A stretch of 64,000 bases of DNA. Origin: Rheinheimera aquimaris. GTDB taxonomy: Bacteria; Pseudomonadota; Gammaproteobacteria; Enterobacterales; Alteromonadaceae. Below the pieces are notes generated by a model. It was not told the origin of the DNA and did no database searches. It was given only the letters and a program-made list of their open reading frames with translations. The first letter of the stretch is position 1. The number at the start of each line of letters is the position of its first letter. Below, piece by piece: positions 1 to 64,000 of the stretch. The stretch spans positions 186,001 to 250,000 of the forward strand of contig NZ_JAJAVQ010000004.1 of assembly GCF_020531985.1 (NCBI RefSeq), read 5' to 3'. The translations under genes were made by a program, and so were the position numbers.

Positions 1-1748
1 AGGCAGCCCGCACCCGTATTTCGTTGGGCTTGAACTATCTACGGCGTGGCGATACGTCACAGGCAAAATACAACCTTGAGCGGGCGCGCAGTTTTGCACC
101 TAACTCAGCTGAAGTGCATAGTGCGCTGGCATACTATTATCAGAGTGTTGGCGAAACCAAACAGGCAGAAGAGTATTTCCGCCTGGCCATTCAGAAAGAT
201 AGCAATTACGCCGATGCGTATAATAATTACGGCGCTTTTTTATGTCAGTTACATCGGTACGATGAAGCTGAGCAATTATTGTTAAAAGCGATCAGTCGTC
301 CCGGTTACATCAGAGTCGCTGAAAGCTACGAAAACCTGGCGCTATGTCAGTTGCAGCAGAATAACTTTAGCAAAGCTATGAGCTATCTTGAACAGTCTCT
401 TAGCCATAACACCACCCGTATTACTTCACTAACACTGGCTGCCGGCCTGACTTATGCCATGGGCAATATGCAGCAGGCGAAATTACAGTTAGATCGTATT
501 CAGCGACTGGGACGGGTGTCGGCCCGCACCGTATTGCTCAGTTATTTGATCGCAGAGAAAAACGGTGACAGGGAAACCATGCGTAACGCCGAGCAGTTGC
601 TGTTAACCTTGTACACCGAAACACCGGAAACCAGGCTTTTGCTGCAAGGAAAATTGCAGGAAAGTGAGTTTGAGCAGTTACGCGAGCGCTATAAAGATAG
701 TCTGATGGCAAATATAGTGTTGCCTGATGACAATGCCAGCCAAGCCGACAAACCTGTGGCGCCAGTGGCGAACCCAAAACTGAAAGTGGTAAAGCGTAAG
801 ACTGTAACCGGTGACAGTGATGAAAGCATGCCTGCGGACGCGGACGCTTCGTCTACACCTGCTGCAACGCCATTGAAACAAGTTACGTCTGATATCGCTA
901 ATAGCCTCAGTGGTACAGGTACCGCAGTCGTGGCGGCAAGTACTGGCGCTGCAACTTTACCGGTGGAAACAGTCACTGCTGATAACAGCTATGACCGTGT
1001 TAAAAGCCGGGATGCCGAAGCTGCAGAGGAAAAAAGATTAAAAGCTGAGCAGGAAGCTGCGGCACTGGCACAGGCTGAGCAACAAAGATTAAAAGCCGAG
1101 CAGGAAGCTGCTGCACTGGCACAGGCAGAGCAACAAAGATTAAAAGCTGAGCAGGAAGCTGCGGCGCTGGCGCAGGCAGAGCAACAAAGATTAAAAGCCG
1201 AGCAGGAAGCTGCTGCACTGGCACAGGCCGAGCAGCAAAAGTTGAAAGCTGAACAGGAAGTAGCTGCGCTGGCGCAGCTTCAGCAGGAGCAGGTCACTGC
1301 TGAGCAAACTGCAGTGGCAACTGTACAAGAGGTCGCTGCGGCGGGCGTTGATACACCATTAAGCGACAGTGAGCAACTGCCTGCGTTTCATCTGGTGCAG
1401 GCGTCAGAGTCGTTATATGCTATTTCGGTACAGCATAATATCCGTTTACAGCGGTTGATGGAGTGGAACCAGCTCGCACCCGATTCAGTGATTAAGACCG
1501 GGCAAAAAATATGGCTCGGTCCTGTATCTGAGACCGTACTGCACGAAGTTTCACAACCAGAGCGGGAGCAAGTAGAGGCTACCGAACCCTTTCATACGGT
1601 AGCGGAAGGTGAAACCATGTTCGGTATTTCCTTTCGTTATAATGTACGTCTGAGCAGCTTTATGAGTTGGAACAATCTGACTGAGCAGAGCACATTAAAA
1701 GTTGGACAGCAGGTCTACATCACCGATCCTGCCAGTGTGGCGCAATGA
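1..1748 (+). CDS. pilW: PilW/PilF-type pilotin with TPRs fused to two LysM domains (5' truncated)
   Basis: The reading frame is open to the left edge (codons from base 3 read AARTRIS before the TTG at 24), so the N-terminus, including any lipoprotein signal, lies outside the window. The first ~220 residues are TPR helices typical of the type IV pilus biogenesis protein PilF/PilW, which promotes outer-membrane assembly of the PilQ secretin. A Pro/Ala/Ser linker follows, then five copies of a 17-residue repeat (RLKAEQEAAALAQAEQQ type) predicted to be a charged helix or coiled coil, then two LysM domains (residues about 450-495 and 525-570, from FHLVQASESLYAIS and FHTVAEGETMFGIS) expected to bind peptidoglycan. 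Ordinary PilF/PilW is about 250 residues, so the C-terminal half is an extension. The position just upstream of rodZ-ispG-hisS is canonical. Its stop overlaps the rodZ start (ATGA). Confidence 0.88.
   Translation, partial: AARTRISLGLNYLRRGDTSQAKYNLERARSFAPNSAEVHSALAYYYQSVGETKQAEEYFRLAIQKDSNYADAYNNYGAFLCQLHRYDEAEQLLLKAISRPGYIRVAESYENLALCQLQQNNFSKAMSYLEQSLSHNTTRITSLTLAAGLTYAMGNMQQAKLQLDRIQRLGRVSARTVLLSYLIAEKNGDRETMRNAEQLLLTLYTETPETRLLLQGKLQESEFEQLRERYKDSLMANIVLPDDNASQADKPVAPVANPKLKVVKRKTVTGDSDESMPADADASSTPAATPLKQVTSDIANSLSGTGTAVVAASTGAATLPVETVTADNSYDRVKSRDAEAAEEKRLKAEQEAAALAQAEQQRLKAEQEAAALAQAEQQRLKAEQEAAALAQAEQQRLKAEQEAAALAQAEQQKLKAEQEVAALAQLQQEQVTAEQTAVATVQEVAAAGVDTPLSDSEQLPAFHLVQASESLYAISVQHNIRLQRLMEWNQLAPDSVIKTGQKIWLGPVSETVLHEVSQPEREQVEATEPFHTVAEGETMFGISFRYNVRLSSFMSWNNLTEQSTLKVGQQVYITDPASVAQ
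1035..1289 (+). repeat. Five-copy 51-bp tandem repeat inside pilW
   Basis: Units begin at 1035, 1086, 1137, 1188 and 1239, each 51 bp, coding for the 17-residue unit RLKAEQEAAALAQAEQQ. Units 1-4 are nearly identical and differ at synonymous positions (for example gct/gcc, gcg/gct). Unit 5 has diverged in its second half. The length is a multiple of three, so gain or loss of units keeps the frame and only changes the length of the rod between the TPR and LysM parts. Confidence 0.95.
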
Positions 1749-2566
1749 CAACAGATAACACTGCACCGGTAAGTGCCGGGCAAATACTGAGTACAGCCCG
1801 GGAGGCTCGCGGTCTGACGCTACAGCAGGTCGCACTGCAGTTGAACTTAAAGCCGGAACAAGTGGCAAAACTGGAGCAGGATCAGCTGGAAGGCACACTG
1901 GAAACATTTGCCCGGGGTTATGTGCGGGCCTATGGTCGTTTATTAAAATTGCCTGAGGCTGAATTGATGGCGGCGTTTGGCAGTACTACAGGTTGTCAGC
2001 AAAGTAGTCCTAAGCCAATGCGGACATTTTCTAACCGTACAGCGAAGCAGGCCACAGAAAACCGCTTTATGTGGCTGACATACGCCATAGTTGCATTGCT
2101 GTTGGTATTGCTATTTGTCTGGTGGTTGCAAACAAATAAACAGCTTCCTCCTTCCGATGCTGTTTCGCTGCCTGCTGTGGGTCCGGTGGTGACGACGGCC
2201 GCCGAGCTGGTGCCGGAGCAAATACAACCGACGCCAGAGCAAATAACGGAACTATTGGAGCAACTGACACCTGAGCCGGAGCAAACTGCTGCAGATGAAG
2301 ACATTATACCGATAGCTGAAGCCGATCAGCTGGAAATGCGCTTTAGCGAAAATTGTTGGGTAGATGTGACCGACGCGGATGGCAACCGCGTTGCTTATGG
2401 TACCAAGCAGGCGGGTTACATCATGCAGCTAAGCGGTAAAGCACCTTTTGTGGTTACGCTGGGCAACCCCAGTGTTGTTTCTATTACATTTAATCAGCAA
2501 GCTGTTGATATGTCAGCATTAGCAGCAGGCCGAGTGGCAAAATTTACTATTCCTGAGTCTGAATAA
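1745..2566 (+). CDS. rodZ: Cytoskeletal protein RodZ
   Basis: RodZ links MreB filaments to the inner membrane and helps set rod shape. The 273-residue product has the expected order: an N-terminal cytoplasmic helix-turn-helix (about residues 10-75, [19 protein letters not shown]), one transmembrane helix (about 108-128, [15 protein letters not shown]), a Pro/Glu-rich periplasmic linker with repeated PEQ motifs, and the C-terminal beta domain ([19 protein letters not shown] onward). The ATG overlaps the pilW stop as ATGA, suggesting translational coupling. ispG follows after 2 nt. The pilW-rodZ-ispG-hisS order is conserved in gammaproteobacteria. Confidence 0.96.
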
Positions 2567-2568
2567 GC

Positions 2569-3672
2569 ATGTTTGCAGAAAATCCCATTAAACGCCGTCA
2601 GAGTACGCAAATCCGTGTCGGAAACGTACTGATTGGTGGTGATGCACCTATAGCGGTGCAGTCTATGACAAATACCCGTACTACTGATGTTGCGGCAACG
2701 GTGGCACAAATACAGGCGATTGCCAAAGCCGGGGCTGATTTGGTGCGCGTGTCTGTGCCGACAATGGAAGCGGCAGAAGCCTTTAAACTGATAAAGCAGC
2801 AGTCTCCAATTCCGTTGGTGGCAGATATTCATTTCGATTATCGCATAGCACTGAAAGTGGCGGAATACGGCGTGGATTGCTTACGGATAAATCCGGGTAA
2901 CATAGGACGGGAAGATCGCATCCGTGCGGTGGTTGACTGCGCCCGCGATCATAACATTCCGATCCGTATCGGGGTAAATGGTGGCTCGCTGGAAGCTGAT
3001 ATTCAGGAGAAATACGGCGAGCCTACGCCAGAGGCACTGGTTGAGTCGGCAATGCGGCATGTGGATATTCTGGACAGGCTGAACTTTGACCAGTTCAAAG
3101 TCAGCGTTAAAGCCTCTGATGTGTTTCTGGCTGTCGGAGCTTACCGTTTGTTGGCGCAGCAGATTAAGCAGCCACTGCACCTTGGCATTACCGAAGCCGG
3201 TGGCGCACGTGCCGGTGCAGTGAAGTCTGCTATTGGCCTGGGTATGCTGCTGTCAGAAGGTATAGGCGACACGCTGCGTATTTCGCTGGCCGCTGATCCG
3301 GTAGAAGAAGTCAAAGTGGCCTTTGATATCCTTAAGTCGTTACGGATCCGCTCACGCGGTATCAACTTTATTGCCTGCCCGAGTTGTTCGCGGCAGGAGT
3401 TTGATGTCATCAAAACGATGAACCAGCTGGAAGAGCGGCTGGAGGATGTTACTGAGCCGCTGACGGTGTCAGTTATCGGCTGCGTGGTAAATGGCCCGGG
3501 CGAAGCGCTGGTGTCAGATCTAGGCGTGGCCGGTGCCAGTAAAAAGAGTGGTTTTTATATTAATGGCCAACGGCAGAAGCTGCGGCTGGACAACGAGGCT
3601 GTTGCTGAACAGCTGGAACAGCAGGTGCGGGAGTATTTGCAGCAGAAAATAGCCGTGCGTCAGCTGGATTAA
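2569..3672 (+). CDS. ispG: 4-hydroxy-3-methylbut-2-enyl-diphosphate synthase (flavodoxin)
   Basis: IspG (GcpE) converts MEcPP to HMBPP in the methylerythritol phosphate route to isoprenoids, using a [4Fe-4S] cluster. The product has 367 residues, close to the E. coli enzyme. The three cluster cysteines are visible at residues 270 and 273 ([12 protein letters not shown]) and 305 ([11 protein letters not shown]), with the N-terminal TIM-barrel signature [14 protein letters not shown]. It starts 2 nt after rodZ, so it is co-transcribed. A promoter for hisS lies just downstream. Confidence 0.98.
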
Positions 3673-3686
3673 GCCCGGTAACATAC

Positions 3687-3715
3687 TTGGTGTTTGGTGG
3701 CGTTGCGCCTATAAT
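3687..3715 (+). promoter_or_regulatory. Predicted sigma-70 promoter upstream of hisS
   Basis: TTGGTG at 3687-3692 and a perfect TATAAT at 3710-3715 are separated by 17 bp. They sit in the 81-bp gap between ispG and hisS. This suggests that hisS can be transcribed separately from the upstream pilW-rodZ-ispG genes. Confidence 0.65.
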
Positions 3716-3753
3716 CGCCGCAGTTTTTTAATTAAACCGATGGAAATGTAATT

Positions 3754-5028
3754 TTGTCGAAGCAAATCCAGGCCATTCGCGGCATGAACGACTGTTTGCC
3801 GCAGGACACGCCGGCATGGCAATACGTTGAGCAGATGCTACGCAGTACAGTAGCAAGCTACGGCTACAGTGAGATCCGTTTCCCGATCGTGGAAATGACT
3901 GAGCTGTTTAAACGCTCGATTGGTGAAGTGACTGATATTGTAGAAAAAGAAATGTACACCTTTGCTGACCGCAATGGTGACAGCCTTACGTTGCGCCCGG
4001 AAGGCACAGCTTGCTGCGTGCGCGCCGGCAACGAACATGGCTTGTTGTATAATCAGGAACAACGGCTGTGGTATACCGGCCCTATGTTCCGTCATGAGCG
4101 CCCGCAAAAGGGCCGCTACCGGCAATTTCATCAGTTTGGTCTGGAGGCTTTTGGTATCGCTTCGGCTGATATCGATGCTGAAGTGATCATGCTAAGCGCG
4201 CGTTTGTGGCAGCAGCTTGGCTTAACACCTTACGTGAAACTGGAAATTAACTCTCTGGGTTCAAGTGAAGCCCGGGCGGCTTATCGTGACGCTTTGGTTG
4301 CTTATCTTGAGCAGCACAAGACAGTACTGGATGAAGACAGCTTACGGCGGATGTACACGAATCCACTGCGGGTGCTGGACAGTAAAAATCCGGCGCTGGC
4401 AGAGGTACTCGCCGCAGCGCCTCAGTTGGCGGATTATCTGGATGAAGACTCTGCAGCGCATTTTGTCCGTCTTAAGCAGTTATTAATGCTGGCCGGTATT
4501 GAGTTCAGCGTTAACCCTCGTCTGGTGCGTGGCTTGGATTATTACAATAAAACCGTATTTGAGTGGGTCACCACTGAGCTTGGCGCTCAGGGCACAGTCT
4601 GTGCCGGTGGCCGCTACGATGGTCTGGTTGAACAGCTAGGCGGTAAAGCGACACCGGCAGTGGGTTTTGCTCTGGGGTTGGAACGGTTGGTATTGCTGCT
4701 GCAAACACTGGAGCTTTTACCGCAACTCGCCGCAGCGGCTGATGTCTATCTGATGGCGCTGGGTGAGCAGGCGGAACTTGCGGCACTTTCTGTTGCCGAA
4801 AGGCTGCGGTCAGACTTGCCGGGCATGCGTGTTATGGTGCATTGTGGCGGCGGCAATTTAAAGAAACAAATTAAGCGGGCAGATAAATCGGGTGCAGCCA
4901 TTGGCTTGATCCTTGGCGAAGATGAGCTAAGCCGTAATGAGGTCACCGTGAAATGGTTGCGTGAAGATAAACCGCAGCAAACTATTTTAATAACTGAACT
5001 GGCAAAAGCGCTGGCCGTGACAGCATAA
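3754..5028 (+). CDS. hisS: Histidine-tRNA ligase
   Basis: Class II aminoacyl-tRNA synthetase that charges tRNA-His. The 424-residue product shows motif 2 ([19 protein letters not shown]), the histidine-specific loops [15 protein letters not shown] and [14 protein letters not shown], motif 3 ([13 protein letters not shown]) and a C-terminal anticodon-binding domain. The start is TTG at 3754: the sequence from there ([16 protein letters not shown]) aligns with the family N-terminus and no in-frame ATG lies nearby upstream. A weak GGA lies about 9 nt before it. Followed by yfgM and bamB in the conserved order. Confidence 0.97.
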
Positions 5029-5058
5029 CCGGCCTTTGACGTAGAACGGAGTAACGCA

Positions 5059-5694
5059 GTGGAAATTTACAGCAGTGAAGAACAACAGGTAGAAGCGATA
5101 AAGCGCTTTTGGCAACAATACGGCAAGGCTATTCTCGGTGGCGTGGTGCTGGGGCTGGCAGCATTATACGGTTTCCGCTTTTATCAGGCTGAGCAACGCG
5201 GCGCGGCTGAACAGGCTTCTACCAAGTTCAGTCAGTTGGTTGAACAACGTGATGCGTCAACGGCCAGTGAAGACTGGTTAGCGCAGGCTCAGGGCTTTAT
5301 CGACAGCTCTAAAGGCGACAATTACGCGGTGCTGACAGCATTACTGGCCGCAAAAGATGCAGTAACACTGCAACAATACGATAAAGCTGCAGAGCAGTTA
5401 AGCTGGGTACTGAGTCACGCAAAAGAGCCGGCCGTGCTGGCTGTAACGCAATTACGTCTGGCGCGGGTGCAGCGTGAGCAGGGTAAACTGGATGAGGCAC
5501 TGGCAACACTTGGTACTGCCGTACCGGAAAGCTTTGCTTCAGCTCAGGCTGAACTGAAAGGCGATATTCTGCTGCAGGCAGAAAAACCGGCAGAAGCTAA
5601 AGCTGCCTATCAGCAAGCGCTGACCAAGGCTGGTCAGAATAGCCAGCTGTTACAAATCAAGCTGGATGAACTGGCACACGTCACTGCAGTGTAA
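5059..5694 (+). CDS. yfgM: YfgM family protein, ancillary SecYEG translocon subunit
   Basis: Inner-membrane protein with a short cytoplasmic N-terminus, one transmembrane helix (about residues 23-42, AILGGVVLGLAALYGFRFY) and a periplasmic TPR-like domain. In E. coli it associates with PpiD and SecYEG and is thought to help pass exported proteins to periplasmic chaperones. The 211-residue length fits the family. The start is GTG at 5059, with GGAG about 8 nt upstream; MEIYSSEEQQVEAIKRF matches the family start. It lies between hisS and bamB as in other gammaproteobacteria. Confidence 0.93.
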   Translation: MEIYSSEEQQVEAIKRFWQQYGKAILGGVVLGLAALYGFRFYQAEQRGAAEQASTKFSQLVEQRDASTASEDWLAQAQGFIDSSKGDNYAVLTALLAAKDAVTLQQYDKAAEQLSWVLSHAKEPAVLAVTQLRLARVQREQGKLDEALATLGTAVPESFASAQAELKGDILLQAEKPAEAKAAYQQALTKAGQNSQLLQIKLDELAHVTAV

Positions 5695-5704
5695 AGAGGT
5701 AAGC

Positions 5705-6886
5705 GTGAAATTACAGGTTAAACAGGCAATACTGCTGGCGGCTCTGGTGCTGGCGGGCTGTTCCAGTAAAGAGAAACTTGTATTACCTCCGGTGAATAAC
5801 ATTATTGATCCGGATGTGGTGTGGGAAAAAAGCGTTGGCTCGGGCGTTGAACATTACGAGTCCAGCTTATCGCCAATTATCGTCAAAGACACCGTTTATG
5901 CTGCCAGTCGTGAAGGCCTGGTGGCGGCTTTTGATTTGCAAAGTGGTAAACGTAAATGGCAGTTTGATTTACGTAAACCCGCCGGTAGCTCATTCTGGCA
6001 GGGTATCAGCGATGTCTGGTCAGGTGACAATGCCCGTATTTCAGGCGGCCTGAGTTTTGGCTACGATAAACTGTATTTTGGCACCGAAAACGGTGACGTT
6101 GTTGCCCTAACTACAGACGGCGAACTGGTATGGCGCACGGAAGTAAAGGGTGAAGTGCTGGTCAGGCCCGCTGTAGGTGATGGCTTAGTGGTTGTTGCTA
6201 CCGGTGCCGGAACCCTGGTTGCGTTGCACCCGGATACCGGCGAGGAGCGCTGGCAGTTTGAAAACGAACAGCCAGTGCTGACATTACGTGGTACCAGTGA
6301 GCCTGTTATTGAAGGTGGTGGCGTGATTTACGGCTCAGGCAGTGGCCAGTTGGGTGTGCTAATTGCCGAGCGTGGTTACCAGGCCTGGGAAGAAGCCGTA
6401 GGTGTTCCGACCGGGACTACTGATTTATCCCGCCTGGCTGACGTTGATGCTAAACCGATAGTTCGCGGCGGCACTGTGTACAGCATTGCTTATAATGGCG
6501 CTTTGGTTGCACTGGAGCTGCGTACTGGCCGCCAGTTGTGGAAGCGCGACTATGCCAGCTTTCACAATATGGCAATGGAAGGCGATACCTTGTATCTGGT
6601 CGACAGCGAAGGGCGGATATACGCTATTGATAGCCGCAGCGGTACGGAAAAATGGTCTCAGTTTGGGCTGAATAAGCATAGTCTGACTGGCCCTGCTGTA
6701 TACAAAGATTACCTGGTTATTGGCGATAAAGCCGGCAACCTGCATTGGCTTAACCGTGAAACAGGTGATTTTGTCGCACGTCTGAGTATGGACAGTTCAG
6801 GTTTTTACACCGATGCGGTAAGTGACGGTACCTATCTATTGGTACAAAGCCGTAATGGTGAGCTAGTCTTATTACAAACGCCGTAA
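5705..6886 (+). CDS. bamB: Outer membrane protein assembly factor BamB
   Basis: Lipoprotein of the BAM complex, an eight-bladed beta-propeller that binds BamA and aids folding of outer-membrane barrels. I take GTG at 5705 as the start: it is preceded by AGAGGT at 5695-5700, gives a normal signal peptide with lipobox LVLAGC (mature Cys about residue 19) and a 393-residue product, the family length. An upstream in-frame ATG at 5666 would sit inside yfgM and spoil the signal peptide. Repeated PQQ-like blade motifs (SGKRKWQFD, TGEERWQFE, TGRQLWKRD, SGTEKWSQF) are visible. A terminator follows. Confidence 0.96.
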   Translation: MKLQVKQAILLAALVLAGCSSKEKLVLPPVNNIIDPDVVWEKSVGSGVEHYESSLSPIIVKDTVYAASREGLVAAFDLQSGKRKWQFDLRKPAGSSFWQGISDVWSGDNARISGGLSFGYDKLYFGTENGDVVALTTDGELVWRTEVKGEVLVRPAVGDGLVVVATGAGTLVALHPDTGEERWQFENEQPVLTLRGTSEPVIEGGGVIYGSGSGQLGVLIAERGYQAWEEAVGVPTGTTDLSRLADVDAKPIVRGGTVYSIAYNGALVALELRTGRQLWKRDYASFHNMAMEGDTLYLVDSEGRIYAIDSRSGTEKWSQFGLNKHSLTGPAVYKDYLVIGDKAGNLHWLNRETGDFVARLSMDSSGFYTDAVSDGTYLLVQSRNGELVLLQTP

Positions 6887-6912
6887 ACCGGGTTTGGTGG
6901 TTAACGTTTTTA

Positions 6913-6942
6913 AACAGGCCTGTACCGGGCCTGTTTTGTTAT
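6913..6942 (+). terminator. Rho-independent terminator after bamB
   Basis: Inverted repeat AACAGGCC (6913-6920) / GGCCTGTT (6928-6935) with a 7-nt loop, followed by TTGTTATTTTT. It lies between bamB and der and would separate the hisS-yfgM-bamB unit from der, or attenuate read-through. Confidence 0.75.
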
Positions 6943-6958
6943 TTTTGAGGTTCACATA

Positions 6959-8437
6959 ATGTTGCCTGTCGTTGCCCTTGTAGGGCGAGCCAATGTCGGA
7001 AAATCGACGCTGTTTAACCGCTTAACCCGTACCCGTGATGCACTGGTGGCGGACTTTCCCGGCCTGACCCGCGACCGCAAATACGGTTCGGTTAATTTTG
7101 AAGGACTGGAGTTCATTGTGGTCGATACCGGTGGTATTGATGGTAATGAACAGGGCATTGAAGTTGAAATGGCTGAGCAGTCACTAAAAGCTATCGACGA
7201 AGCAGATGTAGTGCTGTTTATGGTCGACGCCCGGGTTGGTGCGACCGTTGGCGATGAAGCCATAGCCGCCCATATCCGTAAAGTCGAAAAGAAAGTCTTT
7301 GTTGTGGCTAACAAAACCGATGGTCTGGACGCCGACACCGCCGTGGCAGATTTTTACAGCCTGGGCCTTGGAGATGTATACCCTATTGCTGCCGCACATG
7401 GTCGAGGGGTTTCTGCACTGCTGAACCGGGCTCTGGTGCCACTGCTGTCAGAAGAGCAACAGCAGGCATTAACCGCCGACGAGAGCGAAGATGAAAGCCC
7501 GGCGCTGGAAACACTGACCGACGAGCAAGCAGCTGCTGAAGCCGAGCGCCTGCGCAACGAGCATATTAAGCTGGCGATTGTTGGCCGGCCAAATGTGGGT
7601 AAATCGACGCTGACCAACCGTATTCTCGGTGAAGAGCGGGTGGTGGTATTTGATATGCCAGGTACCACGCGCGACTCTGTGTATATTCCGATGCAGCGTA
7701 ACGAGCGTGACTACACCTTAATTGATACTGCCGGCGTGCGTCGCCGTGGCAAAATTGATGACATGGTTGAGAAGTTCTCGGTTGTCAAAACGCTGCAGGC
7801 GATTGAAGATGCCAACGTGGTTATTCTGGTGCTGGACGCCCGGTTAGGTATTTCCGATCAGGATTTAAGTATTCTGGGCTTCGTACTAAATGCCGGCCGG
7901 TCACTGGTTATCGCAGTGAATAAGTGGGATGGCTTAAACGACAGCATTAAAGATGAGGTTAAACGTGAGCTGGACCGCCGCTTAGGTTTTATCGATTTTG
8001 CCCGTTTGCATTTTATTTCTGCTCTGCATGGATCTGGTGTCGGTAACCTGTTTGAGTCGGTAGAAGAAGCCTTTGACAGTGCCACCAAACGCCATAGCAC
8101 TGCACTTTTGACCCGTATTATGAAAATGGCGCAGGAAGATCACCAGCCGCCACTGGTGCATGGCCGCCGGGTAAAACTGAAGTATGCCCATGCCGGTGGT
8201 TATAACCCGCCGCTTATCGTTATTCATGGTAACCAGGTGGATGATTTACCTGACTCGTACAAGCGCTATCTGATGAACTATTTCCGTAAAGCGCTGCAAA
8301 TGATGGGAACACCTATTCGCATCGAATTCCGCGAAGGTGACAACCCCTTTGCACCCACGAAAAAGAACACCGAAACACCGCTACAGAAGTACAAGCGCGA
8401 GCGCTTGATGAAAGCGCGTAAGAAACTGGATCAATAA
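6959..8437 (+). CDS. der: Ribosome biogenesis GTPase Der (EngA)
   Basis: Essential double-GTPase acting in 50S subunit maturation. Two tandem G domains are visible: the first with [13 protein letters not shown] and NKTD, the second with GRPNVGKST (about residues 209-217), [10 protein letters not shown] and NKWD. A C-terminal KH-like domain ends in a basic tail ([22 protein letters not shown]). The length of 492 residues is normal. The ATG at 6959 is preceded by a TGAGG ribosome binding site. It follows bamB as in E. coli. Confidence 0.98.
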
Positions 8438-8447
8438 GGATACAGGC

Positions 8448-10703
8448 ATGAATTTTCGTTTCCCGGTTATTGTTATCGACGAAGACTTCCGCTCAGAGAA
8501 TATCTCTGGCTCGGGCATCCGTGATTTGGCTGAAGCTATCAGCAGCCACGGCTTTGAAGTGGTCGGTTACACCAGTTATGTCGATTTAAGCGCCTTTGCG
8601 CAGCAGGCCAGCCGCGCATCCTGTTTTATTTTGTCGATTGACGATGAAGAGTTTGGTACCGGCACGCCAGAAGAAGTCGAAAAGGCCCTGATGGAACTGC
8701 GCACCTTTGTTAAAGAAGTGCGTAAGCGCAATGCTGATATTCCGATTTTCCTTTATGGTGAAACCCGTACCACACGGCATGTACCGAATGATGTCCTGCG
8801 TGAGCTGCACGGTTTTATTCATATGTTTGAAGACACGCCAGAGTTTGTTGCCAAGCATATTATCCGCGAAGCGAAAAAATACCTGGATGCCTTGGCGCCG
8901 CCGTTTTTTAACGCCCTGATGGATTACGCTTCAGACGGCTCTTATTCATGGCACTGCCCGGGTCACTCGGGTGGTGTTGCTTTCTTAAAAAGCCCGGTCG
9001 GGCAGATGTTTCATCAGTTCTTTGGTGAAAACATGCTGCGTGCAGACGTCTGTAACGCGGTAGATGAATTAGGCCAATTACTGGATCACACCGGTCCGGT
9101 GGCACAAAGCGAGCAAAATGCGGCGCGGATTTTCAGCTGCGACCATTTGTTCTTTGTTACCAATGGTACCTCAACCTCTAACAAGATGGTGTGGCACTCA
9201 GTGGTAGCGCCGGGCGACATCGTGGTGGTAGACCGCAACTGTCATAAATCGATTTTGCATTCGATCATTATGACCGGCGCCGTACCGGTGTTCTTAATGC
9301 CTACGCGCAACCACTACGGCATTATCGGGCCAATCCCGAAAAGCGAGTTTTCACCTGAAGCGATAGCGAAAAAGATTGCAGCTAACCCGTTTGCCCGCAA
9401 TGCCAAAAACAAAAAACCGCGTATTTTGACCATTACCCAAAGTACTTACGACGGCATTTTGTATAACGTTGAAGAGATTAAACAAGAGCTTGGCTCAACT
9501 ATCGATACACTGCATTTTGACGAGGCCTGGTTACCACATGCCAGCTTCCACGATTTCTATAAAAACATGCATGCTATTGGTAAGGATCGGCCGCGGTCAG
9601 AAGAAACGGTGGTCTTTGCTACCCAATCTACCCACAAGCTGCTGGCGGGCTTGTCGCAGGCGTCACAAATTCTGGTGCAGAACGCTGAAAAGCGCAGCCT
9701 GGATACGCATCGTTTTAACGAATCTTACCTGATGCACAGCTCGACCAGCCCGCAGTACGCCATTATTGCCAGCTGTGACGTAGCGGCGGCGATGATGGAG
9801 CCACCGGGTGGTACTGCGCTGGTAGAAGAGAGCTTGCTGGAGGCGATAGAGTTTCGCCGTGCGATGCGCAAAGTTGATGCCGAATACGGTGATGACGACT
9901 GGTGGTTTAAAGTATGGGGCCCGGATGAGTTACCGGAAGAAGGGTTGGGTACGCGTGACAACTGGACACTGCATGCCACCGACAGCTGGCACGGTTTCGG
10001 TGCGATAGAGTCGGGCTTTAACATTCTGGATCCGATTAAAGCTACCATCATTACGCCGGGGTTAAACCTGCACGGTCAGTTTGACGAACACGGTATGCCT
10101 GCCGCTATTGTCAGTAAATATCTGGCTGAGCACGGTATTATTATTGAGAAAACCGGCCTGTACTCATTCTTTATCATGTTTACCATCGGTATTACCAAAG
10201 GCCGCTGGAATTCAATGGTAACTGAGCTGCAGCAGTTTAAAGACGACTATGATCAGAACCAGCCAATATGGCGGGTCATGCCAGAGTTTGCGGCTAAGCA
10301 CCCGCGTTATGAAAAAGTCGGCCTGCGCGATTTGTGTCAGCAAATACACAATATCTATCGCAAGTACGATGTAGCCAAGGTTACAACAGAGATGTATCTG
10401 TCGACCATTGAAACGGCAATGACACCAGCCGATGCGTGGGCCAAGATGGCGCACCGTGAGATTGAGCGGGTATCGATTGATGATATTGAAGGCCGTGTTA
10501 CCGCTATGCTGGTTACACCGTACCCGCCGGGTATACCCTTGATGGTACCGGGCGAGCGCTTCAATAAGACGATCATCAACTATCTGCAGTTTACCCGTGC
10601 CTTTAACAGTGCCTTCCCGGGCTTTGAAACCGACGTGCACGGCTTAGTGCGTGAACTGGTAGATGGTGAAGTGAAGTACTTTATTGATGTGGTAAAAGAA
10701 TAA
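8448..10703 (+). CDS. Orn/Lys/Arg decarboxylase (AdiA/LdcA type)
   Basis: PLP-dependent fold-type I amino-acid decarboxylase of 751 residues with an N-terminal receiver-like wing domain (residues 1-130), a large PLP domain and a C-terminal domain. The PLP lysine is K397 in ATQSTHKLLAGLSQ. HFDEAWLPHA supplies the aspartate that pairs with the PLP pyridine nitrogen, and SWHCPGHSGG is the family entry motif. Length and motifs resemble Pseudomonas LdcA-like and E. coli AdiA enzymes. Substrate (lysine, arginine or ornithine) cannot be decided from sequence alone. It makes polyamines or cadaverine and consumes protons. It starts 10 nt after der with AAGGA upstream, so could be co-transcribed with it. 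No antiporter gene is adjacent. Confidence 0.88.
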   Translation: MNFRFPVIVIDEDFRSENISGSGIRDLAEAISSHGFEVVGYTSYVDLSAFAQQASRASCFILSIDDEEFGTGTPEEVEKALMELRTFVKEVRKRNADIPIFLYGETRTTRHVPNDVLRELHGFIHMFEDTPEFVAKHIIREAKKYLDALAPPFFNALMDYASDGSYSWHCPGHSGGVAFLKSPVGQMFHQFFGENMLRADVCNAVDELGQLLDHTGPVAQSEQNAARIFSCDHLFFVTNGTSTSNKMVWHSVVAPGDIVVVDRNCHKSILHSIIMTGAVPVFLMPTRNHYGIIGPIPKSEFSPEAIAKKIAANPFARNAKNKKPRILTITQSTYDGILYNVEEIKQELGSTIDTLHFDEAWLPHASFHDFYKNMHAIGKDRPRSEETVVFATQSTHKLLAGLSQASQILVQNAEKRSLDTHRFNESYLMHSSTSPQYAIIASCDVAAAMMEPPGGTALVEESLLEAIEFRRAMRKVDAEYGDDDWWFKVWGPDELPEEGLGTRDNWTLHATDSWHGFGAIESGFNILDPIKATIITPGLNLHGQFDEHGMPAAIVSKYLAEHGIIIEKTGLYSFFIMFTIGITKGRWNSMVTELQQFKDDYDQNQPIWRVMPEFAAKHPRYEKVGLRDLCQQIHNIYRKYDVAKVTTEMYLSTIETAMTPADAWAKMAHREIERVSIDDIEGRVTAMLVTPYPPGIPLMVPGERFNKTIINYLQFTRAFNSAFPGFETDVHGLVRELVDGEVKYFIDVVKE

Positions 10704-10732
10704 CGCTGGCGTTCTAGCCTTTTACTAAACAG

Positions 10733-10768
10733 AAACCGGGTTGGTGTTATACCAGCCCGGTTTTTTTA
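10733..10768 (+). terminator. Terminator between the decarboxylase and fpr
   Basis: Stem AAACCGGG-t-TGG / CCA-g-CCCGGTTT around a short loop, followed by a run of seven T (10761-10767). The convergent fpr gene ends at 10774. The reverse strand has a weaker T-rich tail, so it may also serve fpr. Confidence 0.85.
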
Positions 10769-10773
10769 GCGCT

Positions 10774-11562
10774 CTATTTTTCGATAAAGGCCTGCTCTAT
10801 CACGTAGTGGCCCATAGTGCGCGAATTGGCTTTTACAAAGCCACGCTGGTCGAGCATACCCATCAGTTGTTGTAGCATGGCGTCGTTGCCGCATAGCATA
10901 AATCTGTCATGTTCAGGGTTAAGTGCTGGCATACCGATATCTTGTAATAGCTTACCGCTGTCGAGCAGATCAGTAATGCGGCCCTGATGTGGCACACCGT
11001 TTCTTACATAGTCTTCTCTTGTGACTGTCGGGTAATAAATCAGCTTTGCGCGGACTTCTTCGCCAAAGTAAGGGTTATCCGGTAATACCTGCTCAATTTC
11101 ATGCTGATAGGCCAGTTCTGAGCGCCAGCGCGTACCATGTACCAGAACAATTTTGTCGAAACTGTCATAAATAAACGGATCACGGATAATGCTCATAAAA
11201 GGCGCAAGCCCGGTGCCGGTGCTTAATAAATACAAATGTTTACCGGGAATAAGATAACCGGGGACCAGCGTACCGGCAGGGCGCACTGTCAGCATAACCG
11301 GATCGCCAACGTTGATATTTTGCAGTCTTGATGTCAGGGCGCCGTCAGGCACTTTAATGCTGAAGAACTCAAGCTCTTCCTCGTAGTGGGGGCTGGCGAT
11401 GCTGTAGGCACGCATCAGTGGCCGGCCATCAACTTCCAGCCCAATCATAACAAACTGGCCGCTTTCAAAGCGAAAAGACGGTTCCCGCGTGGTTTTAAAG
11501 CTAAACAGCGTGTCATTCCAGTGGTGAACAGCGGTGACAGTGGCACTAACAATATTACGCAT
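10774..11562 (-). CDS. fpr: Ferredoxin--NADP(+) reductase
   Basis: FAD flavoprotein that exchanges electrons between NADPH and ferredoxin or flavodoxin. The 262-residue product has the FAD-binding motif RAYSIASPHYEE, the NADP-binding STGTGLAPFMSI, and CGNDAML. It ends in HYVIEQAFIEK, the C-terminal extension typical of the short bacterial Fpr subclass. The ATG at 11562 is preceded by AAGGA. A Fur-box-like palindrome about 50 nt upstream suggests iron-responsive control (inference). The gene stands alone, convergent with the decarboxylase. Confidence 0.95.
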   Translation of the reverse strand: MRNIVSATVTAVHHWNDTLFSFKTTREPSFRFESGQFVMIGLEVDGRPLMRAYSIASPHYEEELEFFSIKVPDGALTSRLQNINVGDPVMLTVRPAGTLVPGYLIPGKHLYLLSTGTGLAPFMSIIRDPFIYDSFDKIVLVHGTRWRSELAYQHEIEQVLPDNPYFGEEVRAKLIYYPTVTREDYVRNGVPHQGRITDLLDSGKLLQDIGMPALNPEHDRFMLCGNDAMLQQLMGMLDQRGFVKANSRTMGHYVIEQAFIEK

Positions 11563-11613
11563 GACAGTCCTTACTGAATGGGCCTGAGCGCAATTATGCC
11601 ACAGTACATTAAT

Positions 11614-11628
11614 TGATAATAGTTATCA
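11614..11628. promoter_or_regulatory. Fur-box-like inverted repeat upstream of fpr
   Basis: TGATAATAGTTATCA is a perfect 6-3-6 inverted repeat (TGATAA-TAG-TTATCA) and matches 13 of 15 positions of the 7-1-7 Fur consensus TGATAAT-n-ATTATCA. It lies 52 nt upstream of the fpr start. A possible -10 (CATAAT on the minus strand) lies between it and fpr. Regulation by Fur is inferred, not shown. Confidence 0.5.
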
Positions 11629-11723
11629 TTAACGTGTTGTGCGGTCTACTGACAATAATTGCCGGTGAGCTGCAAAAATTTATTTGTTTCTTACTTGGTG
11701 CTGCAATGCAGTGGACAGTTTGG

Positions 11724-12293
11724 TCATGACAATAGCGCCAATAACTGCTTTTCGATAGCAAACACATGTTCATCGTGCTCACTCATATCGCGCAGTGCCT
11801 GTGCCAGTTTAAGTACATAGTCGCTGTTCGGCCCGCTCGGGCCATGACTTCTGGCGATATGGGCGGCAATGTCATGATCACTGGCAGGGCCCAGATACGC
11901 CTCGTTATCTGCACCGGCTAAATACACCACGCCTTCTGTTTCGCCACTTTCATCTAACCAGTGCAGCGGGGTAAATATACGTAAATAACCGTTTTTCTCA
12001 CGATGGTCCAAATGTTCAAAGGTATCGGGTGTCACTTCATACGCCATACCGGCGCAACGTGCCCCGGCTGATTCTATCAGTGTTAATACCCGCCCTGGCG
12101 CCTCTGGCGTTCCACGGTGATCATGCGAGCCCTGCCAAAACCGGCGCTGCCAGCCATAAATGTAGGCGGGTTTGCTGTGTAAAAACGGAAAATCGGTTTT
12201 ATAAATCAATGAACCGTAGCCGAATAGCCAGACAGATTCTAAGTGATCCAGTGGCTGGCGCTGTTTATTAAGGGAAATAGTGTTATGTGACAT
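11724..12293 (-). CDS. chaC: ChaC-like gamma-glutamylcyclotransferase
   Basis: Small (189 residues) member of the ChaC family, which cleaves the gamma-glutamyl group of glutathione to give 5-oxoproline and Cys-Gly. The family signature WLFGYGSLIYK is at the N-terminus, the substrate region reads GWQRRFWQGSHDHRGTPEAPGRV, and the catalytic glutamate is expected in LDHREKNGY. ATG at 12293 is chosen over the TTG one codon upstream. No strong ribosome binding site is seen. The role, probably glutathione turnover, is inferred from the family. Confidence 0.88.
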   Translation of the reverse strand: MSHNTISLNKQRQPLDHLESVWLFGYGSLIYKTDFPFLHSKPAYIYGWQRRFWQGSHDHRGTPEAPGRVLTLIESAGARCAGMAYEVTPDTFEHLDHREKNGYLRIFTPLHWLDESGETEGVVYLAGADNEAYLGPASDHDIAAHIARSHGPSGPNSDYVLKLAQALRDMSEHDEHVFAIEKQLLALLS

Positions 12294-12348
12294 CAATCTA
12301 TAGTGCCAATTATCTTACTTTGTTCGAATTCTTTATTAATGCCTAAAC

Positions 12349-13686
12349 CTAAACTTCATTTAGTTTAGTCACCTGTGCATCAAACCGGCCTTCTGCCAGT
12401 TTAATGGCTACCTTATCGCCGGCTTTTAGCTGGCTGCTATTGGTTACGACCTGTTGTTTTTCATCAAAGGTAATGCTGTAACCGCGTGCTAACGTGGCGA
12501 GGGGGCTTACAGTGTTTAGCTGGCTACCTAATTGAGCTAAGCGTTGTTTATGTTGCTTTAACTGCTGTTGCTGCGCTTGTTTCAGCCGTTGCTCCAACTG
12601 GCTAATATATTGCTTTTGTTGGGTAAGCACCTTGCCAGGGGAGAGCTGGCGTAGGCTTTTGTCCAGATACTGCTGTTGTTGCTGCGCGCTTAATATGTTG
12701 CGTTTGATGCTGGCGGTTAAACGCAGTTGCAGTTCATCAAGCCGTTGCTGTTGTTGCTCCAGTCGCCTTTTCGGGTGTAGCGCCAATAAGCGCTGACTCA
12801 GATTTATAAGCTTTGGCGCCACCTGTTGCATACGGGCACGCTGCGCCTGAATAAGTGCACTGCGCAAGCGGCTGATACGTTCCAACAAGTGCGATTGATC
12901 CGGTGACACTAATTCTGCGGCAGCAGAGGGGGTTGGTGCGCGCATATCGGCGACAAAGTCGGTTAGCGCAAAATCGATTTCATGACCTACGGCACTTACA
13001 ATCGGAATCGGGCAGGCTGCAACGGCACGACATAACAATTCATCGTTAAAACACCATAAGTCTTCCAGAGAGCCGCCGCCACGGCCAATAATTAATACAT
13101 CTACTTCATTGCGGCGTATCGCTGTACTGAGCATATTCCTAAGCTGGGTAGCTGCGCTGTCACCTTGCACCTGGCTGGGGTAAATAATTACTTCAATACC
13201 CGGCGCGCGCCGCTTAAGTACGGTAACAATATCCCGCACAGCTGCGCCGGTGGGTGACGTTATTATGCCAACACGCTGTACCTGCACAGGCAACGGCTTT
13301 TTATTCGCCGGGTCAAACAAGCCCTCGGCCTGTAATTTGGCTTTTAACTGCTCAAACTGCTGCTTTAATAAACCGGCACCGGCGCTTTCAATAAATTCGG
13401 CCAGTAACTGATATTCGCCGCGCGGCTCGTACACACTGATACGGGCACGGATAAGCACCTGCTGGCCGTTTTGTGGCCTAAAAGTGCTGTTGCGGTTAGC
13501 CATTTTAAACATGGCGCATTTTACCTGGGCAGCGCTGTCTTTTAACGAGAAGTACCAATGGCCACTGGCGGCCGCGACAAAGTTAGACACTTCACCCTGC
13601 AGCCACAGTGTTTGAAACTGCAACTCCAGTGTTAGACGTACTTCACTGTTTAAACGGGATACGGTGTAGATATCAGGGTTTTGCAT
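12349..13686 (-). CDS. xseA: Exodeoxyribonuclease VII large subunit
   Basis: Catalytic subunit of exonuclease VII, which degrades single-stranded DNA from both ends. The N-terminal OB domain (IYTVSRLNSEVRL, SGHWYFSLKD), the catalytic region (VGIITSPTGAAVRDI, GRGGGSLEDLWCFND, SAVGHEIDFALTD) and a long Gln/Arg/Leu-rich coiled coil (about residues 280-400) are all present. The open frame extends to 13740, but ATG at 13686 (MQNPDIYTVSRLN) fits the family N-terminus better and gives 445 residues. Neither start has a convincing ribosome binding site. Divergent from guaB, with the guaB promoter in the gap, the usual arrangement. Confidence 0.95.
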   Translation of the reverse strand: MQNPDIYTVSRLNSEVRLTLELQFQTLWLQGEVSNFVAAASGHWYFSLKDSAAQVKCAMFKMANRNSTFRPQNGQQVLIRARISVYEPRGEYQLLAEFIESAGAGLLKQQFEQLKAKLQAEGLFDPANKKPLPVQVQRVGIITSPTGAAVRDIVTVLKRRAPGIEVIIYPSQVQGDSAATQLRNMLSTAIRRNEVDVLIIGRGGGSLEDLWCFNDELLCRAVAACPIPIVSAVGHEIDFALTDFVADMRAPTPSAAAELVSPDQSHLLERISRLRSALIQAQRARMQQVAPKLINLSQRLLALHPKRRLEQQQQRLDELQLRLTASIKRNILSAQQQQQYLDKSLRQLSPGKVLTQQKQYISQLEQRLKQAQQQQLKQHKQRLAQLGSQLNTVSPLATLARGYSITFDEKQQVVTNSSQLKAGDKVAIKLAEGRFDAQVTKLNEV

Positions 13687-13725
13687 AGCTTGTATGGTAT
13701 TGGCTGCCGCGACTTTTGTGCCTAG

Positions 13726-15294
<1,569 letters not shown>

Positions 15295-15310
15295 ACAGTT
15301 TCGGTTTCAT

Positions 15311-15336
15311 CGGCTGGCTCACCCCAGCCGCTTTAC
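15311..15336 (+). terminator. Hairpin between guaB and guaA
   Basis: CGGCTGG (15311-15317) / CCAGCCG (15324-15330) with a 6-nt loop, followed by ctttactttttaaagg. The tail is not a clean T tract, so this is more likely a partial attenuator or mRNA processing hairpin than a full stop. Confidence 0.4.
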
Positions 15337-15351
15337 TTTTTAAAGGTCGCT

Positions 15352-16929
15352 ATGAACAAAAACATTCATCACCACCGCATCTTAATTCTCGACTTTGGTT
15401 CGCAATATACCCAGCTGATTGCCCGCCGCGTGCGCGAAATTGGCGTGTACTGTGAATTGTGGGCCTGGGATGTCACTGAAGAGCAAATTCGTGAATTTAA
15501 CCCAACCGGTATTATTTTATCCGGTGGCCCGGAAAGTGTGCATGAACATAACTCACCGCGCGCACCAGAGTACGTGTTTAACGCCGGTGTGCCGGTATTA
15601 GGCATTTGCTATGGTATGCAGACGATGGCAGAGCAACTGGGCGGTAAGGTGCAGGGCTCTGATCTGCGTGAGTTTGGTTATGCTCAGGTAGAAGTGGTTG
15701 CTGAAAACGACCTGTTTGCCAAAATTGAAGATCATGTCGGCAGCAACGGCAACGCTCTGTTAGATGTATGGATGAGCCACGGCGACAAAGTAGTGCAAAT
15801 TCCGCAAGGCTTTATCACCTGCGCCAGTACCAGCACTTGCCCGCATGCCGGTATGGTAGATGAAGCGCGTCAGTTCTACGGCGTGCAATTCCACCCGGAA
15901 GTGACCCACACCCGCCAGGGCCTGCGGATGCTGGAGCACTTCGTCGTTGATATCTGCGGTTGCGACAAGCTGTGGACACCGGCATCGATTATTGAAGATG
16001 CCGTTATTCGCTTAAAACAGCAAATTGGTGACGATCAGGTTATTCTAGGCTTATCCGGTGGCGTGGATAGCTCAGTGGTGGCGATGTTGCTGCACCGTGC
16101 TATCGGTAAAAACCTGACCTGTGTGTTTGTTGATAACGGCTTGCTGCGCCTGAACGAAGGCAAGCAGGTTATGGATATGTTTGGTGATCATTTCGGCCTG
16201 AACATTATCAAAGTCGATGCCGAAGAGCGTTTCTTATCAGCACTTGCCGGGGAGAATGAGCCGGAAGCCAAGCGTAAAATCATCGGCCGCGTGTTTGTTG
16301 AAGTGTTCGATGAGCAGGCGCAAAAGCTGGCTAACGCCAAGTGGCTGGCGCAAGGCACCATTTACCCTGACGTGATTGAATCGGCCGGCTCTGCCACCGG
16401 TAAAGCACATGTGATTAAATCGCACCACAACGTCGGTGGTTTACCGGAGCATATGAAACTGGGCCTGGTCGAGCCGCTACGCGAACTGTTCAAAGACGAA
16501 GTACGCAAAGTCGGCTTAGAGCTTGGTCTGCCATACGACATGCTGTACCGTCACCCGTTCCCGGGGCCAGGTTTAGGTGTGCGGGTACTGGGCGAAATCA
16601 AAAAAGAATACTGCGATATTCTGCGCCGCGCCGATGCCATCTTCATTGAAGAGCTGCACAAAGCCGAGTTATACCATAAAGTCAGTCAGGCGTTTGCCGT
16701 GTTCCTGCCGGTGAAATCAGTAGGGGTTATGGGTGATGCCCGTAAGTACGACTGGGTAGTATCACTGCGTGCAGTAGAAACTATCGACTTTATGACCGCG
16801 CACTGGGCACACCTGCCGTATGATTTACTGGGCAAGGTATCTAACCGCATTATCAATGAAATCAATGGTATTTCCCGTGTGGTTTATGATATCAGCGGTA
16901 AACCACCAGCCACCATTGAGTGGGAATAA
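15352..16929 (+). CDS. guaA: GMP synthase (glutamine-hydrolysing)
   Basis: Converts XMP to GMP with glutamine and ATP. The 525-residue length equals E. coli GuaA. It has an N-terminal class I glutamine amidotransferase with nucleophile C86 (GICYGMQ) and the His/Glu pair in QFHPEVTHT, an ATP pyrophosphatase domain with P-loop [11 protein letters not shown], and a C-terminal dimerisation domain ending in KPPATIEWE. It lies 57 nt after guaB and is followed by a strong terminator. Confidence 0.99.
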
Positions 16930-16944
16930 GCCCTGCGTTTAGCT

Positions 16945-16972
16945 AAAGCCAGCATATTGCTGGCTTTTTTTT
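16945..16972 (+). terminator. Terminator after guaA
   Basis: AAAGCCAGC (16945-16953) / GCTGGCTTT around the loop atatt, running into a tract of eight T. It ends the guaBA operon. Confidence 0.92.
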
Positions 16973-17160
16973 CGGGCGAGGAATTTCATTCTAAGTATCA
17001 TTTTTAGGTATTATTGTTAGTAGATATGGTTGGTTATAAATTAATCAGCTCTTCACTGTTTTGCTGTTGTCAATTCAATAAGCATTCTATTGACTGGTGT
17101 TTAGGGTAAAGAATATTCTTTTTTTGATGGTGCAGTCCAGCGACTGCATATAAAAAAAGA

Positions 17161-17754
17161 ATGCTAAATATGACAAACTTATCAACAGCAATTGGCATAC
17201 TCGTTCTGTGTTTTGGTGTGGCAGGTTGTGCCGCTGCTCCCAAATTAGGCAAGGCAGATACAACCGGCTTTGACGCCGCCAACGCAACCGTACTTGTAGA
17301 ATATACGCTCGATATTTCGCCCCTTGACGAACTTGACGCAGAAGAGATAGCGGAGCAACGCAGCATACGCTACGAAGAGATTAAACAGGTACTGCAAAGC
17401 CATGGTTTTAACCCGGTAAGCAGCGGCATGGCAAACTTTCGTGTCAGGGTAGCCGAAGGCGTAGCAAAGGATATTACCGGTGAATGGACCGGTGCAGCAG
17501 GGGCGACCACGGTTCTGATCACGCTGGGGGTGGTACCGGCGGTATTTAGTTATAGCGCCAATATTAATTATGAACTGTGGGCGGGGCAGGAACTTATTCA
17601 CTCGATAGAGACGCCGGCGCAGTGGGATGAAGCCGTGGGGCTAATTTCGTTCTCCTCGACATTAAGCGGTACTGATGCCGCCAAATCTAAAGCCCGCACT
17701 GAAGCACATGACAGTGTGGTTCGGTTGTGGATTGAACAGGGTTCGTTTGAATGA
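17161..17754 (+). CDS. Unknown predicted lipoprotein
   Basis: I do not recognise this 197-residue protein. It has a hydrophobic N-terminal signal ending in the lipobox GVAGC (Cys at about residue 23), so it is probably anchored in the outer membrane facing the periplasm. The body contains an acidic segment (DELDAEEIAEQR) and a hydrophobic glycine-rich stretch (about residues 110-135, GAAGATTVLITLGVVPAVFS) that could insert in a membrane. An ATG three codons in (17170) is an equally possible start; the first is preceded only by an A-rich run. Its stop overlaps the next gene (ATGA), so the two are probably a functional pair. The 231-bp AT-rich gap upstream holds the guaA terminator and no clear promoter. 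Confidence 0.65.
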   Translation: MLNMTNLSTAIGILVLCFGVAGCAAAPKLGKADTTGFDAANATVLVEYTLDISPLDELDAEEIAEQRSIRYEEIKQVLQSHGFNPVSSGMANFRVRVAEGVAKDITGEWTGAAGATTVLITLGVVPAVFSYSANINYELWAGQELIHSIETPAQWDEAVGLISFSSTLSGTDAAKSKARTEAHDSVVRLWIEQGSFE

Positions 17755-19373
17755 GTGCCCGTTTGTTATTCACCATACGCAATGTGCTCTGCCTGTTGCT
17801 GTTAGGTTGTTCTGCTGGCGCCAATGCTGGGCGCTATCAGCCTGCACCAGAATGGTTACAAAGTGTAAGCGCGCCGGAACCCTTTCTGCCTTATCGGCTC
17901 GGTGTTGTCGAATTTAAAGAAGGAACCAGCGGTGACTGGCTGGAATACATGGGCGATCTGCGTGCGGCGCTGCGTGGTAGCAATTATTTTCAGTCAGCCA
18001 GTGCTCCGCGACTGCGACTGGAAATAGAGCGTGGTATTCAAAGTGGCAGTGTTAACGAAGACGGTTGTAAAACCAGCCCGGGCTCACTGTCGCTTACTTA
18101 CCGTTTTCTTGATGCTGGTCGTGAGATAACCAGCTTTGCTATTACTACCCGTGCGCCAATGAATGGTGACAGCAACGATTTTGATGCTGCGATGGCGGGT
18201 AATTTGAAACACTTTTTATTACAGCTGCGCAGAACGCAGGCTGACGCCGGTTTTGCAGCAACAGCTGACGCGTTGGCTGCAACTATTCAGCAAGAATTAG
18301 GCGAAGGCTCTAGCTTGGGCTGTAATGTTGGTATGGTACTGGCAAATGGTTTTGTTGCGGCAATGGAGGGCACTATCGCAGTTATTGAGGGTGTAGGTGA
18401 AGTAGCTGGTGCTGTGGTTGAAGTTGCCGCCAGCCCGGAGTTTCAAAATACATTAAATGCCGAAATGGCTAATTATCAGGCGCAACAAGCGCAGCAAGAT
18501 GCCTACTACCGCAACTTGCAGGCGCAGGCCAATGCTCAGGCGCAGGCTCAGGCCGAAGCAAAGCGGCAGCGCCAGCTCGCAGTGCAGCAACAAAAAGCGG
18601 CCGAGCAGCAAGCCGGCCGCGAGGCATTGGCTAAACAATTGGCTGAGGGTATTGCTTACCGTAATCAGCAAATAGCCAAAACGACGGATGCCACGACTTT
18701 GGCAAAGTTGCGCCGCGACAACGAAGGAGCATTGCAGGCGGCGCAGCAAATAGGCATGTACAGTCAGGTCGATAGTATGGCGACTCAGGCTACTCAGGCC
18801 GGCTTCGATCAGGCGCGGGTGCAGCGTACTGCTGATGAGCAAGCTGAGAAGCAGCGTCTGGCGGCACAACGTGCTGAACAGGAGCGGCAGCAACGCGAGT
18901 TGGAAGCCAGACAACGCGCCGAGCAGCAACGGCTGGCTGCGGAAAAGGCCGCTCAGGAGCGGGCACAACGTGAGCTGGAAGCCAGACAACGTGTTGAGCA
19001 ACAACGCTTGGCTGCTCAGCGCGCTGAACAGGAAAAGAAACAAGCCTGGTCTGATTATCTGGCTGTTTATCGGCGTTCTATCCGTTTAGGTGCAAAGCAA
19101 TGTGATGGCAAAGACAAACCGTATCGTCTGATTGGCGATCGGCCATCAAACCCATTGCCGAAAGTAATTTCACATTATTCTTCTTGTATTTCCGTGCACT
19201 ACGAAGCTCGTTGTCCGGGTACACCAAAAGGGGTTGGTGTAAAAGCGACACAGTATAACTTTACCGGTATGGGCTTGGGGTGTTTGTCCGCAGAGTCCTT
19301 AATGCCGCAGCGACTGGCGTGCAAAGACGAAGATGTTATAGTTGAAACAATAGATGTTACCGGTTGTAGCTGA
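17751..19373 (+). CDS. Unknown exported protein with long Gln/Ala/Glu coiled coil and Cys-rich C-terminus
   Basis: I do not recognise the family. The 540-residue product has an N-terminal signal sequence with a possible lipobox (LLLLGC, Cys about residue 20) followed by an AxA-like site. Next come a globular domain (about 30-190, LGVVEFKEGTSGDWLEYM), a short hydrophobic segment (about 200-225), then about 240 residues rich in Gln, Ala, Glu and Arg, predicted coiled coil with repeats such as QRELEARQRAEQQRLAAE. A C-terminal domain of about 100 residues carries six cysteines, consistent with disulfides in the periplasm. Translation is probably coupled to the preceding lipoprotein gene (ATGA overlap). 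A scaffold or envelope-spanning role is a guess. Confidence 0.65.
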   Translation: MSARLLFTIRNVLCLLLLGCSAGANAGRYQPAPEWLQSVSAPEPFLPYRLGVVEFKEGTSGDWLEYMGDLRAALRGSNYFQSASAPRLRLEIERGIQSGSVNEDGCKTSPGSLSLTYRFLDAGREITSFAITTRAPMNGDSNDFDAAMAGNLKHFLLQLRRTQADAGFAATADALAATIQQELGEGSSLGCNVGMVLANGFVAAMEGTIAVIEGVGEVAGAVVEVAASPEFQNTLNAEMANYQAQQAQQDAYYRNLQAQANAQAQAQAEAKRQRQLAVQQQKAAEQQAGREALAKQLAEGIAYRNQQIAKTTDATTLAKLRRDNEGALQAAQQIGMYSQVDSMATQATQAGFDQARVQRTADEQAEKQRLAAQRAEQERQQRELEARQRAEQQRLAAEKAAQERAQRELEARQRVEQQRLAAQRAEQEKKQAWSDYLAVYRRSIRLGAKQCDGKDKPYRLIGDRPSNPLPKVISHYSSCISVHYEARCPGTPKGVGVKATQYNFTGMGLGCLSAESLMPQRLACKDEDVIVETIDVTGCS

Positions 19374-19428
19374 CAGCAATGTCTGTACAAGTCTGGTGAA
19401 ACGCTTAAGCAGCAGAGGCTGGCATCAA

Positions 19429-19881
19429 ATGCGCAATGTAAAACAACTTAACTTCAGTGTTGTGATTAACGCACCGGTACAGACGGTTTGGCAGCGTATG
19501 CTGTCTGATGTTGGTTACCGCAACTGGACCTCGGCGTTTTGTGAGGGGTCGTATTTTAAAGGCAGCTGGCAGCAAGGCGAAACCATAAGGTTTTTATCAC
19601 CGTCTGGTAATGGTATGGTTGCCACTATTGCCGTGAACGAGCCGCTGGAGTTTATCTCGATAAAGCATCTGGGCTTTATTGTTGGCGGCAAAGACGATTT
19701 TAGCAGTGACAATGTCACCAGCTGGGCGCCGGCTTTTGAAAACTATTATTTTCATAACACTGATGGTGTTACAGAGCTTAGAGTTGAGCAGGATATTGCA
19801 CCGGAGTATGAGCAATATATGCAGGATACCTGGCCTTTAGCATTACAGAAACTAAAAGCGTTATGCGAGCGTAACGAATAG
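19429..19881 (+). CDS. SRPBCC (START/AHSA1-like) domain protein
   Basis: 150-residue cytoplasmic protein whose start LNFSVVINAPVQTVWQRML is typical of the SRPBCC ligand-binding fold, followed by the characteristic ELRVEQDIAP strand and a long C-terminal helix (WPLALQKLKALCE). Family members bind hydrophobic ligands or act as cyclases, Hsp90 co-activators or toxin-like proteins; the ligand here cannot be told. The frame is open from 19354, overlapping the upstream gene, but ATG at 19429 has AGAGG about 10 nt upstream and fits the domain start. It may be the third gene of the 17161 unit. Confidence 0.7.
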   Translation: MRNVKQLNFSVVINAPVQTVWQRMLSDVGYRNWTSAFCEGSYFKGSWQQGETIRFLSPSGNGMVATIAVNEPLEFISIKHLGFIVGGKDDFSSDNVTSWAPAFENYYFHNTDGVTELRVEQDIAPEYEQYMQDTWPLALQKLKALCERNE

Positions 19882-20078
19882 CTTAATTAGAGCCTGACAA
19901 GGCCTGTGGCACAGTATCTTTTCACTTGCTCGACATCAAACAGATTTCAACAAATAATTAATAAATCACTATTCAGGCTCGTGCTAAACACTTAGTATGA
20001 GACTGTTATTGCGTTATATTGTTTCCTTAGCTGGTACAAAAATAACGATAGTTAATTGACTGATATGAGATTTGAGCC

Positions 20079-21413
20079 TTGTTATCGATATTACTTGTAG
20101 ATGATGACCGCGAATTTACTGACGTTGCCAGTCACATCATCGACTTTTTAGGGCACACGGTGTCTGTTGCCGCCAATCTGGAGGAAGCAACAGAATGGCT
20201 GCAGCACAACAACTTTGACCATATTCTGTTGGATTTCATGCTGCCGGATGGCAGTGGCATCCATTTGATGGACCGGGTGCAGCAGCTGTTTCCGGTACCG
20301 AAAGTGACTTTTATCACCGGCCACCCGTCGGTTAAATCGATCATTGCTGAGCTTTGCGGGCCCAAGGTTGATTATTTGCTTAAACCTATTCAGCGCGAAG
20401 CGCTGGAGCAAGTGCTTAGCCCGGGCAAAGCTAAAATCAAAAAAGCTGCTGCAAACCAGGTTAAAAAGCACTTTGATTGTTTGATCGGTGAGTCTGAACC
20501 GATGCAGCAACTGTATACCATGATAGAGCGCGTTGCGGCGTCAAATGCTAATGTAATGCTGATGGGCGAGAGTGGTGTAGGGAAAGAGGTTGTTGCGTCT
20601 GCCATTCACACTGCCAGCAAAACGGCCGGCCCACTGGTTGCAACTAACTGCGGCGGCTTGTCAAAAGAGCTGATCGGCAGTGAACTGTTCGGCCATGAAA
20701 AAGGCGCTTTTACCGGTGCTGTTGCGCAAAAAGCCGGGGTGTTTGAACGGGCGCAGGGCGGCACGTTATTTCTGGACGAAGTAACCGAAATGCCGCTGGA
20801 CATGCAGCCGAATTTATTGCGGGTGCTGGAAACGAAGAAGATTATCCGTGTTGGCGGCAGCAAAGAGATCGCCGTCGATTGCCGGGTAGTGTCGGCTACT
20901 AACAGAAGCATGCAGAATATTGCCGAGCAGAATATTTTGCGTGAAGATATTTACTTTCGGCTGGCAGTGTTTCCGATAGAGATCCCACCGCTGCGCGAAC
21001 GATCCGAAGATATTCCATTACTGGCAAAAGCATTTCTGGCCAGTTTAAACGAAGAGAATAATACGGATTATCACTTAACTGACGCCCAGCTACAGCGGCT
21101 GGCCAGCTTTGACTGGCCGGGTAATGTCAGGGAGCTGCGTCACACTATTCACCGTGCTTATATCATGAGCGATCCGGCAAAAAAAGAAATTGAGCTGCCA
21201 GTCTCTTTTGCATCACCCTTTTCGGCGGTGAAAAAAGAGCAGACAGGGCTGACACCCGGTAAGACGATAGAGGAAGTTGAAAAAGAACTCATTTATCTGA
21301 CGCTGAAAAAAGTCAATGGTAACAAAACCTTGGCTGCCGATATGCTGGGTGTCAGTGTTAAAACCCTGTATAACCGCTTAAATGCGTATGGCGGCCTGGG
21401 CGAGTTTAGTTAA
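20079..21413 (+). CDS. Sigma-54-dependent response regulator (NtrC family)
   Basis: 444 residues: receiver domain (1-115) with acidic pocket VDDD and phospho-acceptor Asp in LLDFMLPDGSG; AAA+ sigma-54 activator domain (about 140-370) with Walker A GESGVGKE, the sigma-54 contact loop GAFTGA, and Walker B GGTLFLDEVTEMP; and a C-terminal Fis-type helix-turn-helix (NKTLAADMLGVSVKTLYNRL). All motifs needed for ATP-driven opening of sigma-54 promoters are intact. The start is TTG at 20079, because an in-frame TGA lies two codons upstream and the receiver begins at once. First gene of a five-gene signalling operon; the likely partner kinases are encoded downstream. The target promoters are unknown. 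Confidence 0.9.
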   Translation: MLSILLVDDDREFTDVASHIIDFLGHTVSVAANLEEATEWLQHNNFDHILLDFMLPDGSGIHLMDRVQQLFPVPKVTFITGHPSVKSIIAELCGPKVDYLLKPIQREALEQVLSPGKAKIKKAAANQVKKHFDCLIGESEPMQQLYTMIERVAASNANVMLMGESGVGKEVVASAIHTASKTAGPLVATNCGGLSKELIGSELFGHEKGAFTGAVAQKAGVFERAQGGTLFLDEVTEMPLDMQPNLLRVLETKKIIRVGGSKEIAVDCRVVSATNRSMQNIAEQNILREDIYFRLAVFPIEIPPLRERSEDIPLLAKAFLASLNEENNTDYHLTDAQLQRLASFDWPGNVRELRHTIHRAYIMSDPAKKEIELPVSFASPFSAVKKEQTGLTPGKTIEEVEKELIYLTLKKVNGNKTLAADMLGVSVKTLYNRLNAYGGLGEFS

Positions 21414-21435
21414 GTTTGCAAACAGGGGAAGACGG

Positions 21436-21645
21436 ATGGCCGACATCACGCCGGAAAAGTTAGCACAACAAATCCATGATATCCGTAAGCCGTTAAACCG
21501 AATCTCAATGCAGGCTGAACTCATCAAGTTGGTGCTGGAAAATAATTTACCACCAGAGAAAGCGATAGAGGCGGTGGATAAAATACTGCAGTCCTGTCAG
21601 GACTGTAGTCATTTACTGCAAAGCCTGTTAGATACCTCGCCATGA
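21436..21645 (+). CDS. Free-standing HisKA-like (DHp) domain protein
   Basis: A 69-residue protein that consists almost wholly of a histidine-kinase dimerisation/phosphotransfer-like helical hairpin. Helix 1 carries an H-box, QQIHDIRKPLNRISMQAELI, with the histidine at about residue 14; helix 2 is EKAIEAVDKILQSCQDCSHLLQSLL. No ATPase domain follows. ATG at 21436 has AGGGGA about 7 nt upstream; the open frame begins earlier at 21382 but overlaps the regulator gene. It sits 22 nt after the sigma-54 regulator and 23 nt before the CHASE3 kinase, so it is part of the operon. It might relay phosphate or alter kinase dimers, but this is inference. Confidence 0.72.
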   Translation: MADITPEKLAQQIHDIRKPLNRISMQAELIKLVLENNLPPEKAIEAVDKILQSCQDCSHLLQSLLDTSP

Positions 21646-21668
21646 TACCCCAACTAAGGAATTAATAG

Positions 21669-23147
21669 ATGCCAAAACGTGTGTTCGATAGTGCGCGTGC
21701 CAGCTGGTTTTTGTTGGGGGCTGTCATGATGTGTCTGATTGCTTTCAATGGTTATCTTGCTGTTAGTTCAATTAAAGAGCTAAGTAGTACGCAAACCAGC
21801 CTGACCAACACCGGCGACATTATCACCAAGCTAAACAACTTACATTTGTCCGTATTGTCTGCCGAGTCTGGTCAGCGGGGATACTTATTAACTGACGACG
21901 AATTATATCTTGAGCCTTATCAGGACGCATTAAAGCAGGTAAGGGCACAGGTTGCAGATGTTAAAACTATAGCGTCTGAGATGCCTGAGCAGCAGCTGCG
22001 CATCAACGAGATAATCCGGCTCAGTGAGGCCAAAATAGCAGAACTGACAGAAACGGTAGAATTGGCACGACAAGATAAAGAAATACTGGCGCTTAGATTG
22101 CTAAAAACAGATCGCGGACAGAATATCTATATGGAGCTGCGTGCTTTATTTGAAGTTGCAGGTCAAACTGAAAAGTCCTATCGTGAGAACTTGTTTAAGC
22201 GCCTGTCGAAAGGTCGAAAAGACGCGCTGCTGAATTTTATTCTATCTGGTGTGTTAAGCAGTGTGCTGGTGATATTGATGCTGGTGTTATCTTCAATAAG
22301 TGTCAGAAAAGAGCGTAAATATCTGGATGCGCTGGAACAGCAAAATGAAACCCTGACGGTTAAAGTAGAGGAACGCACCCAGGAACTACGCCTGTATTCA
22401 GAGGAATTAAGCAGAAGTAACAGAGAACTTGAAGACTTTGCCTTTGTTGCATCGCATGATTTGCAGGAACCACTTAGAAAAATTCAGGCATTTGGTGACA
22501 GGTTGGAATCGTCGTTCAGTCAGGATTTAGGTGAAAAGGGGTTGGATTATCTGAAACGGATGCGCAATGCAGCCAACAGAATGTCATTGCTGATTAATGA
22601 CCTATTGGATTTCTCCCGTATCAATACCCGCGGCAGAGACTTTGCTGACACAAACCTGACTGATGTCGTTAACGAAGCATTGGATGATTTAGAAATCGCT
22701 ATGCAGGAAAGCGGTGCTGAGGTAAATACCGATAATTTGCCCGTTATTCAGGCGGATAATAGCCAACTTCATCAATTGTTTCTTAATTTGCTGTCAAATG
22801 CGATTAAGTTTCGCAAACCGGACACCGCACCGGTTATTAGTATTACTGTGGCTAGTCACGAGCCAAACATTATGCAACAAGCCATCTGCGACAATTGGTA
22901 TCATATAGAATTTAAAGACAACGGTATTGGCTTTGCGGAGGAATATGCTGAAAAGATTTTTACACCGTTTCAGCGTTTGCATGGACGCTCAGAATACAAG
23001 GGGACCGGAATTGGCCTGGCGGTGTGCCGGCGCATAGTTGAGCGCCATCGTGGGTTGATTTACGCATCAGGTGAACCGGGTACCGGCGCCACCTTCACTT
23101 TAATTTTGCCTGCCGATGCCACACCATTTGGCAGCAAAGGAGACTAA
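21669..23147 (+). CDS. CHASE3-domain sensor histidine kinase
   Basis: Membrane-bound kinase of 492 residues. One N-terminal transmembrane helix (about 12-32), a periplasmic CHASE3 domain (about 35-180, with the typical SAESGQRGYLLT), and a second helix (about 190-212) are followed by a coiled-coil linker, a HisKA domain (FVASHDLQEPLRKIQAFG, phospho-His) and a HATPase domain with N-box NLLSNAIKF, DNGIGF and GTGIGLAVCRR. The DLQEPLRKI H-box is the type found in phytochrome-like kinases that pair with small receivers. The gene two bases downstream encodes such a receiver. The signal sensed is unknown. Confidence 0.92.
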   Translation: MPKRVFDSARASWFLLGAVMMCLIAFNGYLAVSSIKELSSTQTSLTNTGDIITKLNNLHLSVLSAESGQRGYLLTDDELYLEPYQDALKQVRAQVADVKTIASEMPEQQLRINEIIRLSEAKIAELTETVELARQDKEILALRLLKTDRGQNIYMELRALFEVAGQTEKSYRENLFKRLSKGRKDALLNFILSGVLSSVLVILMLVLSSISVRKERKYLDALEQQNETLTVKVEERTQELRLYSEELSRSNRELEDFAFVASHDLQEPLRKIQAFGDRLESSFSQDLGEKGLDYLKRMRNAANRMSLLINDLLDFSRINTRGRDFADTNLTDVVNEALDDLEIAMQESGAEVNTDNLPVIQADNSQLHQLFLNLLSNAIKFRKPDTAPVISITVASHEPNIMQQAICDNWYHIEFKDNGIGFAEEYAEKIFTPFQRLHGRSEYKGTGIGLAVCRRIVERHRGLIYASGEPGTGATFTLILPADATPFGSKGD

Positions 23148-23149
23148 AT

Positions 23150-23611
23150 ATGCCACTGACTAAAGCCCGCCCCATTACTATCCTGATGGCGGATGATGAC
23201 GAAGACGATCGTTTGTTAACACAGGATGCGCTGCGCGAAAGCCGGGTGCTTAACTCACTGTATTGTGTTGAAGACGGTGTCGAACTGCTGGAGTATCTGC
23301 GTAAGCAGGGCAAATATGCTATCGGTGCACCATGCCCCCGGCCAAGTTTAATTCTGCTTGATTTAAATATGCCACGTATGGACGGCAGGGAAGCGTTACG
23401 TGCGATTAAAGATGACGAGAATTTACGTGGTATTCCGGTGGTTATATTGACTACCTCTAAGCAAGAAGAAGATATGGTAAGGGGTTATAATCTGGGCGCG
23501 GCGTCTTACATTACTAAGCCGGTTAACTTTGACGGCCTGGTTGAGCTGATGCGCACTTTGGGCAAGTACTGGGTTGAATTTGTCGAGTTACCAGAACAAG
23601 ACGATGACTGA
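23150..23611 (+). CDS. Rcp1-like single-domain response regulator
   Basis: 153-residue stand-alone receiver with acidic pair MADDDEDDRLLTQ, phospho-Asp in LILLDLNMPRMDGREAL, switch residue T in VVILTTSKQEEDM, and the conserved lysine in YITKPVNFDGL. The insert between beta strands (QGKYAIGAPCPRP) is typical of the Rcp1 subfamily that accepts phosphate from phytochrome-like or CHASE3 kinases. It has no output domain, so it passes phosphate or acts by protein contact. It lies 2 nt after the kinase gene and overlaps the next gene by 8 nt. Confidence 0.9.
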   Translation: MPLTKARPITILMADDDEDDRLLTQDALRESRVLNSLYCVEDGVELLEYLRKQGKYAIGAPCPRPSLILLDLNMPRMDGREALRAIKDDENLRGIPVVILTTSKQEEDMVRGYNLGAASYITKPVNFDGLVELMRTLGKYWVEFVELPEQDDD

Positions 23612-25580
23612 GTTATTAAAGCCGATTGTCCGTGCCAACATCCTGTTAGTTGAGGATGATGAAGATGACTACATAATTACCCGAAGCCATCTTGATGATT
23701 TAGTGTCACTAGACTGCCAGCTGACATGGGTTACCAATTCAGCTGACGGTTTGCGCAAGCTAACCGAAGGCTACTTTGATGTGTGCTTGCTGGACTATCA
23801 ACTGGGGGCCGAAACAGGCTTGTCTTTATTAAAGCAAGCCTTTGATGCTGATATATCAACACCAATCATTATGCTTACCGGTCAGCCAGACAAGCAGCTT
23901 GACCTGCAGGCTCTAGAGTACGGTGCTGCAGACTTTCTGGTAAAAAGTGAACTGACAGAAGCGCGGTTTGCCAGGGCAATACGCTATGCGTTGAGCAGAC
24001 GCGAGTTTGAACTTGAACGTATGAATCGGATGCAGCTTGAAGCCGATAACAGATCAAAAGACCGTTTTCTGGCCCACCTGAGCCATGAGCTCAGAACGCC
24101 GCTATCTTCAATACTGGGTTATACCGAGTTACTACTGGAGTCGGATACAGCAAAGGACGCCAGACCAGAGCTAAATATTATTCTGAGCAATGGCAAGCAT
24201 CTGCTGAGTTTGCTAAACGATGTGCTGGACCTGTCTAAAATAACCGCTAATAAACTGGAACTGCGACCAGAGCCAACCAGTTTACGGCATGTCTTACTTG
24301 ATATCTATACCCTACTTAAAGTAACGGCGGTCGATAATGGCTTAACGCTGACTGTCAACTCATTAACCACTTTACCGGTTCTGATAACGGTTGATGGTAC
24401 CCGGCTGCGACAAGTACTGATAAACCTGATTTATAACGCGATTAAATTTACTGAAAGTGGCGGCATTACGGTTGACTTATGGGTGCAGCAGGAAAGCAAC
24501 AGAGAAATGCTATATTTCCGAGTCACCGATACCGGCGTCGGTATTCCCACCGGGCAGCTAAAAGACATTTTTGCCCCCTTTATGCAAGTCGAGGATTACC
24601 TGACAAGGAAAAAAGGCGGTGCAGGCTTAGGTTTAGCCATTTCTGCAGAGCTGATCCAGCGGATGGGCGGCAGCATAGATGTTGTCTCTGAAGAGCAAAA
24701 AGGCAGTGTCTTTACGTTTTGCGTCGACCCGGGCGATATCAGTGATACGCAGAGATGTTATTTTAATCCGGAGCAACAGCTTATAGACAGCGGTAGCAGA
24801 CAGGATAAATTGACGCTGGCAGGCGAAGTACTGATTGTCGACGACCTGGAAGACTTACGTAAGCTTGCCAGTTACTGGGTAAGTGCGACCGGAGCTAGCG
24901 TTGATTTGGCAGAGAACGGTTCTGAGGCTATTGAGAAAGTAAAACGCAAGCAGGAAACAGGAAGCAGTTATAGCTTGATCCTGATGGACTTACATATGCC
25001 GGATATTGACGGGCGCGAGGCAACAACCGTGATTCGCAAGCTTGGCTATCAGTATCCGATTGTGGCGCTAACAGCTGCTATGGCAAAAGGCATTAAGCAG
25101 CAGCTCGCGGGTCTGGGTTTTAATGATGTATTGTCGAAGCCAGTAACAAAGCATCAGCTTTATCGCATGTTACGCTCGTATTTAACGAGCCCTGCACTAT
25201 CTGCTTCTACCGCGGTATCTGAAGATAAACCATTGCATTTTCTGGTCGTTGAAGATGATGCTGAAGCTGCTCAACTGATGCAGATACTGCTGCAGAACCT
25301 TGGCGTTAATGTAACCTTGGCGCAAAGTGCGGAAGAGTGTATGCAGCTGCTAGCATTGCATCATCACTTTGACCGCATTTTGCTGGATATGGGCCTGCCC
25401 GATTGCAACGGCTTGCAACTGGTTGAACGTATAGAGCATAGCTATCCTGAGAATGTTGTCATTATTGTCAGTGGCCACGATTATGAACCGGCTGTATCGT
25501 CCAGCGCTATAGTGCAGCAAAGCGTTGTAAAGCCGTTGAGCAAACAAACACTGAGTCAAATTGTGGCCACATGCCGTTGA
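23604..25580 (+). CDS. Hybrid histidine kinase, REC-HisKA-HATPase-REC-REC
   Basis: 658-residue cytoplasmic hybrid protein with no transmembrane segment. Order: receiver 1 (about 8-125; LLVEDDEDD, Asp in CLLDYQLG), HisKA (about 150-215; LSHELRTPLSSILGYTELL), HATPase (NLIYNAIKFTESG, DTGVGIP, GAGLGLAI), receiver 2 (about 410-530; Asp in ILMDLHMPDIDG) and receiver 3 (about 545-655; Asp in ILLDMGLPDCNG). ATG at 23604 overlaps the upstream stop; a TTG at 23574 would add ten residues but has no better ribosome binding site. Input probably comes from another kinase through receiver 1. Last gene of the signalling operon. Confidence 0.92.
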   Translation: MTELLKPIVRANILLVEDDEDDYIITRSHLDDLVSLDCQLTWVTNSADGLRKLTEGYFDVCLLDYQLGAETGLSLLKQAFDADISTPIIMLTGQPDKQLDLQALEYGAADFLVKSELTEARFARAIRYALSRREFELERMNRMQLEADNRSKDRFLAHLSHELRTPLSSILGYTELLLESDTAKDARPELNIILSNGKHLLSLLNDVLDLSKITANKLELRPEPTSLRHVLLDIYTLLKVTAVDNGLTLTVNSLTTLPVLITVDGTRLRQVLINLIYNAIKFTESGGITVDLWVQQESNREMLYFRVTDTGVGIPTGQLKDIFAPFMQVEDYLTRKKGGAGLGLAISAELIQRMGGSIDVVSEEQKGSVFTFCVDPGDISDTQRCYFNPEQQLIDSGSRQDKLTLAGEVLIVDDLEDLRKLASYWVSATGASVDLAENGSEAIEKVKRKQETGSSYSLILMDLHMPDIDGREATTVIRKLGYQYPIVALTAAMAKGIKQQLAGLGFNDVLSKPVTKHQLYRMLRSYLTSPALSASTAVSEDKPLHFLVVEDDAEAAQLMQILLQNLGVNVTLAQSAEECMQLLALHHHFDRILLDMGLPDCNGLQLVERIEHSYPENVVIIVSGHDYEPAVSSSAIVQQSVVKPLSKQTLSQIVATCR

Positions 25581-25831
25581 TTTTTAGTCAGTTAAATGAA
25601 GGTCTCTGAGCAGTTTATTCAGTTTGGGCGATGTAAATAATTCCCACTGCTATGTTGGTATTACACTGTGTTAACGCCACGGCATTAGTCGCATCCTGCA
25701 TAATATGCTTTTAAGTTTTTGAAAATATTTAAATTATTTCCATCCTCATCGCTGGCATAAAGCTTGTAATAAGGTAACTGACTTCAAGCCAACAGGCTGT
25801 TAGTTATCTTGTGCATTTTATGGAGGCTACA

Positions 25832-26410
25832 ATGAAAAAATCTTATCTGGCTGCATTAACGGTTTCTGCGCTTTTCCTTTCCTCTGCTCATGCTGCTCCG
25901 GGTGATGATATTGACCATATGGGTATTTATGTCGGCGCTGGCTATGGTTTGCTAAATGTTGATGGTGACGACGAAGATTTTGATCGCGAAGACAATGCTA
26001 CCCGCATCTTTGCTGGCGCCCAATTTAATCAGGCTATCTCGTTAGAGGGTGGCTATATCGATTTTGGTAATTATGGTAACAGCGTATTTAACACGGATTT
26101 AGACGGCTACACCTTAGCGCTGAAAGCTGGTTTACCGGTGTCAGATCGTTTCACTGTGTATGCTCAGGGCGGTAATATCTGGTGGAAAGCTGATATTAAT
26201 GCGACCGATGACAATGATGATGTTGACGGTTCAGATATTTTCTACGGTGTTGGTGTCTCGTTTGCGCTGACGGAGAATTTAGACTTGCGTCTGGATTACA
26301 CTCGTTTCGATGTTGAGTTTGACCGCGATGAAATAGGCATTCTGGCTGAAATTGATAACTTCGACACTAAAGTCGACTACGCCAGCTTAGGTATCCAGTA
26401 TACGTTCTGA
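25832..26410 (+). CDS. Outer-membrane beta-barrel protein (OmpA/OmpW-like porin family)
   Basis: 192-residue protein with a clear Sec signal (MKKSYLAALTVSALFLSSAHAA, cleavage after AHA). Alternating strands follow (YVGAGYGLLNV, ATRIFAGAQFN, LEGGYIDFGNY, LALKAGLPV, YGVGVSFAL, LRLDYTRFDV) ending in LGIQYTF, whose terminal Phe is the usual barrel C-terminus. Loops are strongly acidic (DGDDEDFDRED, DDNDDVDGSD), perhaps binding cations. ATG at 25832 has an ideal GGAGG. A 250-bp AT-rich gap separates it from the signalling operon. It is a small porin or adhesion-type barrel; the exact role is unknown. Confidence 0.8.
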   Translation: MKKSYLAALTVSALFLSSAHAAPGDDIDHMGIYVGAGYGLLNVDGDDEDFDREDNATRIFAGAQFNQAISLEGGYIDFGNYGNSVFNTDLDGYTLALKAGLPVSDRFTVYAQGGNIWWKADINATDDNDDVDGSDIFYGVGVSFALTENLDLRLDYTRFDVEFDRDEIGILAEIDNFDTKVDYASLGIQYTF

Positions 26411-26571
26411 TTTGTTGTCTCTTTCTCTATAACGCCGGCGCTTCGTGCTGCCGGCAGTGCCACTCGTTATACATCAAAAATAGTGCGAATATTCCGTGCC
26501 GTGCAAGCCGAACTTTGGCCGCTGAAGCAGGTCTTATGCCTGTTAGCCCAAGGCGGAGCGGAGTAAACGGA

Positions 26572-27222
26572 ATGAATAAATTAGCGCAACTATGGCGGGA
26601 CAACCGCGGTGTTATTGTATTTTTAAGTCTGATGTTTGTCTTTCGAAGTGCGGTTGCTGATTGGAACGATGTGCCGTCGGGTTCCATGCAGCCTACGATT
26701 CAGATAGGTGATCGCTTACTGGTGAATAAGATGGCTTATGATATACGGCTGCCTTTTACCACCACTTCATTAATTAAACGTGTCGATCCTAAGCGCGGTG
26801 ATATCGTTATTTTTATCTCAGAGGTGGCGGATAATCGTCTGGTAAAGCGGGTTATCGGGATACCTGGAGATGTTGTAGCCATGCACAATAATGTGCTGAG
26901 TATTAACGGACAACCACTAAGCTATATTGCTGTGGATGAAGCGGCAGATAGTAGCAAAGTCCTCTCTGAGCAACTGGACGCCATAAAGCATCAGGTGAAA
27001 TTAGCACCATTTTCAACCGGACGTGACAGCTTCGCTGCCGTTACTGTACCCAAGGACCATTATTTGGTGCTGGGTGATAATCGCGATAACAGCGCCGATT
27101 CGCGTGTGATTGGTTTTGTGCCACGCGGTGAAATTGTTGGCCGCGCCAGCACAGTATTGTTTTCGCTTGATTACGACAACTATTTTTTGCCCCGCAGCGA
27201 GCGCTTTCTGGCTGCGTTATAA
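26572..27222 (+). CDS. lepB: Signal peptidase I (short form)
   Basis: Inner-membrane serine protease that removes Sec signal peptides. The 216-residue product from ATG 26572 (GGAG upstream) has one transmembrane helix (about 12-30), the nucleophile S38 in VPSGSMQPT, the general-base K92 in LVKRVIGIPGD, and the signature GDNRDNSADSR. E. coli LepB is 324 residues with two membrane helices and lies in a lepA-lepB-rnc operon; here the gene stands alone. It may be a second signal peptidase, which can only be settled with the rest of the genome. The frame opens at 26515 but that start lacks a ribosome binding site. Confidence 0.92.
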   Translation: MNKLAQLWRDNRGVIVFLSLMFVFRSAVADWNDVPSGSMQPTIQIGDRLLVNKMAYDIRLPFTTTSLIKRVDPKRGDIVIFISEVADNRLVKRVIGIPGDVVAMHNNVLSINGQPLSYIAVDEAADSSKVLSEQLDAIKHQVKLAPFSTGRDSFAAVTVPKDHYLVLGDNRDNSADSRVIGFVPRGEIVGRASTVLFSLDYDNYFLPRSERFLAAL

Positions 27223-27228
27223 CAGAAA

Positions 27229-27251
27229 AAGCACGGCTTAGCCGTGCTTCC
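27229..27251 (-). terminator. prmA terminator hairpin containing the stop codon
   Basis: Perfect 9-bp stem AAGCACGGC / GCCGTGCTT (27229-27237 and 27241-27249) with a 3-nt loop. Read on the minus strand the loop is TAA, the prmA stop codon, and the stem is followed by TTTTTCTGTT. On the plus strand it lies just after lepB but lacks a good T tract. Confidence 0.8.
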
Positions 27252-28122
27252 TTGCGCTTAAACGTACCCATTCATCCTGCACAGCGATGGGGTCAAAGCT
27301 AAACTCATCGCTGTAAGCCGCCATGACCGACTGTGCCTGACTTTCTAAAATACCAGACAGTGCTAACAGACCACCGGGTTTAACATAAGCACTGATAACG
27401 TCTTTCAGCTCAGCTAACGGGCCGGCCAAAATGTTGGCTAATACAACATCAGCCTGAAAATCTTTTGGCTGATCTTTGGGTAGGTAAAGTTCAATCTCGC
27501 CTTCAACACTATTACGTTTGGCATTGGCTGTGCTTGCTTCAATTGCCTGCGGATCGATATCCACACCTATCACCCGTTTGGCACCAAGCTTAAGCGCAGC
27601 AATACCTAAAATGCCAGAGCCGCAGCCAAAATCGACTACCGTTTGCTCCGGCTGAATGGTGGCATCTAACCACTGCATACACAGGGCAGTAGTCGGGTGG
27701 GTGCCGGTACCAAACGCCAGACCAGGGTCAAGCATAACATTGACCGCTGTCGGGTCTGGAATATCGCGCCAGCTTGGGCAAACCCATAGCCGCTTGCCAA
27801 ACTTAATCGGATGGAAGTTATCCATCCACTCGCGTTCCCAATCTTTATCTTCTAACTGCTCCAGCTTGAAGTCAGGTTCGCCTTTAAAGAACGATACCTG
27901 CTTCAGCTGATTCACCACTTTGTCCATTGGATGTTCGGCGTCAAACAGCCCTACCACCACAGTGTTGGTCCAGTAAATGACTTCACCTGGCATCGGCTCA
28001 TAAATAGGGGTGTCATGCGCGTCGAGAAAGCTCACGGCTTGTGCACCCCAGCCCATCAGCATATCGCTAACCTGCTCGGCTTTTTCTTCAGTGGTGGTCA
28101 CTCGCAGTTGGATCCAGGGCAT
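27238..28122 (-). CDS. prmA: Ribosomal protein L11 methyltransferase
   Basis: SAM-dependent enzyme that trimethylates L11. The 294-residue product has the N-terminal substrate-recognition domain ([22 protein letters not shown]), the class I motif [21 protein letters not shown] (printed here in parts: [14 protein letters not shown]), [14 protein letters not shown], and the NPPY-like [12 protein letters not shown]. Minus strand, 77 nt downstream of accC behind a terminator, with its own -10 (TATAAT read on the minus strand at 28154-28149). Confidence 0.97.
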
Positions 28123-28155
28123 AATCAGTCTCGCTCAAAATTTTGCGCATTATAG

Positions 28156-28178
28156 CAAAAAGGCCGCAAAAGCGGCCC
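28156..28178 (-). terminator. accC terminator
   Basis: On the minus strand GGCCGC / GCGGCC (28177-28172 and 28167-28162) around a TTTT loop is followed by TTTTTGC. It directly precedes a TATAAT (28154-28149), so the accBC transcript ends where the prmA promoter region begins. Confidence 0.8.
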
Positions 28179-28199
28179 TTAATCTGTAAACACGAAGAA

Positions 28200-29543
28200 T
28201 TACTTAATACCCAGTTTCTTTTCCAGATAATGGATATTAGTCCCACCTTTACAGAAGCCTTCGTCACGCATAATGTCTTTGTGCAACGGAATATTGGTTT
28301 TAATACCTTCAACCAATAATTCGTCCAGTGCATTACGCATACGAGCGATGGCGATATCACGGGTTTCACCATAAGTGATCAGTTTACCCACCATTGAATC
28401 GTAGTTTGGCGGTACGCTGTAATCGGCATAAATATGCGAGTCCCAGCGAATGCCATTACCACCTGGTGGATGGAAGCGGGTAATTTTACCCGGTGACGGC
28501 ATAAAGGTCTTCGGATCTTCCGCATTGATACGGCACTCGACGGCATGACCGCGAATTACAATATCTTCCTGCTTAATGGTCAGCGGCATACCTGACGCGA
28601 CACGCAACTGCTCTTTAATCAGGTCGACGCCGCTGATCATTTCAGTAACCGGATGCTCTACCTGAATACGGGTGTTCATCTCGATAAAGAAAAACTCGCC
28701 GTTTTCAAACAGAAACTCAAAGGTGCCGGCACCTCGGTAGTTCATCACTTTACAGGCATCAACACAACGGCCGCCGATAAAAGCACGCAGCTCTGGGGTA
28801 ATACCCGGCGCAGGTGCTTCTTCAACCACTTTCTGGTGACGACGCTGCATTGAGCAGTCACGTTCACCTAAATGAATGGCATTGCCCTGGCCGTCCGCTA
28901 ATACCTGAATTTCGATATGACGTGGGTTTTCCAGGAATTTTTCCATATACACCATGTCGTTACCAAAGGCAGCTTTCGCTTCAGCTTTGGTCATTTCGAT
29001 AGAACTTACCAGCTCTTCTTCGTTACGTACCACCCGCATACCACGACCACCACCGCCACCGGCAGCTTTGACGATAATCGGGTAACCGATGCGTTTCGCG
29101 ATAGCTTTATTGGTATCGGCATCATCACCGACAGCACCATCAGAGCCCGGCACACAGGGCACACCGGCTTTCTTCATCGCTTCAATGGCTGACACTTTAT
29201 CACCCATCAGGCGGATAGATTCCGGATGCGGGCCGATAAAAATCAAACCACTTTCCTCTACCTGTTGGGCGAAGTCAGCACGCTCGGCTAAGAAGCCATA
29301 ACCCGGATGGATCGCCTGAGCGTTGGTGACTTCAGCGGCGGCAATCAGCGCTGGAATGTTCAAATAGCTTTGTGGTGAGGGTGCAGGGCCGATACAAATG
29401 GTTTCGTCGGCCAGCAATACGTGCTTAAGATTACGGTCTACGGTGGAGTGCACCGCAACCGTTTTGATACCCAGCTCTTTGCAGGCGCGTAAAATACGCA
29501 GTGCAATTTCGCCGCGGTTGGCAATCAGTACTTTTTCTAGCAT
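28200..29543 (-). CDS. accC: Acetyl-CoA carboxylase, biotin carboxylase subunit
   Basis: ATP-dependent carboxylation of biotin on AccB, first half-reaction of fatty-acid synthesis. The start at 29543 ([23 protein letters not shown] upstream) gives 447 residues, matching E. coli; an ATG eight codons earlier lies within the accB end. ATP-grasp features are visible: the glycine-rich loop [26 protein letters not shown], the [15 protein letters not shown] motif and the catalytic [16 protein letters not shown]. It follows accB with a 16-nt gap. Confidence 0.98.
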
Positions 29544-29559
29544 CAGTCTGCCTTTTGCG

Positions 29560-30015
29560 TTATTCAATCACAAACAGTGGCTGGTCGAATTCAACCGCCT
29601 CGCCGTTTTCTACCAGAATTTCTTTTACCACGCCTGCTTTGTCAGACTGGATCTGGTTCATCATTTTCATCGCCTCAACGATACATAGCGTATCGCCAAC
29701 CTTGACGCTCTGGCCTACTTCTACGAAAGCTTTCGCAGTTGGCGATGCGGCACGGTAGAACGAACCTACCATAGGTGATTTCACTACATGGCCGCTAATG
29801 GCCTTAGGAGCTTCAACTGCCGGAGCAGCAGCTGCAGGTGCAGCAACCGGAGCGGCGTGTTGTGGCGCAGGTGCATAGTGCTGCATTGGTGCAAATTGCT
29901 GTACCGGACCATTACGGCTGATACGTACTGATTCTTCACCTTCAGTGATTTCAAGCTCAGAAATACCTGATTCTTCTAAAAGTTCGATCAATTTTTTAAT
30001 CTTTCTAATATCCAT
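29560..30015 (-). CDS. accB: Acetyl-CoA carboxylase biotin carboxyl carrier protein
   Basis: 151-residue BCCP. N-terminal [16 protein letters not shown] region, an Ala/Pro-rich linker (about 45-70), and the biotinyl domain with the biotinylated lysine in VEAMKMMNQ and the thumb region. Co-transcribed with accC downstream. aroQ lies upstream with a 23-nt gap, the usual aroQ-accB-accC order. Confidence 0.98.
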
Positions 30016-30038
30016 GTCTTTTTAGCCTGATTGAGTTA

Positions 30039-30494
30039 TTACTGTTTGGTTGTTTGTAATGCTGATACCGCCGCATCAAGGGCGTATTGATAACCTCTGT
30101 CGCCAAGACCACAGATCACTCCTCTGGCGATATCAGATAAATATGAATGCCGGCGAAAACTTTCGCGCGCGTGCACATTAGATAAATGCACTTCAATAAA
30201 GGGTATTGCCACTGCCAGCAGGGCATCGCGAATAGCTACACTGGTGTGGGTAAAAGCACCGGGATTAATCAGAATATAATCCTGTTGTCCCAGGCTTTGT
30301 TGAATGGCTGTCACCAATTCGTGTTCGGCATTTGATTGTAAATGTGTCAGTTCGACACTTTTTGCCGCTGCCTGTTCCGTCAGGTCGGTAATAATATCCT
30401 GCAAGGTGGCAGAACCATAAACTGCCGGTTCACGTACGCCGAGCATATTCAGGTTGGGGCCATTTAAGACTAAAATCCGATAAGTTGCCGCCAT
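30039..30494 (-). CDS. aroQ: Type II 3-dehydroquinate dehydratase
   Basis: Third step of the shikimate pathway. 151 residues, with [21 protein letters not shown] (shown in part: [14 protein letters not shown]), the catalytic tyrosine in that loop, the [18 protein letters not shown] motif and [20 protein letters not shown]. Upstream on the minus strand a TATAAT (30621-30616) may be the promoter -10 of aroQ-accB-accC. Confidence 0.97.
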
Positions 30495-30615
30495 TTGTGC
30501 GTTATTCCCGCTAATTGTTGTGATCCGGCACTATCTTGCCAAAGCTAAGGTGCAATTGCATCTGTTTGACGAATTTATCTCGTAAGCAGAGCCGTTGGCT
30601 TAACAATAGCGCCTT

Positions 30616-30621
30616 ATTATA
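30616..30621 (-). promoter_or_regulatory. Possible -10 element for aroQ-accB-accC
   Basis: TATAAT on the minus strand, about 122 nt upstream of aroQ. No good -35 is found at 16-18 bp, so the call is weak. A long leader would fit the known autoregulated accBC transcripts of enterics, but this is inference. Confidence 0.35.
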
Positions 30622-30682
30622 GTGAAATCGTGACAAATGGCAGCAAAATACTGGTCTTATCAGCCAGAGTGCTGGTGAGAGT

Positions 30683-30709
30683 AAGCGGCGCTGACAGCTA
30701 GCGCCGCTT
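30683..30709 (-). terminator. Hairpin after dsbD
   Basis: AAGCGGCGCT (30683-30692) / AGCGCCGCTT (30700-30709), a perfect 10-bp stem with a 7-nt loop, 8 nt beyond the dsbD stop on the minus strand. The downstream T tract is poor, so termination may be partial. Confidence 0.5.
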
Positions 30710-30716
30710 TTGCGGG

Positions 30717-32486
30717 TTATTGTTGAACTTGTTGCAGGTGTTTAGAGAAGTCATCGGCGTTCATAAAGCCGGTGATGCGGGCCTGAGTGAGCTCTTCACC
30801 TTCTGGAGTAAACACCAATAGGGTAGGCAGGCCTAAAACACGGTAGTGATCCAGCAGTGCCTGGTCCTTGCGAGTCATCCTGGTTACATCGACTTTAAGC
30901 AGCTGCATTTTCTGCATCTGTTCCTGTACCTGCGGCTTCGGGAAGGTCAAATGTTCAAATTCCTTACACGCAATACACCAGTCGGCATATAAATCGACCA
31001 GCGTGTATTGCCCATTGTTTTGGGCAACGCGCTGTTGTAAATCTTCCAGCGTGGTGACAGTGTCAAATCCCTTCTTTTCTGTGGCAATAGTGGCGCTGGC
31101 TGCAGGAGCCGTTGCTGGCCACCAATGTGTGATATTGAAATACAAACCAGCAAATAACAGCAACTGGCCCAGCACTAATATCACCGCTTTAGCGGTTGGC
31201 TGTTGTAAGCTGAATACCACCCGGAACAGATAGACTACAAAGGCCAGCAGTAATGCTGAGCCAGCAAGCAGCACGTAGTTAAAATCTACGATGCGATCGA
31301 GCAATAGCAGTGGCACCGCTAATAACAGGAAGCCGAAAGTGGTTTTTACTGCATTCATCCAGTTACCGGCTTTGGGTAGAAGTTTACCGCCAGAGCTGCC
31401 AAGTAATAACAAAGGCAGGCCCATACCCAGGCTTAGAATATATAACGTAATAGCACCTAACAGTAAGTCGCCACTTTGTGCCACATATAACAGCGCCGCA
31501 GAAAGTGGCGCGGTCGTGCACGGGGACGCGATAAGGCCGGATAACGCGCCCATAGTAAAGGCGCCTTTAAGTGAGCCGCCCTGTTGTTTATTGCTAACGT
31601 TACTGACTTTTTCCTGCCAACTGGACGGCAGGCTGAGGTTAAATATGCCAAACATAGACAATGCCAGCAGAACAAAGATAATGCTGGCAACAATCAACAC
31701 TGCCGGATGCTGCATATAAGCCTGAAATTTTACGCCGAGGCTGGCGACGACTAAGCCTAATAATGAATACGTGACTGCCATACCCTGTACGTAAGATAAT
31801 GACAGCGTAAAGGCACGCTTATTGGATAACTGACTGCCTTGACCAACAATAATACTGGTTAAGATCGGGTACATTGGAAATACACAGGGTGTAAAAGCCA
31901 GGCCAATACCTAACAGAAAAAAGCCGGCCAGCGTAGCCAGGCTGGCACCGTCGGTCAGGGTTTCAGCCAGGCTATTCTGACTGGATACCGGTACATTGTT
32001 ATCGTTCGGGACGGGGGCCGTATCATTTTGTTTGGCGTTTTTATTTGATAGTAGCGGCAGCTCTTTGGTTACCGGTGGGTAGCACAAGCCCGCTTCTGCA
32101 CAGCCCATATACTGAATTTTAAATACTGCGTCGTCGCTGATATCGGTCAGTGGAATACGCAGAGTCAATTGATGAAAATACACCTCGCTGACGCCAAAAT
32201 ACTCGTCTTCTATCTGCATGCTGGCCGGGTAGCTCGGGTGTGAAAAACTTACCGCTATGCCGCCCAGTTTAATTTTATCTTTGTATAGGTAATAACCATC
32301 GGCTATGGTCCAGCTGACAACCAGTTCATCTTGTTGCTGAACAAAGTCAAATACAAAAGCCTGCTCAACTGGCAAAAAGCTGTCAGCAGGTTTTAACAGG
32401 CTATCGAGCACTGAGTTCTGCTGTGCCTGAGCCTGGGGTAGCAATAAGCACCACAGCATAAAGGGTAGAAAAAATAGTTTGTACAT
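30717..32486 (-). CDS. dsbD: Thiol:disulfide interchange protein DsbD
   Basis: Moves electrons from cytoplasmic thioredoxin to periplasmic DsbC, DsbG and CcmG. The 589-residue product starts at ATG 32486 (GAGGAA about 10 nt upstream) with a signal peptide (about 1-22). The N-terminal alpha domain contains the Cys pair region (MGCAEAGLCYPP). The central domain has about eight membrane helices with the buried cysteines in FTPCVFPMYP and SPCTTAPL. The C-terminal thioredoxin domain has the active site DWCIACKEFE. All six functional cysteines are present. It is upstream of aroQ on the same strand. Confidence 0.97.
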   Translation of the reverse strand: MYKLFFLPFMLWCLLLPQAQAQQNSVLDSLLKPADSFLPVEQAFVFDFVQQQDELVVSWTIADGYYLYKDKIKLGGIAVSFSHPSYPASMQIEDEYFGVSEVYFHQLTLRIPLTDISDDAVFKIQYMGCAEAGLCYPPVTKELPLLSNKNAKQNDTAPVPNDNNVPVSSQNSLAETLTDGASLATLAGFFLLGIGLAFTPCVFPMYPILTSIIVGQGSQLSNKRAFTLSLSYVQGMAVTYSLLGLVVASLGVKFQAYMQHPAVLIVASIIFVLLALSMFGIFNLSLPSSWQEKVSNVSNKQQGGSLKGAFTMGALSGLIASPCTTAPLSAALLYVAQSGDLLLGAITLYILSLGMGLPLLLLGSSGGKLLPKAGNWMNAVKTTFGFLLLAVPLLLLDRIVDFNYVLLAGSALLLAFVVYLFRVVFSLQQPTAKAVILVLGQLLLFAGLYFNITHWWPATAPAASATIATEKKGFDTVTTLEDLQQRVAQNNGQYTLVDLYADWCIACKEFEHLTFPKPQVQEQMQKMQLLKVDVTRMTRKDQALLDHYRVLGLPTLLVFTPEGEELTQARITGFMNADDFSKHLQQVQQ

Positions 32487-32691
32487 CAGCCTATACTTCC
32501 TCAATTGACAATACGGCGCGGCGTCAGCCTAGCACTATTGGTGCTGTGTTATACAGCGACAAACCTTGATTTGTTCAGTTGGTGCGACATTTTGCACCTA
32601 AGCACAGACCTGTTACTACTATGGATTATTTCAGCTTCGGCAAATATAAGTTGTTTGTGTGCGTTGAGGCTAAGAAATTTTGCCATACCCC

Positions 32692-32720
32692 CTTGGATTT
32701 TTTTTCCGTGTGCCCCATAT
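32692..32720 (+). promoter_or_regulatory. Predicted sigma-32 (heat-shock) promoter for groESL
   Basis: A -35 region CCCCCTTGGA ending at 32697 (core CTTGGA 32692-32697) and a -10 CCCCATATA from 32713 are separated by 15 bp. These match the RpoH consensus CTTGAAA / CCCCATnTA apart from one -35 base. They lie 60 bp upstream of groES in an otherwise non-coding 293-bp gap. Confidence 0.75.
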
Positions 32721-32780
32721 ACCGAGCAGACAATTTAACACCCATGTTAAAACACAAAAAATAGCTTTAGGAGATAGAGC

Positions 32781-33071
32781 ATGAATATTCGTCCATTACA
32801 TGATCGTGTCATCATCAAACGTTTAGAAGCTGAGAGTAAATCAGCTGGTGGCATCGTCTTAACTGGCGCTTCGGCGGAAAAATCTACCCGCGGTGAAGTG
32901 GTCGCAGTTGGCAATGGCCGTGTTCTGGATAACGGTGATGTTAAACCGTTAGATGTAAAAGTTGGCGACAAAGTACTGTTCGGCGCCTATGTAGAGCGCA
33001 CCGAGAAAATTGATGGTCAGGAATATGTGATCACCAAAGAGGAAAATATCCTGGGTGTGATTCTGGACTAA
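32781..33071 (+). CDS. groES: Co-chaperonin GroES
   Basis: 96-residue cap of the GroEL chamber. [18 protein letters not shown] start, the mobile loop [18 protein letters not shown], and the C-terminal strand ENILGVILD are all typical. The ribosome binding site TAGGAGA lies upstream. It is the first gene of the groESL operon, with groEL 50 nt downstream and a heat-shock promoter upstream. Confidence 0.99.
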
Positions 33072-33109
33072 TTCCAACTGCGAACTGTATTTAGCATTAA
33101 CTGAATTGA

Positions 33110-34759
<1,650 letters not shown>

Positions 34760-34787
34760 ATGCTGCTGTAAGTGCTTACTTACTGAT

Positions 34788-34820
34788 AAACCCCGGCTTT
34801 ATGCCGGGGTTTTGCTTTTT
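34788..34820 (+). terminator. groESL terminator
   Basis: AAACCCCGGC (34788-34797) / GCCGGGGTTTT with loop tttat, followed by gcttttt. Ends the groESL transcript. Confidence 0.92.
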
Positions 34821-34982
34821 CAGCACAGGTAATTCGGCAAAATGGCTACATTTTTATACAAAACACTTTAGCTGTTATGCGGCTGTTAGCGGTATAGTTG
34901 ACACTAACATTAAACTTATACCAGCGAATCGGCTCTAAAGGCGTTACAGGCGTGAAGCCTCAGCAGATACAGGAGATGAGTT

Positions 34983-35513
34983 ATGCGTAAAATACTACTT
35001 TTATGTGGTTTGAGCTTCTTCACTGTTGCTACTGCATACGCAGGTGAAGTTTCTGTGCAGTGGCAACAACCGGAAAAATTTACTGATATCCGCCCGGCTA
35101 ATGATACCCGCAAGGCTTACCGCGAGCGGGTATTGAAAAAGTTTGATGGTTTTTTTGCAGAGCTGGCAAATAAACTGCCAGAAGGATATAAATGGGAAGT
35201 CACGGTAACAGATTTAGATCTGGCTGGTGATGTTGACTATTTTGCCGGTGGCGCGGGTAATCCGCTGCGTGTCGTGAAAGATATTTACTCCCCGGCTATT
35301 AAATTCAGCTATGTTGTGCGTGACAAGCATGGTGAGGAAGTCGCCAGCGCAGAGGAAAAACTGCGTGATATGGGCTTTATGCAAACGCTCAACTCCGTGA
35401 ATAATTCTGACGAATTTCGCTACGAGCGCCAGATGCTGCAAGACTGGTTCAGCAAAGAGCTGCAACCTAAAGTAGAGCAATATGCACAGGCCCTGCCGAA
35501 GGTGAGCCAGTAA
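34983..35513 (+). CDS. DUF3016 family periplasmic protein
   Basis: 176-residue protein with a Sec signal peptide (cleavage after AYA, about residue 20). The body matches the DUF3016 pattern known from Alteromonadales: VQWQQPEKFTDIRPANDTRK, a TVTDLDLAG motif, an FSYVVRD strand and a final RQMLQDWFSKEL helix. Function is unknown. It stands alone after groEL. Its TAA stop directly abuts the stop of the convergent small gene. Confidence 0.82.
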   Translation: MRKILLLCGLSFFTVATAYAGEVSVQWQQPEKFTDIRPANDTRKAYRERVLKKFDGFFAELANKLPEGYKWEVTVTDLDLAGDVDYFAGGAGNPLRVVKDIYSPAIKFSYVVRDKHGEEVASAEEKLRDMGFMQTLNSVNNSDEFRYERQMLQDWFSKELQPKVEQYAQALPKVSQ

Positions 35514-35765
35514 TTACAGTAAACTGGCAATTTGCCGGTAAATGTCGACCGCTTCCTGCCGGCTTAGTTGTCCGGCAGAAGCCGCCCGGCCAATAGTGCT
35601 GCTTACTCTTACGCTTTCACGCTGTGGTTCGGCGTCAGTGTCAGGTGCTGCCGGTAAAGTTGAACTGGTCAGTACTGCAGACATGGTTGCAGTACGTTCA
35701 GGTATTTGATTTGGCCTGACGGCTATCTGATTGCTGGTCAATGCCGTACTACTTAATGCAGACAT
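35514..35765 (-). CDS. Small hypothetical protein
   Basis: 83 residues. ATG at 35765 has a strong GGAGGT about 4 nt upstream (minus strand), which argues that it is translated; a TTG four codons earlier is less likely. The first 55 residues are Ser/Thr/Ala/Pro-rich and look disordered. The last 25 (SAGQLSRQEAVDIYRQIASLL) form a probable helix. No recognised family. Its stop codon abuts that of the DUF3016 gene with no spacer. Confidence 0.55.
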   Translation of the reverse strand: MSALSSTALTSNQIAVRPNQIPERTATMSAVLTSSTLPAAPDTDAEPQRESVRVSSTIGRAASAGQLSRQEAVDIYRQIASLL

Positions 35766-35847
35766 GGGCACCTCCAATTATCTCTTTAGATTAGTGTAGC
35801 GCAGAAACTCCGTTAGATCGTTTTTTGAACAAGGCGAGGTGTTTATT

Positions 35848-36156
35848 TCATTTGGTTATAACAGTGCGAAATTCAGTTAATGTCTGGTGTAACTGTTTTA
35901 ACTGCTTGACGACGCGCTGCAAAGTGGCCGTGTTAAACTGCTGGCTTTGTCTCATTGCCGCAACCTGCTCTGCGGTTTCGGCCAGATAGGGCATAAAGCG
36001 ATTGCTCGATGCCTGAAACAGCGTGTTATCAGCAAAAATACGTTGATGCTTGCCATGACCTTGTTGTTGCAGGTTGTCGAGCAAAGCGTCGGCATCCAGC
36101 GCCTTGCGGTATAATTCTTTTAAGTTGTCATCAAGCTGATTTAATAAAGCGTCCAT
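35848..36156 (-). CDS. Small helical protein, possibly PriC-like
   Basis: 102 residues, almost all helix, with no signal or membrane segment. The central segment RIFADNTLFQASSNRFMPYLAE resembles in outline the FDRHLFQ motif and following helix of primosomal replication protein PriC. The protein is much shorter than E. coli PriC (175 residues), and the basic C-terminal half is absent. The family call is therefore tentative and a plain hypothetical protein is the safe reading. Divergent from the MerC gene. Confidence 0.45.
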   Translation of the reverse strand: MDALLNQLDDNLKELYRKALDADALLDNLQQQGHGKHQRIFADNTLFQASSNRFMPYLAETAEQVAAMRQSQQFNTATLQRVVKQLKQLHQTLTEFRTVITK

Positions 36157-36328
36157 AGATTGACCAAGCCATAAAAAGTGGCGCCATTATGCCATAAGCT
36201 GCAATGGTATTCAGCTTATGTCGGCCAGCCAGCTTTGCTGGAGGTTATTTTTATCCTCGCCCATTCCTTTAATAAGTGTTTTGTTATATTATCTCGTTTA
36301 TTCGGCGTTGGCTGTCAGAGTAAGCAGA

Positions 36329-36721
36329 GTGTTAGCAACAGTAAGAAGCGTATTTGATAAAGTGGGTATCACAGTGACATCGCTTTGTGCCATTCACTGC
36401 ATTATGCTGCCTGTTATTTTACCTCTGTTGCCTTTACTGGGTTTAACGGCAAGCCATAACCATGCGTTTGAGAGAATTGTATTACTGATTACGATGGTGC
36501 TGGGCTTCATCACACTGTTTATTGGTTTTCATCGTTATCATCGCAAGTTGTATCCGTTTTACTCGTTATTTCTAGGCGGTTTTATTTACTGGCAAAAAGA
36601 TGTCTGGGGCCATGAATACGAGCATGCTGTACTGATGGTTGGTGCAACTCTGGTGGTACTGGCGCATATTATGAATATGCGGCTTTGTAACAGCTGTAAC
36701 AGCTGTGAAGATGATCACTAA
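36329..36721 (+). CDS. MerC-domain membrane protein
   Basis: About 130 residues with four membrane helices. The signature FDKVGITVTSLCAIHCIMLP contains the CAIHC cysteine pair typical of MerC-type proteins, and the C-terminus ends in a metal-ligand-like tail LCNSCNSCEDDH. MerC moves mercury in Tn21-like operons, but chromosomal MerC-domain proteins without other mer genes are common in marine gammaproteobacteria and their substrate is unknown. I chose GTG at 36329, which puts the MerC domain at the start; an ATG at 36218 in the same frame would add 37 residues with an extra hydrophobic stretch and lacks a ribosome binding site. Confidence 0.75.
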   Translation: MLATVRSVFDKVGITVTSLCAIHCIMLPVILPLLPLLGLTASHNHAFERIVLLITMVLGFITLFIGFHRYHRKLYPFYSLFLGGFIYWQKDVWGHEYEHAVLMVGATLVVLAHIMNMRLCNSCNSCEDDH

Positions 36722-36731
36722 GCAGAGCCTT

Positions 36732-36769
36732 AAACTAAAAAATCCCGCCACGGCGGGATTTTTTAGTTT
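36732..36769. terminator. Perfect bidirectional terminator between merC gene and ugpQ
   Basis: An 18-bp perfect inverted repeat (36732-36749 and 36752-36769) with only 2 nt between arms. The GC core ATCCCGCC / GGCGGGAT is flanked by A- and T-tracts on both sides. It therefore serves both convergent genes. Confidence 0.95.
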
Positions 36770-36781
36770 TAAGCGGCAAGC

Positions 36782-37483
36782 TCATTTAATTGCCGCCAGA
36801 AACTGCCGGCTGGCACCGGGATAGTTTGTGAAGATTCCGTCAACCCCGTATTGCTGCATACGCTGGATGTCATCTGTGTGATCTACCGTATAAACATACA
36901 CTCTTAAACCACGCGCTTTGGCATCGTTGACGAATGCCTGATTGATAAAGCTGACATCGCAGTTAACTGAATAGGCCTGCAGCTTCTGCGCGAAACTGGC
37001 GTAGTCAACCGGCATCGAGGCGGTAAGGGCTCCAAGCTTAAGCTTCGGCATCGACTGTTTTATTTCAGCCAGTAAATGATGGTTAAATGAAGAAATGAGT
37101 AACCGTTTGCTGTCGAAATTATACTCTTCTTCAGCTTTGTCCAGTAGCCTCAGTAGTGGCGTTACGGTATCAGAACCCTTTAATTCAATATTGAGCCACT
37201 GCGGAGCCTGCTGCAGGCGTCGCAAAACCTGCGCTAAAGCAGGAATGCGTTCCCCCTTACCGGCATCAAATTGCTTCAGCTGCTCAACACTATACTGGTA
37301 AATGCTGCCCTTACCATTGGTAGTGCGTTGTAAATGATGGTCGTGAATGACGATCAGCTCACCCTGTACTGCGAATACATCCAGCTCGATAGCATCGGCA
37401 CCCTGAGCTATGGCTTGTTCTATTGACAGCATGGTATTTTCAGGGTATTCGCCACTGGCGCCGCGGTGAGCAATGATCTGCAT
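36782..37483 (-). CDS. ugpQ: Glycerophosphodiester phosphodiesterase
   Basis: 233-residue cytoplasmic GDPD-family enzyme (no signal peptide) that hydrolyses glycerophosphodiesters to glycerol-3-phosphate and an alcohol. Catalytic motifs IAHRGASGEYPENT, IELDVF and VIHDHHLQRTTNGKG are intact, as is the C-terminal VDGIFTNYPG. It begins 1 nt after the psd stop on the minus strand, so it is co-transcribed with rsgA-psd, a link to phospholipid metabolism. Confidence 0.92.
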   Translation of the reverse strand: MQIIAHRGASGEYPENTMLSIEQAIAQGADAIELDVFAVQGELIVIHDHHLQRTTNGKGSIYQYSVEQLKQFDAGKGERIPALAQVLRRLQQAPQWLNIELKGSDTVTPLLRLLDKAEEEYNFDSKRLLISSFNHHLLAEIKQSMPKLKLGALTASMPVDYASFAQKLQAYSVNCDVSFINQAFVNDAKARGLRVYVYTVDHTDDIQRMQQYGVDGIFTNYPGASRQFLAAIK

Positions 37484-37484
37484 G

Positions 37485-38342
37485 TTATTTCAACTTTGCA
37501 AAAGGTGCACCCATGCGGGTTACCGAGCCTGGTTTCTGGTCGTCTAAGAAAGATAGCTTATCAGCAGCAAATGCCAATACTACTGTTGAACCTAATTTAA
37601 AGCGGCCCATTTCGGCACCTTTTTCCAGCGTTATGGCATTTTTGCCATGGGCAGGGTAGGTCCAACGGAATATATTTTTACCGGCCGGTGGTGTTACTGT
37701 ACCGGCCCAAACTGTTTCAATACTCGCTACTATAGTTGCGCCGACCAATACCAAGGCCATAGGGCCCAGTTCAGTGTCGAAAATGGTTACGACACGCTCG
37801 TTACGGGCAAATAAGTCAGGCACGTTTTCAGCAGTTAATGGGTTTACTGAAAACAGCTCGCCTGGCACATAGATCATTTGCCGCAGCGTGCCGCTAACCG
37901 GCATGTGGATGCGATGATAATCTTTTGGCGCCAGATAAATAGTCGCAAAGTCGCCGTTCTGAAAAGGAGCTGCAGTGGCAATATCGCCGCCGAGCAAACT
38001 CTGTAAAGAGTAGTCATGGTTTTTTGCCTGCACCAGTTTACCTTCAACAATAGGGCCGAGCTGACTGATACAGCCATCTACAGGGTGGGCAATAACATTA
38101 CTTTCTGTCGCCAGCGGGCGTATACCGTCTTTTAGCGGACGGGTAAAAAACTCGTTGAATGTGGCATAGTCCTGTGCCCGCTCAAACTGAGCTTCGCTCA
38201 TATTAATGCCGTAGGCTTTGATAAAACGATTTATTAAAAAGTGGGTAAACCAGCCAAGTCTGGCGCTGGCTATTTTTCCGGCCAGGCGTGATATCAGGTG
38301 TTTTGGCATCAGGTATTGCAGGGTAATTTTTAAATTATCCAT
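37485..38342 (-). CDS. psd: Phosphatidylserine decarboxylase
   Basis: Makes phosphatidylethanolamine in the inner membrane. The start at 38342 ([15 protein letters not shown]) gives 285 residues; an upstream in-frame start overlaps the rsgA spacer. The self-cleavage site FKLGSTVV is present (G251/S252), which would yield the pyruvoyl prosthetic group, as are [11 protein letters not shown] and DYHRIHMP. It lies between rsgA and ugpQ, the usual rsgA-psd pairing. Confidence 0.97.
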
Positions 38343-38374
38343 CTTGGTCTCGATTAAAAGTGTCAAAAAACAAG

Positions 38375-39409
38375 TTACAGGTAACTGGGTTTATCTTGCG
38401 CCATACTGGCAAGAATTTTCAGATAACTGTCGTAACGTTCATGCAGGATCTCACCGCTTTCAACGGCATGTTGAATGGCGCAGCCGGGATCAGAAATATG
38501 TTTGCAGTCTCTGAATTTACAACGTCCAAGCCAGGGCGTGAATTCCACGAACCCCCGTGTCACTTCCTCAGCTGTTAAATGCCACAGCGCAAACTCACGG
38601 ATACCCGGGGAGTCAATCAAATCGCCGCCTTCTGGTAAATGATAGAGTCTCGATACAGTTGTCGTGTGCTGACCAAGACCTGAATTTTGCGAAACCTCCT
38701 GGGTTTGTGCTTCCAGGCCCGGCATCAGGCTATTCATCAGTGATGATTTGCCGACACCTGACTGGCCGACGAAGATACTGGTGCCGCTGTGCAGGTAATT
38801 AAGTAACTCTGGCATGCCTTCGCCGCTTTTAGCGCTTACCATGACAAAGCTATAGCCAAGCTTTTCATACTGTGCCAACTGTTGCTCTACAGCATGTTTT
38901 TGCTCTGCGCTGAGCAAATCCGTTTTATTAATGACCAGCAATGGCTTGATACCGGTTATTTCTGCGGCAACCAGATAGCGGTCGATAATATTCAGCGACA
39001 GCACGGGTAAGATGGCAGAGACAATGATCATCAGGTCAATATTGGCCGCGACGGGTTTTAAGCCATCATAAAAGTCTGGCCGTAATAAAACTGAGCTGCG
39101 CTCTTCTACCGCATCAATGACACCATCAACACCACCCGTCTGCCGTAATGCCCTGCGCCAGACTACCTTGTCGCCGGTGACTAATGACGCGACCGAGCGG
39201 CGCATATTGCAGCGGGTCACCGCGCCATTAGCATCTTCGACATCAGCATGCTGACCAAAACGGCTTATGACCAGGCCAGCTTCTGCTGCGCTAAAGCTGG
39301 CGTCATCAACAGTTTCGACCCCTTTATTCTTGCCTACGCGCAGCTTTTTACTGGCATTGTCAGCAATGCGTTGTTGTTGACGCTGGGTGAGATGTTTTTT
39401 CTTCGTCAC
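38375..39409 (-). CDS. rsgA: Small ribosomal subunit biogenesis GTPase RsgA
   Basis: Circularly permuted GTPase acting late in 30S maturation. It has an OB domain, the permuted G motifs NKTDLLS (G4), [14 protein letters not shown] (G1) and DSPGIREF (G3), and a C-terminal zinc site ([17 protein letters not shown]). I chose GTG at 39409 ([15 protein letters not shown]), which aligns with the family N-terminus and gives 344 residues; an ATG at 39502 would add an unrelated 31 residues reaching into the orn leader. Divergent from orn. Confidence 0.95.
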
Positions 39410-39520
39410 TGGTGCTGTTTTCGCTCTGATAAAAAGGGTGCTATTACTGCTAAGCTTAGGGCGTGTATGATACCTGTATTCTGTAAATGAACAAAGCAGC
39501 ATGCTGCGTAAGGGCTTTTG

Positions 39521-40072
39521 ATGAGTGTAAATGATAATAACCTAATCTGGATTGACCTGGAGATGACGGGGTTAGAGCCGAAAACCGACGTTATTCTGGA
39601 AATGGCAACGATAGTGACCGACAGCAATCTGAATATTCTGGCGGAAGGGCCGGTATTTGCTATCAAGCAGCCTGATGAGGTGCTGGATAATATGAGCGCC
39701 TGGTGTGTAGAACAGCATGGTAAAAGCGGTTTGACGGCACGTTGCCGTGCCAGCAAGGTTTCACTGGCAGAAGCCGAGCAGCTGACGATCGCATTTTTAA
39801 GCCAGTATGTATCTGCCGGCAAATCGCCGATGTGCGGCAATAGCATTGGGCAGGACAGACGTTTTCTGGTGGAATATGCACCTGCGCTGGAAGCGTTTTT
39901 CCATTACCGCAATTTAGATGTCAGTACTGTAAAAGAGTTGGCAAAACGCTGGCACCCTGAAGTAACGAAGAAAGTGCAAAAATCAGGCAGTCACCTGGCT
40001 TTAGACGACATTCGTGAGTCAATTGCTGAATTAGTGACCTATCGACAGCATTTTTTCAAATTACCGCAATAA
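39521..40072 (+). CDS. orn: Oligoribonuclease
   Basis: 3'-5' exoribonuclease that degrades RNA of 2-5 nt, including pGpG. 183 residues with DEDDh motifs: [10 protein letters not shown] (Asp/Glu), [11 protein letters not shown], and [11 protein letters not shown] near the end. ATG at 39521 has AGGG about 7 nt upstream. Divergent from rsgA as in E. coli. A tRNA promoter begins just 6 nt after its stop. Confidence 0.98.
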
Positions 40073-40077
40073 AGTAC

Positions 40078-40105
40078 TTGCATAAGCTAACTGATTTTGT
40101 AAAAT
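40078..40105 (+). promoter_or_regulatory. Predicted tRNA-Gly promoter
   Basis: TTGCAT (40078-40083) and TAAAAT (40100-40105) separated by 16 bp, followed by a GC-rich discriminator (gcgcgcc) typical of stable-RNA promoters. The tRNA starts about 34 nt after the -10. Confidence 0.65.
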
Positions 40106-40138
40106 GCGCGCCATCACGACGCAACAACGTCTGATGAT

Positions 40139-40214
40139 GCGAGTATAGCTCAGCTGGTAGAGCGCGACCTTGCCAAGGTCGAGGTCACGAGTTCGAACCT
40201 CGTTACTCGCTCCA
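40139..40214 (+). tRNA. tRNA-Gly (GCC)
   Basis: 76 nt with encoded CCA. Acceptor stem GCGAGTA / TACTCGC, D-loop AGCTCAGCTGGTAGAGC, anticodon loop CTTGCCAAG (anticodon GCC, glycine), T-arm GAGTTCGAACCTC. Folds as a normal cloverleaf by eye. Confidence 0.98.
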
Positions 40215-40224
40215 AATTCGACAG

Positions 40225-40259
40225 AAACCGCACCTTGTGTAAGCAAGCTGCGGTTTTTT
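40225..40259 (+). terminator. Terminator after tRNA-Gly
   Basis: AAACCGCA (40225-40232) / TGCGGTTT (40249-40256), with an inner CTTG / CAAG extension of the stem, followed by a T run. Confidence 0.88.
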
Positions 40260-40335
40260 GTTATCTGAATATTTTTCATCTGCAGACTGTTATATGCGAT
40301 ATAGTTACTGCATGTAGCACAACACATCGGTTGCT

Positions 40336-40542
40336 ATGACTGACTCACCTTGTATTCGAAACTGCTGCCTTGATCAGCAAGACTGTTGTATTGGCTGCGG
40401 GCGCCTGCTGCAAGAAATACTGGAATGGCACGCTGCCTCTGCAGCGCGCCGGGCACAAATTGTGCAGTTAGCTGCAATCCGGCAGAAACAGCGGGATGAG
40501 GTGCAAATGATCAGGCGTCGCGTGGTAAGCCCTTCTGAATAA
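40336..40542 (+). CDS. DUF1289 family protein
   Basis: 68-residue protein with the DUF1289 pattern: SPCIRNCCLDQQDCCIGCGRLL, a set of six cysteines suggesting metal binding, then EILEWHAASAARRAQI. Function unknown. Its last 32 bp overlap the end of the convergent queG gene. Confidence 0.85.
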   Translation: MTDSPCIRNCCLDQQDCCIGCGRLLQEILEWHAASAARRAQIVQLAAIRQKQRDEVQMIRRRVVSPSE

Positions 40543-41638
40543 TTCTGACCAGGCGTTCTGTGCTACGGGGCAACAGTGATTCCGCTTGCCAGCTTTTACG
40601 TTTTTGCTGATTAAGTGCCCACTGAATATGCTCCGCAACCAATTCACTGGCACTGTCCAGTTTAGCCTGAAGTGCCTGTATAATCTCCTGCTTGTAAGGT
40701 GCATTACCAAGCGCTACAGCAATATTACGTTGCCAGCGCTCAAAGCCAATGCGGCGGATAGCACTGCCTTCGGTGTTGCTTAAAAACTCATGTTCCTGCC
40801 AGTTGAACAGGCTGAGCAGGCTCTGGCTTTGCCACTGTTTTCGGCGCTGAAAATCGCCTTCTATCGACAGCGGGGCATGGCGGTTTTCCGGGCAAACCAG
40901 CTGGCAATCATCGCAGCCGTAGATGCGGTTCCCCAGCAAAGGCCTGAATTCTTCCGGTATGGCGCCTTTTAACTCTATTGTCAGATAAGAAATACAGCGC
41001 CGTGCGTCAACGACATAAGGTTCTACAATGGCGCCGGTAGGGCAACTGGTAATACAGGCGACACAGCTGCCGCAATCACCGTTATGCGGCTGATCTGTCG
41101 GTAGAGGCAGGTTAACCAGCAACTCCCCGAGAAAAAACCATGAACCGGCTTCGTGGTTTAATAACAAACTGTGTTTACCAATCCAGCCAAGGCCGGCTTT
41201 TTGCGCCAGCGGCCGCTCCAGAATAGGTGCTGAGTCGGTAAAAGGCCGGTATCCCAGTTCGGCGACATGCTGATTAATGCGTTCACCAAGCTGCTTCAGG
41301 CGGTTGCGGATCAGCTTATGATAATCACGCCCCAGTGCATAACGGCTGATATAAGCTTGCAATGGATCCGCGAGGTTGGTAGCGAAGCCGGCGCCTTTGG
41401 GTAAGTAATTCATCCGTACACTTAGTACCCGCAGAGTTCCCGGTACCAGTTCTGCCGGTCTCGCGCGCAACATACCATGGCTTGCCATGTAGTCCATTTC
41501 GCCGTGGTAACCGGCGTCCAGCCACTTTTGCAACTGACGTTCAGCGTCAGGCAGGCTGACATCTGTTATGCCCAGCTGGTCAAACCCAAGCTGCTGAGCC
41601 CAGAGTTTAATTTTTTCAGCCAGTTCGGCGTAATCCAT
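40511..41638 (-). CDS. queG: Epoxyqueuosine reductase
   Basis: Cobalamin-dependent iron-sulfur enzyme that reduces epoxyqueuosine to queuosine in tRNA. 375 residues with two [4Fe-4S] motifs (CGSCVACITSCPTGAI and CDDCQLVCPENR) and a C-terminal HEAT-like region. In E. coli it is divergent from nnrE-tsaE; here nnrE is absent and tsaE follows directly on the other strand. Confidence 0.97.
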   Translation of the reverse strand: MDYAELAEKIKLWAQQLGFDQLGITDVSLPDAERQLQKWLDAGYHGEMDYMASHGMLRARPAELVPGTLRVLSVRMNYLPKGAGFATNLADPLQAYISRYALGRDYHKLIRNRLKQLGERINQHVAELGYRPFTDSAPILERPLAQKAGLGWIGKHSLLLNHEAGSWFFLGELLVNLPLPTDQPHNGDCGSCVACITSCPTGAIVEPYVVDARRCISYLTIELKGAIPEEFRPLLGNRIYGCDDCQLVCPENRHAPLSIEGDFQRRKQWQSQSLLSLFNWQEHEFLSNTEGSAIRRIGFERWQRNIAVALGNAPYKQEIIQALQAKLDSASELVAEHIQWALNQQKRKSWQAESLLPRSTERLVRIIQKGLPRDA

Positions 41639-41824
41639 AGATGTCTAAAGCCCCTGATAACGACGGCACAATTTATCATAACTGTAATGATATCGCCTAG
41701 TTATGCCGGAACTTGCTTTTTTAGTGATGGTCTTAGCTGCAGTGTGCGGTTTTACTGGCCCGGAAGTTGATTAATTTGTTAACATAGTGCTGTCTATACA
41801 GCAGCAACATAAGAGTGGTGGCCG

Positions 41825-42295
41825 GTGACACAATTTCAACGAGTATTACAGGACGAATCGGCAACCTTATTGCTGGCTGAGCAGGTAGCCCGGCATATTC
41901 AGCCTGGTATGACGCTGTTTTTGCACGGCGGTTTAGGCGCCGGAAAGACCACATTCAGTCGGGGGCTGCTACAGGCGTTGGGGTATAAAGGCACAGTAAA
42001 AAGCCCGACCTATACGCTGGTTGAGCCATACCAACTGGCTGCTATGACGGTGTTTCATTTTGATCTGTACCGACTGCGCGATGCCGAGGAATTGGAGTTC
42101 ATGGGGATCCGTGACTATTTCCGCACCGATACGTTATGTCTGATTGAATGGCCAGAGCAAGGGCAGGGTTATTTACCTGTGCCGGATCTCGACATACACT
42201 TAGTTTTTGAAGCAGAGCACAGGCATGTCTCAGTAAGCGCTAATACTGATGCTGGTGCCAACATAATAAAAGCCTTAACGGATGATGCAGAATAA
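41825..42295 (+). CDS. tsaE: tRNA threonylcarbamoyladenosine biosynthesis protein TsaE
   Basis: ATPase of the t6A pathway, working with TsaB, TsaC and TsaD. 156 residues with Walker A GGLGAGKTTFSRGLL, VKSPTYTLVEPY and the FHFDLYRL motif. Start GTG at 41825. It overlaps amiB by 14 bp. It is the first gene of the tsaE-amiB-mutL-miaA-hfq-hflXKC series. Confidence 0.97.
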   Translation: MTQFQRVLQDESATLLLAEQVARHIQPGMTLFLHGGLGAGKTTFSRGLLQALGYKGTVKSPTYTLVEPYQLAAMTVFHFDLYRLRDAEELEFMGIRDYFRTDTLCLIEWPEQGQGYLPVPDLDIHLVFEAEHRHVSVSANTDAGANIIKALTDDAE

Positions 42296-43592
42296 TTATT
42301 ACATAAAAGTCAGAGGCTACTTGCTACTGTTGCTGACCATTGGCAGTTTTTCTGCCGCTGCGGTGAATCAGGTGCAGGGTGTAAGGGTGTGGCCATCTCC
42401 TGACAATACCCGCGTTGTGTTTGATATGGCGACGGCGCCAGAACATAAAAGCTTTACGCTGGATAAACCAGATCGTCTGGTCATTGACCTGAGTAACACG
42501 AAAGGCGGGAGCAGTTTACCGCAGGTGTCCGGTGAGTCGGCATTGATTAAAAGCATCCGTAGCAGCGGCGACGGTAATAAAATGCGCATCGTGCTGGATT
42601 TAACCCGGGCGGCTAACGCCAATGTTTTTGCGTTACCGCCGACCCCGCCTTACGGTCATCGTCTGGTTGTCGATTTACCCGACAATAACCCGACGCAACC
42701 TGCGCCACCAGTGGCTATCCGGGCGGCACGTGACATTGTTGTGGCGATTGACGCCGGGCACGGCGGAGAAGACCCTGGCTCTATTGGTCCAAGTGGCTTT
42801 TACGAGAAAAATATAACACTGCCTATCGCAAAACAACTGGCCAGATTAATAGATGCCCAGCCAGGCATGAAAGCCATGATGGTGCGTACCAACGATTACT
42901 ATATCCATGTTAATAAACGTACCGAAATTGCCAGAGGCCAGCAGGCTGACTTGCTGGTTTCTATTCATGCTGATGCTTTTACGTCACCGCAACCGCGTGG
43001 TGCGTCGGTATGGGTGTTGTCGCTACGCCGTGCAACGACAGAAGTCGGTCGGATGCTGGAACAAACAGAACGCCATTCAGAGCTGCTTGGCGGCGTGGCC
43101 GAAATTATTAAAGACTCGGCCAATGAGCGCTATCTGGCTCAAACCGTATTAGATTTGTCGATGAACCATTCCATGGTGACCGCTTATCAGGTTGCCAATG
43201 AGGTGTTGCAAGAGCTGGACAAAATTGCTTATTTGCATAAAAAGGAACCGCAGGCTGCCAGTCTTGGGGTACTTAAAGCGCCAGACATCCCCTCGATTCT
43301 GGTTGAAGTAGGCTTCATTTCTAACCCTCAAGAAGAAAAGCTACTTAAATCCGGCGGCCATCAGGCCAAGGTGGCACAATCATTATTCAGTGCGCTAAAG
43401 CGGCATTTCGAGAAGTCGCCGCCTGCAGATTCGTTATTTGCTCAGCACCGTTCACGTGAGCATCGTGTCAGCGCCGGCGAATCGTTATCTTTGCTGGCAC
43501 AGCGCTACAACGTATCTGTAGACGATTTACGTTCAGTAAACCAACTCACCTCAGATAGTATTCGTGTCGGCCAGACACTACGGATCCCATAA
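42282..43592 (+). CDS. amiB: N-acetylmuramoyl-L-alanine amidase AmiB
   Basis: Periplasmic zinc amidase that splits septal peptidoglycan. 436 residues: signal peptide (cleavage about residue 27), AMIN domain (about 35-130, [15 protein letters not shown]), catalytic Amidase_3 domain (about 150-375; zinc ligands in [11 protein letters not shown] and SIHADA, catalytic Glu in [11 protein letters not shown]) and a C-terminal LysM ([19 protein letters not shown]). Two adjacent ATG codons (42282, 42285) could serve as start. Translation is probably coupled to tsaE. Confidence 0.96.
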
Positions 43593-43594
43593 TT

Positions 43595-45304
43595 ATGCCG
43601 ATCCGGATACTGCCACCGCAGCTGGCTAACCAGATTGCGGCAGGCGAGGTTGTTGAACGCCCGGCGTCAGTGGTGAAGGAACTGGTGGAGAATAGCCTGG
43701 ACGCTGGCGCAGATCATATTGAAATAGAGATTGAAAAAGGTGGTAGCAAGCTTATCCGTGTACGTGATAACGGCAGCGGCATCGCCGAGCAAGAGCTGGT
43801 ACTGGCATTAAGCCGGCACGCTACCAGTAAAATTACCGATCTGAATGATCTGGAAGCGATATGCAGCCTGGGCTTTCGTGGCGAAGCGCTGGCCAGTATC
43901 AGTTCGGTATCGCGCCTGACATTGACGTCGAAAACGGCCGGGCAGAGTGCGGCCTGGCAAGCCAGTGCTGAAGGCCGGGATATGCAGGTTGAAGTGCGCC
44001 CCGCTGCTCATCCAGATGGCACAAGCATTGAAGTGCTGGATTTATTTTTTAACACGCCAGCCAGGCGAAAGTTCCTGCGCACCGACAAGACCGAATTTGG
44101 TCACATTGATGAGTTGGTCAAGCGACTGGCGCTGAGCCGTTACGATGTTAGTTGGTTATTAAGCCATAATGGTCAGCAAGTGCGACGGCTCAAAGCTGCA
44201 CTGACACAAGATCAGCGGCAGAAAAGGGTTGCTGCGTTATGCGGCCGGGTATTTGCTGATCATGCGGCTTTTATTGAAAACCAGTACGGTGACGTAAAAA
44301 TATGGGGCTGGCTGGTACATCCGCAGGCGTGCTCAGCTCAGCTGCACTGCCAGTATAGTTACGTTAACGGCCGGATGATGCGGGATAAATTGCTTAATCA
44401 TGCTATCCGTCAGGCATATGGCGATACGCTGGCGCCGGATCAGCAACCGGCCTTTGTGCTTTACCTGGAGCTGGAGCCGCGTCAGGTGGATGTAAACGTG
44501 CATCCGGCGAAGCATGAAGTACGTTTTCATCAGGCCCGGCTGATCCATGATTTTGTGGTATCGGCATTAACCGATGCTCTCACACAGCTTACGCCTGCAA
44601 GCCGCGCTGTTTCGCAACCGGGTTTAACGGTTCAGGAGCCCCCCGCTCAGCCATATCGGCATGTTGTATCTGGTAATAGCCGCAGTACTTATACTGCCGA
44701 CAGACGCCCGTCAGATACTGCTGTAAAACAAGAGTTATCATACTGGCAAAGCAGCCAGAGTTTAGCCGCAACCACGCAGGTCACCAGCTCGATGCCGGCG
44801 AATACACAGAGCCCGCTGCTGATTACAAAGAACCGTTATCTTTTGCAACAGAGCGGCGACGATATAGTCGTCATTGATTTGCTGCCAACACTTGGCGCCT
44901 ATTTTGCTGCTCAGCGCCAGCCCTCTCAGACATTGCTGCTGCCGCAACGGATAACATTAAATGCGCAGCAATGCCGTTTGTTAACAGATAGAGCTGAGCA
45001 ATTTAACCGTTTAGGCTTTGATATGTTACTGACTGATCAGCTACTTATTGTGCGGGCGGTACCGCTCTGGTTACGTAATACGGTGGTCAGTCAGTGGCTT
45101 GGGGAGTGGTTACAGCAGCTGTGCATTCAGCCCGTGGAAGATCTTTGCCGCCATTTATTGGCTATGCTACTTAATGCTAATAGGGTATCAGCTGGCGTAA
45201 TGTTAGAATCTGCACCACAACTGTTGTCGGCGCCAGAGTGGTGGGTAAGCGCACCTTTGCAGCTGGAAGCGACGCTAAATACACTGACGGAGCCGAAATC
45301 ATGA
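43595..45304 (+). CDS. mutL: DNA mismatch repair protein MutL
   Basis: 569 residues. N-terminal GHKL ATPase: [21 protein letters not shown] (motif I in part: [14 protein letters not shown]), RDNGSGI, and [13 protein letters not shown]; then the transducer domain ([11 protein letters not shown]), a Ser/Thr-rich linker and the C-terminal dimerisation domain. No DQHAxxE endonuclease motif is seen in the C-terminal part, as expected for bacteria with MutH and Dam. It starts 2 nt after amiB and overlaps miaA by 4 nt. Confidence 0.97.
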
Positions 45305-46230
45305 AACCGGCTACAGAGCAGGTTATTTTTTTGATGGGGCCTACGGCGTCGGGAAAAACGGCTCTGGCAACAGAGCTATATCAGCGGTTGCCATCTGAGC
45401 TTATCAGCGTAGACAGTGCACTGATCTATCGCGGCATGGATATTGGTACTGCTAAACCCACAGCTGAAGAACTGGCGGTTGCACCGCATCATTTAATTGA
45501 TATCCGTGACCCGGCGCAAAGCTATTCTGCGGCAGATTTCAGGGCTGATGCGCTCAGATTGATTGCTGAAATTCAACATCGTGGTAACATTCCGATTCTG
45601 GTTGGCGGAACTATGCTGTATTTTAAGACCTTACTCGAGGGGATTTCGCCGCTACCAGAGGCTGATCCTGAGGTAAGGGCGCAATTGGAGCAGGAAGCGG
45701 CGTCAGTGGGGTGGTCAGCGTTGCATGACTTGCTCAGCAAAGTAGACCCGGTCTCGGCAAAGCGGATACATCCGAACGACCCGCAGCGGATAGGACGTGC
45801 ACTGGAAGTATACAAAGTGACCGGCCGAAGTTTAACGGAGCTTACTGCAGAAAAAGGGGAACCTTTTGCGTTTCCTGTGCACCAATTCGCTATTGCGCCT
45901 CAGGAGCGCTCAGTGTTGCATCAGCGCATTGCACTGCGGTTTGAACAAATGCTCGCTGCTGGTTTTGAGCAGGAAGTCAGACTGATGAAGCAGCGTAGCG
46001 ATTTGCACCCGGATTTACCGTCTGTACGTTGCGTTGGTTACCGTCAGATGTGGCAATATCTGGATGGTGAATGCAGCTACACTGAAATGACAGAAAAGGG
46101 CATAGCGGCTACCCGGCAATTAGCCAAGCGACAACTGACCTGGTTACGGGGTTGGCCACAGCTTAACTGGTTGAAAAGTGACGCGCCCATGGCGGAAAAC
46201 TTGCAAGCGGTTTTATCTTCGCTAAGCTAA
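45301..46230 (+). CDS. miaA: tRNA dimethylallyltransferase
   Basis: Adds a dimethylallyl group to A37 of tRNAs reading UNN codons. Start at 45301 (ATGA overlap with mutL) gives 309 residues; Walker A GPTASGKT at residues 13-20, then [31 protein letters not shown] and [13 protein letters not shown]. An earlier in-frame start at 45238 lies inside mutL. hfq follows with its own promoter. Confidence 0.98.
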
Positions 46231-46261
46231 ACAAGCTGGATAAAAAATACGTTTTAACAAC

Positions 46262-46291
46262 TTGAAATAAAAAAAATAATACCTATATAAG
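46262..46291 (+). promoter_or_regulatory. Predicted hfq promoter
   Basis: TTGAAA (46262-46267) and TATAAG (46286-46291) with an 18-bp, very A-rich spacer, in the 90-bp gap between miaA and hfq. A TATATA at 46284 gives an alternative 16-bp spacing. Confidence 0.55.
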
Positions 46292-46320
46292 TCGGACTAA
46301 TTAAAAAAGGAAAGCGGCAC

Positions 46321-46578
46321 ATGGCAAAGGGCCAATCTTTACAAGATCCATTTTTAAACACCTTGAGACGGGAACGTATCCCGGTATCAATTTATTTGGT
46401 GAATGGAATTAAACTTCAGGGGCAGATCGAGTCTTTCGATCAATTTGTCATTCTGCTGAAAAATACCGTGAGTCAGATGGTCTATAAACATGCCATCTCA
46501 ACTGTAGTACCGGCCCGTGCCGTCAATACTATGGTTAGTCACAGTAATGGTCAGGGTGACGAAGACGACACGGAATAA
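46321..46578 (+). CDS. hfq: RNA-binding protein Hfq
   Basis: 85-residue Sm-like hexamer that pairs small RNAs with mRNAs. Sm1 ([20 protein letters not shown]) and Sm2 ([10 protein letters not shown], the KH motif) are intact, with the N-terminal QSLQDPFLN. The C-terminal tail is short and acidic ([10 protein letters not shown]) compared with E. coli Hfq. Ribosome binding site AAGGAAA upstream. Confidence 0.99.
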
Positions 46579-46595
46579 TAACAGGGGTCTTTCGC

Positions 46596-47891
46596 TTGTC
46601 TGATACTAGCGTAATTCCGGAACAAGCGATCCTTGTCCATGTCAACTTTTCGCAGCAGCATACCAGCGAGGATTTGAGCGAGCTCAAGTTGCTGGTATCG
46701 TCAGCTGGTGTTGAAACAGTTCAGGTACTGACAGCCAGTCGTAGTGCACCCGATCCTAAGTTTTTTGTCGGTTCCGGCAAAGCTCAGGAAATTGCAGATC
46801 TGGTAAGCCAGACAGAGGCGACGGTGGTGATTTTCAACCATGCGCTTAGCCCGGCACAAACACGTAACCTTGAGCGTTTATGTCTGGCCCGAGTTATTGA
46901 CCGTACCAGTCTGATCCTCGACATTTTTGCCCAGCGCGCCAGGACGTATGAAGGAAAGCTGCAGGTAGAGCTAGCTCAGCTGCAGCATCTTGCTTCGCGT
47001 CTTGTAAGAGGCTGGGATAGTCTTGACCGACAAAAAGGGGGGATCGGTTTACGCGGCCCGGGCGAAACCCAGCTGGAAACCGACCGCCGTCTGCTGCGAG
47101 AGCGTGTAAAAGCTTTACAGACAAAACTGGCAAAACTGGAAACTCAGCGCCAGCAAGGTCGTCGTGCACGCCAGCGCGCAGAAGTGCCGGTGGTATCTGT
47201 AGTGGGTTACACCAACGCCGGTAAATCAACTTTATTCAATCGCCTTACCAATGCCGGTGTATATGCGGCTGACCAGCTATTTGCAACGCTTGACCCTACT
47301 TTGCGGCAATTAAAGTTAAAAGGTGTTGGTGACATTATTCTGGCCGACACTGTTGGGTTTATCCGGCATTTGCCGCATGATCTTGTTGCTGCATTTAAAT
47401 CCACTCTGCAGGAAACCCGCGATGCTGATTTGCAACTGCATGTCGTTGATGTTGCAGACCCGCGCAAAGACCACAATATGCAACAGGTTGCACAGGTTTT
47501 GGCGGAAATTGATGCTGACCAGCTGCCGCAGTTGCTGGTATTTAATAAAATTGACCTGCTTCAGCAGCCTGCGCGTATAGAGTATAACGAAGCAGGACTG
47601 CCATCTGCCGTATATGTCTCGGCGATATCTGGATCCGGACTTGATTTGCTGCAGCAAGCCATCACAGCATTGTTGTCTGAGCGGTATATTGATGTGGCGT
47701 TAACGCTACCACCGTCGCTGTCTTCCTGGCGGGCGCATTTTCATCAGCAGCACTGCATCGTCACGGAACAGTTTGACGATGAGGGTAATTGTGCCCTGAG
47801 ATTAAGGCTGAGTGAGGCTGCATGGTCAAGGGCCGTAAAGCAGTCGCAGGGTAAACTGGAAAACTATATCGTCAGCACGCCGGTTATTTGA
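46596..47891 (+). CDS. hflX: Ribosome-associated GTPase HflX
   Basis: GTPase that splits stalled or heat-damaged ribosomes. 431 residues: N-terminal glycine-rich nucleotide-binding domain (FVGSGKAQEIADL, GGIGLRGPGETQLETDRR), then the G domain with GYTNAGKSTLFN, DTVGFIRHLPHDLV and NKIDLL. Start TTG at 46596 with AGGGG about 9 nt upstream; no nearby ATG fits. Between hfq and hflK as usual. Confidence 0.97.
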   Translation: MSDTSVIPEQAILVHVNFSQQHTSEDLSELKLLVSSAGVETVQVLTASRSAPDPKFFVGSGKAQEIADLVSQTEATVVIFNHALSPAQTRNLERLCLARVIDRTSLILDIFAQRARTYEGKLQVELAQLQHLASRLVRGWDSLDRQKGGIGLRGPGETQLETDRRLLRERVKALQTKLAKLETQRQQGRRARQRAEVPVVSVVGYTNAGKSTLFNRLTNAGVYAADQLFATLDPTLRQLKLKGVGDIILADTVGFIRHLPHDLVAAFKSTLQETRDADLQLHVVDVADPRKDHNMQQVAQVLAEIDADQLPQLLVFNKIDLLQQPARIEYNEAGLPSAVYVSAISGSGLDLLQQAITALLSERYIDVALTLPPSLSSWRAHFHQQHCIVTEQFDDEGNCALRLRLSEAAWSRAVKQSQGKLENYIVSTPVI

Positions 47892-47931
47892 TACATTAAC
47901 CTTTATTTTGCAACTTAGAACGGAGTACAGC

Positions 47932-49080
47932 ATGGCTTGGAATGAGCCCGGCAATAACGGAAAAAATAACGACCCCTGGAAGCAGGGCGGTCGTGATCAG
48001 GGCCCACCTGATTTAGATGAAGTGTTTCGTAACTTTGGCAAAAAGTTCGGTGGCATTTTTGGCGGTGGTAAGTCATCTGGTGGTGGTAGTAGTGGCGGAG
48101 CATCAGCTGCGTTTGTGCTGATCCTGATTGTTGCTGCATTGGTTTGGGCGTTCAGTGGCTTTTACACGATTAAAGAATCCGAGCGCGGCGTGGTGCTACG
48201 TTTTGGTGAGTACCACACCGAAGTTGGTCCGGGTATTCACTGGAAACCTACTTTTATTGATTCAGTGTTGCCGGTAGACGTTACCAGCGTACGGACGTTA
48301 CGTAGTGACGGCTTTATGCTGACGCAGGATCAGAATCTGGTACGGGTAACATTTGAGATCCAGTACCGGGTGTTCAACGCACGGCAGTACAAATTCTCTG
48401 TTGTAGATGCTGACAACAGCTTACATCAGGCAACCGATGCGGCGCTGCGTTATGTTATCGGGCACTCTATCATGGATGACGTCCTGACCCGTGGCCGTGA
48501 AGTGGTGCGGCAGAATACCCGTCAGGAGCTTGAGGGCATTATCGAGCCATACAACATGGGTATCGTTCTGGTTGATGTAAACTTCCGGGATGCGCGTCCG
48601 CCGGAAGAAGTGCGCGATGCTTTTGATGACGCTATCAAAGCACAGGAAGATCAGGAACGCTTTATTCAGGAAGCTCAAGCTTATGCCCGTGAAATAGAAC
48701 CACGTGCCCGTGGTCAGGTGAACCGTGTGATGCAGGAAGCCGAAGCTTACAAACAGCAAATTGTGTTAAAAGCACAGGGTGAAGTTGCCCGCTTTGAGAA
48801 GCTGTTACCAGAGTATCTGGCTGCACCGAAAGTAACACGTGATCGCTTGTATCTGGAAACGATGGAACAGGTTTACAGCAATACGTCAAAAGTGCTGGTT
48901 GATGTTAAAAACGGCAATAATATTATGTATTTACCTCTTGATAAGATGCTTAACCCAAATAGCTCTTCTACTACGCCGTCTAACGCTACGCCAGTTTTGC
49001 CGGCACGTAGCAGCACTGACAGCAACAGTCAGAGCCGCAGTGATAGCGGTCGCAACTCAACTCGTAGTGGCAGGGGGTAA
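47932..49080 (+). CDS. hflK: FtsH protease modulator HflK
   Basis: Inner-membrane SPFH protein that forms with HflC a cage around FtsH. Start at 47932 (MAWNEPGNNGKNNDPW, GGAG upstream) gives 382 residues: a Gly-rich cytoplasmic N-terminus, one membrane helix (about 62-82), the SPFH/band-7 domain (VVLRFGEYHTEVGPGIHW) and a Ser/Arg-rich tail. 3 nt before hflC. Confidence 0.97.
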   Translation: MAWNEPGNNGKNNDPWKQGGRDQGPPDLDEVFRNFGKKFGGIFGGGKSSGGGSSGGASAAFVLILIVAALVWAFSGFYTIKESERGVVLRFGEYHTEVGPGIHWKPTFIDSVLPVDVTSVRTLRSDGFMLTQDQNLVRVTFEIQYRVFNARQYKFSVVDADNSLHQATDAALRYVIGHSIMDDVLTRGREVVRQNTRQELEGIIEPYNMGIVLVDVNFRDARPPEEVRDAFDDAIKAQEDQERFIQEAQAYAREIEPRARGQVNRVMQEAEAYKQQIVLKAQGEVARFEKLLPEYLAAPKVTRDRLYLETMEQVYSNTSKVLVDVKNGNNIMYLPLDKMLNPNSSSTTPSNATPVLPARSSTDSNSQSRSDSGRNSTRSGRG

Positions 49081-49083
49081 CCG

Positions 49084-49965
49084 ATGAAAAATTTCACTAT
49101 AGCGCTGATTGTGGTTATTGCGTTTATCTTTTTGTCGGCGCTGTTCGTGGTGCCGGAAGGGCAACGCGCCATTGTTATCCAGTTCGGTAAAATCCAGCGT
49201 GATGCACAGCAAAACGTAGTGGTGTACGAGCCGGGTTTGCATTTTAAACTGCCAATGATTGAAACAGTGCGTAAGCTTGATGCCCGGGTACAGACACTGG
49301 ACGATGCACAGGACCGTTTTGTCACGGCAGAAAAGAAAGACTTGCTGGTCGACAGTTATGTTAAGTGGCGTATCAGCGACTTTGGCGCCTACTTTCTGGC
49401 CACCGGTGGTAATACTGCTCAGGCGGAAGTGCTGCTTAAACAATATATTAATAACGGTTTGCGCACTGAGTTTGGTGCCCGAACTATTCCTGAAATTGTC
49501 TCGGGTGAACGTACACAACTGATGCAAAGTGCGCTACAGCAGGCGGGCGAAGCGTCGAAAGAGCTGGGTATTGCTGTCGTTGATGTGCGTGTTAAGCAAA
49601 TCAACCTGCCGCAGGAAGTGAGCAGCTCAATATTCGCCCGTATGGAAGCTGAGCGTCATGCAGTAGCCCGTGAGCACCGCTCAAAAGGTATGGAAGAAGC
49701 GGAGATTATCCGCGCGGATGTCGATGCGCGCGTGACGGTAATGTTAGCTGATGCAGAGCGTAACTCGCGCACGGTACGTGGTGACGGTGATGCGATAGCG
49801 GCCAATGTTTATGCAGACGCCTACAACAAAAATGCCGAGTTTTTCTCGTTTATACGCAGTATGGAAGCTTATCGTAAAAGCTTTAACAGCAAAGACGATG
49901 TGTTGGTGGTGCAGCCTGACAATGACTTCTTTAAATACATGAAGTCAGATAAAGTGCAGAACTAA
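49084..49965 (+). CDS. hflC: FtsH protease modulator HflC
   Basis: Partner of HflK, 293 residues, with an N-terminal signal anchor (about 5-22) and SPFH domain (RAIVIQFGKIQRD, YEPGLHFKLP) followed by a long helix with RMEAERHAVAREHRSKG. Co-translated with hflK. A terminator follows. Confidence 0.97.
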   Translation: MKNFTIALIVVIAFIFLSALFVVPEGQRAIVIQFGKIQRDAQQNVVVYEPGLHFKLPMIETVRKLDARVQTLDDAQDRFVTAEKKDLLVDSYVKWRISDFGAYFLATGGNTAQAEVLLKQYINNGLRTEFGARTIPEIVSGERTQLMQSALQQAGEASKELGIAVVDVRVKQINLPQEVSSSIFARMEAERHAVAREHRSKGMEEAEIIRADVDARVTVMLADAERNSRTVRGDGDAIAANVYADAYNKNAEFFSFIRSMEAYRKSFNSKDDVLVVQPDNDFFKYMKSDKVQN

Positions 49966-49981
49966 ATCAGCAACTAATATG

Positions 49982-50006
49982 AAAAGGCCCGTCAGGGCCT
50001 TTTTTA
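49982..50006 (+). terminator. Terminator after hflC
   Basis: AAAAGGCCC (49982-49990) / GGGCCTTTTTT with loop gtca. It ends the long tsaE-to-hflC unit. Confidence 0.93.
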
Positions 50007-50030
50007 TCGGTAACGGTATTGGGGGGAGCC

Positions 50031-51194
50031 ATGTACCAACAGTTTTATCAGCGTTTTCTGCAAGCTAATGCAGGCAAGCAACACTTTGCCTGCCATTCTC
50101 ACCATTACTGGCCTGATGTTACCCGGGACGCCATGCTGGAATACTGGGATGATACAGCCCGGCTGGTCGATGATAAGTGGCAGTACATCTTTGCTGAGAA
50201 GGTGCCACAAACCCAGCAACTCATTGCAGATATTTTGCAGCTGCCACAACCCGAGCAGATAGTGTTTGCACCTAACACCCACGAGCTGGTGATGCGTCTG
50301 TTAAGCTGCTTTGATTTACGCCAGCCGCTGCATATTTTGACGACAGACAGCGAATTTTACAGTTTCAGCCGTCAGGTTAAACGCTTAGCTGAGTACGACA
50401 ACATAACAATAGAAGCGATCCCTACCGAGCCTTATGCCACTTTTGAGCAGCGATTTATTGCTGCCGCTGAAGCCCGTTCGCCTCATTTTATCTTCTGTAG
50501 TCAGGTATTTTTTAATTCAGGTGTGGCGCTAACTGATTTAACCGGCTTTGTGCAGAAGCTGGCAGCATGTACCGATGCCATGATAGCAATTGATGGTTAT
50601 CATGCATTTATGGCGCTGCCGACAGATTTATCATCGATTGCTGAGCGGATATTTTATCTTGCAGGCAGTTATAAATATGCTCAGGGCGGAGAAGGTTGCT
50701 GTTTTATGGCGGTACCACTAAGCAGTACTGACCGGCCCTTATACACCGGCTGGTTTGCTGAGTTTGGCACCCTGGCTGCTGAGAAATCTGCTACCGTGCT
50801 ATACAGTGATGACGGTTACCGTTTTGCAGGTGCGACGATGGATTTTTCTGCACTGTACCGGCTAAATGCCGTACTACGGTTATTTAAGCAGCAGGGGATC
50901 AGTGTGGGTCGCATTCATCAATATGTGCAGCAGTTGCAACGGGTATTTCTGGCGAAGCTGGCTGAGGTTAAGCATACCAAACTTCATACCAGCAGTCTTT
51001 TGACAAACGATCTGGATAACCATGGTCATTTTCTGACATTTCGCTGTGGCAACCCGGCCGAGGTCGCGGAACTTGCCGCGATGCTTAAACGAAACGGCAT
51101 TGAAACCGACTACCGGGGTGACAGATTACGTTTTGGTTTTGCGCTGTACCACAACAGTGAACAGTACGATTTAAGTTGTCTGAAGCAGTGTTAA
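50031..51194 (+). CDS. PLP-dependent aminotransferase class V-fold enzyme
   Basis: 387 residues from ATG 50031 (GGGGGGAG just upstream). The fold-type I pattern of class V enzymes (kynureninase/cysteine desulfurase-like) is visible: the AxDGYHAF motif (IAIDGYHAFM) supplies the Asp, and the PLP lysine is K215 in AGSYKYAQGGEG. The substrate is not known; the overall look is nearest to kynureninase-like proteins, but no other tryptophan-degradation genes are nearby. Placed between the hflC terminator and purA, with its own terminator. Confidence 0.82.
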   Translation: MYQQFYQRFLQANAGKQHFACHSHHYWPDVTRDAMLEYWDDTARLVDDKWQYIFAEKVPQTQQLIADILQLPQPEQIVFAPNTHELVMRLLSCFDLRQPLHILTTDSEFYSFSRQVKRLAEYDNITIEAIPTEPYATFEQRFIAAAEARSPHFIFCSQVFFNSGVALTDLTGFVQKLAACTDAMIAIDGYHAFMALPTDLSSIAERIFYLAGSYKYAQGGEGCCFMAVPLSSTDRPLYTGWFAEFGTLAAEKSATVLYSDDGYRFAGATMDFSALYRLNAVLRLFKQQGISVGRIHQYVQQLQRVFLAKLAEVKHTKLHTSSLLTNDLDNHGHFLTFRCGNPAEVAELAAMLKRNGIETDYRGDRLRFGFALYHNSEQYDLSCLKQC

Positions 51195-51225
51195 ATCTAA
51201 CTGATTGAATAAAAACTAATAATTT

Positions 51226-51253
51226 AGCCGCTGAAAAAAAGCGGCTTTTTTTC
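51226..51253 (+). terminator. Terminator after the class V aminotransferase
   Basis: AGCCGC (51226-51231) / GCGGCT (51241-51246) with a 9-nt loop, followed by a T run. Confidence 0.88.
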
Positions 51254-51267
51254 GTCCGGACGGCTGA

Positions 51268-52620
<1,353 letters not shown>

Positions 52621-52648
52621 AACATCTGAACGAGAGTTCACCCCGTAT

Positions 52649-52676
52649 AAAAACGCTGCCATCCGGCAGCGTTTTT
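52649..52676 (+). terminator. purA terminator
   Basis: Perfect 12-bp inverted repeat AAAAACGCTGCC (52649-52660) / GGCAGCGTTTTT (52665-52676) with loop atcc. The flanking A and T tracts allow function in both directions. Confidence 0.93.
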
Positions 52677-52717
52677 GCTTATGCTGATAAGCATAGAATT
52701 TCACGGGGCTACATATT

Positions 52718-54052
52718 ATGCGTGCAATAATCTTGTTACTTACCGCGTGTCTGCTGTGCGCCTGTGGTGGCGGGGGTAACAGCAACAGCGGAGGAAATAC
52801 GGCGGCGCCGGTTAATATTTGCCAGCGTAATGATATTAATGCTCAGGTGTTTTGTGCCTTACAACAGGACTATCTTTGGTACCGGGATTTACCGACTTCG
52901 ATTAACCCTGATAATTACGCTTCACCCTCTGCTTTACTGCAGGCTGTGGCCGCGCCGCAAGACCGATACAGTTTCGTTTTAACAGCACAGGAGTATCAGG
53001 ACCGCTTTATCAATGCCACTTTTTTCGGGTTTGGTTTTTCCAGTGTGCGTGCTGATAACAACAGCGCCCTGCAAATCGCTTTTGTTTATGATGATGGCTC
53101 TGCAGCGCAGAATGGTTTGCGCCGTGGCGATAAAATTACTGAAATTGAAGGTGTCAGCGTTTCACAGTGGCTAAGCCAGCTTGATGCCGGCACTATCAAT
53201 AGTGAAGATATATACGGCCCGAACGAGAGCGGTGTAATAAGGAACTTTGTCTGGCTGAAACCTGATGGCAGCCAGCTTAGTGCCGACTTTATAAAAAGTG
53301 ATGTCACGACCAATACGGTATTGCACCGCTCTGTAATAGAGCAAGACGACAAGCGGATTGGCTACCTGGTATTTAACAGCTTTATTGAGCTGTCTGAGTC
53401 GGAGCTGCAACAAGCTTTTGCTTATTTTGCTATACAGGAAGTTGAAGAGCTGGTGCTGGATTTACGCTATAACGGCGGCGGTTTAATCCGTGTTGCTAAT
53501 CAGCTGAGTACACAAATAGCACAGCGTAATGTGCAAGGGCAGGTATTCGTTAAATACCGTTACAATGATAAAAACACTGCTAAAAATAACACTACACTCT
53601 TTTCGCTCGGTGCCGGCAGTACCAGTTTAAATCTGGACAGGGTGTTTATTCTGACAACAGCCAGTAGCTGCTCATCCAGTGAGCTGGTCATTAATGCGTT
53701 GTCCCCCTTTATTGATGTCGTACAAATTGGTGGCACGACCTGTGGTAAACCGGTTGGTCAGCAGCCTGATCAAATAGGCAATTATGTGCTGTTTGCAATT
53801 AATTTTCAGACAGTGAACGCCCTGGATCAGGGAGATTACTTTGATGGTTTGGTGCCAGAGTGCCAGGTGCCGGAACAAATCAATGGTGACTGGGGGATAG
53901 CGGGTGATCCGCTGTATGCTGAAGCGTTGCAATACATTCGCACTGGCAATTGTAGCAATGTCGCGACTTCTGAAATCTCGGCAGCCTCATTACGCTCGTT
54001 GCCTGCTCAAATGCCTGTATTAGCGCCCTGGCGCGTTAATGATGAGCATTAA
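52718..54052 (+). CDS. S41-family (C-terminal processing) peptidase, lipoprotein
   Basis: 444 residues. Lipoprotein signal with lipobox LLCAC (Cys about residue 16) and a Gly/Asn/Ser-rich spacer. Then a PDZ-like region (about 110-160; GSAAQNGLRRGDKITEIEGV) and the S41 core with LVLDLRYNGGGLI and the catalytic serine region LTTASSCSSSELVINAL, then IGGTTCGKPVGQQ. Several cysteines may form disulfides. It would cleave envelope proteins at the outer-membrane inner face. It is not the usual neighbour of purA in enterics, where nsrR comes next. Confidence 0.86.
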   Translation: MRAIILLLTACLLCACGGGGNSNSGGNTAAPVNICQRNDINAQVFCALQQDYLWYRDLPTSINPDNYASPSALLQAVAAPQDRYSFVLTAQEYQDRFINATFFGFGFSSVRADNNSALQIAFVYDDGSAAQNGLRRGDKITEIEGVSVSQWLSQLDAGTINSEDIYGPNESGVIRNFVWLKPDGSQLSADFIKSDVTTNTVLHRSVIEQDDKRIGYLVFNSFIELSESELQQAFAYFAIQEVEELVLDLRYNGGGLIRVANQLSTQIAQRNVQGQVFVKYRYNDKNTAKNNTTLFSLGAGSTSLNLDRVFILTTASSCSSSELVINALSPFIDVVQIGGTTCGKPVGQQPDQIGNYVLFAINFQTVNALDQGDYFDGLVPECQVPEQINGDWGIAGDPLYAEALQYIRTGNCSNVATSEISAASLRSLPAQMPVLAPWRVNDEH

Positions 54053-54120
54053 GGCGCAAAACTTGCTTAATATCTGATTAAGGTAGCCGATAAGGTACAA
54101 CTGACAATTTTCAGGCGTAG

Positions 54121-54741
54121 ATGATGATCAAAGGTGTTTACTTAGCGTTAGCGATGTTAGTACTAACAGTTCCGGCTGTGGCTCAGGAGCTTGAAGCAGT
54201 GCAGCTGTATTCGCAGGACGAACTGCTGGCTCTTATCCGCACTAACAGTCATTTAAAGCGGGTTAAAGCCGATGATTGCCAGTTGGTCAATGACATTGAA
54301 GCGAGGGCCGATATTATGCAGCTGCCCGCTTACCAGTTTTTATACGGTGATATGCTGGCGTATGCGGTCTGCGTACCGCGTAATGTTGAACGCGGCTGGG
54401 ATTTAATGTTGCAAGCTGCCGGGCAAGGGTTGCCGGAAGGGTTAGAACAAGTAGGGCGTTACTATCATATCGGCCGTTTTGTGCAGCCCGATATTGATAA
54501 AGCCATTGTATATCTGCGGGAAGCCTCGGCGCTGGGTAATTTAAACGCCCAGTTACGGTTGGGGCAGATCCTGGCTGATGGCAACGGTAGCCCGGTAGAT
54601 TTTGAGCAGACCTATCGCTGGCTGCATAATGCAGTAACAGCTGATAGTGCTAAACATAAGCAAATTCAGCAGGTACTTTCAGCCCTGGCGAAGAAAATGC
54701 CAGCACGGGTAGTTGCCAGTGCGAAACGGCCGGTAAAATGA
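54121..54741 (+). CDS. motX: Sodium-type polar flagellar motor protein MotX
   Basis: 206 residues with a signal peptide (cleavage about residue 21) and Sel1-like repeats. The stretch VQLYSQDELLALI, VKADDCQLVNDIEARA, LPAYQFLYGDMLAYAVC and AIVYLREASALGNLNAQLRLG matches MotX of Vibrio, which with MotY forms the T ring that holds PomA/PomB stators in the Na+-driven polar flagellum. motX next to rnr is also its position in Vibrio. No other motor gene is in the window. Two adjacent ATG codons could be the start. Confidence 0.9.
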   Translation: MMIKGVYLALAMLVLTVPAVAQELEAVQLYSQDELLALIRTNSHLKRVKADDCQLVNDIEARADIMQLPAYQFLYGDMLAYAVCVPRNVERGWDLMLQAAGQGLPEGLEQVGRYYHIGRFVQPDIDKAIVYLREASALGNLNAQLRLGQILADGNGSPVDFEQTYRWLHNAVTADSAKHKQIQQVLSALAKKMPARVVASAKRPVK

Positions 54742-54807
54742 AGTTCATACTCATTAGCAGGTTTAGCTGTTACACTTAACACAATTTAGGAAGCAAAAGA
54801 TAACTTA

Positions 54808-57174
54808 ATGACGGTAAATGATCCGCATCTTGCGCGTGAGCAGGAAAAATACGACAACCCTATCCCCAGCCGGGAATTTATTCTCGAGCATATCGAAAAA
54901 CGCCAAAGCCCCGCTTATTTTGATGAACTGGTTGAAGAGCTGGGGCTTAAAGATGATGACGCCATTTTTGCGCTGAAAAAGCGGCTACGGGCTATGGAGC
55001 GCGACGGCCAGCTGATTTACACCAAAAACCGCCGCTATGGCCTGGTCGATAATATGGATCTGGTTAAAGGCACGGTACTGGGGCATCGTGAAGGCTATGG
55101 CTTTTTAAAACTGGAGCAAGGCGGGCCGGACTGGTTTATCCCCAATTTTGAAATGCAACGCTTGCTGCCTGGCGATGTGGTGCTGGCCACGGCACAAAGC
55201 ATTTCCGCTAAAGATAAAATTGAAGCACGGGTAGTAAGGGTGCTCGAGCCACGTACAGAGCCGGTAGTAGGGCGCTATTATAAAGATTTCGCACTGGGCG
55301 TGGTGGTGCCGGAAGATCCGCGCATTTCACAGGATATTGTTATTCCTGACGGCGAGCAAGGCGCTGCCCGGCATGGCCAGGTGGTGCTGGCTGAAATTAC
55401 GCAGCGACCTTCAAAACGGGTAAATGCGGTCGGTAAGGTGACAGAAGTGCTGGGTGAACATATGGCGCCTGGGATGGAAATCGAAATTGCTATCCGTAAC
55501 CATCAGATCCCGCATGAATTTTCTGATGCTGTGCTAAAACAAGTGGCTAAATACGGCGCCGATGTGCCAAAAGAGGCCAAACAAGGTCGGGTTGATTTAA
55601 CGCAATTGGGTTTAATTACCATTGATGGCGAAGACGCGCGCGACTTTGACGATGCAGTGTACGCTGAAGCGAAAGACAATGGCGGCTGGCGGTTATGGGT
55701 AGCGATAGCGGATGTCAGCAGCTATGTGCAGCCAGATACGCCGCTGGATAAAAGTGCGCTTGAGCGCGGCAACTCTGTATATTTCCCGGATCATGTGGTA
55801 CCTATGCTACCAGAAGCGTTATCTAATGGTCTGTGTTCACTCAATCCACATGTTGACCGATTGTGTATGGTTGCGGATATGCATATCAGTGCCGCAGGCA
55901 AGCTGGAAAGCTACCAGTTTTACGAAGCGGTAATGCACTCCAGTGCGCGTTTAACCTATAACAAGGTACACAAGATTCTGCAGGGCGACCCTGAGCTGCG
56001 TCAGCAATATGAGGCCAACCTGACGAATATTGAAACGCTGTACGCACTGTACAAAAAGCTCGCTAAAGTGCGTGGCCAGCGCGGCGCTATTGAGTTTGAA
56101 ACAGTTGAAACCCGTTTTATTTTTAACAGTCACCGTAAGATTGAACAAATTGTGCCGGTACACCGGGTTGAGTCACATAAGATCATTGAAGAATGTATGA
56201 TCATGGCCAACGTCGCGGCAGCACGTTTTATTGAAAAACACGAAGCCCATACGTTATTCCGTGTGCACGAGCGCCCGGACGGTGATCGCTTCGATAACTT
56301 CCGCCGCTTTTTAGGCGAACTGGGCATTGAAGCCGACTTACCAAACGAGCCTACTCCACTGGAGCTGACCGAGCTGTTAAATCGTATTGGCGAGCGGCCG
56401 GATCGTGAACTGATTGAAACCACTATGCTGCGTTCAATGAAGCAAGCTGTATATCAGGGCGATAATCAGGGCCACTTTGGTCTGGCCTTAGAGGCTTATG
56501 CCCACTTTACCTCGCCAATTCGTCGCTATCCGGATCTAGTGCTGCACCGCGGTATTAAAGCCATACTGGCAAAACAAGGGCAAAAAGTGGTTGGTGCCCG
56601 GGCTTATAGTGAGGCGGAAATTACCCCGCTGGGCGAACAGTGCTCAATGACTGAGCGCCGGGCTGATGATGCCACACGTGAAGTGGCTGACTGGCTTAAA
56701 TGCGAGTATATGCAGGATCATTTGGGCGATGAGTTTGAAGGTGTGGTGTCAACTGTCACTAACTTCGGCTTGTTTGTGCGCTTAACCGAGCTGTATATCG
56801 AAGGCCTGGTGCATGTTACGTCACTGCAAAACGATTACTATCACTTTGATGCTGACCGCCATGTATTAACCGGCGAGCACAGCAAAGTCAGCTATCGCAT
56901 GGGGGATTTACTCAAAGTGAAAGTGGCTGCGGTAAACCTTGAGGCGCGCAAAATTGATTTAGTGTTGGTCGGTGAGCCGAAGCGCTTTGTCAATAAAGCG
57001 GATATTAAAGCATCGAAACTGGCGGCCAGTGGCAAAGCGTCAAAGTCTGGTAAAGCCAGTGCGGGCAAGGGCAATAGTAGCCGTGGTGCTAAAGCGCCGG
57101 CGAGCAAAGATGCCAAGCCAAAAGGCGCCCGTAATATTACCGCGCGGAAAAAGCCACGGCGTAAGGTCAAGTAA
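54808..57174 (+). CDS. rnr: Ribonuclease R
   Basis: 788-residue 3'-5' exoribonuclease that degrades structured RNA. N-terminal winged helix (SPAYFDELVEELGL), cold-shock domains, the RNB catalytic domain (GEDARDFDDAVYAE with the metal-binding aspartates, and FTSPIRRYPDLVLHR), an S1 domain (about 650-730) and a Lys/Ser/Ala-rich basic tail of about 60 residues. Upstream of rlmB as in E. coli, but separated from it by a palindromic element. Confidence 0.98.
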   Translation: MTVNDPHLAREQEKYDNPIPSREFILEHIEKRQSPAYFDELVEELGLKDDDAIFALKKRLRAMERDGQLIYTKNRRYGLVDNMDLVKGTVLGHREGYGFLKLEQGGPDWFIPNFEMQRLLPGDVVLATAQSISAKDKIEARVVRVLEPRTEPVVGRYYKDFALGVVVPEDPRISQDIVIPDGEQGAARHGQVVLAEITQRPSKRVNAVGKVTEVLGEHMAPGMEIEIAIRNHQIPHEFSDAVLKQVAKYGADVPKEAKQGRVDLTQLGLITIDGEDARDFDDAVYAEAKDNGGWRLWVAIADVSSYVQPDTPLDKSALERGNSVYFPDHVVPMLPEALSNGLCSLNPHVDRLCMVADMHISAAGKLESYQFYEAVMHSSARLTYNKVHKILQGDPELRQQYEANLTNIETLYALYKKLAKVRGQRGAIEFETVETRFIFNSHRKIEQIVPVHRVESHKIIEECMIMANVAAARFIEKHEAHTLFRVHERPDGDRFDNFRRFLGELGIEADLPNEPTPLELTELLNRIGERPDRELIETTMLRSMKQAVYQGDNQGHFGLALEAYAHFTSPIRRYPDLVLHRGIKAILAKQGQKVVGARAYSEAEITPLGEQCSMTERRADDATREVADWLKCEYMQDHLGDEFEGVVSTVTNFGLFVRLTELYIEGLVHVTSLQNDYYHFDADRHVLTGEHSKVSYRMGDLLKVKVAAVNLEARKIDLVLVGEPKRFVNKADIKASKLAASGKASKSGKASAGKGNSSRGAKAPASKDAKPKGARNITARKKPRRKVK

Positions 57175-57190
57175 TTGTTGTAGGCCGCTA

Positions 57191-57360
57191 GCGAAACGGA
57201 ATACTCACGCCGACACGCCGTGAATATGTCCCTATAGGCTCGATTATAAACTTCATCCATGAAGTTTATCCTGCGGACCAGCGATGCTGTTCAAATTCGC
57301 TCCAGGCGAATTTGTCAGCATCCATGCCTTCAACGGTCAGCTAAGAGTATTCCGATTCGC
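57191..57360. mobile_element. MITE-like palindromic intergenic element
   Basis: 170 bp bounded by 16-bp terminal inverted repeats (57191-57206 and 57345-57360; CGGAATACTC / GAGTATTCCG core, one mismatch in 16). Inside are nested hairpins: ATAAACTTCAT-cc-ATGAAGTTTAT (57246-57269), and GATGCTG ... CAGCATC (57283-57322) enclosing CAAATTCGC / GCGAATTTG. The left part reads cacgccgtgaatatgtccct, a style of sequence known from dispersed gammaproteobacterial repeats. No ORF. It probably forms strong RNA structure between rnr and rlmB. Mobility is inferred. Confidence 0.72.
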
Positions 57361-57423
57361 GAATCACTAAAACTAAGGTAAACTGCCGGCCAATTTTTCT
57401 GACTGGCGAAACAAGGGCTAACA

Positions 57424-58155
57424 ATGAACGCAGATCTGGTATTTGGTATTCACGCGGTAGAGGCGTTTTTGCAGCGTGCGCCGCAAGATGTGCTGGAATT
57501 GTTTGTGATGAAAGATCGCGACGATAAGCGTATGCAACCGATCATTCAGTTAGCCCGCCAAAATGGCGTGTCGGTGCAGTTCTGTAACCGTAAAACCCTG
57601 GATGATATGGTCAGTGGCCAGCATCAGGGGGTCGTTGCCAAAGCCCGTTTACAAAGCTCAGGCAACGAAGCCGACTTGGCCGCTATTGTTGAGCAACAGG
57701 CAAAGCCCTTTATTTTAATCCTCGATGGTGTAACTGACCCGCATAACTTAGGTGCGATTTTACGTAGTGCTGACGCGGCCGGTGTGCATGCCGTTGTCGC
57801 GCCAAAAGACCGTTCAGTGAAACTGACATCAGTGGTACGAAAAGTGGCTTGTGGCGCTGCCGAGAGCGTGCCCTTTATTACGATTACCAATCTGGCCAGA
57901 ACCATGCGTGAACTGCAGGATGCAGGTGTTTGGATTGTCGGCACCGCAGGTGAAACTGACACCTTAGTCTACGATGCTGATTTAAAAGGCCCGTTAGCGA
58001 TAGTGTTAGGCGCTGAAGGCGAAGGCCTGCGCCGCTTAACGCGTGAAACCTGCGATAGCCTGGTGAAAATTCCAATGTTTGGCACTGTATCCAGCCTGAA
58101 CGTATCGGTTGCTGCAGGGATCTGCTTATTTGAAGCGGTGCGTCAGCGTAGTTAA
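57424..58155 (+). CDS. rlmB: 23S rRNA (guanosine-2'-O-)-methyltransferase RlmB
   Basis: SPOUT-family enzyme methylating G2251 of 23S rRNA. 243 residues with an N-terminal substrate domain ([14 protein letters not shown]) and the knotted SAM domain: [29 protein letters not shown] and the C-terminal [23 protein letters not shown] ribosome binding site upstream. Confidence 0.97.
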
Positions 58156-58168
58156 TCCAAATATCTGC

Positions 58169-58197
58169 TTGTTATTTACCCGCTAAATCCGTAGAAT
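58169..58197 (+). promoter_or_regulatory. Predicted rpsF operon promoter
   Basis: TTGTTA (58169-58174) and TAGAAT (58192-58197) separated by exactly 17 bp, followed by a GC-containing discriminator (acgcgacc). It drives rpsF-priB-rpsR-rplI. Confidence 0.75.
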
Positions 58198-58204
58198 ACG
58201 CGAC

Positions 58205-58288
58205 CTTCGGCCATACACTTAACGTTCCTTGCCTCCATGAGAACCCCGGCCGAGTTCCCCCGAGGCTTACTAACCGTAAGGAGCTACA
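58205..58288 (+). promoter_or_regulatory. Likely S6:S18 autoregulatory leader of rpsF
   Basis: The 5' leader between the promoter and rpsF holds a hairpin CTTAC-taacc-GTAAG just before the ribosome binding site AAGGAG, with an ACCG in the loop region. The upstream tracts ccttgcctcc and gccgagttcccccgaggc can pair near the ribosome binding site. Known gammaproteobacterial rpsF leaders bind the S6:S18 complex through a CCG-containing element, giving feedback on the operon. Assigned by resemblance; not folded by computer. Confidence 0.5.
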
Positions 58289-58666
58289 ATGCGTCATTAC
58301 GAAATCGTTTTTATGGTTCACCCTGATCAGAGTGAGCAGGTACCAGGCATGATCGAGCGTTACACTGGCGCGATCAAAGAAGCGGGTGGTTCTATTCACC
58401 GTCTGGAAGATTGGGGCCGTCGTCAACTGGCTTACCCGATCCAGAAGTTGCATAAAGCTCACTATGTTCTGATGAACGTAGAAGCGCCACAAACTGTGAT
58501 TGATGAGCTGGAAACTAACTTCCGCTACAACGATGCTGTTTTACGTAACCTGATTATGCGCACTGACAGTGCCGTAGTTGAGCCATCACCAATGGCTAAG
58601 GTACGTGAAGAACGTCGTGAGCGTGCTCCTCGCGAAACTGAAGAGCAAGTATCAAACGAAGAGTAA
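58289..58666 (+). CDS. rpsF: 30S ribosomal protein S6
   Basis: 125 residues. [21 protein letters not shown] start, [22 protein letters not shown] core and an acidic/basic tail ending EEQVSNEE, the substrate region for RimK-type glutamylation in E. coli. First gene of the rpsF-priB-rpsR-rplI operon. Confidence 0.99.
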
Positions 58667-58676
58667 GTTGTCGTTA

Positions 58677-58982
58677 ATGGACAATTGCACCGTACTGGTA
58701 GGCACCATCTGTCGTGCGCCAGAGCATAGCGAAAGTCCGGCGGGTATACCGCATACAGTTCTGGCACTGGAACATCGCAGTCACCAGATGGAAGCCGGCC
58801 TCAACCGCCAGGCTTATGTCAGGATACAGGTGGTACTCACCGGGACTGAACTGACACAACATACTAAAGCGTTAACGTTGGGCAACATGGTTAAGGTAAG
58901 CGGTTTTTTAAACCGGCACCAAAGCCGCAGTGGACAGGCAAAGCTGGTACTGCACGCACAACACATTGAACAAATAAGTTAG
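58677..58982 (+). CDS. priB: Primosomal replication protein N (PriB)
   Basis: 101-residue OB-fold dimer that binds ssDNA and PriA in restart of stalled forks. Start at 58677 ([16 protein letters not shown]); the open frame runs upstream into rpsF but that part is unrelated. The [22 protein letters not shown] core and [12 protein letters not shown] end match E. coli PriB, as does its place between rpsF and rpsR. Confidence 0.95.
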
Positions 58983-58993
58983 GAGACAGGCAA

Positions 58994-59221
58994 ATGTCAC
59001 GTTTTTTCCGTCGCCGTAAATTCTGCCGTTTTTCTGCAGAAGGCACTGTAGAGATTGATTACAAAGATACCGCTGTTCTGAAAAACTACGTTACAGAAAG
59101 CGGCAAGATCGTACCTAGCCGTATTACTGGTACCAGCGCTAAGTATCAGCGTCAATTAGCCCGTGCTATCAAGCGCGCACGCTACCTGGCTCTGTTACCG
59201 TACAGCGACTCACACAGCTAA
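58994..59221 (+). CDS. rpsR: 30S ribosomal protein S18
   Basis: 75 residues, very basic, with [20 protein letters not shown] and [27 protein letters not shown] (in part: [18 protein letters not shown]). AGGAGA ribosome binding site. It pairs with S6 on the 30S platform. Confidence 0.99.
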
Positions 59222-59240
59222 TACAGAAGGGGTATAAGTA

Positions 59241-59693
59241 ATGCAAATTATTCTGTTAGACAAAGTCGCTAACCTGGGTGGTTTAGGTGACAATGTAACT
59301 GTTAAGTCTGGCTATGCTCGTAACTTCTTATTCCCGCAGGGTAAAGCAGTTCCAGCTACTAAGGCTAACATCGAGAAGTTCGAAACTCGTCGTGCTGAAT
59401 TAGAAGCTAAATTAGCTGCTGACTTAGCCGCCGCTAACGACCGTGCTGCAAAAGTTGCTGCGCTGGGTGAAGTGACAATCGCTTCTAAAGCTGGTGATGA
59501 AGGCAAACTGTTCGGTTCAGTTGGTACTCGCGATATCGCGGATGCTATCACTGAAGCGGGCGTTAAAGTGTCTAAAGCAGAAGTGAAGTTACCAAACGGT
59601 ACTTTACGTGAAACTGGCGAGTTCGACATCGACCTGCAGTTACACGCTGAAGTTATCGCAACTGTTAAAGTTGTGGTAATCGCAGAAGCTTAA
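59241..59693 (+). CDS. rplI: 50S ribosomal protein L9
   Basis: 150 residues: the N-domain [17 protein letters not shown] with [16 protein letters not shown], a long connecting helix, and a C-domain ([16 protein letters not shown]). Last gene of the operon, followed by a terminator. Confidence 0.99.
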
Positions 59694-59700
59694 TTGCTTG

Positions 59701-59731
59701 AAAGCGCACTGCAGTTGCAGTGCGCTTTTCC
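59701..59731 (+). terminator. Terminator after rplI
   Basis: Perfect 13-bp inverted repeat AAAGCGCACTGCA (59701-59713) / TGCAGTGCGCTTT (59716-59728) with a 2-nt loop. The T tract is short (TTTTCC). Confidence 0.8.
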
Positions 59732-59870
59732 AATCATCTCCGTTTTATCCTCTGATATAGCCATCACACCGGCACAGATGCCTAGCCGTTAAAAATTTCT
59801 GTTACTTTGCTTTGTTATCTGCCTGTGGCAGGTTAGCATTATGCTGTTTTCGCTAACTGATACAGGTGCT

Positions 59871-61253
59871 ATGAGCAGTACAAAAGATAAGCAGGTTGCT
59901 GCGGTTAAAATGCCGCCCCATTCAATAGATGCTGAGCAGTCAGTGCTTGGCGGCTTAATGCTGGACAACGATGCCTGGGACCGTGTTGCAGAGAAGGTGG
60001 TCGAGCAGGATTTCTATCTCAGAGCACACCGCTTTATTTTTGCCGCCATGTCACGTCTGGCAGAATCCAGCCACCCGATAGACATTATTACGGTTTCTGA
60101 AGATTTAGAGGCCAACCAACAGTTAGACGATGTAGGCGGCTTCGCCTATTTGGGCGAAATTGCCAAAAACACGCCCAGCGCAGCAAATATTCTGGCCTAT
60201 GCTGATATCGTGCGTGAGCGCGCCGTGGTACGCGATATGATTTCAGTCGCGCACGACATTGCTGATGCCGGCTACGATACTCAGGGCCGCACGTCGGCTG
60301 AGCTGCTCGACTTTGCCGAAACCAAGGTATTTAAAATTGCCGAGCAGCGTGCTAATGCCAACGAAGGCCCGGAACCTATCAATGCGATCCTGGCTAAAAC
60401 CATTGAAAAAATCGACGAGCTGTTCCGCTCGCCGCATGATGGTGTCACCGGTGTCTCTACCGGTTACGTCGACCTGGATAAGATGACCAACGGCATGCAG
60501 CCATCGGATCTGATTATCGTTGCTGCCCGCCCGTCGATGGGTAAAACCACCTTTGCGATGAACCTGTGCGAACATGCTGCTATCACCAGTGATAAGCCGG
60601 TGCTGATTTTCAGCTTAGAGATGCCGTCAGAACAAATTATGATGCGTATGCTGGCGTCTTTAGGCCGTATTGACCAAACCAAGGTGCGTACCGGTCAGCT
60701 TGAAGACGAGGACTGGGCGCGTTTGTCGTCAGCAATTGAGCTGTTAAATACCAAAGGCAAAATGTATATCGACGATGGTTCGGGCCTGACACCGACAGAG
60801 GTACGCTCGCGGGCGCGCCGGGTAGCACGTGAGCACGGTGGCCTGAGTATGATCATGGTCGATTATTTGCAGTTAATGACAGTACCGGGCTTAAGTGAAA
60901 ACCGTACATTGGAAATTGCGGAAATCTCGCGTTCGTTAAAGGCGTTGGCAAAAGAGCTTAAAGTACCGGTAGTGGCGCTGTCTCAGCTTAATCGTTCACT
61001 TGAACAGCGGGCCGATAAACGCCCGGTAAACTCAGACTTACGTGAATCCGGTTCTATCGAGCAGGATGCCGACTTAATCATGTTTATCTACCGTGACGAG
61101 GTATATAACGACGACAGCCCGGATAAAGGCACCGCCGAGGTCATTATTGGTAAGCAGCGTAACGGCCCGATTGGCCGCGTGCGGCTGACATTCCATGGCC
61201 GTTATTCACGCTTTGATAACTATGCTGGTAGCGCCCGTTTCGAGGAAGATTAA
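59871..61253 (+). CDS. dnaB: Replicative DNA helicase DnaB
   Basis: Hexameric 5'-3' helicase. Start at 59871 (MSSTKDKQVAAVKMPPHS) gives 460 residues; the earlier ATG at 59841 overlaps a candidate promoter (TTGTTA 59812, TAGCAT 59834, 16-bp spacer) and is less likely. N-terminal domain (PHSIDAEQSVLGGLMLDN), Walker A ARPSMGKTTFAMNL, Walker B MIMVDYLQLM, and EISRSLKALAKEL motifs are intact; no intein. It overlaps alr by 1 nt. Confidence 0.98.
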   Translation: MSSTKDKQVAAVKMPPHSIDAEQSVLGGLMLDNDAWDRVAEKVVEQDFYLRAHRFIFAAMSRLAESSHPIDIITVSEDLEANQQLDDVGGFAYLGEIAKNTPSAANILAYADIVRERAVVRDMISVAHDIADAGYDTQGRTSAELLDFAETKVFKIAEQRANANEGPEPINAILAKTIEKIDELFRSPHDGVTGVSTGYVDLDKMTNGMQPSDLIIVAARPSMGKTTFAMNLCEHAAITSDKPVLIFSLEMPSEQIMMRMLASLGRIDQTKVRTGQLEDEDWARLSSAIELLNTKGKMYIDDGSGLTPTEVRSRARRVAREHGGLSMIMVDYLQLMTVPGLSENRTLEIAEISRSLKALAKELKVPVVALSQLNRSLEQRADKRPVNSDLRESGSIEQDADLIMFIYRDEVYNDDSPDKGTAEVIIGKQRNGPIGRVRLTFHGRYSRFDNYAGSARFEED

Positions 61254-62332
61254 TGCAAAGCCGCCGGCCACAGGCCATTATTAATCTTAACGCCCTTAAT
61301 CATAATTTTTCCCGGGTAAAACAATTGGCTCCTGCCAGCAAGGTATTGGCAGTGTTAAAAGCCAACGCCTATGGCCATGGGATGCTTGCCGTGGCCCAGG
61401 CATTGAAGCACTCCGATGCGCTGGGTGTGGCCCGCATTGATGAGGCTCTGGCGCTACGTGCTGGTGGTATTACCAAACCCATTGTGCTGCTGGAAGGCTT
61501 TTTCCACCCGGATGAGCTGCAGCAGGTGGTAGCGTCTAATTTACAGCTGGTAATACATCACCGCGAGCAAGCCACAGCACTGGTAGCTGCCAGGTTGGAT
61601 GCGCCGGTACGGGTTTGGTTGAAAGTTGATTCCGGTATGCACCGGCTTGGTATTTACCCGGATGAATTTAATGAGTTGCATCAGTGCTTAAGTCAAAGTG
61701 CCAATGTGCAAACGCCAATCCGTTTGATGAGTCATTTTGCCTGCTCGGATGAGTTGGCAAACCCGGTTACGCTCCGGCAATTGCAGCTGTTCCGGCAGAC
61801 CATTGCAGACACAGAAGGTGAGGTGTCGCTTGCTAATTCTGCTGCCATTTTAAACTGGCCGCAAAGCCACGCTGATTGGGTGCGGCCTGGCCTGATGTTA
61901 TATGGTGTATCGCCAATGGCTGATGGCAGCGGCAATACTCAGGGCTTGCAACCGGTAATGACCTTAAGCAGCAGTGTTATCGCGGTGCGGCATGTTAAAG
62001 CCGGTGAGGCAGTAGGCTATGGCGGCAGTTGGATAGCTGCGCACGACACCCGGCTAGCCGTTGTCGCGATAGGGTATGGTGATGGCTACCCGCGTGCAGC
62101 CAGTAACAATGCCGACGTCGTTATTAATGGTCAGCGCTTGCCGGTTGTGGGGCGTGTATCTATGGATATGATTACTGTTGATATCGGCAAGCAGAGCGTT
62201 GCAGTTGGTGACAACGTTATTCTGTGGGGGCCACAGTTACCGGTAGAACAGCTTGCGCAGCGGGTAGATACTATTCCCTATGAATTACTGTGTAATATTA
62301 CCAGCCGCGTGCAGTTTAGCTACGTCGAATAA
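61253..62332 (+). CDS. alr: Alanine racemase
   Basis: PLP enzyme making D-alanine for peptidoglycan. 359 residues; PLP lysine K36 in LAVLKANAYGHG, second catalytic base Tyr at about 256 in EAVGYGGSW, and RVSMDMITVDI. The start codon overlaps the dnaB stop (TAATG). dnaB-alr is a conserved pair. Confidence 0.98.
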   Translation: MQSRRPQAIINLNALNHNFSRVKQLAPASKVLAVLKANAYGHGMLAVAQALKHSDALGVARIDEALALRAGGITKPIVLLEGFFHPDELQQVVASNLQLVIHHREQATALVAARLDAPVRVWLKVDSGMHRLGIYPDEFNELHQCLSQSANVQTPIRLMSHFACSDELANPVTLRQLQLFRQTIADTEGEVSLANSAAILNWPQSHADWVRPGLMLYGVSPMADGSGNTQGLQPVMTLSSSVIAVRHVKAGEAVGYGGSWIAAHDTRLAVVAIGYGDGYPRAASNNADVVINGQRLPVVGRVSMDMITVDIGKQSVAVGDNVILWGPQLPVEQLAQRVDTIPYELLCNITSRVQFSYVE

Positions 62333-62406
62333 TAACCTTCCAGCCTGGCACATTTTCTGCTGTGAGTGATTACCATCTATGACATCATATTTTGCAGGAA
62401 CGGGTG

Positions 62407-62919
62407 ATGACAGTGTCAGGCTTATCAGTTAACCACTTTCAGTTACAGTATCAGTTGCTCAAGCCTGAAAATGGCACCGATGCGTTTGCCAGCCGGCAAG
62501 ATATTGCCGCAAAATCGGCAAGTGCTGTCACTCCTGATGCTAAAGTCGGCAAGACGAGGGCTCCTGCCGAGCCGGAGACTGAGCAACAGCAAGCCTTTCT
62601 GGATCAGTTGATGGAGCAAATGCTGGCAAACCGTATTGGGCTTGATAAACAGAAATACGATGAAATTCAGCAGAAGATAGAAGAGACTGAGGCAGAGAAA
62701 GACGCGTTGGCAAAGCAACCTGCCAGCGCAGAGCGTGATAATAAGCTATCGGCGCTTGATGATAAGCTAACACAGCTGAACAAAGCACTCGAAGGCTTGA
62801 TAGAACAGGCGAATCGAAACCGGGAGCGTAAAGAGCGTTCTGAACAGGCTGTAAAAGACGTGATAGCGCAATACCGCAATGCCGCGTTTGTAAAACAGCA
62901 GCCGACTATCTTCTTATAG
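62407..62919 (+). CDS. Hypothetical coiled-coil protein
   Basis: 170 residues, unrecognised, no signal peptide or membrane segment. Start ATG at 62407 with AGGAA about 7 nt upstream; a TTG five codons earlier is also in frame. The N-terminal ~60 residues look disordered. The rest is a strongly charged helix (QKYDEIQQKIEETEAEKDAL and ALEGLIEQANRNRERKERSE). It lies convergent with cheX. Any role in motility is only suggested by the neighbour. Confidence 0.6.
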   Translation: MTVSGLSVNHFQLQYQLLKPENGTDAFASRQDIAAKSASAVTPDAKVGKTRAPAEPETEQQQAFLDQLMEQMLANRIGLDKQKYDEIQQKIEETEAEKDALAKQPASAERDNKLSALDDKLTQLNKALEGLIEQANRNRERKERSEQAVKDVIAQYRNAAFVKQQPTIFL

Positions 62920-62933
62920 TCGGCGTCGGGTAG

Positions 62934-63398
62934 TTACTTATCGAAGCTGACTTCGATATGTACTTTGCCAAAGTCGGAGTCGAAAGGCATCAGAATTTTT
63001 GCACCTTCTGATTTATGTGAAATGGTGTGGCCTTTACCCGATACCACAACAGGTGTTGCCATAGTGAAGTCGTAACCTTTTTCGCCCAGAATACGCTTGG
63101 CACCACCTGTCACCATGTTAGTGATTTCGCCAACCATATCTGTGACATCAGGTGTAATGCCTTTTGGCCGTTCGCCCAACATGCGAAACATAATTTCTAC
63201 CGCTAACGATTCTTCAAAGGTGATAGAAAAAGAACCTTTGGTTTGTGGGCTGACCATACCGATTAAGCCGGATACATCACCACGTGCCACTTCATCTTTT
63301 TTTATCCGGGGCTGTCCCGGTGTGATGGTGGTGTTGGCCATCGTACTTAACACATTGACCAGAGACGATAAAAACGGGTTTATAAATTCTACATTCAT
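62934..63398 (-). CDS. cheX: Chemotaxis phosphatase CheX family protein
   Basis: 154 residues of the CheC/CheX/FliY fold. The helix MVGEITNMVTGGAKRIL carries the E-x2-N motif of the CheY-P phosphatase site, and the fold's GLIGMVSPQTKGSFSITFEE strand pair is present. Alone here, without cheA or cheY; many gammaproteobacteria carry such single CheX genes, whose phospho-substrate is unknown. Confidence 0.85.
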   Translation of the reverse strand: MNVEFINPFLSSLVNVLSTMANTTITPGQPRIKKDEVARGDVSGLIGMVSPQTKGSFSITFEESLAVEIMFRMLGERPKGITPDVTDMVGEITNMVTGGAKRILGEKGYDFTMATPVVVSGKGHTISHKSEGAKILMPFDSDFGKVHIEVSFDK

Positions 63399-63496
63399 GT
63401 CAACGCCTATCAGAATACGGTATCAGGGCTACAGCTTGTTTAAGATTAGAAACCTTTTTGTAAATTAACAAGCCAGATCCTTGATATGGAAAAGTT

Positions 63497-63937
63497 TTAT
63501 TGTTTTGCCTTGCAGGTTTTGCATAAGCCGTGGGCTTCTATCGTCTGGTGCTTGATAACAAAGCCCTGTGCAACTGCCTGGCGGTTAAATTCCTCATGCA
63601 GCAAATCTGAGTGCAATTCAGTGACATTGCCACACTGATCACATATCAATAATTGTGCCGGATGATGCTGGCCAAAATGATGACAGAGTAAAAAAGCATT
63701 CGTTGATTCAATTTTGTGAATAAAGCCTTGTTCTGTCAGAAACTCCAGAGCACGGTAAACGGTGGCAGGTTTGGCTCCGGGTTCAGTCTGCTTTAGCTGT
63801 TCTAACAGCTCGTAAGCGCCGATACCACCGTTGAGGTTGGCAAGCAGGCGAAAGACTTTTTCCCGGATGGACGTAAAGCGGGCACCATTTTGTTCGCATA
63901 TTGTACGGGCCCGGTTGACCAGTGTTTCCGTCGACAT
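63497..63937 (-). CDS. zur: Zinc uptake regulator Zur (Fur family)
   Basis: 146 residues: winged helix (FTSIREKVFRLLANLNGGIGAYELL in part, then ATVYRALEFLTEQGFIHKIES), the metal region LCHHFGQHHPAQLLICDQCGNVTEL, and a second cysteine pair (GLCKTCKAKQ) forming the structural zinc site. The HHF...HHPAQ pattern and AGKPATVYRALEFL-like helix fit Zur rather than Fur. AGGAG ribosome binding site upstream. The 63 bases beyond it to the window end hold no gene. Confidence 0.88.
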   Translation of the reverse strand: MSTETLVNRARTICEQNGARFTSIREKVFRLLANLNGGIGAYELLEQLKQTEPGAKPATVYRALEFLTEQGFIHKIESTNAFLLCHHFGQHHPAQLLICDQCGNVTELHSDLLHEEFNRQAVAQGFVIKHQTIEAHGLCKTCKAKQ

Positions 63938-64000
63938 AATTTGCTCCTGTCAGCAGTTGACGGCAGTGTACCATATCAGGCATTAACTGCCACGCTGTCA

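Follow-up and report, generated by a model that had tools for sequence, protein, structure and literature searches.

Within the 64,000-nucleotide stretch of Rheinheimera aquimaris DNA analysed here (the window), Pfam assignments give five genes in the order NtrC-type regulator, DHp protein, CHASE3 kinase, single-domain receiver and hybrid kinase. Together, these genes supply five receivers (the regulator's included), two complete kinases, one extra DHp and one transcriptional output. The features, each with the evidence for its assignment, are as follows.

20079 to 21413, + strand: NtrC-type response regulator with REC, sigma-54 AAA+ and Fis HTH domains, the constant partner (Pfam, co-occurrence)
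21424 to 21429, + strand: Shine-Dalgarno-like AGGGGA (sequence)
21436 to 21645, + strand: stand-alone DHp (HisKA) protein of 69 amino acids (sequence, Pfam, alignments, AlphaFold2)
21475 to 21477, + strand: codon of the invariant His14, presumed phospho-acceptor (sequence and alignments)
21669 to 23147, + strand: CHASE3 histidine kinase, complete with HisKA and HATPase (Pfam)
23150 to 23611, + strand: single-domain receiver (Pfam)
23574 to 25580, + strand: REC-HisKA-HATPase-REC-REC hybrid kinase (Pfam, three receiver stretches); the ORF opens at a TTG and the real start probably lies further downstream

The DHp gene runs from an ATG through 69 codons to a TGA stop, beginning 22 bases after the stop of the upstream gene and ending 23 before the start of the next. 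A mechanical ORF list had placed the start at 21382, an ATG within the upstream gene, which gives 87 amino acids; as the first start codon available in the seven closest relatives (L002-L008) is the equivalent of 21436, 69 amino acids is the correct length. The protein matches the Pfam family HisKA (PF00512) over residues 14-68 with E=2.8e-8 (34.1 bits against a cut-off of 26.9), its sole match above cut-off, and neither HATPase nor Hpt families are among the Pfam matches listed at E<=10, a level at which the HMMER filters remove most weak matches. No ATPase domain lies between the DHp and the next gene, which encodes a separate and complete CHASE3 kinase. AlphaFold2, run on the monomer, returned two long helices (residues 6-35 and 40-67; mean pLDDT 91), and the C-terminal end follows directly after helix 2 with no degenerate ATPase-like domain. 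These data confirm that the DHp-only architecture is real and without an ATPase domain, as the first-pass annotation had held in describing an orphan DHp of 69 residues.

Structural and other database comparisons added little to this assignment. The best four Foldseek rows for the model were chains of LvrB and HK853, which contain DHp domains (E 0.18-0.25), the fifth was unrelated and no row reached E<=0.001; E values this weak are expected for so short a hairpin. Since VIA-align also ranked unrelated helical hairpins as high as kinases, the fold match goes no further than being consistent with a DHp. Searching solved structures by sequence produced no significant match (an unrelated protein came top at E 0.03; EnvZ had 0.38), NCBIfam matches all fell far below cut-off, PHROGs matches were weak (best E 0.004), and the protein had one match in its own genome.

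We identified relatives of the DHp protein in two partly overlapping, and thus not independent, sets of genomes. A pattern scan of genome contigs yielded 27 relatives (loci L002-L028) among 83 pattern-matching stretches, and in all 27 the DHp frame measures 67-96 codons from stop to stop. Applied to a family sample of 295 genomes, a profile made from the resulting 28-sequence alignment matched 89 at E<=0.001: 85 carry a short-frame DHp of at least 57 bits, and four (G012, G118, G181 and G202) have long-frame kinases only, at no more than 23.3 bits. We dropped these four, together with surplus kinase rows from G018, G019 and G278, before the family count. Samples of the order (394 genomes), class (369) and phylum (299) gave, respectively, three genomes outside the family (G329, G412 and G436), no new genome, and one new genome, G1176, which carries the whole operon (L129). 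Over the four profile searches, true members scored at least 57 bits in frames of at most 124 codons, and all other matches at most 34.6 bits in frames of at least 173 codons.

The regulator follows the same distribution. Its orthologues, defined by E<=1e-130 among the best five candidates scored per genome in the same sample of 295, scored at least 468 bits and occupy exactly the 85 genomes that carry the DHp protein, leaving an empty symmetric difference. Under a loose limit in 41 relatives, regulator scores fall from at least 746 bits to at most 304 with no intermediates; the regulator-bearing genomes G1270, G1277, G1279 and G1282 of that search lie outside the co-occurrence comparison. In all 87 main-clade loci fetched, the DHp gene is directly downstream of the regulator gene, at a median distance of 16 nt (range -101 to 122, with 13 overlaps, when start codons are picked by a simple rule). 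The tie is therefore one-to-one over 85 genomes, and the link to an NtrC-type regulator that was read from the window by itself extends to every one of these loci.

The full five-gene operon is present in 84 of the 87 main-clade loci, and its receivers and kinases are intact. The regulator keeps Asp52, two acids and Lys102 in 85 of 86 aligned loci (L097, where the regulator is split, is outside the alignment), the remaining locus being a gap. The His and three ATPase-domain residues of the CHASE3 kinase are kept in 85/85 aligned loci, the two acids, Asp and Lys of the single-domain receiver in 84/84, and the phospho-acceptor Asp of the hybrid kinase's three receivers in 82, 84 and 84 of 85, the rest being gaps. 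Departures at active-site positions of the aligned loci are of three sorts: gaps, a single unreadable residue, and conservative exchanges, Thr/Ser or Glu/Asp for example. The hybrid kinase lies in two frames in the fetched sequence of L097, L098 and L099, as does the regulator of L097, which may reflect sequencing error, gene fission or decay.

The three exceptional loci indicate that the constant unit is the regulator-DHp pair, not the kinase. L095 lacks only the single-domain receiver, and in L107 one CHASE3-HisKA-HATPase-REC-REC hybrid takes the place of the downstream genes. In L112, a GGDEF-EAL protein and a protein with no Pfam match adjoin the pair, and the 13 kb fetched contain no match above 60 bits to the operon kinases. 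A second regulator-DHp pair lies beside a complete operon at L118 (genome G009).

A second clade of twelve loci (L116, L117 and L119-L128) comprises more distant stand-alone DHp proteins scoring 59-67 bits. In 12/12 of these, the DHp gene sits directly behind that of a REC-GGDEF protein (a diguanylate cyclase), an architecture for which Pfam was run on three of the twelve. Among the seven second-clade loci whose neighbours were listed, none has a kinase within the same operon; L121 and L128 have hybrid-like genes nearby on the opposite strand, and L117 has one about 3 kb off on the same strand.

Next, we considered the residues of the DHp protein. His14 is kept in 83/83 distinct main-clade and 12/12 distinct second-clade sequences (counts by clade that omit the second-copy L118 and L129), so that the loss of the histidine, which the first-pass annotation named as refuting, was not seen. 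His, Arg, Asn and Glu are invariant across both clades, and in the alignment of 28 the invariant set is H14, R17, N21, I23, S24, M25, A27, E28, K31, I50, C57, S58 and L61. In ATP autokinases the acid at H+1 is the general base; in HisKA kinases Thr or Asn at H+4 is the phosphatase residue, and H+7, H+11 and H+12 are receiver-contact positions. Among the 83 main-clade sequences, H+1 is D in 79 and E in one more, H+4 is K, G or A in 68 and N in 8, H+8 is R in 62, H+11 is M in all, and H+12 is Q or N in 78. In the second clade H+1 is N, S or R in 10/12, the acid thus missing, and all twelve sequences have N, S, L and H at H+4, H+8, H+11 and H+12, respectively. The commonest DHp residues at H+7, H+11 and H+12 are N, M and Q, unlike those of the two operon kinases (R, A, F and T, G, Y).

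The expectation that the orphan H-box would outdo those of the operon kinases in conservation was rejected: mean identity from H-1 to H+20 is 0.755 for the DHp protein against 0.82 and 0.792 for the kinases (85 loci, with L107 and L112 left out). A branch-wise test of co-change between DHp columns and 12 operon domains in 83 sequence sets (L095, L097, L107, L112 and one of two identical loci being omitted), in which few changes fell near the His, raised no domain clearly above controls and singled out no receiver; the fraction of pairs with z>3 was 0.0021 for the regulator REC, 0.0025 for the AAA+ control, 0.0046 for the single receiver, 0.0032 for CHASE3 and 0.0082 for the regulator HTH. The DHp genes of close relatives are under purifying selection: of the 15 pairs formed by the window and five close relatives, nine have dN/dS values of 0 to 0.143 and six have a saturated dS. 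Low dN/dS and the co-occurrence with the regulator place the gene beyond chance; its relatives are equally short, and the protein is conserved, as the first-pass annotation supposed.

The DHp protein shares its H-box and helix hairpin with HisKA sensor kinases, the best long-frame kinase reaching 34.6 bits with the DHp-family profile, and differs from them in having neither sensor nor HATPase. The seven long-frame kinase loci examined are of several kinds and gave no indication of a common parent. A close functional parallel is with LuxO-LuxU of Vibrio, where several kinases feed a response regulator that likewise has a small histidine phosphotransfer protein dedicated to it. LuxU is encoded beside LuxO, which is of the sigma-54 type, and has the Hpt fold; the DHp protein is instead of the HisKA/DHp type, with no Hpt family among the matches listed, and the regulator of the window scores 313.5 bits against an NCBIfam LuxO cut-off of 800. 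In its architecture, the protein can also be set beside ChpT, PhyT and Spo0B, which keep a degenerate ATPase-like domain where the window protein has none; the structure of ChpT has a paper of its own (PMC3433190).

LuxU is referred to as the phosphotransferase preceding LuxO (PMC12471899), and PhyT, Spo0B and ChpT as phosphotransferases derived from histidine kinases (PMC5898713, PMC9981736). According to the latter two sources, these proteins act as DHp-type His carriers without kinase activity between two receivers. The DHp protein has in common with them the invariant His at the phospho-acceptor position. Stand-alone HisKA proteins are already a recognised annotation class: P2CS defines a 'phosphotransfer protein' by HisKA or Hpt present with REC and HATPase absent (PMC4618731), a description that the DHp protein fits, and P2CS-based surveys count stand-alone HisKA proteins under this name (PMC4618731, PMC9953108, PMC3018481), one giving 1014 genes for the class (PMC3018481). 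The class is an annotation bin of mixed members, whereas the DHp protein belongs to a single family of orthologues whose regulator partner is fixed. A marine two-component survey treats Hpt proteins as relays (PMC6365647), and phosphorelays were reviewed in 2025 (PMC12189002). In the open-licence literature, judged by titles, the starts of abstracts and selected passages, we found no paper on this family.

An invariant His, the missing ATPase domain, the bond to the regulator and the changeable kinases are together best read as marking a phosphotransfer protein for the regulator. We put the probability that the DHp protein is a dedicated minimal histidine phosphotransfer protein for the adjacent sigma-54 regulator at roughly 0.55. 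The hairpin would dimerise into a four-helix bundle which, as it has no ATPase domain, would be unable to phosphorylate itself. One of the two complete kinases would charge a receiver of the operon, either the single-domain receiver or one within the hybrid kinase, and the charged receiver would pass its phosphate to His14 and from there to Asp52 of the regulator. The phosphorylated regulator may then switch on target promoters, for instance the one driving the neighbouring outer-membrane gene. Because the DHp gene is right behind the regulator gene in every relative examined, the protein probably hands phosphate to the regulator encoded just upstream.

Three mechanisms had been put forward in the first-pass annotation, namely phosphotransfer between receivers, dimerisation with a kinase of the operon and sequestration of the sigma-54 regulator. 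The constancy of the regulator-DHp pair, the exchangeability of the kinases and the second clade with its REC-GGDEF regulator favour the first of these over kinase binding and sequestration. Several features count against a phosphorelay. No donor receiver is evident within the 13 kb fetched for L112, the single-domain receiver is missing from L095, and the N at H+4 in all of the second clade and 8/83 of the main clade would be compatible with phosphatase activity. To these come the co-change test that picked out no partner receiver, the D at H+1 in 79/83 main-clade sequences and an H-box no more conserved than those of the kinases.

The DHp protein could instead be a kinase adaptor, with His14 phosphorylated by the ATPase domain of an operon kinase, either in trans or within a mixed dimer. 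The DHp protein would then redirect that kinase to the sigma-54 regulator, making a receiver intermediate unnecessary. The acid at H+1 in nearly all of the main clade makes phosphorylation by another kinase's ATPase domain possible, and two complete kinases lie downstream in 84/87 loci. We nevertheless consider this unlikely, given that most of the second clade has lost that acid, that the seven second-clade loci listed have no kinase in the same operon (though L121 and L128 have hybrid-like genes close by on the opposite strand), that L112 has no kinase-like neighbour, and that the receiver-contact residues of the DHp resemble those of neither operon kinase. It is also rather improbable that the protein is a brake instead of a donor, its dimer binding the receiver of the regulator so as to block or discharge it. 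An attachment to the regulator rather than to a kinase would suit such a role, as would the second-clade N at H+4; yet mere binding would not require an invariant His, and the HisKA phosphatase residue is absent from most main-clade members. Also in favour of a brake, PhyT is said to sequester PhyR as well as to pass phosphate to it (PMC5898713). That the gene is a functionless, decayed remnant of a full histidine kinase, from whose DHp the fold surely descends, is suggested by the missing ATPase domain alone and is refuted to a near certainty by relatives that are equally short, dN/dS of at most 0.143 in 9/9 computable pairs, four residues invariant over two clades and 85/85 co-occurrence with the regulator.

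Returning to the phosphotransfer reading, candidate targets of the regulator were sought among sigma-54-like sites. Two features of the window are relevant.

25753 to 25768, + strand: sigma-54-like -24/-12 site before an OmpA-like gene, candidate target (2 mismatches, conserved block)
25829 to 26410, + strand: gene for an OmpA-like beta-barrel of the outer membrane, which the regulator may target (Pfam)

The OmpA-like gene adjoins the operon in some relatives. In the window and in six related loci of its type, the block TGGYAYAAAGSTTGTAA lies ahead of the outer-membrane gene, and two further loci have a looser form of it. The sigma-54-like pattern occurs 61 times in the window against 53 expected, which is not above chance. 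A scan of the loci, which are related to one another, with a home-made consensus score gave 164 raw matches. Of these, 20 follow the hybrid gene and 13 are divergent from the regulator; 7 precede the regulator and 4 the outer-membrane gene, and the other 120 lie elsewhere. In seven loci (L085-L088 and L091-L093) an ExoD-family gene, assigned by Pfam in the one checked, is divergent from the regulator and has a TGGCAC-type sigma-54-like site; in seven loci such sites lie 181-354 nt before a small lipoprotein-like gene beside the operon, the one checked having no Pfam match. These candidate sites hint at an envelope-related regulon.

A separate observation concerns an Escherichia coli IncC plasmid, pB39_C (NZ_OQ420468.1; L137, 4877-6117), where shortened copies of the regulator (residues 81-444, 75% identity) and the DHp (residues 1-39, 72%) lie beside erm(42); a Tn3-family transposase lies ahead of the regulator-DHp copy, and one of the IS91 family lies beyond erm(42). 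The arrangement looks as if a related stretch of chromosome had moved onto this resistance plasmid, and it could bear on the origin of erm(42). L053, from the genus of the window, contains at 1-1682, upstream of the operon, a stretch of about 1.7 kb that is 99.8-100% identical to the floR/LysR-regulator stretch of pB39_C and some 3.5 kb upstream of the regulator gene.

A protein this short readily ends up annotated as hypothetical or as an incomplete kinase. Given the one-to-one association over 85 genomes, wiring diagrams of this regulator that omit the DHp protein are probably wrong. The family offers a small system for asking how a fragment of a kinase comes to serve as a dedicated relay of phosphate, and for what reason certain diguanylate cyclases own a DHp protein as well. 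A broader proposal, to which we give slightly less than even odds, is that the regulator possesses its own detachable, DHp-only histidine port, that the two are inherited strictly together, that the residues near the His changed with the diguanylate-cyclase partner, and that exchangeable kinases and receivers feed one output through it. If so, few phosphotransferases of histidine-kinase descent would be smaller than the DHp protein, which would represent a route by which regulators gain independence from their cognate kinase.
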